Of a stretch of 64,000 bases of DNA, positions 1 to 64,000 are shown piece by piece (within the stretch, counting starts at the first letter, position 1; the number at the start of each line of letters is the position of its first letter). Source of the stretch: Paracyclopina nana (lineage: Eukaryota; Arthropoda; Copepoda; Cyclopoida; Cyclopettidae); the NCBI GenBank assembly GCA_019096065.1, contig JAGUCH010000007.1, positions 6,904,501-6,968,500 of the forward strand, read 5' to 3'. The notes under the pieces are model-generated. The model had not been told where the DNA came from. It made no database searches and worked only from the letters and a program-made list of their open reading frames with translations. Both the position numbers and the translations under genes were made by a program.

Positions 1-340
1 CGAGCCCCCTTTTTTTCTTCATCTTCCAAAGAGCAACAAAGTCTCTTCGGTCATGGACCTGTGAGTATCGACTGAATTCCTCAGATGGAGTATGTACAAC
101 CAATTCGTTTATTGCTAAGCTCCATTTACATGTCCATCGAGAGATATTACTTTGCCACTTGATTTCAGTTGACGGAACTGAAATGTTAACGGGATGATGG
201 CAATTGAGACTCATTAACTTGGAATTTGATTCAAATAAGTTACTGCACCAAAAAAATCTCTCAATTGGCGAAAATTAAAAAAATCGCTAAATAAAAAATA
301 GCTAATTGCATGAAAACTTTAGAAAGGCCGGGAACATTGA

Positions 341-601
341 TCACAGAGATGTGCTTGGCTGTTGGGCACTATTTTCATTTGGTGGCGTCAAAGATTTGGT
401 GGATCCGTTCGAAGATGATGAAGATGTCATCTCATTGTGGCAGTGGACACAATGTAAACAAATTGGACATGATCCAATCTTTTTGGCCAAAGCAGCTTTG
501 AACTTGAGGACTGAACCAAGGCTCATCTTCATGGTTGACACCAGGTGATCTTCCTTGAGGAGCACCAAAGTACTTCCATCAATATCTTGCTCGCGAAATT
601 G
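341..601 (-). CDS. Terminal exon: C-terminal half of SAM domain and Cys/Ser-rich tail
   Basis: The exon opens after a TTGCAG acceptor with QFREQDIDG and encodes the helices LLKEDHLVSTM and SLGSVLKFKAAL, completing the SAM domain begun on 2851-2383. A short tail follows with CPICLHCVHC, a serine run and a stop at 341-343. The Cys spacing is not a recognised zinc finger. Phase 0 on both sides of the intron supports the join. Confidence 0.85.
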   Translation of the reverse strand, partial: QFREQDIDGSTLVLLKEDHLVSTMKMSLGSVLKFKAALAKKIGSCPICLHCVHCHNEMTSSSSSNGSTKSLTPPNENSAQQPSTSL

Positions 602-3600
602 CTGCAATCAAAATTATGAACATTAAAGGCACTTGACAATTCTGGCCTTTATCAGTGATCACAACAAATGAGCTCTGGGCATCATCAGTTGGGCTATTTG
701 AAAGGTCAAAAGATCAGCCACAGCTTTAATATGCCCTAATGGCTTCAAGACGACAGTGTAATGCTACCATCATGGCTACTCAACATTCCTTTCTGGAAAT
801 TCAAATTGAACCGTTTAGCTGGTAGGGTGATGCAAAAAAAGCAGGAAATACCACTTGCTCTGAAATATTTTCCAAATGGGAGCAAAGGTCAGCTTGGGTT
901 CAAATTACAAATCCAGACCTAAAATTTAGAGTTATTTAGCTAAACAAAGCATTAAAAGATATTGCCTAGTTCCATTTTTCAAAACAAAAAGTTTTTTTTA
1001 ATAAGTTGTTCTTTGATTTTAGAGTCACCCTTTTTTTGAGGTGCATCACTAGTTTCAATTATGGGAAATGACCCGACAAAAGTTAATGCTGAGCCATTAA
1101 TAATCAAGAAAAAAATTAGTCAAGGACCCACACACTGAACTCATGTACATAAAGAGGAGCTCAGCTGAGAAATTCCAATGGTGGGTGATGCAAAAGTCTG
1201 GTTGGTGCTGGACCACTTTTCATGCTTGCTACTAACAATTTTTGACGCCTTCAGGCATCGAGCAGAAGCTTTCATTATTACCATCATCATCTTTGAGGTA
1301 TGCAAAGAACCATAACATGTGCTATGTATCACAAAGCGGTGAAGAAACCTGGCAAAAGGGGCTGAAATAGGCCACTTTCATTTAAAGTTATTAATTTGGA
1401 GCGCTTTTCAAAAAGTGCGCAAAAAGTTTTCGATACTTATTAACTTTAGACTTTAGAGTTTCAAAGCAAATCAAAAAAAAAAATCAAAAATCAAAAGCTT
1501 ACCAAAAAGTTTCAAACATTTTTTTTTTGCTATATTTTTCTTTTTGATTTTCATTTTTTCATTTTTTTGTCCAAAAAAATTGAAGCGTAAATAAAACTTT
1601 GATGCTCAAAACTAAGTAAATATCGAAAACTTTTTTCTTTTTTTGGCATTTTTTGAAAAGTGCTCCAAATTAATAACTTACAATTAAAGTAGCCTACTTT
1701 AGCACATTTTGACTAGTTTCTTCACCACTTTGTGCCACATAGCACATGTTATGGTTCTTTGCATGCCTCAAAGATGAAGATGGTAATAATGAAAGCTTCT
1801 GCTCGATGCCTATATATAGATGACAAGGGCCTGCTTCGAAATATGAAGTTAGTAAGGTTTTGGTATTCAAGCTGTACGACACGAGTTTTGGTCAAGCCTC
1901 TCTCTCATTTTGAAAGGTATGCAAACTGCTCATAATAAAGGCCATTTTTCATCAATTTTAGATTAACCCTTTCATGCCCTGAAGATTAAGGGCCATTTTT
2001 CGCCACCAAACAGCTTCTGAGGGGGAGAAAGTTCATCAAAGTCGATCGATTTAAAGGGCCTGGGGTGACTTGGGGAAAATAGCTTGACCCCAAATTTGAC
2101 CCCTCAGCCACAGTGGGAGGCCTCTTGATTACTTCATAGAAACCTGTGGTCATCCATAGACATCTACTGATTTCAAATGTGAGAATTCCAGGGCGGAGGA
2201 ACAATAAATGTTTGAAAAATGCCTCTTGGCCAAATGTGAAAATGGAGATCAGCAGCTTTGATAATTTGCTAAAAGCCAACATGGCCCAGTTCACCTGACT
2301 CAAGATTTGGCCCCAATCTGTCACTTGATTGAGCAACCATCCAGGCATCAAAATTACTCTAAAATCAAAGATATGTGTTTACCTCTACAAAAGGCTGACA
2401 AAGCTCCACAGAGCTCACAAATTGGCACACATCTTCCACACTCCACAGCTTGACTTCTTTAGCTTCATGTGAGCAAGGGGACACCAAATTGCACAGAGAT
2501 GTTGATTCACTCCTGCTTCTTTTTGGGGATGGAGAAGAAGAGGTCAAATCCAGGGCATCAGCTGCCTCTTTTTTACGTTTCAAGTCCTTTTGTTGTTGCT
2601 GCTGCAGCTGCTGTTGCTGAGCATTCCTCATCATGCTGAGAATGGCATGCTGAGTTTGTGTCATTTGGTCTAGTAGGAGGTGTTGGGGAGGGCGAAAAAA
2701 GGGGAACCCAGGGAAACTGGCTGGGACTGGAGGCAAGTCAGCTGTTTGTTTACTTTTGTTGACCGGTATGCTGACCCCTGAAGCAGCCAGAGCAGCCAAG
2801 GGAAAAGCGTGGCCAGGCAACACAAATGGGGATGATCCATTTGGTGCCAAGCTGAAAAAAGCAAACAAAAACCCAATTGAGTATTTCAAAAGCTATCAAA
2901 TGTAAAGAAGGGAAGTCATTTATAGATGAAAAAGTAGCATTATATAAAGGTTTTTTTCTTACTCTTTATTGGTGTTCTGGTTGTATTTGGCCGCAAGGGA
3001 TCGCATAAAATCGCTGTAATTTCGTCCCATCATTTGCTCCATTTGCTTGAAGGCCGCAGAGCTGTTTCTCCTATTGTCCATCACCAAATCAGCATTACTT
3101 TTCTGGTCATGCTCCGGATGATGAAGATGATGATGATCTTGCTCTGCAAAAGTAAAACAGGGTGGGGTTCATCTCAAAGCCAGATCTAGTGCAGTTTTCT
3201 TTTTATGGCCCTTCAGGGCTCTAAAATAATCAGCCATATTCACCAGGTGTCCCATCACTGGTGACCCAAGTCTCATTTGCAGGGCCCCTCGATGAATTAA
3301 TTTCATTATAGTACGATTCTAGGTCATCTAGTAATCTATTATCGCCAGCAACAAAAAGAGTGGCATCCACGTGGGCCAGGCTTCAAGACATATCTGGGCT
3401 GGTATACACATATACTTCATGAATAAGAAGCCAGGCTCGATGCCAACTCGATGGCAAAATCTTGTCGAATACAAATGTGCTACTTTTGTCCTTCGTTTCA
3501 GTTGAGTGGACTGAAAGTAAAATCGCATGAGCACAATTGTATTTCATTACTTTCCAATTACATTTGTCAGAGTTGTTTTGTCAAAGGAGTGAGTTGCACG

Positions 3601-6600
3601 ACAAAAAATGACGAATAGTGTTAAAACTTGAAATAGCGTTAGATAAACATGGCATCATGAAATTGGGGATTTCATGATGGAGTTGAGCCTGGGTATTATG
3701 TGGGTCAAATGGCCTCTAAAAGAAGGTAGACTAGCGCGTGCCACTAATTATAATCCCAGTCAAGAACCCCTTTTTCTCCGCCCCAGCTTCGAACAAAAAC
3801 ATTCAGCTCATGCATCAAATTTAGGGGTCATGTTGTAAATAAGATCTCGGCCACAAAGCCACTCGCCACCGTGTCAAATGATGCATCACTGCTCAGTAAC
3901 GGGTCACGAATTTCTCGCTTTGAAATGACTTGGTCAAAGTCACGCCCCAGCTAGTATTACCTATGCCTTTACTTACTGGTTGGCATCAAGTGGCGTTCAT
4001 CTATTATTAAAATCTAATCGTCTAACTATTACCTTTTTTTTGTCGTGAAGCTCGCCTTTTCTACAAAACAACCCATACAAATCAAATTGAAAAGTAGCCT
4101 TACTCAATTGTCATCCGGAGATTTTAATTTCAGTCCACTAAACTGAAATTTGGCACAAAAGTTCAAAGTTTCTTATCGACAATATTTTTTCATATCGCAT
4201 GCATAATCATTACAGTCTATTGTTGCGAATGATTTAAACCCAGCATTTATCAAGGATCGGTCCATCCAATGACAAAGGAAGTGGGTCAAGTTTCCTCTTA
4301 AATGTGCAACAATAATGCACACAAGTGTATTTTCCAAATGGCAAAAATTGGTATACTTTCTTGCCATAAATCTCACAACAGGCAAAGTTTTTGAGATAGA
4401 GAAGCGTTGAAAATTAGCCATGAAATGAGCGGTGAGCTTCACAAAAAGGAGCCAAGTAGCAAGATATTCTGAATGTCAAGTTTTGAGATGGTGGAACATT
4501 GCAGCAGACATAGCAAAACATCCAGCCTTTTTGGCACGTGAGCAGCTCCAAAGCTTGCTTTCAATGTCATGTCATGCTGGAGAAACTCAGACAAAAGCCA
4601 TTTCAAGGCATATCATTGCAAGCTTGGCAGACTGCACTGCCTACAAAAACAGGGTGTCTCAACATGAATTTGGGAGCAAGAAAATCACACTTTACCTTTA
4701 GTTTACCTAGTTGAGAAATTCAAAAAAATTGACGATGTTTCTCCCTTTGAACAACTTTTTTTGGCAACCAATCTTGTTGAAAACAAATGAGCAAGCAATG
4801 AGACTCTTTTGTGATCTCTCTGTTTAATTTTCAGTGTGCAAAACTGAAATATAGAGCAAAAGTTGAATTTGCTCTGCGTCAAAAAAAAATTTGTGATGAA
4901 AGATCATGGCTTTTGATCAGCAATGAAGAATGCAAGATTGAATAGGCAAAAAGAAGCTGGCTTATCAAGGCTCAGTATCTTGACTGGTACTCAGTAAAAG
5001 CTGAGCCACCCCTTGGCCAAAGGGGGCCACCTCCTTCATCATGGGTGGTATGGTAGTGATGGTAATTCAGTGATGAAATCCTACCTGTACAGGAATATTA
5101 ATCACCTCCAGATCCCACAGCATTGGATGCAAATAATTAGGCCATTAGCTGGGCTTTAATTACCCCAGCTGCATAGGAAAAGAAGCCAGGAGAAAAATGT
5201 GGGATAAGTTTATTAATGGATTAAAAATTGCTGGGTATTTAGCATTGAAGCTGGACACTGACAAATGCCCAAGAATGTCAGTCAGAAGCACAGTGGGCTC
5301 AACAACCCTCTCAAGATCTCAGCATGACACATTGAATTCCACTGTGGGGCTCTCCAGCCCCTAAAAATCCTCTTTTCAATGAAAAAACCCAAAGTCAGCT
5401 CAAGCCAATTTGGAAATTTTAAGTAATTTGGCTTAAAAGTTTTATTATAGCAATTGATAAGTAAATCTGCTCTAAATTCATTACCTGAGTGTTAGTTTGA
5501 CACTTGAGAAATGTCCAGTGATTTCAACGCCCGACAATTGCTATTATTGCAGTTTTCCGTCAGCTGACCACTCTGTGTGTTATTGGTTTGAAACTAAAGC
5601 AGAGCTTTGGCGAGCGCGAGTAAACTGCCAAAACGTACGGAAGTCCACTCATTCTATAGTTCATTCAATTTAACAAAAATTGCCTTTATCGTGTAAATTT
5701 CCTTTTTAATAACATAAAACAATTTTGACGATATTTTCATTGGTGCATTTCAAAAGTGATTTGATGGCCATCAACATGATTGAAAACAAATGACTTAATA
5801 ATAAGACATGTTGAGTATTATTCAATTCAACAAAAAATGTGTTAATCTCATAAATTTCGCTTAAAATAACATAAAATAATTTTGACAATATATCCTTTCA
5901 TGTTTTCAAAAGTTACATCTACATAATTGAAAACAAATGGCTTTAGTTCAATTTAACAAATATTGCTTTACTCTAATGAATTTCCTTTAAAGAGTAAATT
6001 TCATTCTACCAAACTGAATCTAGAATTGAAAGATACTCAACTTGTCTCATTATTTAGCCATTTGTTTTCAATTATGTTGCAGACCAAAAAATCACTTTGG
6101 TAATGCATAAATAAAAACATCGTAAAATTATTTCAATTTATTTTAAAGGGATTATTGCGAGTTGGAACAGATGGATTGATGAGTTATGCTTTAAAAAATA
6201 CTTTAAAGGGCTTTGATTAGCAGAAGGCATTTTCATGATGTACCTTCATTAGAGTTGAAGTTTATTGGCTATGTAAAACTTTGACCAACTGTTGTCAAAA
6301 CAGTTGTTATTGCCAAGCACCGTTTTTTCATGCACGGAATTTCTTTTATATGATGGAAAGCAATTTTCGCATGTATAATTCAGTTTACCAATTCGTCTCA
6401 GTTCATATTACTACACATGTATAAAAGCTCTGACGTTTAACTTTATCAAGTGACACACATTATAAAGTATTTTATAAGGTGTGTTGCTCCTCTGTTACAA
6501 TGATATTGTCCAAGAAGTAAATCCGATTGCAGAAAAATGAGAAAAAATCCCATGTATGGGGATCGAACCCAGTACCCCAGGATCAGGAATCCAGCGCTCT

Positions 6601-9600
6601 ACTTTCTGAGCTTCCATTACAGATAGAAAAAATTGCTGTTAGAATTTCCTTTTATTCTTCTTCCAAGGTTAGCTAAGCATAGTAGAAGAGTAGAGTCTCT
6701 ATCAGCGATACCTGACAAAAATTTATCTAACAGATCTTTAAGCTCCAAAAAGTGCCAAATTCAAAATGCACAATTTTTAATTGATTGAATAACGCTTTCA
6801 ACTACTCTTGCCCTACTGAGGGCCTCTCAACCCAAGCCTTCAAAGTAATGGATCAGATGCTAAGTCAAGATTGCATGGTCTGGTAACTTCATTTACATTT
6901 GAAAATTACTTTCCATCATATAAAATCGTATATATATGTAAACTAATTATAAAACAGGCTAACAAAATATCTGAGCTCATTTTGCAAAGTAAAAATCTCG
7001 TAGCATTACTTGGCTCTCGCAAGCTCGAGCCCGCAAAAATGCCACTCGATTTTCACTTTACAAAATTTGCTCAGCTATTTTATTAGCTTGTTTTATAAAT
7101 TGTTTACATATATAAATAGATATAATTGTAGCTCTTTTTTGCTCAAGGATGGCAAACAATAAAAGAGAGAAGGGCTGTAAAAAGTGGAGTGGTGACACTT
7201 GATGTCTCAGTCTCACTATGCCAAGGCTGGACATTTGGCAATAATGCCCCTCAAAAAATCCTTTTCATTTTCATATGCCAAGTTAGGTTAAAGCCTGAGT
7301 TAATCAAAATTAAAGTAGGAGGAGTATAAAATTGGATTAAATTAGGTTTTTTTGTTTTGTAATTTTATGAATTTTATAAAATAATATTAGCTAAATATCC
7401 AGCCTGCATAGGTAACTGCAATGCCTTGAGACAAGTTGGGACATCAACAATCTTGACTTTATCTCTGTTGGACCTTCTGAGATTACAAAAAAGCCTGCTG
7501 TGCCATGGTAAACAAAACCAGTTCAGCTGAATTATGTGCTCCTTTGAATGGATTTCCAACAACAGCCCCCTTTTAAAACAGCTTAAGGCCCTGCTCACCT
7601 GCTCCATAAAGCACGATACTTACAAAAACCATCGAAGAAAAACAGCGCATACAAGCCACTTTATATCAATTTTTTACCATTTTTCCACCGTAATAGGCTT
7701 TATTGTGTAGCAGTAGAAAACCCCATCGTACTTTCAAGCAAGTTTAGCTGATTTGATATCATCGACATTTTTCCAAAATGTCAACCATGGCATGCAGCTG
7801 AGCAGGTCCTCAGAGATTTCGATGATGTCGTGGCTGAGGCAAAAGTACCAAAGCCACCTACTGAGACATCCATCATCATGGAAGCACGCATTTATTGACG
7901 TGAGCTGCTGCTGCTGAGAAGAGCAACTTACAATACGATTTTCTGTCACAAAAAAGGCAACCACATTACTACTAGATTTGAAACTGTAACAACATCTGCT
8001 GCTCGGAAAATCTGCTGCTGCTGTGCAGATTTGACGAGAGTTGGCTTCTGATTAATCTGAGGCTACGTTCAGCTGCATGAAATGGTCGACATATTGATAA
8101 AATTACGATGTGAAAAATATGCAAAACTTGCTTGAAGTTACGATGGGATTTTCCTCTCTTCCACATTTGAGCCTAAATTGGTGAAAAAATGGTGCAAAGT
8201 TGACACAAACTGGCTTGAAAATGCTGCTTTTTTAACTCTTTACGCATTATATCGTATTATCAAAGCGAACGCTTCAATAACATTAAAATGTTAATATATT
8301 AATTTTATGTGATTAAGATGAACTTATGTCTTAAAAATTACTATGAAATATGCAAGATTTTCAACTTTATCGCACAAGAACAGCAAATTCAAGCCATGTT
8401 TTACTTATTTTTTCGCATTTTACAACCAAAATTGGCTTAAATTGATCCAAAAAGGAAATCTCGTTGTACTTGCAAGCAATTTTGAATCATTTTCTACAAT
8501 GATATTTTGCCAAAATGTGGGCTCTTTTACTTAGCTGAACACGGCCTTTAAGCATTATAAAAAAGTTTATCTATTTTAGAAATGGCCAACTTTGGCTGTA
8601 TGTAAGCACAGGGCCATTTGTTAAAGCTCAGTTCCTGTTATCGATTTGTAACAAGATGTTGTTTTCCTTTTCTTGACCACAGTAGGAGACTACGTTTTTC
8701 TATTTCACCTTTTTTCAGACGATTGCTTCAAAAGGGAAGTTATCGCAATTTACAGCCCTAGGAAGGAAATGGAGCTTCCCTAAATTCGGAAGATACTAAA
8801 ATTATTCGCTTTTATGGCTCATCATGGAACGTGGACAATTTGGAGCACACACAAAGAATACAAGGCATAAATTAGTACCGTTTAAAATGGACAATTTTGC
8901 TATAATAAAACGTTGCATAACCTTCAAATAAAAATTCAGCCAATTTAGGCCTCATTAACAAGTTTCCAAAATAAGCGACATTTTGGCTCAAAATAGCGAA
9001 TTCAAGCCAATTTCCATGGATTTTTCCACATTTTCCGGCCAAAATTGGCTGGACTGCAGAAGAAAAGAAAATGCAATTGTACTTCCCAGCCATTTTAAAT
9101 CATTTTTCACATCGATATTTTGCCAAATTGTCAACCATCTTTGGCAGCTGAACGCAGCCTTATTAATTAGATATCATAACAAGCGTACATTCAAAAAATG
9201 GGCAGACAAATGGCTTTTAAAGCACTAACCTAATAAACCATACAATTAACATCGAACATTTATGCCACACAAAAGTTCGATTAGAATTCAGCCAATTTAG
9301 GCCTCATTAACAAGTTTCCAAAATAAGCGACATTTTGGCTCAAAATAGCAAATTCAAGCCGTTTTCCATGGATTTTTCCACATTTTCCGGCCAAAATTGG
9401 CTGGACTGCAGAAGAAAAGATAACGCTGTTGTACTTCCCAGCCATTTTAAATCATTTTTCACATCGATATTTTACCAAAATGTCAACCATCTTTGGCAGC
9501 TGAACGCAGCCTTATCAATTGCTTACATTCCAAAAATGGGTGGACAAATGGGTTTTTAAGCACTCTCCACTAACCTAATAAGCCACATAATTAACCTCGA

Positions 9601-12600
9601 ATATTTCAGTAAAGTTCGTTGAATGCATCATCATCCATTCTCACCATTTTAGACAAACAAAGCTAAATTACCTGTTTACACTTCCATTTTTGTAGAGAAA
9701 AGTGGGAAAAAGGAGGAGCCCAAAGAGCAACGATTTTTTTCCCAACTTCCCCTCAAAAATCGATTCCAACCCTAAATCATCTAGAAAAAAATTGTATCCT
9801 GGGAAACCTTCAGATTATTATTTTTACCTTGTTTTGCGGTGTGTGTCAAATAAAAGCTCGTTTGAACAATACGTCACCGATTAGCTGAAGTTATTAAAGC
9901 GTGAGTGGAGTGGTGACAGGGGCAAAATTGAGGGTTTCCTTTGAGCAAAAGGACACAAACCCAAAATCTGGGAAACAACGGAAGTGGTTGAATACACCCC
10001 ATAAAGTAGACACCACCTCAAAAGTCATTCATTTGCTGCTGTCCCTTCTCCCAATGCAAATCATAATTTAGGAAATCTCCCCAAAACGAAGCCAGGAAAT
10101 CCTCTTTAACTTAAGCAGCTTGGAAGCACGCAAGCAAAGTCATTCAGCCATCAAAAAGAGGAGAAAATTGTGATATCAAGGATTTCTAGTAAGATTAATT
10201 GATGAACAGATTGAGTTATGGCGATTACCATTAAAAGACCCCATTTCATCGTTGTAACATAGAAGAAAATTATGGAGTACTTGAGTAAAAGAGGCTGGAT
10301 GTTTCACAACAGAATATCAAGTTGTTTTAAGCGCTGTTAAGTATCAAAGTGGAAAAAATCTTGACGTAAAGAAATTTCATGCTTCGAGGTTTACTCTCAG
10401 TTTTGAGGACTGATCTAGAATTTGTGAGATGACAATCGAGTCTCAGCACAAAGCAATTTGCTAAGAAAGGATTAGTCCGTCAAAAAATTTTTTTTTTTAT
10501 TTCAATTCTGAGTACATTTGAGAATTGGAGCGCTCCAGTGAAATGTCCAGCCTGACAAGTTCATTTTAGCAGAAGAAGACATCGCATTGTCAAAAAAAAT
10601 AAGTGAGATCCCATGAGAACGGATGTGTGTTTTACTGCACTGGAGCTTAGAATGTTCTGCATCAGTGATTCTTCTCGAACATCCATGCTGCTCTCAGCAA
10701 AAAGCAAAAAGAATTTTTACTCTGACCTGATAGATCATGACCCCAAGATACTCTTTTTAAAAGGGTTTTTGACCCATTTGATCCCACCCGCTGAGTTCAT
10801 CAACGAATATTGCCTCCTATCACAAACGAACGCCTCGAAAAGAGCATTCAGCTAAGTGCTGCGTTCATCTACGAGGTTTTGACGAAACCAAATTTTTTGA
10901 CGCTTTCATCCTTCCAAAACAAATTGGATTGTAACGCGACTCGATTGGCATCTTGCAAATTCGTTTTCAGTTTGCGAAACTGAAAAGCAACACAAGAGTT
11001 GCAAGTTTCTTTGCGTCAAGATTTTTCCACATACATGAGCTGGGCCATCGACGAAAGTGCATCAAAAGAGAATTTCGAGTCAGTGGGGTCACACTATTGA
11101 CTACTGGCTCGTGGTGTGGTAGAAGAGCCCCGACATTTTGAAGTGCATAATTGGAATTCGCCATGATGAAACTTCTTTAATTAGCAACATTAATTAATGG
11201 CCTTTTTTGTCCATCTTTTTCCTCAGGCCTTGAGGTCAATTATTCTGCCTCATTAGACCAGGCTGGGTAAGTAGTGACAATGACAAAACCGGAGTTGGTT
11301 AATTCGAATCGTGGCATGCCAAGCCTGACCTCAAAGGTCTGACCTTTTGACACTTCTCAGCGGGTAGGAAAACGAATCATCATCGGCTTTTGTGATCACT
11401 CAAAGGTGAAAAAAGGTCCCCAACGGCCTTAAGAAATATTCAACGGTTCCACCATGTTGCAGTAAAAATAACAATCAAAATTTAATTTTTCCACCATGCC
11501 CATGATTCTGTTGCATGTCTGGCTTCACTTATCCCCTTTTACGATATTTCAGCTCCATATTTTTGATCAGCACAGCCAAAGGCTTTGGTAACAGTTATGA
11601 TTTGAGCCAATAGCCTTTTTTCTCTGTGGTCCAAAACTCCTACTTGTAGATATCTATGAGGGCAGCAGTTCCAGGGTGGAAAACCCTTTCATTAGAGCAT
11701 CATTTTCAGCAAAACACGTGCTTTGTGGCCATAGAAATTACATGCTTTAGGAGGACAGATTGGCCCCTACCACAACCAAAGAAAAAAAACCTCAGGAAAT
11801 GGTCAAAAAAAGCCATTTGACGGCTTTTCGAATTTTACAACAGTTCAACTCACACTTGAACATCGATCCATGTTTGCTGCAACTTTTCATTATTAGTCGA
11901 CAAGACATCGAGTGTCACACAAGTGGTTACCAAATACAATCTTTCAAAAAGCCTCAATGGCGTCTCCAACTTTGCAATTCATTTTTGTAATCGAGACAAA
12001 GGGTGACAATCCCGCTTCGTCATAGATTGAACTTTGATGATGATGAGGCTCTGGTACTAAAATGGTAATGAGACATTGTGAAGACTTTGGTATAGTAATA
12101 ATAATCTCTGGAAGCTCTTTTCTCCAGGGGGTCCACGGTGCCGAAAATCCGATTCCTAAAGGTTAGTTGGTGTGGCTCCAAGTCCATCTATTATACCAGT
12201 CTCAAGTTTGACCTTTTGACCCTGCTCTCGGCGTGGTGTTGCCCCAAAGCCAAAAACGTTTCGGGACCCTCAATCAACTTTACTTCTGAAGAAACGAAAG
12301 AGGCGTGAGCAGTTGGGAACCCTCGAGGAAAATGAGTTTTCCTTCTTCTCAGTACTACCAAAAGCATCATCGAGCAGACTATTAGCCATCATCATTTCGA
12401 ATCTGGTACAAAAAGTATTCCCAACTTTGTAAACATCCTTCGAGCTTTGTCCAAGATTGGAGTTGACAACCACTGACGCGTCAACGCATGACTTGTCCGA
12501 CAGAACATGATATGTCGAAGCAAACATGGATCCATGTCCAAGTGTGAGTTGAGACAACGAAAAGTACGAAAATAGCGCTTGCAACTATTCGCACAAAAAG

Positions 12601-15600
12601 GCTTCGAACCCTGGCCAACATGCATGAAATCAATTAAATGGCCAATACTCTCAGCTCATCTAAGATGTGTAACCGAGATTCATAAATAAGTAGTGCTACA
12701 CCCCAGCATATTAATGCAGCAGGGAAACGCCCATAACCGTGCCCAGCTGATGAAGAGGAGCAGCAAAAAGGCCACTTTTTAAAGCCTACCATTATTTCCA
12801 TTGGTGATTGGGTGTCCAGAATGGTCTTCAGCAATGTTGGAGGCATTCTTCAAATGTTGGGAATGGCGAGCCCAAAGGGCTGCTGCAGCGGCTGATGTCA
12901 AAGAGGGGCTGGAATTCACTTGACCTGGCCTCTGAGTCAACAATGAGCCTATGATGCTTGATGTCAACTTGTGAGGAGAATTGGAGCTGAAACAATCATC
13001 AAGATCTCAAAAAATGATTACCAAGGATTGAATATTAATTAACAATTAAATTATGCTGAAATACTCACTGCTCTGATCTGTCTTCTTCTTCAGAAGGACT
13101 TGGATCTTTGGTGATGATTGCATTGTCCAGCATTTCAGTATTTGATGATGTTGGATGGCTCTGAAACAATAATAGGTAGGAGAGTTCAATCAAGACCAAG
13201 AGATCCAGAACTTTAGATAAGAAAATGCACCTACAACAAGAAAAGATGGCTACTCTGCTACACAGCAGGGTTCGCGACCTCTTCTTCTTCGGCTACCAAA
13301 ACGTTTTAAGTAGCTGCTGCTACATAGTGCAAAATCTCATTTGTAGAATCCGATTACACTCTTGGATTTAATCCAGCCTCCCGGTTCCCAAATAAGCAAA
13401 TCAAGGGTTTTTGAGGTCTTTTCAGTATGGGGGTGCGTTACTTCAAAAAGGAACAACTGTGAGCAAGGCTTCTTTTTTCAGTTAACGCCCACCCCCTAAA
13501 TGGAAAAGCTCTCAAAAAGCCACATTTTGTTTTTGTGCTCAAATTGGAGATGTAGTAATAATTCAGTCAAAGTAATAAGCCAAGTTTAACCTGTCAATCT
13601 ACAGCTAACTTTTGATTTTGGCTTTAAAAAAATGACATAAGTGTTTGGCTTTCATGTTCAGCCTTCCAAACTGAAAACAAAACTGAGAGACAACAATCAA
13701 GTCTCATTAGTCAGCTATTTGTTTTGAAAAAGTTGCTAAGCCAAAAAAATGCTTTAAAAGCAACAACAAAAACTAAATTAACTTTTAAAGCACTAAAAAC
13801 TAAGCTAAATGAAGAGTTTGATTTTAGAGCATTTTTCCACGAATACTTTTCCCACTTTGTAATAACATGGCCGAGTTTTGCATAGCCTTAACAAGTGGTT
13901 TGGCAAAACCCAAGAATCATGATGATGGCGTGCCATTAACAAAGATTAAAGAACTCCACTTTTGAGATTGTGGCCAGAGATTTGGCAACTGAGATAACGT
14001 GTCAAAAGGTGCTCTTTGTCAAGACCCGAGCTTATTTTAATCCAGCTGGAAACAGTGTGAAAGTGATAAAAAATGATCAAAGTGAGTCAACGACTGTGAG
14101 AACGAGTGTCCAGTTTGCTAGTTACGACTTGACCTCACTCTGACCTCAGCTCAAAAGAAATTCCTTAGCTACTGTGCAACTAATAGCCAATGCACACAGG
14201 CATAATTCAAATGGACCCTCATAACCATCAAAAGCCAGGGAAGAGCTCATTTTTCTCTCTCATACATAAATATGCCTGGCATTTTATTTTCAGCAAAGTA
14301 GTTTATGAAGTCATGTCAGCAAGGTTTCGCCCCATTGTGCCCCAAAACGTGGAGCATCTAAAGAATGTTTTTGTCAGCTGCTGAGAGCCACTGTGTTCTG
14401 CCTTGTCATCACGTACCGCTACTACTGAGAGTCCCAACTCAAATCTAATGTGACGTTCATCTACTTTGATTCAGTCCAGTTAACGAAGAAATAATTATTT
14501 TGTAAACGACTTTTTTGTTTCCTATCACATTGCTACTGAGCGTTCCAACTCAAATCTAATGTGACGTTCATCTACTTTGATTCAGTCTAGTTAACGACTA
14601 AAGAATTATTTCGTTTACGTCTGTTTTGTTTCTTATCACATTGCTACTGAGCGTTCCTACTCAAAACTATTGTGACGTTCATCTACTTTGATTCAGTCTA
14701 GTTAACGATTAAAGAATTATTTCGTTTACGTCTTTTTTGTTTCTTATCACATTGCTACTGAGCGTCCCGATTCAAATTGAATTTGATGTTCATCTGCTAT
14801 AATTCAGTAGAGTTAACGACTAAAATTTTTTTGAGTTAACATATTTTTTGTTTCACATTGTATTGCTTATGATAGTCCCAACCCAATTATAATGTGACGT
14901 TCATCTACTTTGATTCAGTCCAGTTAATGAATAAATAATTTTTTGTTAACGTCTTTTTTGTTTCTTATCACATCGCTACTGAGCGTCCCGACTCAAATTG
15001 AATTTGATGTTCATCTACTATAATTCAGTCTACTTAACGACTAAAACATTCTTGGGTAAACATATTGCTTTATATCGTATTGCTTATGAGAGTCCCAACT
15101 CAAATCTAATGAGACGTTCATCTACTTTGATTTATTTCAGTTAACGAATAAATAATTTTTGGGTTAACTTAAATTCTTGGTTTAACATCTTTTTTGTTTC
15201 ATATCGTATTTCTTATGAGAGTTTTTACTCAAATCTAATGTGATGTTCATCTACTTTGATTCAGTCCTGTTAACGAATAAAGAATTCTTGGGTTTACATA
15301 TTTTTTGTATAATCTCGTATTGCTACTGAGCGTCCCAACTCAAATATAATGCGATGCTCACGTACTTAGATTCAGTCTACTTAAAGGAATTCTTGGGTTG
15401 ACTTCCTATTTGTTTAGGGCCTGTTCACCTGCTTATTATGGCCGTTATTTTGGCAAAAAATTGGAGAGAAATACTGAGAAACTGAGAATTTTTATATTGG
15501 TGTAGGATGGCTTTTGGTACCAATATACCGATTCCGAAGTCAAAATCTGAAAAATGATTTTACAAATACCACATATTTGCAAATTTCATCATAATATCGC

Positions 15601-18600
15601 GCGTTATTTTGCTGATAATAATGCAGGTGAACAGGGCCTTAATCTCGTATTGCTACTGCGAGTCCCTACTCAAATCTAATGTGACGTTCATCTACTTTGA
15701 TTAAGCCCCGTTAACGAACAAAGAATTCTAAGGTTAACGTATTTTTTATTTAACTTCTCATTGCTACTGAGCATCCCAACTCAAATATAATGTGATGTTC
15801 ATCTACTTTGATTCACTCCACTTAACGAATAAAGAATTCGCGGGTTAACGTCATTTTTGTTTCGTCTCGAATTGCTCATGAGAGTCCCGACTCAAATCAA
15901 ATGTGATGTTCATCTACTTAGATTCAGGCTAGTTACCAAATTTAGGGCCTGTTCACCTGCTTATTATGGCCGTTATTTTGGCAAAATATTGGAGAGAAAT
16001 ACTGAGAAACTGAGAATTTTACTTTTGGTGCAGGATGGCTTTTGGTACCAATAAATCGATTCCGAAGTCAAATTCTGAAAAATGATTTTACAAATACCGG
16101 ATATTTGCAAATATCAGCATAATATCGCGCGTTATTTTGCTGATAATATTGCAGGTGAACAGGGCCTAAGAAGTCTAGTGTTAATGTCTTTTTGTATTGT
16201 TTCATCACTTATGCCTACTTCTGAGAGTCCGAACTGAAATTTAATGTGACGTTCATCTACTTTGATTAAATCTCGTTTGCCAATTAAGAATTCTTGGGTT
16301 AATTTAGCTTTACATGCATTTTTTCCACTAAACAATACACCAAATTTTTTCGTGAGACTCCATTGTCATCTTTCAGATTCACATAAAGTAAACATGATGG
16401 AAGTAAAAAAAAGAACACTTTCAAGATAAGTAGCTATTTGATAGATGAACGGGGCATAAAGGCGGTGGCCTAAATGGTTTGACAAAAGGAATTATTGCAA
16501 TGCTTGATCTTCAGCAATAAACGTACTGCAAAGTCCTTGTAATTGGCTGTAAAATGTGCCTTTGATCTGAACGACAAGCATGCATTCCTGGCAGGCAAAA
16601 GGGATGCCAAATTACCCATATTTTGAGAGAGAGACCCACCATGAAATTTCCATGAAAAAGCTGTAGTAGTTTTCTCTCTCTCTCTCTCTCGCTTTTAAAA
16701 GTGCTGCTGGTCATTTTCTGTCAATTTTGGGGGGAAAATATCCAGCCAAATTGGGATGACTTGAGGGCTCTTTTTCCTAGGTAAAATGACCCCAGCAGTT
16801 GACCCCCAAAACTTGCTCAAAAAAAGGGAAAAGTCAAAAGAAGCTGGACCAAGATTTTGGCCCCAGTTTGAGGTCTGCTAATGTTATGGTTTTTTTTTTG
16901 CATCACCCTCAAGTTTTGGTGTCCAAGATTTAGTTGTCAGCCAAGAAAAAGAAATCTTCACAGCTAGCTCAGTGTGACCCCAATAGTCACACAAAAGTTA
17001 TGGGTTTCGGCTAGATAAGATGGAAGAAGACATTTAACTCTACCCAATTCCAGTGACAAACTTTTCAAAAATGCAGGAATTTCCACACCAAAATATGACC
17101 ACTCCAACTTGGTTTTGAACACACTGGAAAAATCCAGGGCTATTTTTTTTTATAAATATATACTTATTATAAGGAATACTATTTTATTATGGCAAAAAGT
17201 AGATGAAAAAAAAGAGGAAATTTGTGAGGCCATCAGAGTGGCTCGTGGGATTTTCTGGGAATTATTGTTGGAAAAAGTCAAGACCTAACCTTAGAGTCAT
17301 GACTTTTCTCATGGGCGCGTGAAATGAGTACAAAAACGGGAGCGAGGAATTATGGCCTACAGCAACAACGGACTCATTTTGCTCTACTCAATTTATCTAT
17401 TGGAAAAAAGCATTTTTTGATACTTTAAGAAATTTGATTTGCTCTTCAAAATGTGGCAAAATTAGTGATGAAAAGAAGACCTAATAATCATGAAAAAATA
17501 CTTTAAAATACTTTTCAAAGAAATAATAATAACTTTTTATAGGAAAGAAAAGAAATCATTTTTGGGCTACTTCTAATTTTTATTGGATGTCTTGGAATCA
17601 TTGCAAAAAGTAGCCAAATGTAACTGATTTAAAGCTTATAAAAATCATAGAAAAATTAGGTTAGATTTCCTTTTTTGGCATAGTAGTAGACCTTATTTGA
17701 TGTGAAAATGCCATTAGATTTTGAGTTGTTGTTTCGTGCTCAAATCTCATTACTTCAAGTGGCTTGTCACAAGGCACATGTCTGCAAATCATCATGGTGA
17801 ACAATGGAGATCGAAAAACTGACCTCAACAGGTCAAAGTTGGCGCCAATTGTAAAATATACACCAGCAACAGGACCAATAAATGAGGCAGCAGCCAAAAC
17901 TGACCTTTCACAAGCCACACAATCATTGGAATCATGAATATAATCTGTGTACATCCGGCAATAGCAAAAAAACCTGATTTAAAAAGTTGCCCTATTTTTA
18001 GTTCCCAAATCAAAATATAGAGGGCGCTGCGAGCTTCTGTTGTTAAACGTTGGAGAAGGAGCGCCGATCAAGTGCGCCACCTAGCGGCCACTTTCTGAAA
18101 CTCCTCTTCGGCTTTTCAATGCTGTGTTCTAAACTGATTGATAATTAGGCAAAATATAGAGCTATTAAAAACAATTTGAAATGAAAAAAACTTTTCAGCA
18201 AGGCAATTCAAGCCAAAAATGTGAAAAAGTTGCCAGAAAATGGCTTTGATTTGCTGCTTTAGCGAGAAATTTGGCCTAAATATCGCCTTTTATGGAACAG
18301 TTGACCAGAAACTAATTAATCTACTCACTTTTAGGTTCTTATATTAATTTAGCGATGCTTATGAAGCAAAATGTGTTTGGAAAAATCAAATGACAATTGG
18401 GAGCTCATGCAAATTTCTAGTGTCTTTTATTACATTTGTATTGCCAAAGTTTGCGTATAATAGTTGGAACAAATAATATTAACATACTTTGAAGCAATTT
18501 TGACTAAGCGTTCGCATTGATATTTTGTCAGATTATAAACTATTTGATGCAGTTCAACACAGCCAATAACAGTACCAAAAATTGAAAGCAACTGAGATTT

Positions 18601-21600
18601 AATCATGACCAAAGATCATTTCAGCTGCTCCTAATTTTGAATTTTGCCTTTTTTCACAGCTCTATTTTTGGGGACTGTATAAAAACCCCAAACTAGCACA
18701 AACTAGCACAAACCAGCACAAACTTTTTAATCTTTAAAATTTCAATGTAGAAAGCTCCCCTATGATCAGGAGAGCTCAAATATGTACTTTTTTTTCATCA
18801 AATCCAATGGGAAGTGCCTAAAATATCAACTTAAATTAATAAAAGAATACTTTATAAAAGTATGGTATAAAAGGTATGGGCTGGTTTGTGCAGGTTTGTG
18901 CTAGTTTGGGCCCAAACTCTTTATATAGCACCAATTACAATGTTTAGGTTAGTATTTAAGTCACTTACCATTGGATTTGATGGCTGAAAATTGTAATTTG
19001 AGCTCTCCTCAACATATGAGAGCTTATGGCATTGGAATTTTGAAAATCTAAAGGTTTGTGCTGGTTTGTGCTATCAGACTTTTATAAAGTATTCTTTTAT
19101 TAATTTAAGTTGATATTTAAGGCACTTCCCATTGGATTAGATGAAAAAAAAGTTCATATTTGAGCTCTCCTGATCATAGGGGAGCTTTCTACATTGAAAT
19201 TTTATAGTTATTTATTTCGAGCTGGGGCACGTAAAGTAGGGTCATTAAATAGCTGAGCGAGGATTTTAAAATGGGAAAACTCGAGTACAGCTTTACTAGC
19301 CCGAGCCTGCGAGGGCTGTAATTGTACGAGTGTTTTTACATTTTAAAATCCGAGGTCAGCTATTTAATGACCCAATTTTACGTGCCCCAGCTCGGAATAT
19401 ACAATTTTATATTCTGTAATACGATTTTTGAGTGTTTTAATGAAGTTACCGGGCTGCCCCGTGCCCTAGAAAATACTGCTCGGTTTTTAGTTGCTATGTG
19501 AATATCACTGGCTCTCATTAGCTAGCATCCAGTGGGTTGGGAGCAATTAAATAGACTTTTAAAATCATCTTCAGATGTGTTCCTATGGCACAATGGTTAG
19601 AGTGCTAGGCTCTTGATTCAGGAGTCTAGGGTTCAAACCCCGGTCATTCCTTAACTTTTTTTATTTCTTTATCTGGCTTAAATTATGGTTAAAGTCCTAT
19701 ACATAGCATACAATTTTCATGATATTTCCATAGCTCAGTGGTTAGAGCTTTGGGATGATAATCTAACTGTCTGAGGTTCGAATCTTGGATGATCCTCTCT
19801 TTTTCCAACTTTTTGGAATTTGGATTACTTCCATGGAATATGAGGGGCATTAAATTACTTAAAATCCCTCAAATTTGATTCAAGGGCTGTTAAGTATTTA
19901 ATATCCCCCAAATTGCTTAGAAAGAACTGTGATATAAAAGAGCTGAGTCGGATTGGTAAACTGAATTATAACACGAGGAAATCGTATTACAGTATATAAA
20001 AGATTAAAAAGTTTGTGCTGGTTTGTGCTAGTTTGGGGTTTTTATACAGTCCCTTATTTTTGTCAGTTCTTTTTTTTCTATTACATACTCACTCATTCTC
20101 AAGAATTATTACACAACGAAAAATAGGCTATTGCTAAGCAATGACATAGGTCTTATTCAACGTAAAAACAGAAATGAGAATGCTTCCAACAAAGTTCAAG
20201 ATTGATCTCGAAAGTTCTATTCACACGAAAAACGAGTCTGAAACCTACAAAGGCTCTGTTCATCTGCATACTATTGTTGATGTTTGGGCAAAATATCGAT
20301 GTAAGCTCCAAGTGAAAATTTCTTCAAAGATCGCTAACATTATTTGCTGCAACACAAGTACGCAAACTTTGTCCAAGAAAATACGAAAAATTCAATGAAA
20401 ATACTATTTAATTTGCAATATTATAGTTATCTTTTCAAAATCGCTAACATTGAAAAGCAACCCTGACTTTAATAAAGAAGCCTAAAAGTAAGTCGAAAAA
20501 TTAGTTTCTGTTCACCTGCTTCATGAAAGGTGATATTAAGGCCATAGATTTCGCTAGAACAGCAAATTCGAGCCACTTTCTGGCATTTATTTCACATTTT
20601 TGGCTTCTTGAGTTGGAACAGGGAATATTGGCCACCAGATGAACGGGGCCTCAAAACAAAGATGGAATGGAAAAACTCAGTTTCCTTTCTCACTGCAACT
20701 TTCTTTATGTCTGCAGTCTGCTACGCACTAGTTCAGGCAATAACGTCTTAATAGGTTCATGCTCTCCTGGTTTTTATTAGGCTTTATTCTTTGTCCGGAA
20801 AGATGTCAAAATTGCCTATGAAAATTAACCAGAACAGTTCCTTTTTTATTGGTTCGGGCGGCCGTACTTGGATCGACTAGGACATACTGTCCCTGGATAG
20901 ACTGCAACAGATCGTCCTTGGATAGACAGACAGAACTCATAGTCCCTGGATCGACGAGACGGATAGTCCTTGGATCGACTACTATGACTTAGCAGGACCT
21001 AGGTCGACTAGAACGAACAGTGCTAGGATAGACTGACATAACTGACTGTCCCTGCATCGAAAAACGGATCGTCCTTGGATCGACAGCTAGAACGTACTGT
21101 ACAATGTTAGAATTCAACAAAAACTTTTGTTCTATCCAAGGACTGTATGTTCTCATAGTCGATCCAAGGACGATTCGTCTTGTCGATCCAAGTAAATTTC
21201 GTTTTTCTTGTCTAACCTAATACATGTCAGTCCTGGTCTATCCAAGGACTGTGTGTTCTGACAGTCGGTCCACGGATGATCCGTTTTGTCGATGCAAGGC
21301 CGGTTCGTCGTAGTCTATCCACGGACGATCCGTTGTCGATCCAAGGGTAGGAGTCCATTGGTTCACCTAGTCATTGAAAGGCAACCTTATATTAGGTGGA
21401 TCCCACAACATAGCCAGCTAAGCTTAAGCAAAAGCAAGGTAGCTTTGATTGCATATTTCTCAGCAACTTCTCAGCTGATTCGAACCAAAATTGGTAGGAT
21501 TCACCAGAGTTGCTTTATAATTGTTGTTGTCAAATTTAGTGCAAATCCGAGGCTGCTAAGTGGTACCCAATTTCCCTTTGCTTAACCCAGCTTCGCTTTG

Positions 21601-24600
21601 CTTAAAACCAATCTTTTGAATGTGACCTCGGATTTGGAGTTTGGACTGAATTAGGCATGAACAATTGTAAGGCAACTCTGAGAAGTTGCTGAGAAATTCG
21701 CAATCAAAGTTACTTTGCTTTTGCTTAAGCTTAGCTGCCTAATGTTGTGGGATCCACCTATAAGCCTTGCATTTGAGCGTAAGAAACTATAGAGGGAGCT
21801 CATTTCCGGCATTTCAGAAAATTCCTCCGCTGATCTTAGGCCCCTGAATGCAGCACCTTTTCCTACAACTTTTATACAGAAACTGATGATATTGTAACAT
21901 AAAACCAAAATATGAGCTATCATTTGAAGACATTTACGAAATGTTCCTGATTTCAGAGAATCTTCTCTTTGCCACAAACATAGTTCCGATGGATATTGAG
22001 TTCTTGGGTCAATATGACATACACAAAAGGTGATTTTTTCACTAAAATTGCTGTTGAGAAAAATACTTATGAGTTTATTTTCATCATTTTTGAAAATACT
22101 GCATAGGTTTCAAGAAAAAGTCAAAAAACGTGATTTTCCATTGCTACGCCGCTGCGTTGATACTAGCTCTATTTTCACAATAGGGGGCGCTGTTTACCCT
22201 TGACGACAGGGACTATTATGTTCTATATTGATTTATTTTTGAAAATTGAAAATTAATCCAGGATTGAAATACAAAGAATTTTTGTGTACACTTTATGCAG
22301 TAATTTTTTTTATTCCAAAAAAAATAGTAATTTTTTTTATTCCAAAAAAAATAGTAATTTTTTTTATTCCAAAAAAAATTGTCTGATCAGACAAAGACCA
22401 GTCCTTGACGCACAAATCTGGAAAGCGCGTGGGTCAAGTTAAGCGCATGCTGGTTAGGGCTGACTAAATCAATTTTGATTCGCCTATGTTCAGGGGCTAA
22501 CCTTCCTTTGGTTTAGTCTGTCCTAATGTAAGGATGAGTCTTACAGCAAGTAAAGCCGGATTTCTAGGGCCGACTAAAACATTTATCTTGATCTGCATAT
22601 GACTGTGAGAGGGGTCCAAAGTTTTACTACATAAGAATTTCCCCAAACTTTGAGGGCCCGGATCTCCCCTCCCAGGGGCCCGAGGGCAAAACATTTTGGC
22701 ACAGTTACTACCAAGGGGTAGACCTTCCAAATGGCACAAAACATTTTCAGAAAGCTCTTGGGTCAACTGAATTGATTCTTCAAGGGAGCCAGTCAGAGTA
22801 GACCTTAATTTCCGCCCCCAGTAAAAAAAAATATGTTATGACTTTTGCTTACTTTTGCCCAAATTTGCCTTAAAAAGTGAATGAATGCCCTTTCTTAACT
22901 GTGCAGTAAAAAGTCTCCAGTTTCCTTACTGGGTGATTTGCAGGTTTCGCATCAACCAAATTGCTTCTTTTTTAAAGTAAAAAGAATCCTGAGTTCGTGA
23001 ACGAAAAAAAAGAGAGGGAAAATCATGTTTTTTTGGTCACCGTAGCGCGAAATGGCCGACAAACGATTGTTGTCACGGTTGGCGAATCCCTTCTTCTTCT
23101 TGCACGAGCTCACATCCATTTTGTCGTGAAAATCCACTTCTTTTTGTGTGTGTAATCACCGTCATTACACCATCGAAAAAACACACAAAAGTCACATCAC
23201 ATGAACTACTTGCAACTACCACAGTTAATTGTTAATTTCATTAATTACAGGGTGCAACAATTGATGCCATGAAATATTAGAAGTAGACGGAAAACCAATC
23301 ACGGAAAATGAGCGATTGAACTTTGACCACAATCATAACTGTGTGTACTAATTGGCCAATTTGAGTGAAGTACCCAATTTTAGAACGAGCCAAATAAAGG
23401 GCTACGGAAAATGCTTCTTTGGGCATTGCATGCAGACATTATTTTTTAACTTATTTTTGCATAATTGTTAGGTTTTTAGGTTTGGCGACACTATGTTTTG
23501 TCGTCAATCATATTTTTAAGATAAAACCATACGCACCAAACTGAAAGTAAGGCATTATTCATGTAATACTTAACAAGCGATATTAGTTTACCAAAATCAC
23601 TCAAAAACAGCATATTCAATCAAATTTATCGTGATTTTTTCACATTTTCTGGCTGATGTTGGCTTGAATGCGAATCATAAGAAAATCATATCACACTTTC
23701 AAGCCATTATTTTATATTTTTTAGCTGGTTAAAATAAAATTATTGCTCATCGATGCCACTCCTTCAGAATAGCTTTCAGTTGCCAAAATTGATAAAAAAG
23801 AATCTCATCAATGGTTGAGTAATTGTTTTCGACTAGCTATTTTGGCGAAACATCAACCACATTAAGCGTATGAACCTGTTCATCGTCAATTTCTTATTGT
23901 TTTGGCAATGCTTTAAGTTTTGTAGTCAATCAAAATCTTGTTGACCAGAAAAAAAAACATACGCACCTTACTGATAGTAAGGCATTATTTATGTAATACT
24001 TAGCAAGCCATATTGATTAACCAATATCACGCAAAAACAGCATATTCAAGCAAATTTGTCTACATTTTTTCACATTTTCTGGCTGATGTTGGCTTGAATG
24101 CGAAACAAAAGAAAATCATATCGCACTTTCAAGCCATTATTTTATATTTTTTAGCTGGTTATAATAAAATTATTGCTCATCGATGCCACTCCTTCAGAAT
24201 AGCTTTCAGTTGCCAAAATTGATAAAAAAGAAATCTCGTCAATGGTTGAGTAGATGAACACCGATTTAAAATACGTTTTCAAGCTTGGCGCTTTCTAGCT
24301 TAAATGCATCCGTTGGAAGAGCGCCATAAATCAAGCATTATGACATTATCCCAAATGAGAAGGTACCGTCAATTTGGTAAATCGCATCACTCCCCCTCGT
24401 GAATCAAGAGCTTTCAAGTGAATCAAGCCGTTAAATACGCGTGACTTTTTTCACCATCATTATTATTATTACTGCTACGAACAAAGTGGCTCTTATTAAA
24501 AGCCCTCCGCACTTCATCAGATGATCGAGCATTGGGAACAGATGCCGTAGCACCTTTATGGAAGACCAGTCAGGCTTCAATTGTTTCTTCATGATTTCAT

Positions 24601-26039
24601 TAAACAATTTTTGGAGGGTTTTGGAAGAACCTATGCTACATATGTCATTAGTCAGTTTTTTCTAGCTTAAACTTAGCAAGTGAAAATAAGCCTTCTGTTC
24701 GCAGAATATTAAATCCTAATGAAAAGAAGTTGACATTAACATACAGCTAACTGAAGTAAAAAGCATTCAGACTTAAGAAAAGCTTAAAAGGCTGATACAA
24801 AAACATTGAATTTGCCTAAGCTCAGTTAAACAAGCTTGGAGTCAGGTAAATTGGGGTCTGTATAAATGCCTTTCAGTCCGGTAAATTAAGGTCTGTATTA
24901 ATGGCTTTCAGTTTGCATGAAAGGCTTTCAGTTTGATGAGAGAGGCCTTCAGCCTACTGAAAGGGGCTTTCAGCTTCATGAAATAGGCTTTCAGTTTGCT
25001 GAAATTGGCGTTCAGTCTACTGAAAGAGGCTTTCAGTGGGTCTGTATAAATGGCTTTCTGTCTACACAAAAAGGCTTTCAGTTTGATGTAATTAGCTATC
25101 AGTCAGCTGGATTAGGGGCCAGCATGATTGTCTTTCAGGCTTTCAGTCAGCTGAAATTGGAGTCCGTATAATTAGCTTTCAGTGAACTGAAAATTGGCAT
25201 TCAGTCCACTGAAATTGGTATTCAGTCTACTGAAAATGGCCTTCAGGCTTCTAAAAAAGACTTTCAGTTTTCTTCTAAACTTTCAGTCTGCTGAAATTGG
25301 CTTACAGCCTGAAAAAAGGCTTTTTAGGGTGTTCATCTATGCCTCGTTTCCTTAAAATCTTACGACAAGCCTTAAACGAAATGCTTAAGTTTTCGTACTT
25401 CTGATTAATCAAAAAACACTTCTAGTTCACATCACCAAAAGAGGTCGGAAAAGTGGTCTAATTGAAGCTATGAAAAGTGAGTAAAAATGATCAGTTCTGA
25501 AATAGGAGGCTTAAGAAAAGCGCAATTTAACGGAAGGAAAAATTTTCCTTGGTAGGTGAACACAGCATTAGTCTTCCAAGTAAAAGCTTTCAGTCAAATG
25601 AAATAGGTTTTCAATCTGCTCAAAAAGGATTCAGTCCAATGACATGAGCTTTCAGCTTGCTGAAAAAGCTTTCAGTGGAGTTAATGCTGCTATAATTCAA
25701 AGTTTTGTCAATTTTACAGCCAATAAAATCCTGCTAAGATTTGACAAGACATCGGATTCAGTTGGATGAAAAAGCAAGCAAAAAAGCGAGTGCCACGATA
25801 TTTCTGGTGAAAAAAAAGTGAGAAAATGGTGGAAGAATTCGTGATCTCCCATGGCGTTGTATTTGTGTAAATCTCGTCGAGAAGAAACGTTTTGCAGCTG
25901 CCATTAAGTGATGACGGTGACGAAAATTCGACTTCATTTCGTGATCACCAATGACGACCAAGTCATGGTCAGGCGCGCACAACAACTGCAAATTGCCCCA
26001 ATGAGTTGCAACAAATAACGTAACCAAAAGAGCCTTTAT

Positions 26040-26074
<35 letters not shown>

Positions 26075-29000
26075 AGTAATTTTCAAAGATTTCGGAAAAA
26101 ACAGAATTTTAGAACGCAGTAGCAGACAAAGTAACATAACATAAACCGCTTACACAAGCCAATTTTTGATGATAATTTAATTTTGGCCTTTTTTACGACG
26201 CACTTTTTCAATGTACTACATTTTCAAAACAAATGTCATGGAGATGAGACGGGATTGTAATTCTTCTCATTTGCTTTCAGTTTCGTAAACTGAATTTGCA
26301 TCAGGAAGAAAAACACTTGATTGTGCCATGTTTTTCTCTTAAAAATCGTCATTTGTTCTTTGCTAAGATGATGGAAAAATTATTTTTGAAAATTGCTGGA
26401 TGTGAAATTAAGCAATTTCGACAAGCTCGGTAGTTGAAGTTTGCAGTGCTCATGAACCGTGAAAGCAGCACGATCACGACTTGAGTAGAAGGATCAAGTG
26501 ACTTTTACTTGTCGTCACAAAATAAACGGAAGGCATGGTCATGTACAATCGCCGCACAGTGGGGTAAACTCCTATTTAAAAAATAGTTTCAGCGTAAAAG
26601 CTAATTGAACGCCGAGCATAAGTGTCAATGATCACATTTCACTTTTGTTAATTCAATGCTTATATAGAAAAATCAGGGAAAATCTTGACGAAAACTCCGG
26701 TTTCCGATTTCAGTTTGGGAAACTGAAAACAAAGTTGACCGGTTACAATTACGTCTCATTACAAACACATTTGACTTGAGCATGATTGTTCACCAAAAAA
26801 AATGTCGTTCAATGCAAAAACAAGACAGCAATTGACGAATATAAACATGAGTATTATAATAAATTCTTTAGTCAATGTTTTTTCAACACATTTTTTAAAA
26901 GTTAATAAAATAATGGAAATTTTAAAAACTCTCACATGTAAAAATAGATGCTGATGTCATTTTTTGTGAGCCCTTTCTCACTTTGAAATTCGTCGACATC
27001 ATCTCCTAATGATAATTGGACCAATTAGAGCGAAATTCGACCGACAGTTGCGAAAATGGATTCTCATTTTAAAAAGATCTTTCTGATCGAAGATCGCACA
27101 GATGTTCCCATCTTTAACTATGTGGATGCAAAATGCCATAATTTGTTCTAAAAAAGAGCCTCTCTTGAGTCAAAAAGATGCGCCAAATAAAACAATAAAT
27201 AGGTTTAGAATATCTTTTCTTAAAAACACTAGTTTTGATATTTTTAATAAAAGTTGGTAACTTAATTAAAAATAAATATTTTAAAGCCATGAATGGCAAA
27301 AAGTCACCATTTTATGCTGTAATTTGGCTTTGAAAACGCTACGTGCTAAAAGTTCAACCACAGGAGGTAAATTCAGGACAAATCACTTTTGTCTTCGCAA
27401 ATTCACACGCCATGTTGAAACGTTGCACTACATGTTTTTTCCATTAAAAAAATGCCTTTGAATTCCCGCCAAAAATTTGCTTTATTACAATAATAGGATT
27501 ACTACACATAAATAAGGTTCTGTCTTAATTCAAAACATCTTTTTTTCCTTTCTTAAGGCAAAAACCTAACATTTATGATGTTTTTCAAAAAAATGTGTGG
27601 CGCCACCTAGCGGAATTTTTTATCCCTAAAAGAGACAAGATTGGCAGCAATGGGATCGGTTTCTTAAGACAAATTTCGCTTTTTTAGCCAAAAGGTTTTT
27701 TTCGCATATCCAGCTTTCCAAATTCACCAGAAGCTAAAAATTGAACTTTGACGACAATTCCAGAAGCCTCGAATAAAAAGCTCGCTTTTTGGTATTGCAT
27801 TTTGACGAGAAAAAAAAATGTTTCTCTTGCCATAAAGAAAACGAACCTGAGAGCTCGTAACTCAACCACAAATGAGGCAATTAGCTAAAAAGAGTGGTTC
27901 TAATTTCTACCACCCAGTTGTCAAAAAAAATTGTTCCGTAAACGAGGCATTTGGCTTAAGGGCTCACTGGGTTGCACACTGGGACATTGTATACTCTAAA
28001 AGCCCCCAATATTTCCACCCTAAAAAGGAAAGCTTATAAAAGCTTTTTTTGGTTTTTGATAGCAGGGAAAAATGACATTTCAGCAGAACTTTTGAAAAAA
28101 CTGCGCAGCTTCTTCAACTTCGAAAATAATCAAATCATTTCAAGTCTAGACATAACCAGTAAAAAACAGAAAAAATGTCGCCTACTTCCACTTCTGAGCC
28201 TAATAAATTAATATTTTCTTTTTTTTAAAAAGTCTGTAAGCTTGCTTTTTTTCAGCAAAAAGAGGAAAAAACACTAAATAATAATAATAAAAAATAGCAA
28301 GTCTTTTTGCTTTTGGTTTTTAGGACTATTTTACCCCACTGTGCATAGACGCAAAAAACCTAACAAATCTATACTCGCTTGATGTCATTCAGAAACAGGG
28401 AAAATCAGATGCTAAAAACCGAGCAAATAAGCTGGATTATTCAATTCAGACCAAGGAGAATTATATAGCAGTTTACCCCAGTGTGGCAATAAGATGCAAG
28501 GAAAACGAGATTTGCCTGGCATAGCGCTCAGTTTTGGTCAAAAGCCACGAAATGGTTGGCAAGAGTCAGGTGGTCAAATGTTAAATTTTGCTTTAAATGA
28601 CTTTTTGACTTTCCTTTGCAGCAGTCTGCGGCGGCTCGAAATGGCTACGAATGTCATGCACGACCGACTTCTTTTGCCTTTTTGTCGATCCAAGCCTGAA
28701 AATAATCCGCACGTTTTTTGCTTAATGTTTGGACACTCCGTTATGGTCCATTGCTGCTGCTTCTTCAGCCTCTTTGAGAAAATGTCCGCTAATTTCCAAG
28801 CCATTCATGATATGAGCTCTGTAAACAGCCAGCAAAAAGTTACATTTCTCAGCTCGGAATCTGCTCGCTTAGCTGAGGTGGAAATTCAGTTTAGCAAACT
28901 GGACGCAAAATTAACTAGTTATCATATTAGTTTATTTCGTCCAAATAAAAGCATCATTCCAAGACGCTTTTTTGTCATTTAATTATCAATAGCTCGTTCC

Positions 29001-32000
29001 CATATTTTTCTAGATAGGCTCTTGCAATGTTAAGCAAGGCTCTTTGGAAGCGCATATCTCAACAACTACTGAGGATATCGGCATCAAACTTGGTAGAATT
29101 TGTCAGTAGACCATAGTAATTGTTCATGCCAAAATTCATCCGGAATGAAGTCCGATTAGAGAAGGCAATTTTTCACTCTATAAATGTTTTAAAATGTTAA
29201 GCAAAGCTACGTTTCTTCACATTTGAAACGGCCTCAGACCTCAACCATATTCGGCACTTAGTTGTAGATAGTCTAACTGAAGAATCCTACAAAGTTTGGT
29301 TCCAATCGGCTCATCAATAACTGAGGTATTCGCTTCCAAGAGCCTTGCTTAACTTCATAGAGCTTTGCTAAACTTATATGTGAATGGGCTATTTAAAGGG
29401 GAAGAAGTGGCCTCCACTAATCGGACTTCATTCCGGATGAATTTTGGCATGAACAATTACTATGGTCTACTGACAAATTCTACCAAGTTTGGTGCCGATC
29501 GGCTCAGTAGTTGTTGAGATATGCGCTTTCAAAGAGCCTTGCTTAACATTCTTAGAGCCTACCTAGAAAAATATGGGAACGGGCTATTGATAATTAAATG
29601 ACAAAAAAGCGTCTTGGAACGATGCTATGATTTGGACGGAATAAGCCAGTGGGTGACAAACTTTATCGATAGATGGCGCTTTTTGAGCTAGTTTTTTTGG
29701 ACAAAAAGTCCAGCGTATATAACTTGTTTTATTATTTTGAGCGGCAATTTGTACAATTGACCAATTTTGATTGTCTATAAAGTGAAGCCATGTCAAATGT
29801 ACTGCAAATCTAGCAACTTTACGCCTTTGACTTTTAATGTTGATATACAAATATCAACCATAAGGAGCAGGTGAACATGACAAAATTAGAAGAACTAAGC
29901 ATTTTTCATTTAAATAAGTTGCGTAACATGTCATCATTTCATGAAAAGTTTTAAATACAATTATCAAGGCCCCGTTCACCTGCTCCATTATTAACAATAT
30001 TTTGCGTAAATATTGCACAATAGCAGCAAATTCAAGCCACTTGCAGTTTTTTTTTTCACATTTTATGAGCTTATTTGGCTTAAATGGGAACCAAAAGGTA
30101 ATTCGATTCAACTCGAAAGCAACTCGTACAATTACAGCCCTCGCAGGCTCGGGCTAGTAAAGCGGTACTCGAGTTTTCCCCTTTTATAATCCTCGCTCAG
30201 CTATTTAATGACCCTACTTTACATGCCCCAGCTCGAAATAAATAAATATTAAATCTATATTTTTAATCCTATTAGAATTATAGGCAATTTTTTCTTGTTT
30301 TCCACGTTGAGATTTGGCCAAAATATTCACACTAATATTGAACTCAGACATGACTTCCTCAACTCATCAACTGTGTAATGGCTGATTTTGATGCATCAAC
30401 ACCTTCCAAGTGAGGCATAAATCAATTGGTGACAATCTAATGAAAGGGTTGATGTTTTACAAGCCAAAAAACAAAGTTGACAAATTTCCTCGGAAGTTTC
30501 CACATTACTCAAGTCATCTGCTACAAAATAGCCATAATAATACTAGATCAAAAAACACTTTTAGTAATTTGAGATATGCTCAAAAAATGATTATTTTCAG
30601 CTTGTTAAAAAATTCCGTAGTAAGACAGGAGCTTTAATTTCAGCAATCCAATTGCGGAATCGTGAATTGGCCTGAAGCTCATACACACTGGCCGGATATT
30701 TTTTGCCCGTTTGATGTACTCAAATATCACTGGATTTCAGGGACTGACTGTAGACACATTTTTCAGCGAAACACGTTGGACTTCTAAGCATTTTGCTACT
30801 ACATTGCTAGTAGTAAAAGGATCATGACGTTATTTTTGCAGGCAAATGACATTATTCTAATCTTTGATGACAATTTCTCAATTTGTGACATATTTAAAAT
30901 CATGAGTGAAAGAACCCGAAAAAGTGGAATGAAATTAATGGGAAAAAATCGTGACGTCATTGGACGTTTTCCTTCATTTTATATACTAAGTTTTGGGAAA
31001 CTGACCTAAATATCATTAAAAGACATTCGCTTAATAATTTTGGGTATAAATACGTGTTTATGTAATACGCATTGATGTCAGCTGTATTTGATGGTAGATA
31101 TTTTGTCAAAATGAAGATGAGCAAAACTATTTAAAAATTGCTTGAAAGAAAAATTGCTTGAAAGAAAAATTGCTTGAAAGTGCTATTAGGTACGCACTTA
31201 AGCTAATTTTGGACACAAAATGCGAAACAAATCAAGTGAAATTGGCTCGAATTTGCTGCTTTTCTGCAATAACTGCGAAGCAACGAATAATCTTAATACA
31301 CCTTGCTATTTGTTAATTGATGTTTTAAGCCCATAATTCCCATAATTGCCAAAAAATAGCATATTCAGGCCAGTTTTACTTGCTTTTCTAGTAATTTTTT
31401 GTCCAAAATCAGCTATAAATTAAATTATAACAGAAAATCCTATAGCACTTCCAAGCAATTTTGGCTTTTTCAAAACATCAATATTAGGGCAAAATATCAA
31501 CCAAATAATGGCTTATATTCTTTAAGTCATATCGTATCAAAATATTTTAAGACGAAATTGATCAATACACAGCAGCAAAGTTCACTCAGTATAACTGCTT
31601 TTATGTGACAATTCCCAAAAGGGCCAAAGAACCTAGATTTATTGACATTATTGGCTAGGTAGTAAGTTGAGTGCACTCACTGCAACTTTTGAGGCTCATT
31701 AACTAATGTAAAAGAAAAAAGCACTTCAAAAAAGTTCGTTAAAATGAGGATTGACGTCAACAACCAAATTCCACCTTTTTTAATTAACATTTTTTTTTTT
31801 GTTAGCACATTCATTTTCCTTTTTTTTTTGGTGTTCTTAAGAAGTGAAAAAATGAAAGAAGCCAAAAAAAAAAAGAATTTTTAAAAAAAAAAATGAAAGT
31901 TGACTCACCATTTGGGGATCTTCAGGTTGTGGAAGTGGAGACGAAATTCTGCAGCCATCACAATCACAAATTGGTGGATGCGTGGTCAAAATCCCTTTGG

Positions 32001-34451
32001 TGAGGAGAAGCTTCATGCTTTTGCCGCAATGTCGAATGGACCTCTTCCAATCCTTGGCAGTCTCCCGGCCAGAAATGTACTGGAACTCATTGGGAGTGAT
32101 CCAGGACTCTTGGAACCAAATGCAAGGACCTTTGGAGCCTTGGCAGAGCCTCGACAAATACATGAGAGCAGTGTTGGCACCACATTCGATTTCCAGCACA
32201 ACATCACCATCTCGAACCTGAAATGGCACCAAAATTGAGGCTGTGATTCATGGTGCATATTATTGCAAAATATCGATGAGAAAAACCAAGCCAAAATGGC
32301 TTTAAGATGCAATGGGAATCCCTTTTTCTACAATCTAAAGCAAAGTTTGGTCAACAAATGCTAACAAATCTTTGGTAATTAGCTTGAATTTGCTGATTTT
32401 GTCGGATAATTGTCCAAAATATAGCATAATATGGAGCAAGTGAACAAAGCCTTTGGTTGCATTCAATGAAATGGTTGTTGATATTGAGCTAAAATATTTA
32501 TGTGAAAAGCGAAGGCTGATTATGGTTAACAAATGCGAAAAAATCTTTGGTAAATCGCTTGCAATTGCTGATTCCTTGCGATAACATGTATTTTATCAAG
32601 CAACGGGTCAATAAGTGTTCAGGTGTATTTTATGGTTCAAATTTTGACAAAATATCGATGAGAAAAACCAAGCCAAAATGGCTTTTAGATGCAATGGGAA
32701 TCCCTTTAACTACAATATCAAGCAAAGTTTGGTCAACAAATGCTAACAAATCTTTGGTAATTAGCTTGAATTTGCTGATTTTGTTCGATATTTGTCCAAA
32801 ATATCGAAAAATATTGATTTGAAGAGCTTAGGCCGATTATGGTTAACAAATGCAAAAAAATCTAAGGTAAATCGCTTGCAATTGCTGATTCTTTGCGATA
32901 ATATCCAAAATTATCGTATTTATCCAAAATTATCGTATTTTATCGAGCAACAGGTCAATAAGTGTTCAGCTACGCAAAAAGGTCTTTAGTTTGTCCAAAT
33001 ATTGACGTAGACAACCAAGTTAAAGTTGCTTAGAACTGCAACGACATTTTGCTTTCATTTTTACTTTGGCAAATTTTGGTCATCTCGAGTGTGAAAAAGT
33101 CATTAGCAATTGGCTCGGATTTGCTGTTTTTGAGCAGTAATCTGCCAAAATATCGCATTTTTTCAAACAATAGGTGATCAGGCCAAAAATTGAAAATGGA
33201 TCAATAAGGCCTGTAAAAAGAAATAGATTTAAATGTCAGCAAACCTGAGGCCGGATGTAATCCTCTATGATTGATTGTGCAAAGGCTGGATTCATGGTGC
33301 ACAGCCTTCGCATGAGCTCATGACCTCTGCCAATTGGATACCCAGGAGGCAAATGAGGTGCCAAAGGAGTCTGAAGGCCACGATACATCCATCCTGGAAA
33401 TCCTCCCAACCTCGGAGGCTGCTGGAAGACCGGAGGAAAAGGCTGGAACAATTGCTGAGGCCGGCTCAGCAATTGCGAGGCCGGCCTTGGAATCAGCAGA
33501 GGCTGAAGATTATTGTTGTTGGTCACATCCTCAGGCTTCACCTCCACCTCTTCAATGTCATCCTTGTTGAGGTTTTTGCCCTTTGAAGTGGGCGAGTCTG
33601 GCATGTTTTCTTCCGGAGCTGCAACCAGAGATTAACAGCCAAAAATGGTTAAAAGATGCTACTACTGCGTGTACTGACCGGTGCTGTGAACAGGCAACTC
33701 CAGACAGGCCCTTGTCATCAGCCTGAAAAGGCAAAATTCACAAAAATCTTACTCCCTAGAATTTTCAACTGAATTTTATATATTCCTATGCACGGTGGTT
33801 CAAAAAGCCGTTTTCACGCGCATAAGAAATTCCGCCAAATCGCCAAAATCTCATTTCGCCACCAACTTTTAGCTTCTTTTTGGGAGAACTTCTTAGCCAT
33901 GAAAATAGCTCAAATTAGTGAGAATTCGTAGAAAAAGGTTGAAATTCATCTTTAAAATGAAAATTTGTCTGTAATAGTTTTAATGAGGGTAAGCAGTAGA
34001 ACAGCCAATTTTGCCTACTTTCAGGATTCTATAACTTTTGTTTGACATCGAATGACATTTAGCTAATATGGCTATGGTGACAATCAGACCCCATTTAATG
34101 ATTATTCAGCAAAATTGGCTGCGGAAATGTGCGGAATTGGGAGCTCTGAAAGTCGATTTTTAGCCTAGAGCCCTATGAAAATTGACTCCGACGATTTCGC
34201 GAGTTTTTTTCCTGTGAGCGTCAAGAAGGGATTTTGAACCACCGTGCTATGGCTTTTGTCAGCATTAAAAATCGTCCAAATTCTTGCAAAAGAGACAAAG
34301 ACAACCTAAAGAAGCCTGCAAAAAAATGGAACTAATATACTTGGTCTTATCAATTAAATACGTTTTTTTACCATTTTTCATTTTCATTATAGCAGGTAGA
34401 TGAGGAGGGCCTCGAAGTCATCCAGGTGAGGCCGAAGGTGAGCATCATCAT
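341..34451 (-). CDS. SAMD11-like: SAMD11-like SAND + SAM domain protein (spliced, 9 exons proposed)
   Basis: Proposed coding exons, 5' to 3' on the minus strand: 34451-34372 (candidate), 33722-33679, 33618-33245, 32217-31909, 13160-13069, 12986-12790, 3143-2963, 2851-2383 and 601-341 (stop TGA). Every boundary has AG and GT in the right places, and the phases add up to 2007 nt (668 aa). The product has a Pro/Gln-rich N-terminus, a SAND domain (about residues 167-250) followed by a CDCDGC motif, low-complexity linkers, a poly-Gln run, a basic KRKK/PKRSR stretch, and a SAM domain (about 558-625) split by an intron. The segment KGILTTHPPICDCDGC and the SAM half starting FREQDIDG closely resemble vertebrate SAMD11 as I remember it. 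SAMD11/SAMD7 proteins are nuclear and associated with Polycomb-type repression, so the same role here is inferred. A minus-strand AATAAA at 108-113 is a likely poly(A) signal. The first exon is the least certain; otherwise translation may start at the ATG at 33718. Confidence 0.85.
602..2382. other. Intron of the SAMD11-like gene
   Basis: Non-coding AT-rich intron between the two SAM half-exons. It holds a foldback element (1252-1811) and poly-T/A runs. Short open frames here are mirror translations of the foldback arms. Confidence 0.7.
1252..1811. repeat. Foldback element with about 190-bp inverted arms
   Basis: The left arm (about 1252-1445) and the right arm (about 1605-1811) are imperfect reverse complements. 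Matching landmarks include GAACCATAACATGTGCTATG on the left and its complement on the right, and GAAAACTTTT-type runs near the centre. The arms surround an A/T-rich loop. No coding capacity was seen. Confidence 0.7.
2383..2851 (-). CDS. Exon with poly-Gln, basic patch and N-terminal half of SAM domain
   Basis: The 469-nt exon starts after a TTTTTTCAG acceptor and ends GTAGAG|GTAAAC. It encodes a Pro/Phe-rich region, the run QQQQLQQQQQ, a Ser-rich basic stretch (PSPKRSRSES) and then VKLWSVEDVCQFVSSVELC, the first two helices of a SAM domain. The remaining helices lie on the next exon at 601-341. The 181-nt exon just upstream (3143-2963) encodes a His-rich run and an FMRSLAAKYN segment. Confidence 0.85.
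6548..6622 (-). pseudogene. tRNA-like sequence, probably a pseudo-tRNA or SINE head
   Basis: On the minus strand there is a D-arm-like AGCTCAGAAAGTAGAGC, an anticodon arm whose loop would read CCT, and a T-arm GGGTTCGATCCC. The acceptor stem pairs poorly and the anticodon stem has a mismatch. It therefore looks like a degenerate tRNA-derived sequence rather than a working gene. Confidence 0.35.
8933..9515. repeat. Tandem direct pair of a MITE (8933-9163 and 9285-9515)
   Basis: Two about 230-bp copies in the same orientation are nearly identical. Each runs from CAGCCAATTTAGGCC to GGCAGCTGAACGCAGCC and contains GGATTTTTCCACATTTTCC. A diverged relative lies at about 8340-8560. The same core sequence recurs across the window near 18.5, 23.6, 24.1, 32.4, 37.5, 38.0, 42.3 and 45.4 kb. 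Confidence 0.7.
11790..12612. repeat. Diverged inverted-repeat element
   Basis: The left arm (about 11790-11990, read +) and the right arm (about 12395-12612, read -) translate to related peptides sharing the pattern FNSHL-x-DPCLL. This shows that they are inverted copies of one sequence. The spacer holds no long frame. It may be a decayed non-autonomous transposon. Confidence 0.55.
12790..13160 (-). CDS. Two middle exons of the SAMD11-like gene (13160-13069 and 12986-12790)
   Basis: The 92-nt exon is bounded by TTTCAG|AGCCAT and GAGCA|GTGAGT and encodes an acidic Ser/Glu/Asp segment. The 197-nt exon is bounded by TTTCAG|CTCCAA and AATG|GTAGGC and encodes a Ser-rich, Ala-rich linker containing AAAAALWARHSQ. 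The 82-nt intron between them keeps frame. No domain is recognised; they link the SAND and SAM halves of the protein. Confidence 0.75.
15416..15640. mobile_element. MITE copy 1 inside the satellite
   Basis: An about 222-bp insertion with terminal inverted repeats GGGCCTGTTCACCTGC and GCAGGTGAACAGGGCC, flanked by TTA on both sides. It interrupts the 111-bp satellite. The interior contains GGAGAGAAATACTGAGAAAC and no gene. Confidence 0.8.
15943..16168. mobile_element. MITE copy 2 inside the satellite
   Basis: Nearly identical to the copy at 15416-15640, with the same terminal repeats, length and orientation. It is inserted at a different point of the satellite unit. The near-identity suggests either recent paired insertion or segmental duplication of satellite plus MITE. 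Confidence 0.8.
19213..19399. repeat. Near-perfect palindrome inside the composite element
   Basis: The arms share GAGCTGGGGCACGTAAA, GGGTCATTAAATAGCTGA and ATTTTAAAATG, inverted around a short GC-rich loop (CCCGAGCCTGCGAGGGC). A half-copy in reverse orientation lies at 30123-30241. Confidence 0.8.
19580..19651 (+). pseudogene. tRNA-like sequence 1 inside the composite element
   Basis: It shows a D-arm-like GGCACAATGGTTAGAGTGC, a short stem-loop at the anticodon position and a T-arm AGGGTTCAAACCCC. The acceptor ends do not pair and U33 is not in place, so it is probably degenerate. Confidence 0.35.
19725..19796 (+). pseudogene. tRNA-like sequence 2 inside the composite element
   Basis: It shows a D-arm AGCTCAGTGGTTAGAGCT, an anticodon arm TTGGG/TCTAA with a loop that would read GAT (isoleucine type), and a T-loop GGTTCGAATC. 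The acceptor stem is weak. It lies 74 bp after tRNA-like sequence 1. Confidence 0.4.
20504..20653. mobile_element. Short MITE of the GTTCACCTGC family
   Basis: The left end reads GTTCACCTGCTTCAT and the right end reads GATGAACGGGGCC, which are approximate inverted repeats. The core contains CAAATTCGAGCCACTTTC. Related termini occur at about 7571, 16446 and 29965. Confidence 0.5.
20866..21350. repeat. Inverted array of about 28-bp units (foldback-type)
   Basis: The left half repeats GTCCTTGGATCGAC-type units about eight times. The right half repeats the complement GTCGATCCAAGGAC about eight times, around a centre near 21120. Intervening bases vary (AGAACG, GACGGAT). The architecture resembles foldback elements whose long terminal arms are themselves tandem arrays. 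Confidence 0.75.
21362..21775. repeat. Inverted-repeat element directly after the 28-bp array
   Basis: The arms at about 21382-21478 and 21661-21765 are reverse complements. Both contain GGTGGATCCCACAACAT and CTTAAGCAAAAGCAA (or complement). The loop is about 180 bp. Confidence 0.7.
22296..22380. repeat. Three tandem copies of a 28-bp AT-rich unit
   Basis: The unit TTTTTTTTATTCCAAAAAAA plus ATAGTAA is repeated three times in perfect or near-perfect register. The unit is itself nearly palindromic. Confidence 0.8.
23515..24255. repeat. Tandem pair of about 320-bp repeats (MITE family)
   Basis: The copies at about 23515-23830 and 23930-24250 share long identical stretches, such as CACATTTTCTGGCTGATGTT, TTCAAGCCATTATTTTATAT and GATGCCACTCCTTCAGAATA. 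They belong to the same broad family as the repeats at 8.3-9.5 kb. Confidence 0.75.
24835..25690. repeat. CTTTCAGT/CTGAAA minisatellite, interrupted
   Basis: About 25 diverged units of 22-26 bp carry GGCTTTCAGT and a following CTGAAA, a weak palindrome. The array is split by an insertion at 25328-25567. The frame through it (84 codons with GFQ repeats) reflects the repeat and is not a gene. Confidence 0.8.
25328..25567. mobile_element. MITE inserted in the minisatellite
   Basis: The ends GTGTTCATCTA and TAGGTGAACAC are inverted and interrupt the CTTTCAGT array. The interior of about 220 bp has no coding signal. The termini relate to the GTTCACCTGC MITE family. Confidence 0.6.
26042..26071. 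repeat. Homopolymer of 30 A
   Basis: An uninterrupted run of A. It could be the tail of a retroposed sequence on the plus strand, but no recognisable source precedes it. Confidence 0.9.
28931..29645. repeat. Foldback element with about 230-bp inverted arms
   Basis: The left arm (28931-29170) and right arm (about 29405-29645) are highly similar reverse complements. Both contain CCAAGACGCTTTTTTGTCAT and CATTCCGGATGAATTTTGGC, or their complements. The 162-codon plus-strand frame ending at 28982 runs into the left arm. Confidence 0.85.
30123..30241. repeat. Half-copy of the 19.2-kb palindrome, reverse orientation
   Basis: It is the reverse complement of about 19213-19331, including CCCTCGCAGGCTCGGGC, CTCAGCTATTTAATGACCC and GCCCCAGCTCGAAATA. 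Confidence 0.85.
31137..31180. repeat. 17-bp direct repeat, three copies
   Basis: The unit TTGCTTGAAAGAAAAA is repeated in tandem and ends TTGCTTGAAAG. Confidence 0.85.
31909..32217 (-). CDS. SAND-domain exon of the SAMD11-like gene
   Basis: This 309-nt exon is in phase 0 at both ends (acceptor TTTCAG before GTTCGAGAT, donor ATG|GTGAGT). It encodes a SAND fold core: an alternating hydrophobic N-part, a CIWFQESWITPNEF segment, the AKDWKRSIRHCGK signature and a KGIL helix. The KDWK motif is the DNA-contact hallmark of the SAND family. After the domain comes ICDCDGCRISSP, which matches the start of the classic vertebrate SAMD11 isoform. The long plus-strand open frames over this interval are antisense shadows. 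Confidence 0.88.
32218..33244. repeat. Intron with two direct MITE copies (32260-32425 and 32647-32813)
   Basis: The two about 165-bp blocks are almost identical, for example AAAATATCGATGAGAAAAAC, GCAAAGTTTGGTCAACAAAT and TTAGCTTGAATTTGCTGATT. Both lie inside the intron that precedes the SAND exon. A third related fragment follows at about 32830-32960. Confidence 0.75.
33245..33618 (-). CDS. Proline/glutamine-rich exon upstream of the SAND domain
   Basis: This 374-nt exon begins after a TTGCAG acceptor and ends CCTCAG|GTTTGC. It encodes an acidic stretch, then a Pro/Gln/Phe-rich low-complexity region and a helix-like MRRLCTMNPAFAQ segment that runs directly into the SAND exon. A small 44-nt exon (33722-33679) precedes it and supplies the one base needed to keep frame. 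Confidence 0.75.
33791..34246. mobile_element. 456-bp MITE, copy A
   Basis: Terminal inverted repeats are CACGGTGGTTCAAAA and TTTTGAACCACCGTG, flanked by CTATG on both sides (possible 5-bp target duplication). It lies in the proposed first intron of the SAMD11-like gene. A second copy in opposite orientation lies at 49135-49591. Confidence 0.8.
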
Positions 34452-34790
34452 CCGGGGCTGAGATGGATTTTTTCAACAACGGCATTTGGCGCGGCCATTT
34501 CCCGAATGGCTTCATTTCGCCGTGTGCAGCAACCAGCTCAACCGCGGAGAGCAACATTTTGCGGTCGAAAGCCATTTAGCACGTCTGGTTAACCGGAATT
34601 ATAATTTACGACAACCTCCGAGGAGCAAGAGCGACAAATTTCTTCAATTTCCCACTTGGCCGAGTCCATTTTCAAATTTCAGTTATTTCACCCCGCTCAT
34701 TTCGCGGACGAAAATAATCGGCGTCAAAACAAAACATTGCTGAGCGCGTCGCGACTTGCACTTTTTGAGGCGTGAGCAAATCTTGAAATT
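34390..34790. promoter_or_regulatory. CpG-richer island near the 5' end of the SAMD11-like gene
   Basis: This stretch is visibly richer in CG dinucleotides (GGCGCGGCC, CCGCGG, GCGCGTCGCG) than the AT-rich surroundings. It lies at or just upstream of the candidate first exon. That suggests a promoter or 5' UTR for the minus-strand gene, although no TATA box or initiator was decided. A 62-codon minus-strand frame and an 85-codon plus-strand frame overlap here but cannot both be coding. Confidence 0.35.
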
Positions 34791-37700
34791 TCGATGTTTA
34801 CTCAATTTTAATAAATAAAATTGGATGAAATGAGAAGAAATTGCGTTTGATTTTATTGCTTTTTGAAAATACAGGCATTTTTATTGATGTATGGTGGGAT
34901 AAAAAGCATTGAAATCTGCTGTGATCTTGGATTGGGACATTTTTTCGGTGCGTCAAAAAATGAGTTGAAAATGAAAGCAAGAAGCAGCGTTGCAATCTGA
35001 GCGCGCAGATTAAAGGGACGGAAACAGCTGAAAAAAGCCACATTATCCTCTTTACCAGACTGCAAAACACCAACTCGATATGAACAACAAATTTGGAGCG
35101 CACCGAATGAGTGTATGTAGTTTATTTCAAACTTTCTTCGCTAAATCACCAAATATAATGGCTATAATCAAAGGTAAGCAACTATGATGAAGCCAATTTG
35201 CGTTACATGCTTTTTGGGATCTATTGATACCAATTATTCTAGGTAGGCTCATGTTAATGAGGGATAATACCCAAGGCAGATTTGGTGCATTACTCACATA
35301 AGGAGACTTCAAAGGCCAAGGATGCTAAAAACGCAGATGTATCTGGAAACCTGATGTAAGCAGTATTTTCTCTATATCCCTGCTGTCTTTGGTATGTGTA
35401 ATTAGCCATGTTCTAAGTGCTTCCTAATGTCCTTAATGATGTATGAATAGTGGACTTGACAGTGATTACCTAGCTCAATTGTCTATTTTTGTAATTTAAT
35501 CTCATGTTTGTGCTTTGGGCTCATCTTGATTTTATCAAAAATAATAAGCCTAAGTACTAGCCAATTTGGACTCTATGTTTAGCAAGACTTTTTAAATTAT
35601 TGAAAGGAAGCTATATTTCATTTTTTAGATGGTTTGTTTCTGAAGTTTCATAGCTAAGATAAATCCAGATGAGAGTTTATGTTCAATCCGGATTTTGAAG
35701 TCCGGATTGCAGCATCATGCCTAATTTTATCTTCTAGCCATTTGAAAAAAACCTCAATTTTGCCCTTTGTTTCAATTTTCCTATTAGCCTCTTTTTTTAG
35801 AGTCTGCCCTTTGAAAGTTGAGCAACCAATTTCCGTGTTGCTAACATGATTTCGAAATTCCCATTTCTGCTACTTTTCCAAATTGTCTCCTACCAACTTC
35901 TTCTTTTTAAAATGTCACGCCAAAAAACAGAGGCAATTTGTTTGAATTTGAGCCAGCAACTTTTTGCTGCAGAATTGTAGAGATAACTCTTGCATGTAGA
36001 GCAAAGCCCATGAGGTTTACCAAGCATTCCATAGTAATGTAAAAATTCAATCTTCTTAGTAGTGAATTTCAAAGGGAGATGGAGTCAAAGCAGAGCATTG
36101 ACAAAAAAACATGGAATTCTGTGATTGATTGAATAATCAATTGGCAAATTTCTGTTGTTGTGCAATCTAGGATGCAATAATAACACATTTGCTAATATCG
36201 TATCTTAGATCACCTGTATTTGGATCTGCAATATTTGCTTGTTACACAAGAAGAAGATGATTTCAGCTTTCAGTTACATCAGTAAAGGACTGAAGTGAAA
36301 AATAAATACTCTTCTGATCTGGATAAAAGCAATGAAAAGCTGAGCTTTTTAGCTATTTTTTTGGACTTTTTAGCACTTTTGGCTTCTTTAAGTTTGCTTG
36401 AATGATGCAATGTTCAAGCAACTATAATAGAGTTTTGAAGCCTACTAAAGCACCTATTTAGGTTGTAATTACCAGAGATGCGGTTAAATTAGCTGTAAGC
36501 CTCCAATTTATCCACTTAATTGAACTAATCTTTTACGCATTACATCTCAATTTTCTCTGCTTTCCTTAGTTACCCATGCTTTCCCTTCTCTTTGGGTCCC
36601 TTAAGAAATCTTGTGTTTTTTTATGAATTAGCATAGCAAAAAATGAACTCCAATATCAAAAGTGCTTCTACATTTACAATTCAATTTAATTAACTTCTTC
36701 AAGTTCTTGAGCAAATCTTAATTAAGTTGTAGCTTGACATGCTTTCATACTTTGTTAAATGTACTTGAGCCCAGTGCCAAACTGAAGAAAACACAATTGA
36801 TCAAGCCTTTCTCAAGCTTGACAGTTCTCCCATTATTGCAATGTTGGCTAATACAAATAATTAACATTCAAGGCTCAATTTTCCATTATGGCTTAAGTGA
36901 AGCTTAAGTAAGCTTTCTTTTTTTTTGTAGTTAGCTTGAAAGGTGCTATAGTAGTTATGAGTTTTCTTCTAGAGAAAATGAGAGAAAGTAATTAAAAGGC
37001 TCTACTTAGATTTTTGGAGATTTATTGCAAAATCTCTTGGGTGAAAAAGTTTTCTATGTGATAAATGGGAACTTTTTTATTAGAACAAGTCAAAGGTTTG
37101 ATAGAGATGAAAAGGAGCTTTTCTTACTTTCCTTTTTTTCACTCTCTGCTCCAACTTGTTCAACTTTCATGCTGATATTGCGCAAAAGAAAATTACTCTA
37201 CATAACTTAAAATTGCACCCATTTTGTGAACTTGCAACAATATAGGCCTTAATTTTATCCACCATAGAGTGTGTATTGTCAATGTACTAAAGAACTCACT
37301 GGCATTTTGAAGCTTAGCAATTACACTAATTAATATAAATGAACTTAACATTAGCCTACAAAAACTTATTAGAATTAGAAATAGCTCCACAACTAGTATT
37401 TTAGGCCCTGATCAACAGCTGAAAAATTAGTGGCCAAAATAAATTGTGTGCAAGATCAAATTATTAAGTTCTTGTTGAAGGGAATAGCAAGTTAAAAAAA
37501 ATTGCTTGAAAGTGAGATTTGTTTGATATTTGTAACGCAATTGAGCCAACTTTGATCAGAAGGTGTGAAAGAGTAAATGATAAAAGGCTCAAATTAGCTT
37601 TGGTTGCACTTATTTTACCACAATATTGCGTAATATTGAACATGTGAATACTAATCACCATGTAATGCTTTTTTATTGCGATCAATACTGAAGTGTTTAC

Positions 37701-39561
37701 AATTAACGTTCAATTTAAAGATGATATAGGCCTTAATTGACAGCAACGTGAAACGTTTTGTAGGTAATTCTGGTGTCAAATTTTCACGTGTTGTAAGTTT
37801 GGTATTTCAAGAGCTGAAATTGTATAAGGCTACAATTGAATTACATTTGAGCTGAAAACACAATTATGTATAAAGGTTAAATGCATGAAGCAAAAAAAAA
37901 TATTGCCTTTAACTAAGTTACATAGTCCATATTGTGCAATAGTATGGCTAAATAGTGCCCAAAGAAGCAAATTCCAGCATGTTGCTATTGACTTTTTCGC
38001 ACTTTCTGGCCTAAATTGGCCTGACTGTGTGACAAATGATAACCAAATCACACTTTCAAGCATAGATAACTGTTTTTTCACATCGATATTTTCTTCCTCT
38101 CCTCTATTTTATCGATGTGTTATTTGTGAGTAGAATATCAGGTTTTGGTCATCAAAAACTAACGATTATCATAGAACCTGAAAACAGCCACACCATCTTC
38201 AAGAACTTTCTTAAGTCTGCTCTAAATCTTCTACCTAATTCTCATCGCATGCAATCATTTCCCAGATTTTTGTGCTGAGAGGATTTTCAATACTAGATTA
38301 CACTTCACAATATAACATTTTTGCAAAATATTTATACTAAAAAAGAAGTCAAAATTGATGAAAGTGTTATTTGATTATTGCTTCATGCCAATAAGGCCAA
38401 ATTTAGGACAAAAAAGTGATCAAAATGGCTAAAACTGGCTACTTTTTCAAGAGCATAAGAATTATACTTTTTAGCTAATTGAATAAAAATCTTAGGAAAA
38501 AATATCAATTTGATTTATTTCCATTATTGACCTTGCTTTCTAATAAAAACTCAAATTTGCTTGGAATAATATTTCTAAAGTAGAATGTACTCGAGTTTTT
38601 TTCACGTAAGTAGATACCTGTGGATTACGATTGACAGCTCGTCTTCTCTGGTTGTGGTAAAGAATACCATTGAGGTAACCTTGAGCATATTTCCACATTT
38701 TCTTATGGTAATTAAATTTTTTTTTCAGCTGCATCACTTTTGAGCCCTAAAGTGAATTTGGGCCTTTCCTTGCAAAATAGCCAGCAAATAAAAGAAGCCA
38801 AGCAGAAAAGCCTTTCACATGTTAAAAGCTTTGCAGTACAAAATTTGGACAAGTTTCCATATCAAAGGCAGGAAAAGGAGACATATAAGGAAGACACTTT
38901 TCATTATCTGTGAGCACATCTCTGTGCAAAAAATTAGCTATGGACATTTATGACGCCCTGTTCATCTATGGGAATACTTTACAGCAAAAAACTATGTTCT
39001 TGTAAATCTCCATATTCTAAGTCCCCAATATTCCAATTTAATGGAAATCAATGATACTATCTAATTAACAAGAAATTAAAAGGACTTTCTTGCATAATCA
39101 TGACCCCCCATAAAGTATTGTTATACTATTAAAAAATAATCCCCTTTTTTGGCCAAGTTTTGGGGTTTATCCTTCACAGTTGAGGGCTCTTTCATGTCTT
39201 TTCCACTGTGTCCCTTCAGAGAGTGTTGTCTCGTTAAGATTGAGCTGGTTTGGATTTGTAGCTAATGGCCAAGGGGAAAGAAGAAGAAGAGCAAGTTTTT
39301 AGGGCTTTTCTGCAACCTTTACAAATTTTCGGCACGTCATTGAAGGGCTTTTAACAAGCATCTAGCCATTCTTGTATGAAACATCCATCATTCATGATCA
39401 AATGTGAGGAGCTTCCACCATTAGCAAGATTTTTCATAGTTCATTTCAATACAAAAATGAACCTAAATTAAGCCACCATGGAAACAAAGGAGTCTAAATA
39501 ATTTAATTTGCTTCACTTTCCTAGGTGAGAGAGTAATAAAGAAATACTGCAACTGATTGTG
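34452..39561. other. Intergenic region without recognised genes
   Basis: AT-rich DNA between the SAMD11-like 5' end and the chitin-binding gene. Apart from MITE fragments near 37390-38110 (CAAATTCCAGC, TTTTTCGCACTTTCTGGCC), no domain-bearing frame, RNA gene or array was recognised. Confidence 0.5.
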
Positions 39562-40650
39562 TTACAAAATTAAATCTTCTTCATATTCCTCATAATCCTC
39601 CATGATGGTGGCTGTGGTTTCATCATTAGTTGTGGTGGTTTCATCATCTGGGTTCCATGTTGTGGTCTCCTCATTATCTTCAGTTGTTGTGGTTGGAGCC
39701 TCAGTTGTTGTGGTTGGAGCCTCAGTTGTTGTGGTTGGGGCCTCTGTTGAGGTGGTTGTGGTCTGTGCCTCAGTAGTTGTGGTTTGAGTCTCAGTGGTTG
39801 TGGTCTGAGCATCAGTTGTTGTGGTTTGCACTTCAGTGGTTGTGATTGGAGCTTCAGTGGTTGTTGTGGTTCCGAAGCAGACCACATGGTCAGGAAAGCT
39901 GCAGACTTGGAGATTTGCATCAAAGAACAAACCTGGTGGGCAATGCATCTCAATTGCCTCCAAGCCATTGCAAATGAAGAATCTGGTGCAGTCAAATGGA
40001 TGTGGAATCAAAACTGCAAGTCCATCCTCAGAAGGTCTGCAAATGACACTGACCTGGCCTGTGGTGGTGGTTGCAGGCTCTGTAGTTGTAGTTGTGGTGG
40101 TTGTAGGCTCTGTAGTGGTGGTTGTAGGTTCTGTGGTGGTTGTAGTTGTGGTAGTAGTGGTTGTTGTTGTGGTGGTTGTAGGCTCTGTGGTGGTGGTGGT
40201 TGTAGTTGTGGTGGTTGTTGTTGTGGTGGTGGTTGTAGTTGTAGTGGTGGTTGTAGGCTCTGTGGTGGTGGTGGTTGTTGTTGTGGTGGTGGTTGTGGTC
40301 GTGGTGGTTGTAGTGGTGGTGGTAGTGGTTGTTGTGGTGGTGGTTGTAGGCTCTGTTGTAGTTGAGGTGGTGGTTGTGCCTTCAGTGGGATAAGGTGTAT
40401 TTTGACAGTGCACTGCATCAGGATAATTGCACACATTGATGGAAGGATCAAATTGGTAGCCATCTGGACAGCTCATCAAAATGGGAGTGTCTCCCTGACA
40501 CATGAAGTACTTCTGGCACTCATAAGGATGGGGAACAAACATGACACCTGGAGGACATTCCACTGTGACTGGGTAGGCATCTTGAGCTGCCAAAGCAGTT
40601 GAACCACTAAATAGGATGAGGATGGCTGAGGAAATGATGGCAGATTTCAT
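39562..40650 (-). CDS. Secreted peritrophin/mucin-like chitin-binding protein, two CBM14 domains
   Basis: A single-exon 362-aa frame from ATG at 40650. Residues 1-21 form a signal peptide (hydrophobic ILILFSGSTALAA). CBM14 (ChtBD2) domain 1 follows at about 31-82 with six cysteines. A Thr-rich block broken by EPTTTTT repeats comes next, then CBM14 domain 2 at about 206-262, again with six cysteines, and a second Thr block with EAPTTTTEAP repeats and an acidic C-terminus. Such proteins bind chitin in the peritrophic matrix or cuticle; the Thr blocks are likely O-glycosylated. A TATA-like GCATAAAAGG (minus strand, about 40715-40724) lies about 70 bp upstream. Thr copy number is probably polymorphic. 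The large plus-strand frames here are antisense shadows of the ACA/ACC repeats. Confidence 0.92.
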   Translation of the reverse strand: MKSAIISSAILILFSGSTALAAQDAYPVTVECPPGVMFVPHPYECQKYFMCQGDTPILMSCPDGYQFDPSINVCNYPDAVHCQNTPYPTEGTTTTSTTTEPTTTTTTTTTTTTTTTTTTTTTTTTTTTTTEPTTTTTTTTTTTTTTTTTTTTTTTEPTTTTTTTTTTTTTTTTEPTTTTTEPTTTTTTTTEPATTTTGQVSVICRPSEDGLAVLIPHPFDCTRFFICNGLEAIEMHCPPGLFFDANLQVCSFPDHVVCFGTTTTTEAPITTTEVQTTTTDAQTTTTETQTTTTEAQTTTTSTEAPTTTTEAPTTTTEAPTTTTEDNEETTTWNPDDETTTTNDETTATIMEDYEEYEEDLIL

Positions 40651-40714
40651 GCTGAAGTCTGGCTGTCTTGGAAGGAGGCAAAAGTGGACTCAAGAGCAGG
40701 CTGAGGTCAATTTG

Positions 40715-40724
40715 GCCTTTTATG
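40715..40724 (-). promoter_or_regulatory. TATA box of the chitin-binding gene
   Basis: Minus-strand GCATAAAAGG sits about 65-75 bp upstream of the ATG at 40650, leaving room for a short 5' UTR. This fits a canonical TATA promoter. Confidence 0.5.
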
Positions 40725-41252
40725 CACCTAGATAAGACTGCCCTTGGTAACTGATTATGTAAAAGGGCCCTTAAAAATGAAGAAGCATTTTCTTCTTTGT
40801 TTGCCATGCACTAATCACGTGAGACTGACGTCATGCACAAATTCCCAGAAATCTGTACATGTAAACTCATTATTGAGCAACAAACTAATATCATCTCTAG
40901 GTTTACTTTTAGCCAATTTTTGGCTGTGTTCAATATTTTTTTTTTTTTTTTTTGCTTTCCTACCATTTCTTTGGCTGAAAATGACCATATCAAATTTGCC
41001 ATTTATGAGGCTTGAATTTCCACTTTTATGCCAGAGTTGACAAAACTGAATTGCATAAAGGAAAAAGTGTCGTTACAACAAGACTTAAATTAATTTGCGC
41101 TTTTTCCTCTCAGAATTGGAAGTGTTCATGAAGGTAAGTTATGCTTTTTTATTTAATACTGCTCATTTACAAACTGTACATAAAATAAATTATTTAGGTT
41201 TGATCCTTAGCTGCTGGTAAAGCGTAAGTGATTGGGGAGTCCTCCAGGATGG

Positions 41253-44200
41253 TCAGACAATGACAATGCCCTGGTCTCTCTTTTTGCAGCATGAAGAGAC
41301 CATTTTGATGAAGACCACCCTGAACTTTTCATCTTTGTAGCAATAGATGAGGAAGTTGAGGGAAGAATTCACTGTGGACAACAAGTGGCTAAAAGAGACC
41401 ACAGCATCCATCCAAGCTGTCCAAGCACTCTCCATATCCATGCCTATGGAAGTAATTACTTTTTCATGGGAAAGCCCAAACTAAGGTATATATTTTTCCT
41501 CACCAAAATGCATGATGTAGGCCTCATAAATATTCACAAAAAACTTGAAGGAATGGCAGACAATGAAAACAACAATGATGCCCACCAGCACTCCAGCCAC
41601 AGTGACATCCCTGGAAGCAAAATCAGAAAGCTTTTGTTACATCTCTTCCTTCTGCTGAATCCATAGGCTGACTTTGCCATTTTCCACATCACTCATAGCA
41701 TCTAGTGATGTTCATCTACAATGTCCTAGTCTTCTACTTAAGATGCTTTCAACTATTGATAATTGAGGAATATCTGCTGTATCAGCACTTTTTCGGGTAA
41801 AGTGGTCTATTCTAAGGAATGAGCTTAAGTGACGAGAAGGGCTGATTTCATTTGCCTGCTATTATAAATATTTTGGAGAAATGTTGATGAGAAAAAGAAG
41901 TCATAATTGCTGGCAAGTACAACAGGATTTTTCGCAGCTACTCAAGTAGGCCAATTCCTGCCAGAAAATATGAAAAAATTAAAAGCAACTGGCCTAAATT
42001 TGCTGGCCAAAATATTTAACATCATGGATCCTGCGATTTAGGCCCATAGCATTATTTTTCAATTTGATTTTCAATATCTAAAAATGCATTTGACAGTGGC
42101 ATGGTTGGAGTTATTATCGCTTCTTATTTAGTGACATCACCAGTAAATAATAAGCGAAAGCAACTCCAACCATGCCTTGATCAAAACCTTAGGCTCTCTT
42201 TGCTGTATCCATACTATATGATATTTCAGCCAATAATCATGCCAAAAACAGCAGTTTCAAGCCAATTTCTCATGATTTTTTCACATTTGTTGGCTAAAAC
42301 TAGCATAATTTAGTTGCAATTGATAATGCTGTCGCACTTTCGAGCAATTTTGACTCTTTTTTCCCATAGATATTTTTTAAAATATCGACCATAACTTGCA
42401 GTTGAGGAACAAGGCCTTTATCAAATTTGCAACAAGATTGGTTTCATAAATGACTTCAAGCTGAGGTGGGAAATTGCCCCAATAACTCAGTAAAGCTTTG
42501 ATGATTTTGATAGTGAGTCAGCTTTGGCTGTCACTGGATGAAATTGATGCCAGCTACTGTATAGAGTGCAATCTAGGAAATCAGCTTACCCAGCAGCTCA
42601 ATTCCCTTCTTAAACGTTTTTACTGAACAAGGAAGAGTTTGGTGGTTATGATTGGGAAATCATCTTTCATGGAGCTTTCACAATTTTCCCACCACCATAC
42701 ACATTTAGTATAGAATGTGTTTGTCCTTCATGACATGCTTGAGCTTGTTGACCCTTATCCATCATTGCCTAATGACTCCCTTATTATCCTTCTCAGCAAA
42801 TGGATAATGATCAATCTCACTAGATCTCCAAGCATACAAATACTTGTGTGGCATCTTTTGACATTTCCCCCCGATCTTTTTGAAAAGGAGCATTTCTCAT
42901 AATGAATGCATTTCTGTGACATCTCCAGTGGAAGATCTATCTTTTTTTCTCTCCTAGAGAAGAAATTGATCCCTGCTGAGGTCAATTATCTATTATCCAG
43001 TTTCTGAGAATGATTAATTTTCAGCTTGGAGATTACTATCAAGAGCAAGGTTTGTGCTTCAATGCCAAGTCATTTTTAATAGATTCTTTTTGAAGCATTT
43101 CATGTGCTTTCAAAGTTCATTGAAAATAAGCACCTGAGTGTAGCCTAAATAGCCATTAGTAGTATTAAAGCTTTTTACCTTCTCTGTCTGGAAGTCAATG
43201 ATGCCAACCTTCTGGTCCTCTCTTTAATGGCTAGGTAGATTTTCGTGTTGAGGGCTATCAATACAACCAATGGAACTATTCCACTCACCAGAAGCATGGT
43301 TATCATGGTAACCTGTGGAAAAAGGAAAAAATGCCAGAAATGTTGATTGAATTTGCCGTCACATTTTGCTCTTATTTCATTAAGCTTGTTCAATACTATT
43401 TATCTATTCTATCAAAGTCTGGAATAAAAAGGAACATTTCTCTAGCATGTTTCTGCTAAGCTCTTGCTTGCTAGGAATCTCATTATATCTATGGTAAAAC
43501 TTTCCCTAGTGATTTTCTACGCCTACACAACCACAATACAGTGGCAGCAAGTGTTCTTCTTTGTTTTTAGCAAAAATAAATACATTTTGTGCTCTAGATG
43601 AAAAATTGGCTCTTTGTGTCATCATGTAACTTGCCAATCTTGGATGATATTGAGAGCTATAAAAAACCTTTTAGAAAGTTAGATCACCATGGCTTTCACT
43701 ATTGAAATACAAAAACTGCTCTCACTTCCTTAGCTTAGTGTGAGAATGTACTTTTTCATCAATATTTAAAGAGCAAATTTGCCCAATTGGTCTCAAATTG
43801 CCTCCTATTCATGCACCAATTGTACAGATAATTATAAGCAAAAAAAAATGTTGCTGACGTTTGTTTGTCCTAAATTAGAAAAATGTTAATTCCAGCGTAA
43901 AGTTAGCTAAAACAATTCTGCAAAGAATTCTGTAATCTGCTTGCAAAAAAATTCCTTATGAGCTAATCTTTATTAGCTTACACTGACGTCCAAAGTAAAT
44001 TGACATTCAAAACACAAGTCATTACTTAGTCAACAAAATAAGTATTATCTCTCATTTGACCCTATTACATTAGAAAAAATAGCAATAGGACTCTAAGCTA
44101 CTTTTTGTACTGAAAAGTGAGGATTTTTTGCATCTTGAAAAAAGCTGATTGATGATAGTCAATTTTCCAGTAGGAAGCCTACTTTCTCACTTTTCTCAGG

Positions 44201-47200
44201 GCTGAAAACATTTTCTGAAATCCAGATACATCCAATACAACTTAGCTTGTGTAAGCACCATTGCAAGCTTTTTCAGCTTCTTTCAGTTCATCCTATTTTG
44301 ATCCAAGTGAGAAATAGGATGCATTTTTTGCCCTCAGTCACACTCATTGCCAGAGATTGCATCATCTTTAATCTTTCTTTTTCGGGTTTTCCAATTAAAA
44401 ATAATAGTCCTAGCTTTTGGACATGAAGTTTTTTTTCTTGCACTAATCAAGAAGTGTGGCTAAATATTATAGAGGAAAGTTTTGATTGCTGGCATTAAAT
44501 GTTTCTCAAGATCAAACTGGATAAAAGCAACCAGCTTTTATATGAGCTTGAGGTCATATTATTTAGCCACTAATTAAGGTATGTGTAGTAGCCTAGCATA
44601 TTGTATTGGAAAATTGATCCTCACGTGCAAGTTAGTTGATTACTGCACAATTACTGAGGCTTTTACTTCCTTCTCTCCACTTTTCACCTTCTCTACTCAA
44701 ATAAAGAAACAAGACATGAAAAGGAAGCTAAAATGGGGCTTTTCTTCACACCAACCTGAACTTGAGATAAACGATGTGAGCCAAAGCTAGCCTAGTGTAA
44801 AAATGACTTTTCCCCCTCTTTTTCAACAGCATCTGATGACCTTATGCTATTTAAAAAAGCTGGTTTGCTTTGAAATGGTGCAAAGAAGGAAATCCAATTT
44901 GTTTGAAAATGTACATACATTCTGAAAGCTTTGGTGCAAGAAGCTCAAGAATGGGGACAAAAAAGGGAAAGTGAAAAAGGGGCATAAATTGAGGACAGCC
45001 CCAATTTCCCTAAAGAGGCATCATTTCCCTGCCTTTGGCCTTAAAATACCTATTTATACAAAAACAACTGTCTCTCACCTGAGTGTAGATGGGATTTTTT
45101 CTCAGTTCTGTGGTTGAGGCTCTGGCTTTGGTCAAGATGATGGTCTCATTCTTGTTCAATGCAGCATTGAAGACTGATGTTGTCTACACAGAAATGAAGG
45201 TAAGAATAAGCACTAAAAAGCTACAATTTATGTTTTGTCACATGTAGTAGCCATTACAATAATTCAGTTTAGCTGCTTAGTATGGTTGTGAACAAAGAAA
45301 AATATTGATGTGAAAAACAATTTAAAATGGCTTGAAAAAGCAATGTGATTTCTTTTAGAAGCAAAGTTAGGCCAATTTATGCCAAAAAATGTGAAAAAAT
45401 CAATAGAATTTGGCTTGAATTTGCTGTTTATGCGCCATATTTGGCTGAAATATTGCGCATTAATGAGCAAGTTAACAGGGCCTTTGGGTGTGCTCAGCTG
45501 CATATTATGGTTGATATTACAAAAAACTTTTAATGCGAAACACAAGCCAAAATAGCAAACTTTGGCCATTTCAGTCAAAAAAAAAAAATAATTTGGCCTT
45601 GCGCAATGACTGTTTTAAAGAAAAATGTCGATGTGAATCACAATTGAAAACGGCTTGAAAAAGCAATGTGATTTCCTATTGCAGCAAAGTTAGGCCAATT
45701 TATGCCAAAAAATGTGAAAAAACCAGTTGAATGTGGCTTGAATTTGCTGTTTATACGTGATATTTGACTCAAATATTGCTTATTTTGGATCATGTCAACA
45801 TGGCCTATTAGAGTGAAAATGACGTACCACATTTTCATAGGTTGTTTCAAACTCCAGGAACCGGCAGATGTTGAAAACCACTGAGAAAACAACAAGGCCA
45901 GCCACAGAAAAAATGCCAGCACAACTTGAGCCTACATAATGAGGATGGCAAACAGAGACATACCTCTCTATGGCTACTGCAAGTGTGCTGTAAATTGAGC
46001 CTGTAACCGAAAAAGAAACGTGAACTCGTGGTTATTCATGACATTGGGAGGTCATACATCATTCATTGCCTTATTTCCTTATCATTATTAGAAAGCTCTA
46101 GCTTTCTAATATTACATGTTGTGTTTTGACGATACTTTCAATGAAGCACAAGCACTTTATTTGACATTATAACTTTGTCAAACCAATTACTTGGTTGATG
46201 AGACTTGGATTGTTAACTTCCAGCTTTATTGTCAGTCTCCAAAACTGACATGAAATGCTAGGTAAGAAAGATCTTGCTTAAAGTTTAATGGAGTCTTCTT
46301 GCATTATGCAATTCTAGAAAGCCCCATGACAAAAGTAAACAAATTCCATTGCTTGAGGCATACTTTTCAAAAAAGGATATTTATGTGAACTTATCCTACT
46401 CCAATTTTGCAGAAAAGCCATGCTGCTCAGATTGGAGGGGAAGTTCTCAAAGTGGGTTGGGCTTACTAAATATGATGCTAGCACCAAAGCCAAAAGTTGG
46501 TTTTGGGAAATATGCCAAGCTCTAATAAGGGGATGTGGTTTCCATTGCTTTCTCTTTGGCCAGTCAAAAGCAAAAACATCATATGAGTATTTTAGATTGC
46601 CCAACTTTCTTATTGACTGGACCACCATCTGAACCTGACTGAAATCAATGTAATTACCTGTGAGAGCAATCTGAGCCAGAGGCAAAATGTAAGGGACAAT
46701 GAATGGAAACACCTGGTCAAAGTACAAATGGGACACATGGGGTAGGCAGAAGAGCATCAGGTTGAAGACAATGCACAGAATGTCAAAGGAAATCAGGGTA
46801 ATGAGGATCTGCATGAAAGTTGGCTTGAGGTCCATTTCCTGGCTGAAGAGGACCAGAATGGATGTCACATTTCCTGGGGGGACAAAAATATTATTGAGAA
46901 AAAGTCCAGTTGGTGAAGGCAATTGCTGAATGTCTTACCCAGCAGTCCAAGAATGCCAACAATGCCTTGTGTAACTCCTTCAATTGCAAAGCGGACTGAT
47001 TGAACCCACATTCCATCCTCATTGGAGGTTTCAACAGGTCCAATTGTTGCTCCCATGGTGAAGTTGTCCATGGCTGAAAGGGCAAAATTTCCTTGGTTAC
47101 CCTGATTCTGGCATTCACCTGCATCTGCATTTGTCTGTCGATGTTTTTAAATGTTGAAGATAATTTTTTGGCAATGCAACTCTCTCAAAACAAATGCCTG

Positions 47201-48087
47201 AGTAATGACACTTGATTGCTATCTTTCAGGTCTCCTTTCAGTTTCCAAGACTGAATTGTAGCTGCATTGAAGCAACTCGACAAGACTTAATACAACATTT
47301 TGAGCTCAAGGTTGTATTTGCAAGCTTCTGAGGATTAGAATACAGCTTGAGGCACAAGTCATCACCTTGTTTTTAAGTTGAGTGATCATGCATGTCACAA
47401 GCTGGCAGGTGGCTTGAGGGTGATGTCTATTAAGAGGAAGATGTACTAAAAGGGTCCTCTGAACACTCAAGAGAACCTGTTAGCAGAAATGATAACACTG
47501 GCAAGATGTATCCCTCTCAACAGGAGTCCCATTAGCAAACAATGAGCCTTATTTTGTAGGTAGTTCACAAGCCTTTCTGCATCTAAATGGATGGCTGTCT
47601 GCTAGCTAAATTGCTACACTTATGGTACACTTTGTGGCAGAGGACCACCACCATCTCTCACCAAAAGAGGTTCACATCTTTTGTGTTATTGGAAATGTAT
47701 TGATACTGAATATAGAGCTAGTCAAATCCAATACCCAAGCACCAAAGAAGAAGGATGTGTAGACCATATGAAGCCATAAAAGGGTTAGTATTATTGAATG
47801 AATGACCTCCACAAAATTGGGCAAAGAAAGTTACTCTTTGCTGGCTCTTTTTTTGCCAAGGTAAACAAAAATGATGAAAAGTGAAATACTTTCCAATTCC
47901 CGTCACGTTTTCACTTTGGCCAATTCACAAAAAAGTACTGCTGCACTCTAACAACTTTCCTAGGAAATGATCAAACACAAATGGACCCTTTTTGGAGAGA
48001 CAGAAAAGGTCCACTTTTGCCAAGAAATTACCTTTCTTTTTGAGCATTAAATGAGTTCTCACCTGACAATAGGGTTGTGTTCTCCAT
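41253..48087 (-). CDS. Rhodopsin-family peptide GPCR, FMRFamide-receptor-like (8 coding exons)
   Basis: Coding exons 5' to 3' on minus: 48087-48063, 47073-46939, 46873-46658, 46000-45828, 45183-45079, 43312-43179, 41610-41504 and 41443-41253. All introns are GT-AG and the phases close to a 361-aa protein. The N-terminus carries N-glycosylation sites (NTT, NFT). TM1 is about 42-63, TM2 73-96, TM3 112-136 with ERY at 137-139 in place of DRY, TM4 152-171, a long ECL2, TM5 218-246, TM6 266-288 (VFIVCHSFKFFVNIYE) and TM7 311-333 with NSSLNFLIY in place of NPxxY, then a Cys-rich tail. The TM6/TM7 signature resembles FMRFamide-type neuropeptide receptors; the ligand is inferred. The usual TM3/ECL2 disulfide cysteines are not seen. 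The first exon extends 5' to 48112 as UTR. A minus AATAAA lies at 41148-41153. Confidence 0.85.
45184..45827. repeat. GPCR intron holding two direct MITE copies
   Basis: The blocks at about 45297-45430 and 45620-45755 share GGCTTGAAAAAGCAATGTGA and AAAGTTAGGCCAATTTATGC. Another member lies in the downstream intron at about 41865-42420. Confidence 0.65.
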
Positions 48088-48112
48088 AATATGGCCAGTC
48101 TACTATGCCAAC

Positions 48113-50820
48113 CTGAAAAAGACCAAAGAGTGAAAGGATGCTTTTCTATTATCTTATAGCTACCTAAAAAAATTTCTACAAATAAGTCTTGCTTCCTTGC
48201 TGTCATAGTGTAAAAAAACCCATAAAGTTGATGCATTTACTCCCTCAATAAAGAAGTGCATTTTTTTATTTTTTGCTGATAAGTTTTTTGGGAAACTTTC
48301 ATTATCAGGACCAGGGGCATATCCATCGAGTAATCCTGACGGAATAATTCTACTTTTGAATCACGCAACTATAATAGTTATTTCGTCCTCCGCTAGGGAG
48401 CGCTCCAGTAGCGCTAGTACATAAAAATAGCGCAAAATTCAAATTCAAGAACTGGATAAACCAGTGTGAGAGTTAGCGCTCACGCTCGCTCGCATCACAT
48501 GCCTGAAAGTGTTACCAGCCTTTTCCAACTTTAGCTCGTCTTAAAATAAAATCAGGCTGTTTTTATGGTTTCTTGGGGATAATTTGGAATCCTTATATCC
48601 TAACACCAAGAAAATTCCACAGATTTAAATAGAAATTTCGTCCTGCACCCTACCATAGCATAGTCCGATGACGTGCTATAGTAAAGCTGCGCATAGAGCT
48701 CACCTTATACTATAGATCATCTTGATCAGGACATGCATTAGCACCTTTTAGAGTGGGAAATGCCTGCTAGGCAATTAAAAGGAATGATGTTTATTTTTCT
48801 TCTTCAGCCTTGCTGACTGTAATTTTCACTTGCTGCCACAAGCAAAAGCCCTGCTTGGAATTGAAAAAAGGAAGTCAAGTTTATCTGTACTGCAGTACTG
48901 AGTAATTAATCATTTCCTTGAGTAGCTATACATGTGGTTATGACTTGCATAGAAACTTTTTTCTGATCAATCGATACATTTAATCAGGAAAACTTTTTTG
49001 ACCATGTGGCTAGTTCAAGCTAAATGTGAAAGCTATGAGACATGATTTATGCCCTTCAACTTTATTTTCAGTCCCCAATACTGAAATTGACAAAAGATGA
49101 GCAACTATTTTAAAAGGCGTCAATTTTTCCACTACACAGTGGCTCAAAATGCCTTCTTGACGCGCACGGAAAAAAACTCGCAAAATCGTTGCAGTCAATT
49201 TTCATAGGGCCGTAAGCTAAAAGCAGACATTCAGAGCTCCCAAGTCCGCAAATTTCCGCAGCCAATTTTGATGAATAATCATTAAATGTGGTCTGATTGA
49301 CCTCTCAGTCATCATAGATAAATTACATTCGATTCCAATCAAAAGTTATGGATGCCCAAGAAATGGGCAAAAATAACTATTCTAGCATTTTACAAGCTTA
49401 ACACTTTTTCAGGAAAAGTTTGATGTTGAAGTCAAATTTGAATCTGTATCTGTCAATTAAAACCAGTTTTGACTATTTCAATTGCTCAGAAGTCAACCAA
49501 ATCAGATGACAAAAATTAGTGGTAAAATGGGACTTTGGGCGATTTGGCGGATTTTCTCGTGCGCGTGAAATCGGCTTTTTGACCCACTGTGCACTAGTTG
49601 CTTTTATTATCCACTTCTATACAAATTATGACACCTACAAAACACTTGAACTTGTCATGTGTCAAGTGTTCAATTTGTCCAATTTGAAATGAAAGCAGAT
49701 TATTGCTGATCTTGCTTCAACTGAATTGTTGCTTTCAAATTCACTACATATGCTAGCTTTCTAGGTAATAATGAATACAATGAGCTCAGATCTTGCTTAC
49801 CCAATAGTTGTAGAAATATTGATGAAAGAAATTCTCTTATGTAGATATGGTGTTGACTCTTGGGCGATCTAAGAGCAATTGGTTTGTCTCCTTCCGCGTC
49901 TCCAAATAATGATGTTCTAGCTAGCGCTCAATACTACACAGAGCAAGGCTTTCTCTCCGCTGAAGTCGCGCACAAATTCCACTTTTTCGGCCAATCTTCC
50001 AACAAGCAAAAGCCTGTTGGCCAAGAATTGGAAATGGAATGAATCACGCCATCCAACAAGTTTTGTCTGAGCAACTAAAAAGACCTTTCATATGCTCTAA
50101 AATTACAAAAAAAATTGACGCAAAGACACCTAATACATTGGAGTTGAATTTCAGTTCAGTAGACTGAAAGAGACATTGGATGGTGCTAATCAAGTCTCAT
50201 TGCTTTGCTATTTGATTTTAATGCTGAGCATGGCCAAAAAATGGTTTTGAATATCGTCAAAACATAACTTGCAAAGTTTTCTAGATGACCAGCCAACATC
50301 AGATGGAAGAAGTTTGGTTATCCTTTTCCTTTTCTGGAACCAAATGGCATTGGAAAACTTTTTATTGCTAACACTTTTCCATATGAGAAGAGATTTGGCC
50401 AAAATTGGTATAAAGCAAAATCCTTTGATCTCAGATATGCATATTGGTTCTTTTGCAAGCTGCTCTGTAGCTATAGATTACTTTTTAATTGAAGATACTC
50501 TAAAATACTTTCAAAAAAGCTTTCTTTTGTATTTGAAGCTAGGCTCATTCATGAAAACAGCTTAGATACACCTTGGTAGCTCCTTTTTCCTCTTCTCCCA
50601 AAGGAAAGTTTTTTTCAGATTTCACAGGAATTAACCTTTATAGTAGAGAAAAGGTCCTGTTAGCTGCATCTGGCCAAAATGGCATTTAACTTGATTCAAA
50701 TGAATGATTCTTACTCCATGTAAGAACTTAATTGTTGTATAGTACCTACACCACTCTGACACAATTGCGGTAATTAGAAAGCCCCATAGTAGTGCGTGGG
50801 AACCAAAATGCACTCAGGGG
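48113..50820. other. Intergenic region between the GPCR gene and the Polinton
   Basis: No gene was recognised. It contains a MITE (49135-49591), TTTCAGT...ACTGAAA palindromes near 49066 and 50150, and AT-rich DNA. The left terminus of the Polinton should lie in or near its right part, but no terminal repeat was identified. Confidence 0.5.
49135..49591. mobile_element. 457-bp MITE, copy B
   Basis: The inverse-orientation relative of 33791-34246, with terminal repeats CACAGTGGCTCAAAA and TTTTTGACCCACTGTG. Internal landmarks include TTCCGCAGCCAATTTTGATG and CCAAATCGCC-type sequence near the end. Confidence 0.8.
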
Positions 50821-50935
50821 TAAGTGCAATTTGCACCCTTGTGGGGGTGCAAAGGTGCAATTGCACCAAGGTGCAAAACAGGTGCTTTCTCAGGGTTGCA
50901 CCATAGTTTTTAGTGCATTGCACTTTTGGTGAGGG
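50820..50935. repeat. GTGCAA/TTGCAC motif cluster upstream of the first IAP gene
   Basis: About eight GTGCAA or TTGCAC hexamers fall within 110 bp, several in palindromic pairs such as GGTGCAATTGCACC. The region upstream of the second IAP gene has fewer copies. It could be a regulatory array or a remnant of terminal repeat sequence. Confidence 0.5.
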
Positions 50936-50974
50936 TCAGTCACCTTGAGTTGCTACGGGGATAAAGAGCTCAAA

Positions 50975-51568
50975 ATGGAGGAAATAGTCAAATTTGTTGC
51001 ACCCATGAATCACAAGTATGCTACTTTGGAAAGTAGACTCAACTCATTTGTCACCTGGCCCAAATACTTAATCCAAACCCCACTTGAGATGGCCAGGGCA
51101 GGATTTTTTTACTCTGGGGTTGGTCACATTGTTTTTTGCTATTATTGTCATCATAAATGGGAAGAATGGATCAGGATGTTTGATCCTTGGGAGGAACATA
51201 TTCTGTGGTCTCCCAATTGCCCCTATGTCCGATTGATGAAGGGAAAGTGTTATGTAGAGACTGTCACAGAGAGAGCAGAGAATGACGACGACTTTTCAAT
51301 ACTTGAATGCATAACATGCATGATTTGCTCAAAGAATCCACGAACGAAGGAGAAGGATAAAAAACCCTATTTTGCAATGAAAGAAGAAGAAGAATGTAAC
51401 ACCTCAACAATACAAAATGAGTGCAAAATATGTTACAAAAGAGAGATCAACATGATGTTTTTACCTTGTAACCATGTGGTGTCTTGCCTAGTTTGTGGAA
51501 CCTCAGTCAACAGATGCCCTATCTGTAGGATTCAGTTGACTGGCGGAGCAAGAGCTTTTTTGTCTTAA
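50975..51568 (+). CDS. BIR-RING inhibitor-of-apoptosis-like protein 1
   Basis: A 197-aa protein from the first ATG of the frame (50975); the frame is open 5' of this but without an ATG. The BIR domain (about residues 20-85) has the exact zinc spacing C-x2-C-x16-H-x6-C. A short acidic/Lys linker follows, then a C-terminal RING (about 150-187) with C-x2-C-x11-C-x-H-x3-C-x2-C-x6-C-x2-C. Single-BIR plus RING proteins act as E3 ligases and block caspases; a similar role here is inferred. It lies 223 bp upstream of a paralogue in the same orientation. AATAAA at 51603-51608 is a likely poly(A) signal. The compact single-exon form and tight spacing to element genes favour transposon cargo rather than a host gene. 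Confidence 0.88.
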   Translation: MEEIVKFVAPMNHKYATLESRLNSFVTWPKYLIQTPLEMARAGFFYSGVGHIVFCYYCHHKWEEWIRMFDPWEEHILWSPNCPYVRLMKGKCYVETVTERAENDDDFSILECITCMICSKNPRTKEKDKKPYFAMKEEEECNTSTIQNECKICYKREINMMFLPCNHVVSCLVCGTSVNRCPICRIQLTGGARAFLS

Positions 51569-51791
51569 TTCTTTTTAATGTGCTCATTAGGTTTTCTCAG
51601 AAAATAAAGTCTCAATTTCATCCCAGAACCAAAATGAGGTAAAAAAATAGAAGTGGTAGTTTTATGCACACAGGTACAAAAGTAGTGCATAACAAGTGCT
51701 TTCTCATGAACAAAAGCACAGGTCCAGTGCAATGCACTTTTTGTGTGGTCAGTCACCTCTTGATGACTGGAGGAGAGAGAGCTAAAAAAAA

Positions 51792-52331
51792 ATGGATCAT
51801 ATAATTATATTTAGAGAAACCATGAACAAAAGGTATGCTACTCTGGAAAGTAGACTCAAATCATTTGCAACTTGGCCTATTGGCTTAACCCAACGCCCTA
51901 TTAAAATGGCAAAGGCAGGATTTTTTTACTCTGGGTGTGGAGATAGTGTCTACTGCTACTATTGCCATGGTGGCATACATAGATGGTTGCCTAATGAGGA
52001 TCCTTGGGTTGAGCATACATTATGGTTCCCCACCTGCCCCTATGTCCGTTTGATGAAAGGGGATCGGTTCATAAGACAAGTATGGCTAACTGGATCAACA
52101 GCGAGCAGGATCCTCAGTGAACAGAAAAAGGATGAAGGAGATGATGAAATAGAAGAAGCTAGGAGGTCAATGTTGAAAAATGAGTGCAAAATATGCTACC
52201 ACAGAGAAATTGGCATGCTATTTTTGCCATGTCACCATGTGGTGTCATGTTTAGTTTGTGGAACCTCAGTCTACACCTGCCCTGTCTGCAGAACTCAGTT
52301 GATTGGTGCTGTAAGAGCTTTTTTGTCGTAA
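51792..52331 (+). CDS. BIR-RING inhibitor-of-apoptosis-like protein 2
   Basis: A 179-aa paralogue of the preceding gene, from ATG 51792 (an alternative ATG lies 36 nt downstream). The BIR zinc ligands C-x2-C-x16-H-x6-C and the full C-terminal RING are intact. The N-terminus (YATLESRL) and the RING (CLVCGTSV) are nearly identical to copy 1, while the linker has diverged and is shorter. Upstream DNA shares TGCACTTTT and GGTCAGTCACCT with copy 1, so the promoter was duplicated with the gene. The stop is followed at once by AATAAATAAA. The convergent C2H2 gene ends only 47 bp away, typical of compact element organisation. Confidence 0.88.
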   Translation: MDHIIIFRETMNKRYATLESRLKSFATWPIGLTQRPIKMAKAGFFYSGCGDSVYCYYCHGGIHRWLPNEDPWVEHTLWFPTCPYVRLMKGDRFIRQVWLTGSTASRILSEQKKDEGDDEIEEARRSMLKNECKICYHREIGMLFLPCHHVVSCLVCGTSVYTCPVCRTQLIGAVRAFLS

Positions 52332-52340
52332 ATAAATAAA
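52331..52340 (+). terminator. Overlapping AATAAA poly(A) signals after IAP copy 2
   Basis: AATAAATAAA begins at the last base of the stop codon and provides two overlapping poly(A) signals. Confidence 0.6.
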
Positions 52341-52378
52341 AATTTCTTACATGTATCATACAAGTTTATTCGGAAAGC

Positions 52379-52972
52379 TTAGTTCCACATTTTGTAGTCA
52401 TTGGACTCTGTTTTTCTCACTTTGTTTGTTGCATGATTATCTAATGCACGACGATCATACCAATCTGGCATAATGCGAGTCTTTGGGTCTCTGGCTGAGG
52501 CAACTTTTCGTTTCTGAGCTTCCCCAAGGGCATGAATATTTTTTAAATGCCGCTTTAGTGAATTACCACGGGTAAATTCAGAGCCACAGAGGGAGCAAGC
52601 AAAGCGTGGTGCCTCTTCTATCTCCATGGGTGGTTCTTGCATGGGGTCAATGATAGTGTTTGATTCTGGCATCATTTGCGGCTCTGGGGCAACTTCTTCA
52701 ATCGGTGGTGGTACCTCAGTCACCGGCTGCAATTGAGCTTCCCCTGATGTTGGAAGAAGCTCATCATTTTGCTGCCTCTCTGGCTCTTGCACCTCAACTG
52801 GTGGAGGAGGCTCTGACATGCTTACAGCTGCTCCCATTTCATTCAGTCGGTTCAATTCATCTTCTTCTTCCCTTCTCATTTCTTCTTGAAGTTTCCTGAT
52901 AAAGCGATTATATACTGGGAGAGTCACAAGTGCCATGCTTTGCACTGCGCTTTTGAAGTTTTTTGGTCTCAT
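52379..52972 (-). CDS. C2H2 zinc-finger protein of the Polinton
   Basis: A 197-aa protein from ATG 52972. It has a basic/hydrophobic N-terminus, an acidic coiled segment (EEEDELNRL), a long Pro/Glu-rich disordered region (about 50-120) and one classical zinc finger C-x2-C-x12-H-x4-H at about 124-147, then a basic tail. It overlaps the end of the Lys/Arg-rich gene by 65 nt in another frame and is the last gene of the minus-strand cluster. A nucleic-acid-binding role (regulation or packaging) is inferred. I do not recognise a named family. Confidence 0.75.
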   Translation of the reverse strand: MRPKNFKSAVQSMALVTLPVYNRFIRKLQEEMRREEEDELNRLNEMGAAVSMSEPPPPVEVQEPERQQNDELLPTSGEAQLQPVTEVPPPIEEVAPEPQMMPESNTIIDPMQEPPMEIEEAPRFACSLCGSEFTRGNSLKRHLKNIHALGEAQKRKVASARDPKTRIMPDWYDRRALDNHATNKVRKTESNDYKMWN

Positions 52973-53318
52973 GGCACAGCAAGCTAAGATGAGGCAGGCT
53001 AGTCTTGATGATGGTAGTTAATTCTTTTTCTTTTTTCAGCAGTCGTTGTCGTTTACTCTTCAAAGGTTTGTTTTTATTCATTAAAAAGTCAAAATCTTGC
53101 TTGTTGTCTAGGTAGAATTTTTTCAGTTTGCTCTTTTTCCCACCTGGCATTGGCATACGTGAATAGTTGATATTGTAGATAACCTCACAAATTTTATCTA
53201 CTGATGCATCATCAATCCTTTTTAATATTTCACCCCTGTCCTGGGGCTTGGCGTTGCAAACAGCCTGCAGAAAGCCCAGTGCACACTTTTCAGGTGTAAG
53301 AGACTTCATGACTCTCAT
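52908..53318 (-). CDS. Lys/Arg-rich small protein typical of Polinton-like elements
   Basis: A 136-aa protein from ATG 53318. The N-terminal half is helical with an ICEVIYNINYSRMPM segment; the rest is very basic (KSKLKKF, KSKRQRLLKK). This pattern, a helical part with an ICE-x-x-YN-like motif before a basic tail, recurs in Polinton-related elements as I remember them, without a settled function. DNA or core binding is a reasonable guess. It starts 21 bp after the ATPase stop and overlaps the C2H2 gene. Confidence 0.65.
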   Translation of the reverse strand: MRVMKSLTPEKCALGFLQAVCNAKPQDRGEILKRIDDASVDKICEVIYNINYSRMPMPGGKKSKLKKFYLDNKQDFDFLMNKNKPLKSKRQRLLKKEKELTTIIKTSLPHLSLLCHETKKLQKRSAKHGTCDSPSI

Positions 53319-53339
53319 GCAACTACAAGGCCCATCTTC

Positions 53340-54010
53340 TTAGGTGCATGATGCTGGGAGGAATGTGATCATTGGGCTTTCTTCATCAAATATTCGGGAT
53401 CGTAAACGCACCACGTCCGATTGCCACACAGTAAAATCAATAAGTAGATAGCCATAGGGAAGTCGAGTTGCTTTTTGGAATGTTTCCACAAAGAATGAGG
53501 GGGAATAAGCTCCAATTTGAGAGGCAAGGGTTGTGACTTGGCGAGCATCTCTGGGATTTCTAAAGAGCACCAAGTACTGTGAGTTCAGTGAAATGGTACG
53601 CATAGCTCTAGATTTATAAAAAAGGGATTGCGAAACTAGAATGACTGACACCCTTTGATGGTGCACAGTTTGTGCAAAGAGCAACTCTAGACCATTTCCA
53701 TCTAAGGCAGCCAATGAGTCATCTAATATGAATAGTGACCCACTAGGATCTTCATCCAGATAGCTCCTGGCAAGGTCTTTCAGCTCACTTTGATGGGAAT
53801 GCCTCGAATGGTGCGTGAGACAAGACCTTGTTTTAGCATCAAATCATACTTTGGTTGGGATTCTTGGTAAAACAGGACAACATTTTTGGGCGGATCTTTG
53901 ACAAGCTTGTTCAAGTGCTGAAGGAATCGCATGCAGAAAGTAGTTTTGCCAGTTTGAGAACTGCCAACTACCAGCATTGAAAAGGGGTGATGTAGTGAAA
54001 CGTCAAACAT
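53340..54010 (-). pseudogene. FtsK/HerA-type packaging ATPase with a single frameshift
   Basis: The gene starts at ATG 54010, only 11 bp after the capsid gene. The first part (54010-53780) carries Walker A (VGSSQTGKT, about residues 15-23). The frame then breaks near 53785-53795; a stop follows, and the continuing frame (open to 53340) carries Walker B (SLFILDDS, about 53717-53740) and the Q-rich sensor region (VILVSQS). The total length of about 223 aa is normal for Polinton ATPases, which pump DNA into capsids. The break equals loss of one base. No classical slippery heptamer is visible, so mutation or sequence error is more likely than programmed shifting. Confidence 0.8.
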
Positions 54011-54021
54011 TATTTTTTATT

Positions 54022-55326
54022 TTAAGGAGCATGAAAGGTGACTCTTCGCTCTGCATCAACTGAGAAACCTGATTCATAGACTGCATACACAAACATGACG
54101 AGTGATTTGTCTAAGGCATTTTTGAACACAACTCCGATGTCTAAAGATCCTTGTTGGGGTTGAATGGGGGCTGATGTGCCACAGCCCAGGACATCAAGGC
54201 AATAAAAATTGTTCCCACTTTTGAAGCTTTCATAGCTGATAGGAATGCGTTCTGGGTGATCACCAAGACCAAGGGTCCTGATGAAATGTGTGTACCAATG
54301 CAGGTATTTGTTCTTTTCATAATCTAATTTTTGATTCACAGGTTGCACAATTTCGCCGTGTTTTCTAAAGTACAAATCAGTGATCCCGTGATTTGCAAAG
54401 ATGTAGGGGTTTCTCAATGTTCCACTTAAGTTATTGGAGTCTACAAACCCAACAATGATTAACCTTGGCAAATCACCTACCACCACCGATTGAAAGGTGG
54501 TTGAAGTAATGGCAGCTGGAACAGTGATGGTGTTAACTTTGACTAATGGGTGGTAGTAGAAAGCTGGGCTCTTCAATAGTCGCTGTTGATGCTTTTCTAC
54601 CAATTTAGGGTGCAGAGTGATAAATTTGACAGCTAACTTCAGTTTTGTCAGCTTGACTTCAAAGGTGTGGGTTGTAGATGCAGTGCTTGAGATGATGGAA
54701 AAGTCATCACTGTTGCGATGAAAGGCAAACTTGAGTGAAACACCATTAAGCAAATATTTGTTAGTTCTCAAGCAGTCCAAATGAATAAAAGTTTCAAAAT
54801 CAACTTCATTGGAGTGCTTCACCATTTCAGCTCGCTCATTGTAGCCAACATTGCCTCCGCTCTTGTGGTTAGTGCCTTCCTTGCCGGCAGTGTCTGCAGC
54901 CCAGCAACATGAATGCTTTAAAAAGCTGCTTTTGTAGCCGTTGTCGAAGCTCAGCAAAGCTTCAATGTATGCCTTTTGCATATAGGAGAATGACCCATTG
55001 TCTGTCACAGGAACACCGTTCAGTTCCAGTGTCACAAGTCGCCAAAAGGAGGATGGACAATAATTGACAACACTCACATCATCTGTATCTCCCAATAGCT
55101 CCTCTGCTCCACTATCAAGCTTCTTTTTTTGAATTTTAAAAGTCCCAATTAATCGTGTAGCAGACAAATCAATGTAGTCAGCATTGGGTGGTATGACAAA
55201 CTCTTGCACTGAGCTATCTTTTAGAGGATTGTGGGTATCATAATAAACAATGCGTCCATTTAGCAATCCTGCATCTTTGTGATAGGTATCAAAAATGCTT
55301 GATTGTTGATGCCTAAATTCATCCAT
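54022..55326 (-). CDS. Polinton capsid protein (major capsid candidate, F54H12.2-like)
   Basis: A 434-aa protein from ATG 55326. The N-terminal VQEFVIPPNADYIDLSATRL, the central SFSYMQKAYIEALLSF and the later RTNKYLLNGVSLKFAF fit a family found in Polinton-related elements and often labelled F54H12.2-like. A jelly-roll capsid fold is assumed for this family; I did not verify it. The gene is full length with no internal break and heads the minus-strand cluster (capsid, ATPase, basic protein, C2H2). It shares a 99-bp divergent promoter with the TBP-like gene. Whether it is the major or a minor capsid protein needs a structure prediction. Confidence 0.7.
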   Translation of the reverse strand: MDEFRHQQSSIFDTYHKDAGLLNGRIVYYDTHNPLKDSSVQEFVIPPNADYIDLSATRLIGTFKIQKKKLDSGAEELLGDTDDVSVVNYCPSSFWRLVTLELNGVPVTDNGSFSYMQKAYIEALLSFDNGYKSSFLKHSCCWAADTAGKEGTNHKSGGNVGYNERAEMVKHSNEVDFETFIHLDCLRTNKYLLNGVSLKFAFHRNSDDFSIISSTASTTHTFEVKLTKLKLAVKFITLHPKLVEKHQQRLLKSPAFYYHPLVKVNTITVPAAITSTTFQSVVVGDLPRLIIVGFVDSNNLSGTLRNPYIFANHGITDLYFRKHGEIVQPVNQKLDYEKNKYLHWYTHFIRTLGLGDHPERIPISYESFKSGNNFYCLDVLGCGTSAPIQPQQGSLDIGVVFKNALDKSLVMFVYAVYESGFSVDAERRVTFHAP

Positions 55327-55425
55327 TGCGTGTCAAGATACGTTTCCGATGCGTTAAAAACGTTGTTTCTTTGTAATTGAAATAGTGATCAAAAAAGGGC
55401 TGAGAACAAAAAAGAGCTTAGTTCA
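55327..55425. promoter_or_regulatory. 99-bp divergent promoter between capsid and TBP-like genes
   Basis: Only 99 bp separate the ATGs of two opposite transcription units. The interval holds CGATGCGTTAAAAACG, several A/T-rich runs and, on the capsid side, TTCTCAG (minus strand, 55400-55406) 73 bp upstream of the ATG. Structural and transcription-factor genes are thus probably co-regulated. Confidence 0.6.
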
Positions 55426-55998
55426 ATGTTGGGTGTGCAGGAAGCAACAACGCTCAATCCTAGCCTTCCAACTGTTGTTGTTCGAAACGTTAAACTGAGT
55501 GCAAAAGTCAATCCCCGCTCTCTCTCAGATATAGAAGGTCGGTGTGTTAGTGAGAAAATCAGGTGCAAAAGTTTCCACAATTTCTTGCAGTGTTATTGCT
55601 CAAACTCGTTGCGTATAAGTTTCTTTAGGTCTGGTGGTCAACGGAGCCAGCACTGCAACATTACTGGGTGCTCCACTGTCCATCAAGTTTTGGAAGCAAC
55701 GAAACTTATAGAGCGCTTAGCCCAATCTCCAATTGTGTCCCTGAAAGTTGACAACGTAACAACGGATTGTCAACTGGAGCAACAACTGCACCTTGAGCAC
55801 CTTGAAAACTTTGAAACTAGGCTTAATTCTGAGCTATTCTCAGGCCTGTATATTAAGGTGAATACCCCTTTTGGTGAAGTACTTGCAGTTTCATACGAAA
55901 GTGGTAAAACAATTTTTTTGAAAAGTTTGTCCGCTCAGGCTTGCCAATGGACAAGGAAAGCCTTGAGTGCCACTGCCTTGACTATGAAGACTCGCTAG
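55426..55998 (+). CDS. TATA-binding-protein (TBP)-like protein
   Basis: A 190-aa protein from ATG 55426, covering two direct repeats as in the saddle-shaped TBP core. Repeat 1 (about 15-100) ends RISFFRSGGQ...NITG then a helix LEATKLIERL, matching the TBP pattern of a strand, S-G-K/G, TGA and a long helix. Repeat 2 (about 103-175) has LKVDNVTTDC, a helix, NSELFSGLYIK and AVSYESGKTIFLKS, matching the TBP order NMVGSCDV...ELFPGL...FVSGKVVLTGA. Aromatics occur at positions comparable to the DNA-intercalating Phe pairs, with Tyr replacing one. It overlaps the TFIIB-like gene by 52 nt. It probably binds promoter DNA with that partner. It is very divergent from host TBP; acquisition from a host or large DNA virus is possible. 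Confidence 0.75.
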   Translation: MLGVQEATTLNPSLPTVVVRNVKLSAKVNPRSLSDIEGRCVSEKIRCKSFHNFLQCYCSNSLRISFFRSGGQRSQHCNITGCSTVHQVLEATKLIERLAQSPIVSLKVDNVTTDCQLEQQLHLEHLENFETRLNSELFSGLYIKVNTPFGEVLAVSYESGKTIFLKSLSAQACQWTRKALSATALTMKTR

Positions 55999-56693
55999 GA
56001 CAATTTACATTCTGCCCTAGATGTCTTAGCAAAAAAATGGCTCCCGAAGAGGATGAAATGATCCAGCTTCTCGAGAGAATTCACATGCCATTAGTGCTTG
56101 TAGAGCGGTTCAAAAGCTTGGTGAAAGCTAAGTTGGGGCTGGCACAACGTTCACTCATCAATGCAGTGTGCCTCTATGAGTTGTGCAAGGAAGAGAGTGT
56201 TCCACGCACACTTAAGGAGATAAGTTCGGTCTGTGGATTGACGATCAAGCGACTAACACAAGGGCTAAAAGTAACGTTTCCCGAATCAAAGCCTTTTCAT
56301 CCTGCCCTGCTGGCCTCTCGGTTTGGAACCCTTTGCGGATTAGATAGGCGGCAAGCTTTGTGCCTAGAAAATCTAATTTACGCTGAGCATCCACCTGGGC
56401 ATTCATCACATTCACCATCAACCTGGGTAGCTGCTTACATACTTGTGTATGCCCAAAAAAGTGCCTTAGACATTTGCCCTGAGGTGGTAGCAAGAACGTG
56501 CGGGATTTCAAGGGAAGCAATATCCAGGTTTTCGCAAAAGCATGATTTGGACATTTCAGCCCTGTGCAAGCGCAAGCGAAGAAGAGAAAGAATCACCCCT
56601 CCAACCTCAGGCACCAAAAGAGCCTCAAAAACCAAAAAGGGAAAAGAGAAAACGAATGAGCGAAGATCCCATCATTCATCATGCCGAGGCTAA
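55947..56693 (+). CDS. TFIIB-like transcription initiation factor
   Basis: A 248-aa protein; ATG 55947 is the first in frame. The N-terminal zinc-ribbon remnant has CHC at 8-10 and CPRC at 23-26. Cyclin-like repeat 1 (about 35-110) contains LINAVCLYELCKEESVPRTL followed by KEISSVCGLTIKRL, very like the TFIIB pattern of an A-x-CLY-x-AC helix, then PRT-x-KEI. Repeat 2 (about 120-200) has STWVAAYILVYAQKS and VARTCGISREAISR, a helix-turn-helix-like end. A strongly basic tail (205-248) follows. TFIIB bridges TBP-DNA and RNA polymerase II, so with the overlapping TBP-like gene this looks like a two-component initiation module. It overlaps the integrase by 13 nt. The zinc ribbon is unusually short. 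Confidence 0.75.
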   Translation: MDKESLECHCLDYEDSLGQFTFCPRCLSKKMAPEEDEMIQLLERIHMPLVLVERFKSLVKAKLGLAQRSLINAVCLYELCKEESVPRTLKEISSVCGLTIKRLTQGLKVTFPESKPFHPALLASRFGTLCGLDRRQALCLENLIYAEHPPGHSSHSPSTWVAAYILVYAQKSALDICPEVVARTCGISREAISRFSQKHDLDISALCKRKRRRERITPPTSGTKRASKTKKGKEKTNERRSHHSSCRG

Positions 56694-57760
56694 AAAGAGC
56701 CGTCAAACTGCTTAGAGATAAATATACGATCCCTGGACATCCAATTGCTTTTGCGGGCGTTGAAAAGATTCATCAGTTCTTCAAGGGGCAGCTGTCCCGT
56801 GAAGAAATTGAAGAGTACTTGAAATCTGTAGATGTCTTCACAGTCCATCGTCAGCCCAAGCCTAGTAAAATCTACAACCCTATTTATGTATACCACAAAC
56901 GCGACCAAATTCAAGCGGACTTGTGCTCATTTTTTCAGCAAGAGAAGTACAATCAGGGGTTCAAGTATCAATTAGTGATCATTGATTCTTTCACCAGATT
57001 CGCTTGGGTGGTACCATTAAAGAACAAACGTGGACCAACTGTGCTAGCCGCCTTCTCCAAGGTGTTTGACGAAGAAATTCACCAGGCTAGGAAACTGATA
57101 GTTGATGCGGGAACCGAGTTCCTCAATAGGCCATTTAGGTCGTGGCTTGATTCCAAAGGCATCAAGCTTCATGTCCCAAGAACCCTAGGGAAGGCTAGCT
57201 TTGCTGAAGCCTTCATCAAAACTCTAAAATCGCTCATTTCAAGATACTGCACTGAATACAGCACCAGCTCCTTTGTTGAGGTGCTCCCAAAACTTGTGAA
57301 AAGTTACAACTTTCGGGTACATCGGGCCATAGGAACAAGCCCTGTAAAAGCGGAACGTGATCACAAAGAGCAGCTGCGAATCCGTGAGGCAAATTTGTTG
57401 CGCTATGCATCGATAACAAAGCGCAAGCCTAAGTATGAAGTGGGACAGCTTGTCAGGATCTCAAGGGACCTTGGCAAATTTGGTCGATCCTTCAATGCCC
57501 ACTTTACCAACGAACTTTTTATTGTGAAGGAAATCGCCGACACAATGCCTATTCCCTTGTACACTCTCACTGACTTAAAGGGCCAGGACACATTGGAGGG
57601 GAGGTTTCGCAATGAAGAGCTCACTGGGGTCAAGCTTTCACTTCAATTGCATGTGGGCAAAATCCTAAGCAAAGAAGGTGACTATTGGACCATCAACTTT
57701 CAAGGGGCTCCACCATCATTAAGAGTAAAGTTGCATCGTAAAAATTTCAAGAAACAATAA
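56681..57760 (+). CDS. Polinton retrovirus-like integrase (DDE)
   Basis: A 359-aa protein from ATG 56681. It begins with a basic N-terminal zone, then a core with catalytic-type residues D79 (QADLC), D142 (VDAGTEF) and E176 (in KASFAEAFIKTLK, equivalent to the V-E-R motif of other integrases, but with Ala after the Glu). Spacing D142-x33-E176 is slightly under the classic 35. The C-terminal part (about 245-350) contains YEVGQLVRIS, an SH3-like DNA-binding segment, and a basic end. Integrases of this type insert Polintons and make 6-bp target duplications. The frame is intact, starts inside the TFIIB-like gene and ends 4 bp before the next gene. Confidence 0.88.
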   Translation: MPRLKRAVKLLRDKYTIPGHPIAFAGVEKIHQFFKGQLSREEIEEYLKSVDVFTVHRQPKPSKIYNPIYVYHKRDQIQADLCSFFQQEKYNQGFKYQLVIIDSFTRFAWVVPLKNKRGPTVLAAFSKVFDEEIHQARKLIVDAGTEFLNRPFRSWLDSKGIKLHVPRTLGKASFAEAFIKTLKSLISRYCTEYSTSSFVEVLPKLVKSYNFRVHRAIGTSPVKAERDHKEQLRIREANLLRYASITKRKPKYEVGQLVRISRDLGKFGRSFNAHFTNELFIVKEIADTMPIPLYTLTDLKGQDTLEGRFRNEELTGVKLSLQLHVGKILSKEGDYWTINFQGAPPSLRVKLHRKNFKKQ

Positions 57761-57764
57761 AAAG

Positions 57765-58675
57765 ATGCTTCTCCACTTAACTTCTAAACCGGAAACACCT
57801 CATTTAGCTAGCGTGAAGTTGCCCAAGAGCGGGGGCCTAGAATGTGGGGTGCTTTCAGTTTGCTTTTCATCTAGTTTCATCAACGAATCTATGCCTATCA
57901 ATCCTGATCTGCCGGCCATGGCACTACTTGATACTGGCTTGGATGTTTCAAAAGAGTCATTGCTCAATTCAGCCGGTATTTATCTGCAACATGTACCCCT
58001 GTCCTTGTTTCACTTAACATTTTACTCTCAAAAGAGCACACTAATCAAACACACCTAAAAGTAACTTATGATCCTGCCAGAGATGCTGTCTACCTGCTCT
58101 ATCCCACTCTGCAAATCCCTTTCCCATACTTGTGGGTGCATGAAGGTTTGTTCAAGTTCTTGTGGAGAAATACAGAGCCAAGCCAGGTTGCATCATTCAA
58201 CGGAAAGCACCAAGTTGATGGTGAAACATACTTCTCATTGAGCATTCGTCACTGGAAGGTCAAGTCTCAACACTATGTTTTCTTGTCAAGTAATGGTAAC
58301 CTTTCAGATTCACTGCCGACACTGTACAAGCCTATTGTGCACCTGACCTGTCCCCAACTTTTGCACCCACCATTTGTTGGGCCACCCATCATTGCATCCA
58401 TGGAAGTTGCATCGCCTCAGCAACATGTGTATGTTGAAAAGCAATTTAAAAATGCCCACGTTTTTGCTCTTTCCAAAGATTTCGAATCTGAGTTTGTTAT
58501 TCAGTTATCTGACTCTGAAGGAAACCCACTGAGACTTCTACCAAACACAAAGCCTACAATTATCAGACTGTTAGCAAGACCGATGGGAGAAAAGAGAGAA
58601 CACACATTCTTTGCCACTGCAACATCAAGAGGAGGCAAGAAGAATTGCCTCTCTCTCTCTTTGGATCTCAATTGA
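57765..58675 (+). pseudogene. Polinton structural protein gene 1, frameshifted
   Basis: It begins with ATG 57765 directly after the integrase. Frame 1 runs to 58058, then the apparent continuation is in another frame, open from 57932 to 58675. The break therefore lies between 57932 and 58058. The second part has DPARDAVYLLYP, LLHPPFVGPP and a C-terminal EFVIQLSDSEGNPL...TKPTIIRLLARP segment, which looks like the last strands of a jelly-roll capsid-type protein. That reading is from pattern memory only. Combined length is about 300 aa. It may be a minor capsid protein. The 3' end probably lies near the ATG of the next gene at 58583. Confidence 0.5.
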
Positions 58676-59358
58676 GTGTAGGGCAATGGAGCCTAGCCCT
58701 TGCAACAGTCATGTTCAGCCCTCGGTTTTCAAACAACCTCTCGGTTGAAGAAAGGCGAATTCATATTCTCAAAGAGTATGCCCCTAGTGCAAATAAGATG
58801 GCTGAGGAATTTGACATCATTATGCCATCAGGCATACTCTCTGTGGGTGAGCTCAAGCAATCTGTAACGTCGCAAAGCAATTATAGAGTCAAGTTGGACT
58901 TGGAGCCCATCCACCAGTGCGTCATTTTCCACCCACCAGAGAGCAATGCAAGGCTTACCCTCTCTATGAGCGCAAAATTGGCCCAGTTTTTGGGTGCCCA
59001 AATTCAAAAAGAGCAAATGAGCGCTAAATATCATGGCCACAAGATTGAATTTCCTCGGCCTGTTCAGCGAAGCAGTATTTCGCCCAATTGCATAGTTGTG
59101 TCTTGCAATGCTGTCCCAATTCAACCCATTGGAAAGCTTACGCTCCCAGCGCTTGGAATTGTACCAATTGAAACAACTAATTTAGAGGGTTTCATTTCAT
59201 ATGAGCCACCATCGCATCACTTTTTACCCATCTTAGTTTCAAGCGTAAGAAGAATTGAGTTTGAGCTCAGAACTCTGGAAGGCGCGCTCGTAAACTTTGA
59301 TGAGGAGCATCCTGAAGAAGAAGTAGTGCTCAATCTAATTTTCAAGAGGAGTCATTAG
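58583..59358 (+). pseudogene. Polinton structural protein gene 2, frameshift at a CT microsatellite
   Basis: A plausible start is ATG 58583, in the frame of the upstream gene. After a (CT)n run at about 58648-58660, coding continues in another frame to TAG at 59356-59358. The long frame has only a TTG near its beginning. The main part shows GQWSLALATVMFSP, SMSAKLAQFLGAQ, PALGIVPIE and a terminal IEFELRTLEGALVNF...VVLNLIF, resembling a conserved Polinton protein whose C-terminus reads as jelly-roll strands. Length about 258 aa. The repeat slippage could be real, polymorphic or an assembly error. AATAAA at 59400-59405 and 59422-59427 follow. Confidence 0.5.
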
Positions 59359-59399
59359 TTATGTGAACTTGGAATTTTTTTATTATGATCTGAGATTGA

Positions 59400-59427
59400 A
59401 ATAAAAACCAAAAAAAAACCGAATAAA
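59400..59427 (+). terminator. Poly(A) signals after the plus-strand cluster
   Basis: Two AATAAA hexamers at 59400-59405 and 59422-59427 follow the last plus-strand gene, in the gap before the convergent polymerase gene. Confidence 0.6.
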
Positions 59428-59482
59428 AAAAATGGGTTGTTGTAGTAAATAAGCACGACAATAAGAAAGGGAAAAAAAGTCC

Positions 59483-62400
59483 TCATTCATTATTTGCATT
59501 CATCCACTCCCTCAGCATGGTTTCTTGCTCCACTCGGGATAGCCCCAAACATCTTCTGCATTTGCCCTTGAAAATGACAATTTCAGGTGAGCCAAGCGGA
59601 CAACTGTGGTTGGAACAATCAAACCAATGACGCTTGAGGTCAGTGATGGTGAGGCATTTTTTTTTGAATCCATATGTCCCAAGCAAAAAAGTTTTCATGC
59701 GAATGCCGTAAAAAGTGGCGTATTTTCTCTTTTTTTCAATGTAGGTTTGAAAGTAGTCCTCGAATGTAAACTCTTTTTCTACTAGTCTTGAGGGGACACC
59801 TTTGCACCGCTTGTGCACCAAAGTTGCACCTTGCTTTGCTATCTTGAGCGCATAAGACTTGGGTCGAAGTGCAACACACTCCAAAATTTCTTCGTCACCA
59901 TTCACTTCAAGCTTCCAAAGATGCGGGTGATTTTTACGTGAATCATCATGCATTTCATGCTCTCTTGGAAAGTTTGAAGTATCTAAGAGATGCTTGAGAC
60001 GGTGCAAATCTTTATCGGCATTCTTCTTGTCCACTTTGATGATGTATGAATCTGTGTCATGGTACTGAACTGAGAGACTGTCTGGCCAAACAGCGGCAAA
60101 TTCAAAGTACAAATCATTATAAACTTTGTTTTTGGCCAACTCGAGAATGGCAAAAGCAAGGTAAATTGGCTTATTCAGGCGAACACGCTTTGGTTGCATG
60201 TAAACAAATGTCAATCCTGAGCCCAGCTCTTTGAACCCCTTGAAGTTTGATGAGTTAACCCACTTTTGGATGTCAACGGGTCTTTTAGAAACTTTCAGCT
60301 CAATGTAGCTCCGTACCTGCTCATTAGTTTTTCCATAAATGGAGTTGGGGATAGACTTCAGCATGTTGCCTTCAAACTTTGTCTTTGCCCTGGCTCTGCG
60401 TTTAAGAAAATCCATCATAAAGTCTTGGCCAAAGGGGCGCTGATCAAATTCCAAAATTGAGTGGATTTTGTCCAATCGCATGCCTATCCTAAGATAAGTT
60501 TGCAGCGTTGCCAAGTGGGTCATGTAATTCTTGCGTGGAAAATATGTTGCTGTGAGCAGTTTTTGTTGAAACTTATCCCGTCCCTCAATGTCCTTCATGA
60601 GGCGCCTAGTGAAGGTGGATACCATGTCTTGATCTACAGTCAGTGATTCAGGGCAGAGTGGAAAGTCACTTGTCTTCAAACAGATACTTGCGGGGTAGTG
60701 CAAGTCAACAAGAACAAAGTACCCTTTCCCCTCTGCCAAGGGGTTGATATCCATCAGGGGGAAATGCTCCACCTCTGCCGGTGAGAGCCACCGAAAACCA
60801 CCAACTGGCAAGCTTAGCATAAAGCAAGAGCAATAAAGGCTATTTGCATCAATGTAATACACTGAGGCATCATCGGTTTTAGTGGTGTGATGCATGGAGG
60901 CAGAGCATAGCCCTCCTCTGATTTGGGACTCAAACAGCTTGTAAGTGTCCAAATCGGTCAACAGTTCTAGCTCAACCTTGGTGAGCTTGAGAAATGAATC
61001 AAACCCCATCGATGGAAGAGTCATGTACCTCAGACTTTCAAGGCCCAGCGTCTCCATCATTTGCGATCGGTACACTTGCATGACCTCTGCCAATAGCAGG
61101 GTATCCAGATGCATGTACACCACCATGTAGTCTAGCATGGTCTGACATTCCAGCATTCTAAAGAGTTCCTTGCCTTTAGCATGTTCCTCTTTGGTAGCTG
61201 AGAAGTCTTGAATCAAGTCGCTGTAAAAGTGATCCCGAGCGGGAAACTCATGCCATACCTTGAGAGACTCAACACTGGTCACCAACTGGTAGGGAAACGG
61301 TGCTTTAGTCAAAAGTTTTTCTTTTCGACTCAAATCAAAGGTTCCTTGCTTGTTCTTGCAAAGATCCGATTGGGCAAGAATCGGATATTTGTGGTTGCTG
61401 GCTTCCAGTGTCTTGGCTAAAGTGGCTAGGCTTGAGTTCAAATGATGCATACTGTCAATGCAAATGAAGCTGTTGAACTGCAGGCACCTCAGCTTTTCCA
61501 TGTTTTTTGGCAAAGCTTTGATGCTTCGAACGTGGTTATTTTCAATGCCTTTCAGAATGAAGGAAACATCATAGTGAAAAAGGTTGTGCATGACCACCAC
61601 AATTTTCTGAGCTGAATCAGCCGCTTTCATGTTGCAAACATGGTGAGCGGCACCAATAAAAGCCCCAGAATTGTGGTTATGATGGGCCACAATGCGCTGG
61701 TATCCATCAGGGAGTTGATGCTGGGAACCATACCTCACGTCATAAACAGGATCAAAAGGCTCCAGACACAAGCAGCATCTTGGAGCGTCAAAAAAGCTAT
61801 CCCATTCCCTGGCTCCCAAGGCAGCTGGGACAGAGGCCGAAATTTTTTTCAGCAGCAAAGGCTCCAGGTCCAGCAAGGCTCGGACAAATTTGGTGCCAGC
61901 ACATCGAGCATCGCAAGTATCCCAAGCTTCATGAAGAAGGCGGCTTTCATGGTCAACAACCACAAATGAATATGAAATGGCTTCATGAGAGTGAGTTTGC
62001 TCCGTGTATGGTGAATCCGAGTGTGAGTTGCATTTGCATTTTGCACCTATAGCAGTTTTTTCCAGGACGCACTTTTGGCAGGGCTGTTGCGTTGGCAAAA
62101 GAGCAGACTCAAAGTCACCATAGATGACAATTGGAGCTTGTATTTGACGATTTGTATTCTTAAATTGTAGAATGGGAGGCAAACCGTCATCAGTTCTTCG
62201 TGGCATGATTTCCTCGGGACCAAAAACAGGAAACGTGCCATCGATGTAATGGGAAAACACGCAACACTTGCTTTGATGCTCTTCCAGTTTGGTAAATGAA
62301 TAAAAGGTGTTTAAGCATCTTTCGCAAAATTTGCGACGTGTGTTCCTTGATTCCTGAGCTCCATGCTTGTAGGGAGCTAAAAACTTGTTGATGTTTTCAA

Positions 62401-62734
62401 TGAGCAAGTATCTCCATTGTGTTTCGCCATCTGCTGATGGAATTCTCAAGAGGGGAACCAAGTACTTAGGCCTGTAGTTTTCAGGGGCTTGCAATGCTGT
62501 AACAATTGGCTGAACGCTGTTGTCATTTTCCAAGGAGAAGAGATGGATTGCAAAATTAAAGGTTCTTCCGTTTTGATGAACAAATTTTTCCACAAACTCA
62601 ATTTCATCCTCGGTGAAAGGAGGTTGATTAAAATCTTGGGGTGAGCAATCAATAGCGTGTGCCAGAGCGTAGTAAAAAGAGGCGCGCTCATTGACGTCAA
62701 AATGTCTCAAGTGTTGCACTCTAGGAATGCTCAT
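59483..62734 (-). CDS. polB: Protein-primed family B DNA polymerase of the Polinton
   Basis: A 1083-aa protein from the first ATG at 62734; the frame extends nine codons further 5' only through a TTG. A zinc-finger-like CERCL...H-x4-CC lies at about 137-157. The 3'-5' exonuclease motifs are ExoI YGDFES (205-210) and an ExoII-like HNLFHYDVSFIL (about 383-394). An H-N-H-like CCLCLEPF...AHHNHNSGAF...HHVCN cluster precedes ExoII. Polymerase motifs are A (DANSLY, D about 627), B (KSIPNSIYGKTN, about 790-801) and C (HDTDSY, about 891-896). The gene is intact and replicates the element using a terminal protein primer, as known for Polintons. It is convergent with the structural genes, and TTTCTCAG lies upstream at 62791-62798. 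Confidence 0.93.
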   Translation of the reverse strand: MSIPRVQHLRHFDVNERASFYYALAHAIDCSPQDFNQPPFTEDEIEFVEKFVHQNGRTFNFAIHLFSLENDNSVQPIVTALQAPENYRPKYLVPLLRIPSADGETQWRYLLIENINKFLAPYKHGAQESRNTRRKFCERCLNTFYSFTKLEEHQSKCCVFSHYIDGTFPVFGPEEIMPRRTDDGLPPILQFKNTNRQIQAPIVIYGDFESALLPTQQPCQKCVLEKTAIGAKCKCNSHSDSPYTEQTHSHEAISYSFVVVDHESRLLHEAWDTCDARCAGTKFVRALLDLEPLLLKKISASVPAALGAREWDSFFDAPRCCLCLEPFDPVYDVRYGSQHQLPDGYQRIVAHHNHNSGAFIGAAHHVCNMKAADSAQKIVVVMHNLFHYDVSFILKGIENNHVRSIKALPKNMEKLRCLQFNSFICIDSMHHLNSSLATLAKTLEASNHKYPILAQSDLCKNKQGTFDLSRKEKLLTKAPFPYQLVTSVESLKVWHEFPARDHFYSDLIQDFSATKEEHAKGKELFRMLECQTMLDYMVVYMHLDTLLLAEVMQVYRSQMMETLGLESLRYMTLPSMGFDSFLKLTKVELELLTDLDTYKLFESQIRGGLCSASMHHTTKTDDASVYYIDANSLYCSCFMLSLPVGGFRWLSPAEVEHFPLMDINPLAEGKGYFVLVDLHYPASICLKTSDFPLCPESLTVDQDMVSTFTRRLMKDIEGRDKFQQKLLTATYFPRKNYMTHLATLQTYLRIGMRLDKIHSILEFDQRPFGQDFMMDFLKRRARAKTKFEGNMLKSIPNSIYGKTNEQVRSYIELKVSKRPVDIQKWVNSSNFKGFKELGSGLTFVYMQPKRVRLNKPIYLAFAILELAKNKVYNDLYFEFAAVWPDSLSVQYHDTDSYIIKVDKKNADKDLHRLKHLLDTSNFPREHEMHDDSRKNHPHLWKLEVNGDEEILECVALRPKSYALKIAKQGATLVHKRCKGVPSRLVEKEFTFEDYFQTYIEKKRKYATFYGIRMKTFLLGTYGFKKKCLTITDLKRHWFDCSNHSCPLGSPEIVIFKGKCRRCLGLSRVEQETMLREWMNANNE

Positions 62735-62790
62735 GGCGACTAAAGAACATGAGTGAGTCAACTGTGGGAATTCTATGCACGGGAGAAAGA

Positions 62791-62800
62791 CTGAGAAAGC
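62791..62800 (-). promoter_or_regulatory. GCTTTCTCAG motif upstream of polB
   Basis: Minus-strand GCTTTCTCAG ends 56 bp upstream of the polB ATG. The identical decamer occurs at 50884-50893 upstream of IAP copy 1, and GCTTTCTCAT at 51698-51707 upstream of IAP copy 2. It could be an initiator (the TCAG core resembles the arthropod Inr) or an element-specific site. Confidence 0.45.
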
Positions 62801-62830
62801 CTACCTGTCCCGCAAAACAGACATGTCTAA

Positions 62831-63003
62831 ATGAAGAGTAATTTGACCGAGAAGTGGAATGTGCTTTTATTTACGTGTGATGAATAAATCATTATGCACC
62901 ATGATTGGTGGACTAGTTGATATGGACTAGTGGAGGTATTGGGAAAAAAAAATGGTATCAGAAAATAATATGAGATCATGGGACACGCATGCAATAAAAA
63001 AAG
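62831..63003. other. Short gap between polB and the unknown gene
   Basis: AT-rich, with an inverted GGACTAGTTGATATGGACTA-type repeat near 62910-62932. This is where a right terminal repeat of the Polinton might lie, but no match to the left side was seen. Confidence 0.35.
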
Positions 63004-63672
63004 CTATTCAATCAACTCATTGAAACCTTCATCCTCATCAGCCACTTCTCTAATGCGAACCCCGATGTCAATGCGTACGCTCTTTGCCCCCTCGATTTGA
63101 CCACTAGGAATTAGAGCCTCCAGCTTGGTCACAGTTTCTTGCGCAGTGCGCATGTTCCTCGTAATGAGTCTCGAGGTGCGCTTGAGTGCATCATCATCCA
63201 ATGTGCCGAAGCAAAAGATTGCTTCAATGGCAATGTTGACAATCTTGAGTGGCATTGCTGACACCCTCGCGAATGCAAAAGGCGACAGCATGGTGCGTCT
63301 TTGAATGTGCGCCTCAACATGAGAGACATAGGGTGAGGTCATCATGCTGGAGGGATCATGAAGTGCCATAAAATCCTTGACAATCCTCTTCATTGCATGG
63401 ATGTGAGCTTTGAGCTCATAACATTGAAAGATGCCACGATGTATTGCCTAGAGTAAAAAAAAAATGCATGTAAGCTGAAGCTACCTATATCACACCTGAC
63501 TGCATTCAAAACCATCAAGCCCCTCAAGGCCGGTGAGAGCAATGGTACCCGATTCAGCGCTGTCCTTTGCTGCTTGGAGATGGAATTCAATGCACCAAAA
63601 GAAGCGATCGACATCCACTGGGCGGAGCACACCAAATTGAATCTCCATGTTCATGTTGTCGTCAAACAAAAT
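63004..63672 (-). CDS. 3' exons of an unrecognised spliced gene
   Basis: Two exons are clear: 63672-63496 (acceptor GTTACAG, donor GTCAG|GTGTG) and 63447-63004 (acceptor ACTCTAG, stop TAG). They are joined over a 48-nt intron in phase 0. A further upstream exon, 64000-63896 (donor TTG|GTGTAT), is possible and in phase, giving about 241 aa so far. The product has a hydrophobic/aromatic N-part (VDVDRFFWCIEFHL), a central SPYVSHVEAHI and ARVSAMPLKIVNI segment, and an acidic C-terminus. I recognise no family. The splicing sets it apart from the intronless Polinton genes, so it is probably host or from another inserted sequence. Incomplete at the window edge. Confidence 0.55.
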
Positions 63673-64000
63673 CTGTAACAAAAAACCAGTGTCGGTGAGA
63701 AAAAAGAGTGTTTTGTGTGCTGGGAGGGGTGCAAAATGGGGCAAGAACCATACTTTAATTCTTTATGCATTTTTTTTGTCAGTTTTATGCCTTTTTTTTT
63801 TTCCCTTTTGCCTCAGAGGATAATTTTTTTCACTTTTAATGTTTTTTTTGGTCTTTTTTTCATCACTTTTTTCTCCCTTGTGGGAGCACATACACCAATG
63901 ATGGCCAAATGTCCAGCACAATTTTTATGATGCCAAGATTGCACCAACCGCTCCCTTCCAACGACTCGAGGCTGTCAGCTCTTGCTTTAGCCTCTGAGAC

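Follow-up and report, generated by a model that had tools for sequence, protein, structure and literature searches.

A TBP-like and TFIIB-like gene pair between the capsid-like gene and the integrase of a Polinton lineage in Paracyclopina nana

Element A and related families in the genome

The window analyzed here (64,000 nucleotides; C7:6904501-6968500 of a 92-Mb genome in 10 contigs) contains the left part of a transposable element, named A, that runs on beyond the window end (Table 1). Element A can be identified as a Polinton because it has terminal inverted repeats, target duplications, an rve-family integrase and a family-B DNA polymerase. Copies of A are found on C7 (the copy that starts in the window; 21,636 bp), C1 (21,694 bp) and C2 (22,355 bp), and all three are flanked by perfect 6-bp target duplications (CTTAAT, ACCGAC and CGCGCC, respectively). 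The terminal inverted repeats of the C1 copy share 94% identity over 454 columns (blastn, end versus end). The polymerase protein of the related family A' matches PF03175 at 1.3e-21; the window polymerase protein on its own has no Pfam match at E 0.1 and no PHROG or PDB polymerase match.

Table 1. Features of element A in the window (positions are those of the window unless a contig is given)
Feature	Positions	Strand	Remarks
Polinton element A	50733..64000 (window end), on to C7:6976868		21,636 bp in total; ends and 6-bp target duplication CTTAAT
Left terminal inverted repeat	50733..51185		~453 nt; extent inferred from the C1 copy
BIR-RING inhibitor-of-apoptosis-like gene 1	50975..51568	+	Pfam BIR 62.1 bits, RING 53.4 bits; start within the terminal inverted repeat
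BIR-RING gene 2	51792..52331	+	Pfam BIR 73.4 bits, RING 46 bits
Packaging-ATPase-like gene (tentative name)	53340..54010	-	Two frames in the window copy; 63-75% identity to the A' ATPase
Putative major capsid protein	54022..55326	-	Homologues at the same place in other families
Divergent promoter region	55327..55425		99 nt between the capsid gene and the TBP gene
TBP-like gene	55426..55998	+	190 aa
TFIIB-like gene	55947..56693	+	248 aa from the first ATG
rve-family integrase	56681..57760	+	Pfam rve 41.3 bits, cut-off 32.6
Family-B DNA polymerase	59483..62734	-	65% identity over 1089 columns to the A' protein

The names of the ATPase-like and capsid genes are tentative and come from their place and from weak matches. 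The ATPase-like protein is of the P-loop type and matches Pox_A32 at 17.0-18.7 bits, below the Pfam cut-off of 22.8; its gene is a single frame in the C2 copy and, over the part read, in the C1 copy, so intact copies exist. The putative capsid protein has no Pfam match above cut-off and no PDB profile match, and it is named from its position and the type of element; the gene is conserved (434-464 aa in A, A' and B) at the position expected for a Polinton. A minor-capsid-like region (57765-59358) is spread over three frames in the window copy. The BIR-RING genes sit at the left end of A, and one is also present in A' (L067:7432-7965). The right part of the element holds a Ras/Rab-like fragment (L062:5746-6102, minus strand; Pfam Ras 25.4 bits, cut-off 21.6) and ~166-nt repeats (L062:4405-5056) whose matches in the C7 copy are not the same as those in the C2 copy. 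General Pfam scans of a subset of the open reading frames, in which spliced genes would be missed, gave no match to an adenovirus-type protease among the A and A' proteins and none to RNA polymerase families among 18 proteins of A, 6 of A' and 4 more. Across the genome, a six-unit TTAGG pattern gives 4337 forward and 3631 reverse matches, with listed places near both ends of C1; this repeat is associated with arthropods, and the arrays fit an arthropod host.

Querying the genome with both proteins of the pair and with their Pfam families (E<=1; a few D-type matches are weak alone), together with reading of the loci, places the pair at 14 loci in five families. Besides the three copies of A, these are A' (C3:5881k), B (C2:6458k, C8:1924k and C9:3983k), C (C1:16398k and C3:9663k, with decayed copies at C1:1070k, C2:2003k and C2:14452k) and D (C9:811k, with a decayed copy at C9:830k).

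The TBP-like and TFIIB-like proteins

The sequence-only reading described the first gene of the pair as encoding a two-repeat TBP-like protein with aromatic residues near the intercalating positions, and this description is borne out. The Pfam TBP family matches the second half of the protein at 29.2 bits (cut-off 22.9); the first repeat is invisible to Pfam and is revealed by the family profile, which matches 2z8u over its full length, and by the structure model. The product of this gene has the two-repeat saddle fold of the TBP family, as judged from profile and predicted structure, and is predicted to bind and bend DNA. In TBP, phenylalanines at four positions intercalate DNA. Alignment with the host's own TBP places phenylalanine or tyrosine at these four positions in all five families. 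Pfam TBP is above cut-off in four of the five family proteins (not in B) and at 11 of the 14 loci (again not in B).

When the TBP model is compared with a viral structure library, most named matches are giant-virus proteins, and U58, a UL87-type protein and BcRF1 are also among the fold matches. The giant-virus matches would suit a giant-virus-type system in which, by analogy with virophages, a helper virus provides the RNA polymerase. Such a reading is very unlikely for an element that carries an integrase, a polymerase and capsid-like genes of its own.

The second gene was described as encoding a TFIIB-like protein with a short zinc ribbon and two cyclin-like repeats; the fold and the two repeats stand, and the ribbon appears to be degenerate in the window copy. 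The open reading frame is listed from a TTG at 55941, and the first ATG, at 55947, gives 248 aa. The protein scores 23.5 bits with Pfam TFIIB, just below the cut-off of 23.6, and matches human TFIIB in the PDB at 2.8e-8; both cyclin-like core repeats are present by profile and predicted structure. Pfam TFIIB is above cut-off in one of the five family proteins (A') and at 2 of the 14 loci (A' and C1:1070k); the assignment to TFIIB is therefore based on profile and fold matches. Sequence CxC or CxH...CxxC is found at the N-terminus of all six aligned TFIIB-like sequences, including P0011, a protein from outside this genome. The Pfam Zn_Ribbon_TF family matches only in families C and D, below cut-off (21.7 and 22.1 bits; cut-off 29), and not in the window copy, in whose model nearly all of the first 22 residues have pLDDT <50. 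Only about six residues separate the last ribbon cysteine from the first cyclin helix in the window protein, and the B-reader and B-linker are absent between ribbon and core. The protein is called TFIIB-like, and not TFIIB, because there is no room for these segments. In family D, the TFIIB-like protein (P0010, L021:1228-2406) is extended at its C-terminus by a long segment that includes a hydrophobic stretch and a basic tail; family C has a separate small open reading frame (L016:1965-2447) where this extension sits.

Without a reader or linker, the window TFIIB-like protein may bind its partners and not support start-site opening. This would fit a role in host interference, in which the pair acts as a decoy for the partners of host TBP and TFIIB and lowers host transcription, with no promoters of its own. 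Such a role is unlikely, as a decoy would not need the DNA-facing aromatics that all five families keep, and the proteins of families C and D retain a longer N-terminus with CxH...CxxC.

Profile and fold searches, named in advance as the step at which the identification could fail, return TBP and TFIIB for the two proteins. Given the profile matches, the structure matches and the presence of the same pair at 14 genomic loci, chance resemblance can be excluded.

Gene order, constraint and age of the pair

The sequence-only reading also saw the pair as a module built into the element, with the capsid promoter on one side and the integrase on the other, and the order capsid (-), TBP (+), TFIIB (+), integrase (+) is indeed common to all five families. 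The overlaps that it gave agree with the coordinates: 52 nt between the TBP-like and TFIIB-like genes (55947-55998) and 13 nt between the TFIIB-like gene and the integrase (56681-56693). In A and B the TFIIB-like gene runs into the integrase, in A' and D it lies directly 5' of it, and in family C an additional open reading frame separates the two. From capsid start to TBP start, the gaps in the five families are 99, 45, 29, 35 and 227 nt (first ATGs). A capsid-like query gives 15 genomic matches at E<=1e-5, and to judge by coordinates TBP and TFIIB adjoin 14 of them; the fifteenth (C3:8996259) is a D-type fragment that adjoins a retroelement-like integrase, and the 5 kb read there contain no pair. 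The pair is not confined to a single copy with disrupted relatives, an outcome that had been named as a possible refutation, for both frames are open at 10 of the 14 loci (A 3, A' 1, B 3, C 2, D 1). Single stops counted in the C and A' genes are the natural ends of these genes.

Polintons in general do not seem to need the pair, because family E lacks it in the part read. One member (L072, C9:6277500-6282500) has a capsid-like gene and a 412-aa integrase, and the pair is missing from the 5 kb read; genome searches with the proteins and Pfam families give no TBP or TFIIB match near the four family E loci. Reading covered L072, one of these four; at the others (C1:16555475, C4:2812896 and C9:1663067) a strongly diverged pair is possible. 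From the sequences compared, the pair appears to mark one Polinton lineage. Two D-type remnants (L070 and L071) keep parts of TFIIB and integrase and have no TBP match in the 5 kb read. The genome holds 58 integrase matches, of which about 30 are weak (~25-33% identity, mostly long frames) and lie outside the set read. Inverted pairs of A-type integrases, 15-17 kb apart, occur at three loci (L005-L010; C7:4631844/4648247, C9:2262696/2279110 and C3:1719009/1735961). Where these were read, the C-terminus of TFIIB is fused to a zinc-finger gene, and ATPase, capsid, TBP and the N-terminus of TFIIB are missing between; the three loci look like deletion derivatives.

The closeness of the TFIIB-like gene to the integrase, by overlap in A and B and by direct succession in A' and D, raises the alternative that the pair guides the integrase to host promoters and that the overlap reflects tethering. 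The analogy is with Ty3, whose integrase goes to TFIIIB-bound tRNA genes, and the Ty3-TFIIIB complex 7q5b is among the structure matches of the TFIIB-like protein. Against this, the open reading frame of family C intervenes between TFIIB and integrase, the pair adjoins the capsid gene as constantly as it does the integrase, and in the part of family E that was read an integrase occurs without the pair. The flanking sequence read around the three A copies (0.15-5.7 kb on each side, 3 of the 6 sides being short) also held no tRNA gene, the only kind of target sought. Integration targeting is thus an improbable account of the pair.

The pair is under purifying selection. Over the pair, the C2 and C9 copies of B share 92.7% identity and yield a dN/dS of 0.18 for TBP (204 codons, Fisher 2e-7; 0.11 without the overlap) and 0.17 for TFIIB (390 codons, Fisher 8e-15; 0.15 without the overlap), with 0.06 for the integrase. 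Other comparisons are harder to read: the dN/dS of A versus A' was discarded because synonymous sites are saturated (pS ~0.84), TBP in C versus C' has a dN of 0.175 at a dS of 2.9, which is near saturation, and TFIIB in D versus the L070 remnant has a dN of 0.121 and a dS of 0.384, the weaker constraint expected if L070 is decaying. Among the A copies, the parts compared of the stretch from capsid to integrase are the same in the window copy and C1, and four mismatches and one gap set the window copy apart from C2; the TBP-like and TFIIB-like proteins are 100% identical in all three. Outside this stretch, similarity between the copies is 99.7-99.8% on the left side and 97-99% on the right side. 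Their near-identity and their perfect target duplications suggest recent insertion.

The sequence-only reading proposed a phylogeny against host and viral TBP and TFIIB; this was taken up with one small TFIIB tree. Single-protein searches of a 5.8-billion protein collection return nothing at E<=10. An alignment search of the same collection gives 7239 candidates, of which three reach E<=1. The first, P0011 (2.2e-43; 229 aa; longest contig 11 kb), is a Polinton-type TFIIB by alignment; the second is a poppy protein in which TFIIB domains stand in tandem, and the third, a JGI protein that bears the name TFIIB, looks archaeal. Viral contigs, scanned with alignments of TBP, TFIIB, integrase and capsid as well as with P0011, yielded no confirmed relative. 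The small TFIIB tree joins P0011 and the element proteins in one clade (99/97) and leaves host TFIIB, BRF1, the poppy protein and P0013 outside it; with 11 hand-trimmed core rows and long branches, the tree is a lead only.

These data bear on the possibility that the pair is a recent capture of host genes with no role in the element. Element A does hold other host-like genes (the BIR-RING genes and the Ras-like fragment), but a recent capture is very unlikely given the selection on the pair, its fixed gene order and its place outside host TFIIB and BRF1 in the 11-row, long-branched tree. Moreover, beyond A', identity to the window proteins is about as low for the pair (21-30%) as for the capsid protein (26-32%).

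Proposed function and comparison with known systems

Sequence comparison and structure modeling establish the homology of the two proteins, their folds, the retained intercalating aromatics, the conserved gene order and the purifying selection. The reading that we consider probable on this basis is that one Polinton lineage encodes its own TBP/TFIIB-like pair as a fixed module between capsid and integrase, which would mark private promoters for host RNA polymerase II. The TBP-like protein would bind and bend a core promoter specific to the element, and the TFIIB-like protein would sit on this complex and recruit the host enzyme; use of host RNA polymerase II is suggested by the lack of a matching polymerase subunit among the element proteins scanned. 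The result would be a private promoter class for the element, most likely serving the capsid gene and other late genes. Promoter choice, preference for late genes and competition with the host, which the sequence-only reading had offered as the function of the pair, are plausible.

A scan of 39 upstream regions (16 from A, 16 from A' and 7 from B-D) with seven patterns gave no clear common promoter motif in these regions. The pattern TATAWA occurs in 2 of the 39 (0.8 expected), once in the capsid/TBP gap of A' and once in that of D, each time as an ordinary TATA box that host TBP could read. The pattern TAAAAA, one of the seven, occurs in 8 of the 39 (3.7 expected), a count reached by 3 of 200 shuffles. 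The 99-nt capsid/TBP region of the window contains no TATAWA, TATAAA or TTTAAA.

Whether virions are formed by Polintons, and how capsid genes would be activated in the host nucleus, is an open question. The pair beside the capsid promoter offers a concrete candidate switch, made of two small proteins and a 99-nt promoter. A wider proposal, for and against which the balance is even, is that an integrating animal element with no RNA polymerase of its own uses a complete TBP/TFIIB pair, older than the split of families whose capsids are ~26-32% identical, to define a second, element-only class of RNA polymerase II promoters and to switch between transposon silence and virion production. The pair would also add a further virus-like element to the giant viruses, poxviruses, mirusviruses and herpesviruses as agents that replace the first steps of RNA polymerase II initiation. 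Because the TFIIB-like protein is minimal and lacks reader and linker, it would provide a way to ask what these segments are for. Polinton particles have not been observed, according to one study (PMC8097293).

Element A resembles described Polintons/Mavericks (adintovirus-like) in its 6-bp duplication, terminal inverted repeats, rve integrase and family-B polymerase and, tentatively, in its ATPase-like and capsid-like genes, and differs from them in carrying the TBP-like and TFIIB-like pair. The sequence-only reading knew of no described Polinton with both factors; likewise, no description of TBP or TFIIB in a Polinton was found among the matches listed, as far as titles and the starts of abstracts tell, and no Polinton carrying them in the available portions of five papers (PMC11464507, PMC12638062, PMC10675990, PMC13037468, PMC10132985). 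The vertebrate Maverick paper PMC8097293 has no word beginning with "transcription," and PMC10120064 has neither TFIIB nor TATA.

The same reading had noted such homologues in some large DNA viruses. TFIIB is a marker gene of the Nucleocytoviricota (PMC12638062), and megavirus encodes TBP, TFIIB and eight polymerase subunits (PMC11464507). The giant viruses thus share virus-encoded TBP and TFIIB with the element but bring their own RNA polymerase, whereas none was matched among the proteins scanned of an element of ~22 kb. Similarly, the poxvirus factor VITF-3 is an atypical viral TBP/TFIIB pair, but its promoter recognition requires the viral RNA polymerase (PMC12917281). In mirusviruses, a TBP gene cluster is found in 59% of genomes (PMC10132985), and in mirus-like endogenous elements of a green alga TBP is sporadic (PMC10675990). 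Mirusviruses, which like the element encode TBP, differ from it in their HK97-type capsid and in genomes of up to >400 kb (PMC10132985; PMC10675990), and a pairing with TFIIB beside the capsid gene is not described in the portions available.

The herpesvirus TBP mimic (ORF24/UL87/BcRF1) has a TBP fold that brings host RNA polymerase II to viral late promoters (PMC7498053; PMC12529657), and proteins of this type are among the fold matches of the element's TBP-like protein. This mimic performs the first half of the mechanism proposed here, with the host polymerase (PMC7498053), but its partners are other viral proteins and not a viral TFIIB, and one study describes the model of ORF24 as incompatible with direct binding of TFIIB (PMC12529657). 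Viral TBP together with TFIIB (giant viruses) and viral TBP (mirusviruses and herpesviruses) are therefore already known; what is new, as judged from the papers listed, is the pair in a small integrating animal element with no detected RNA polymerase of its own.
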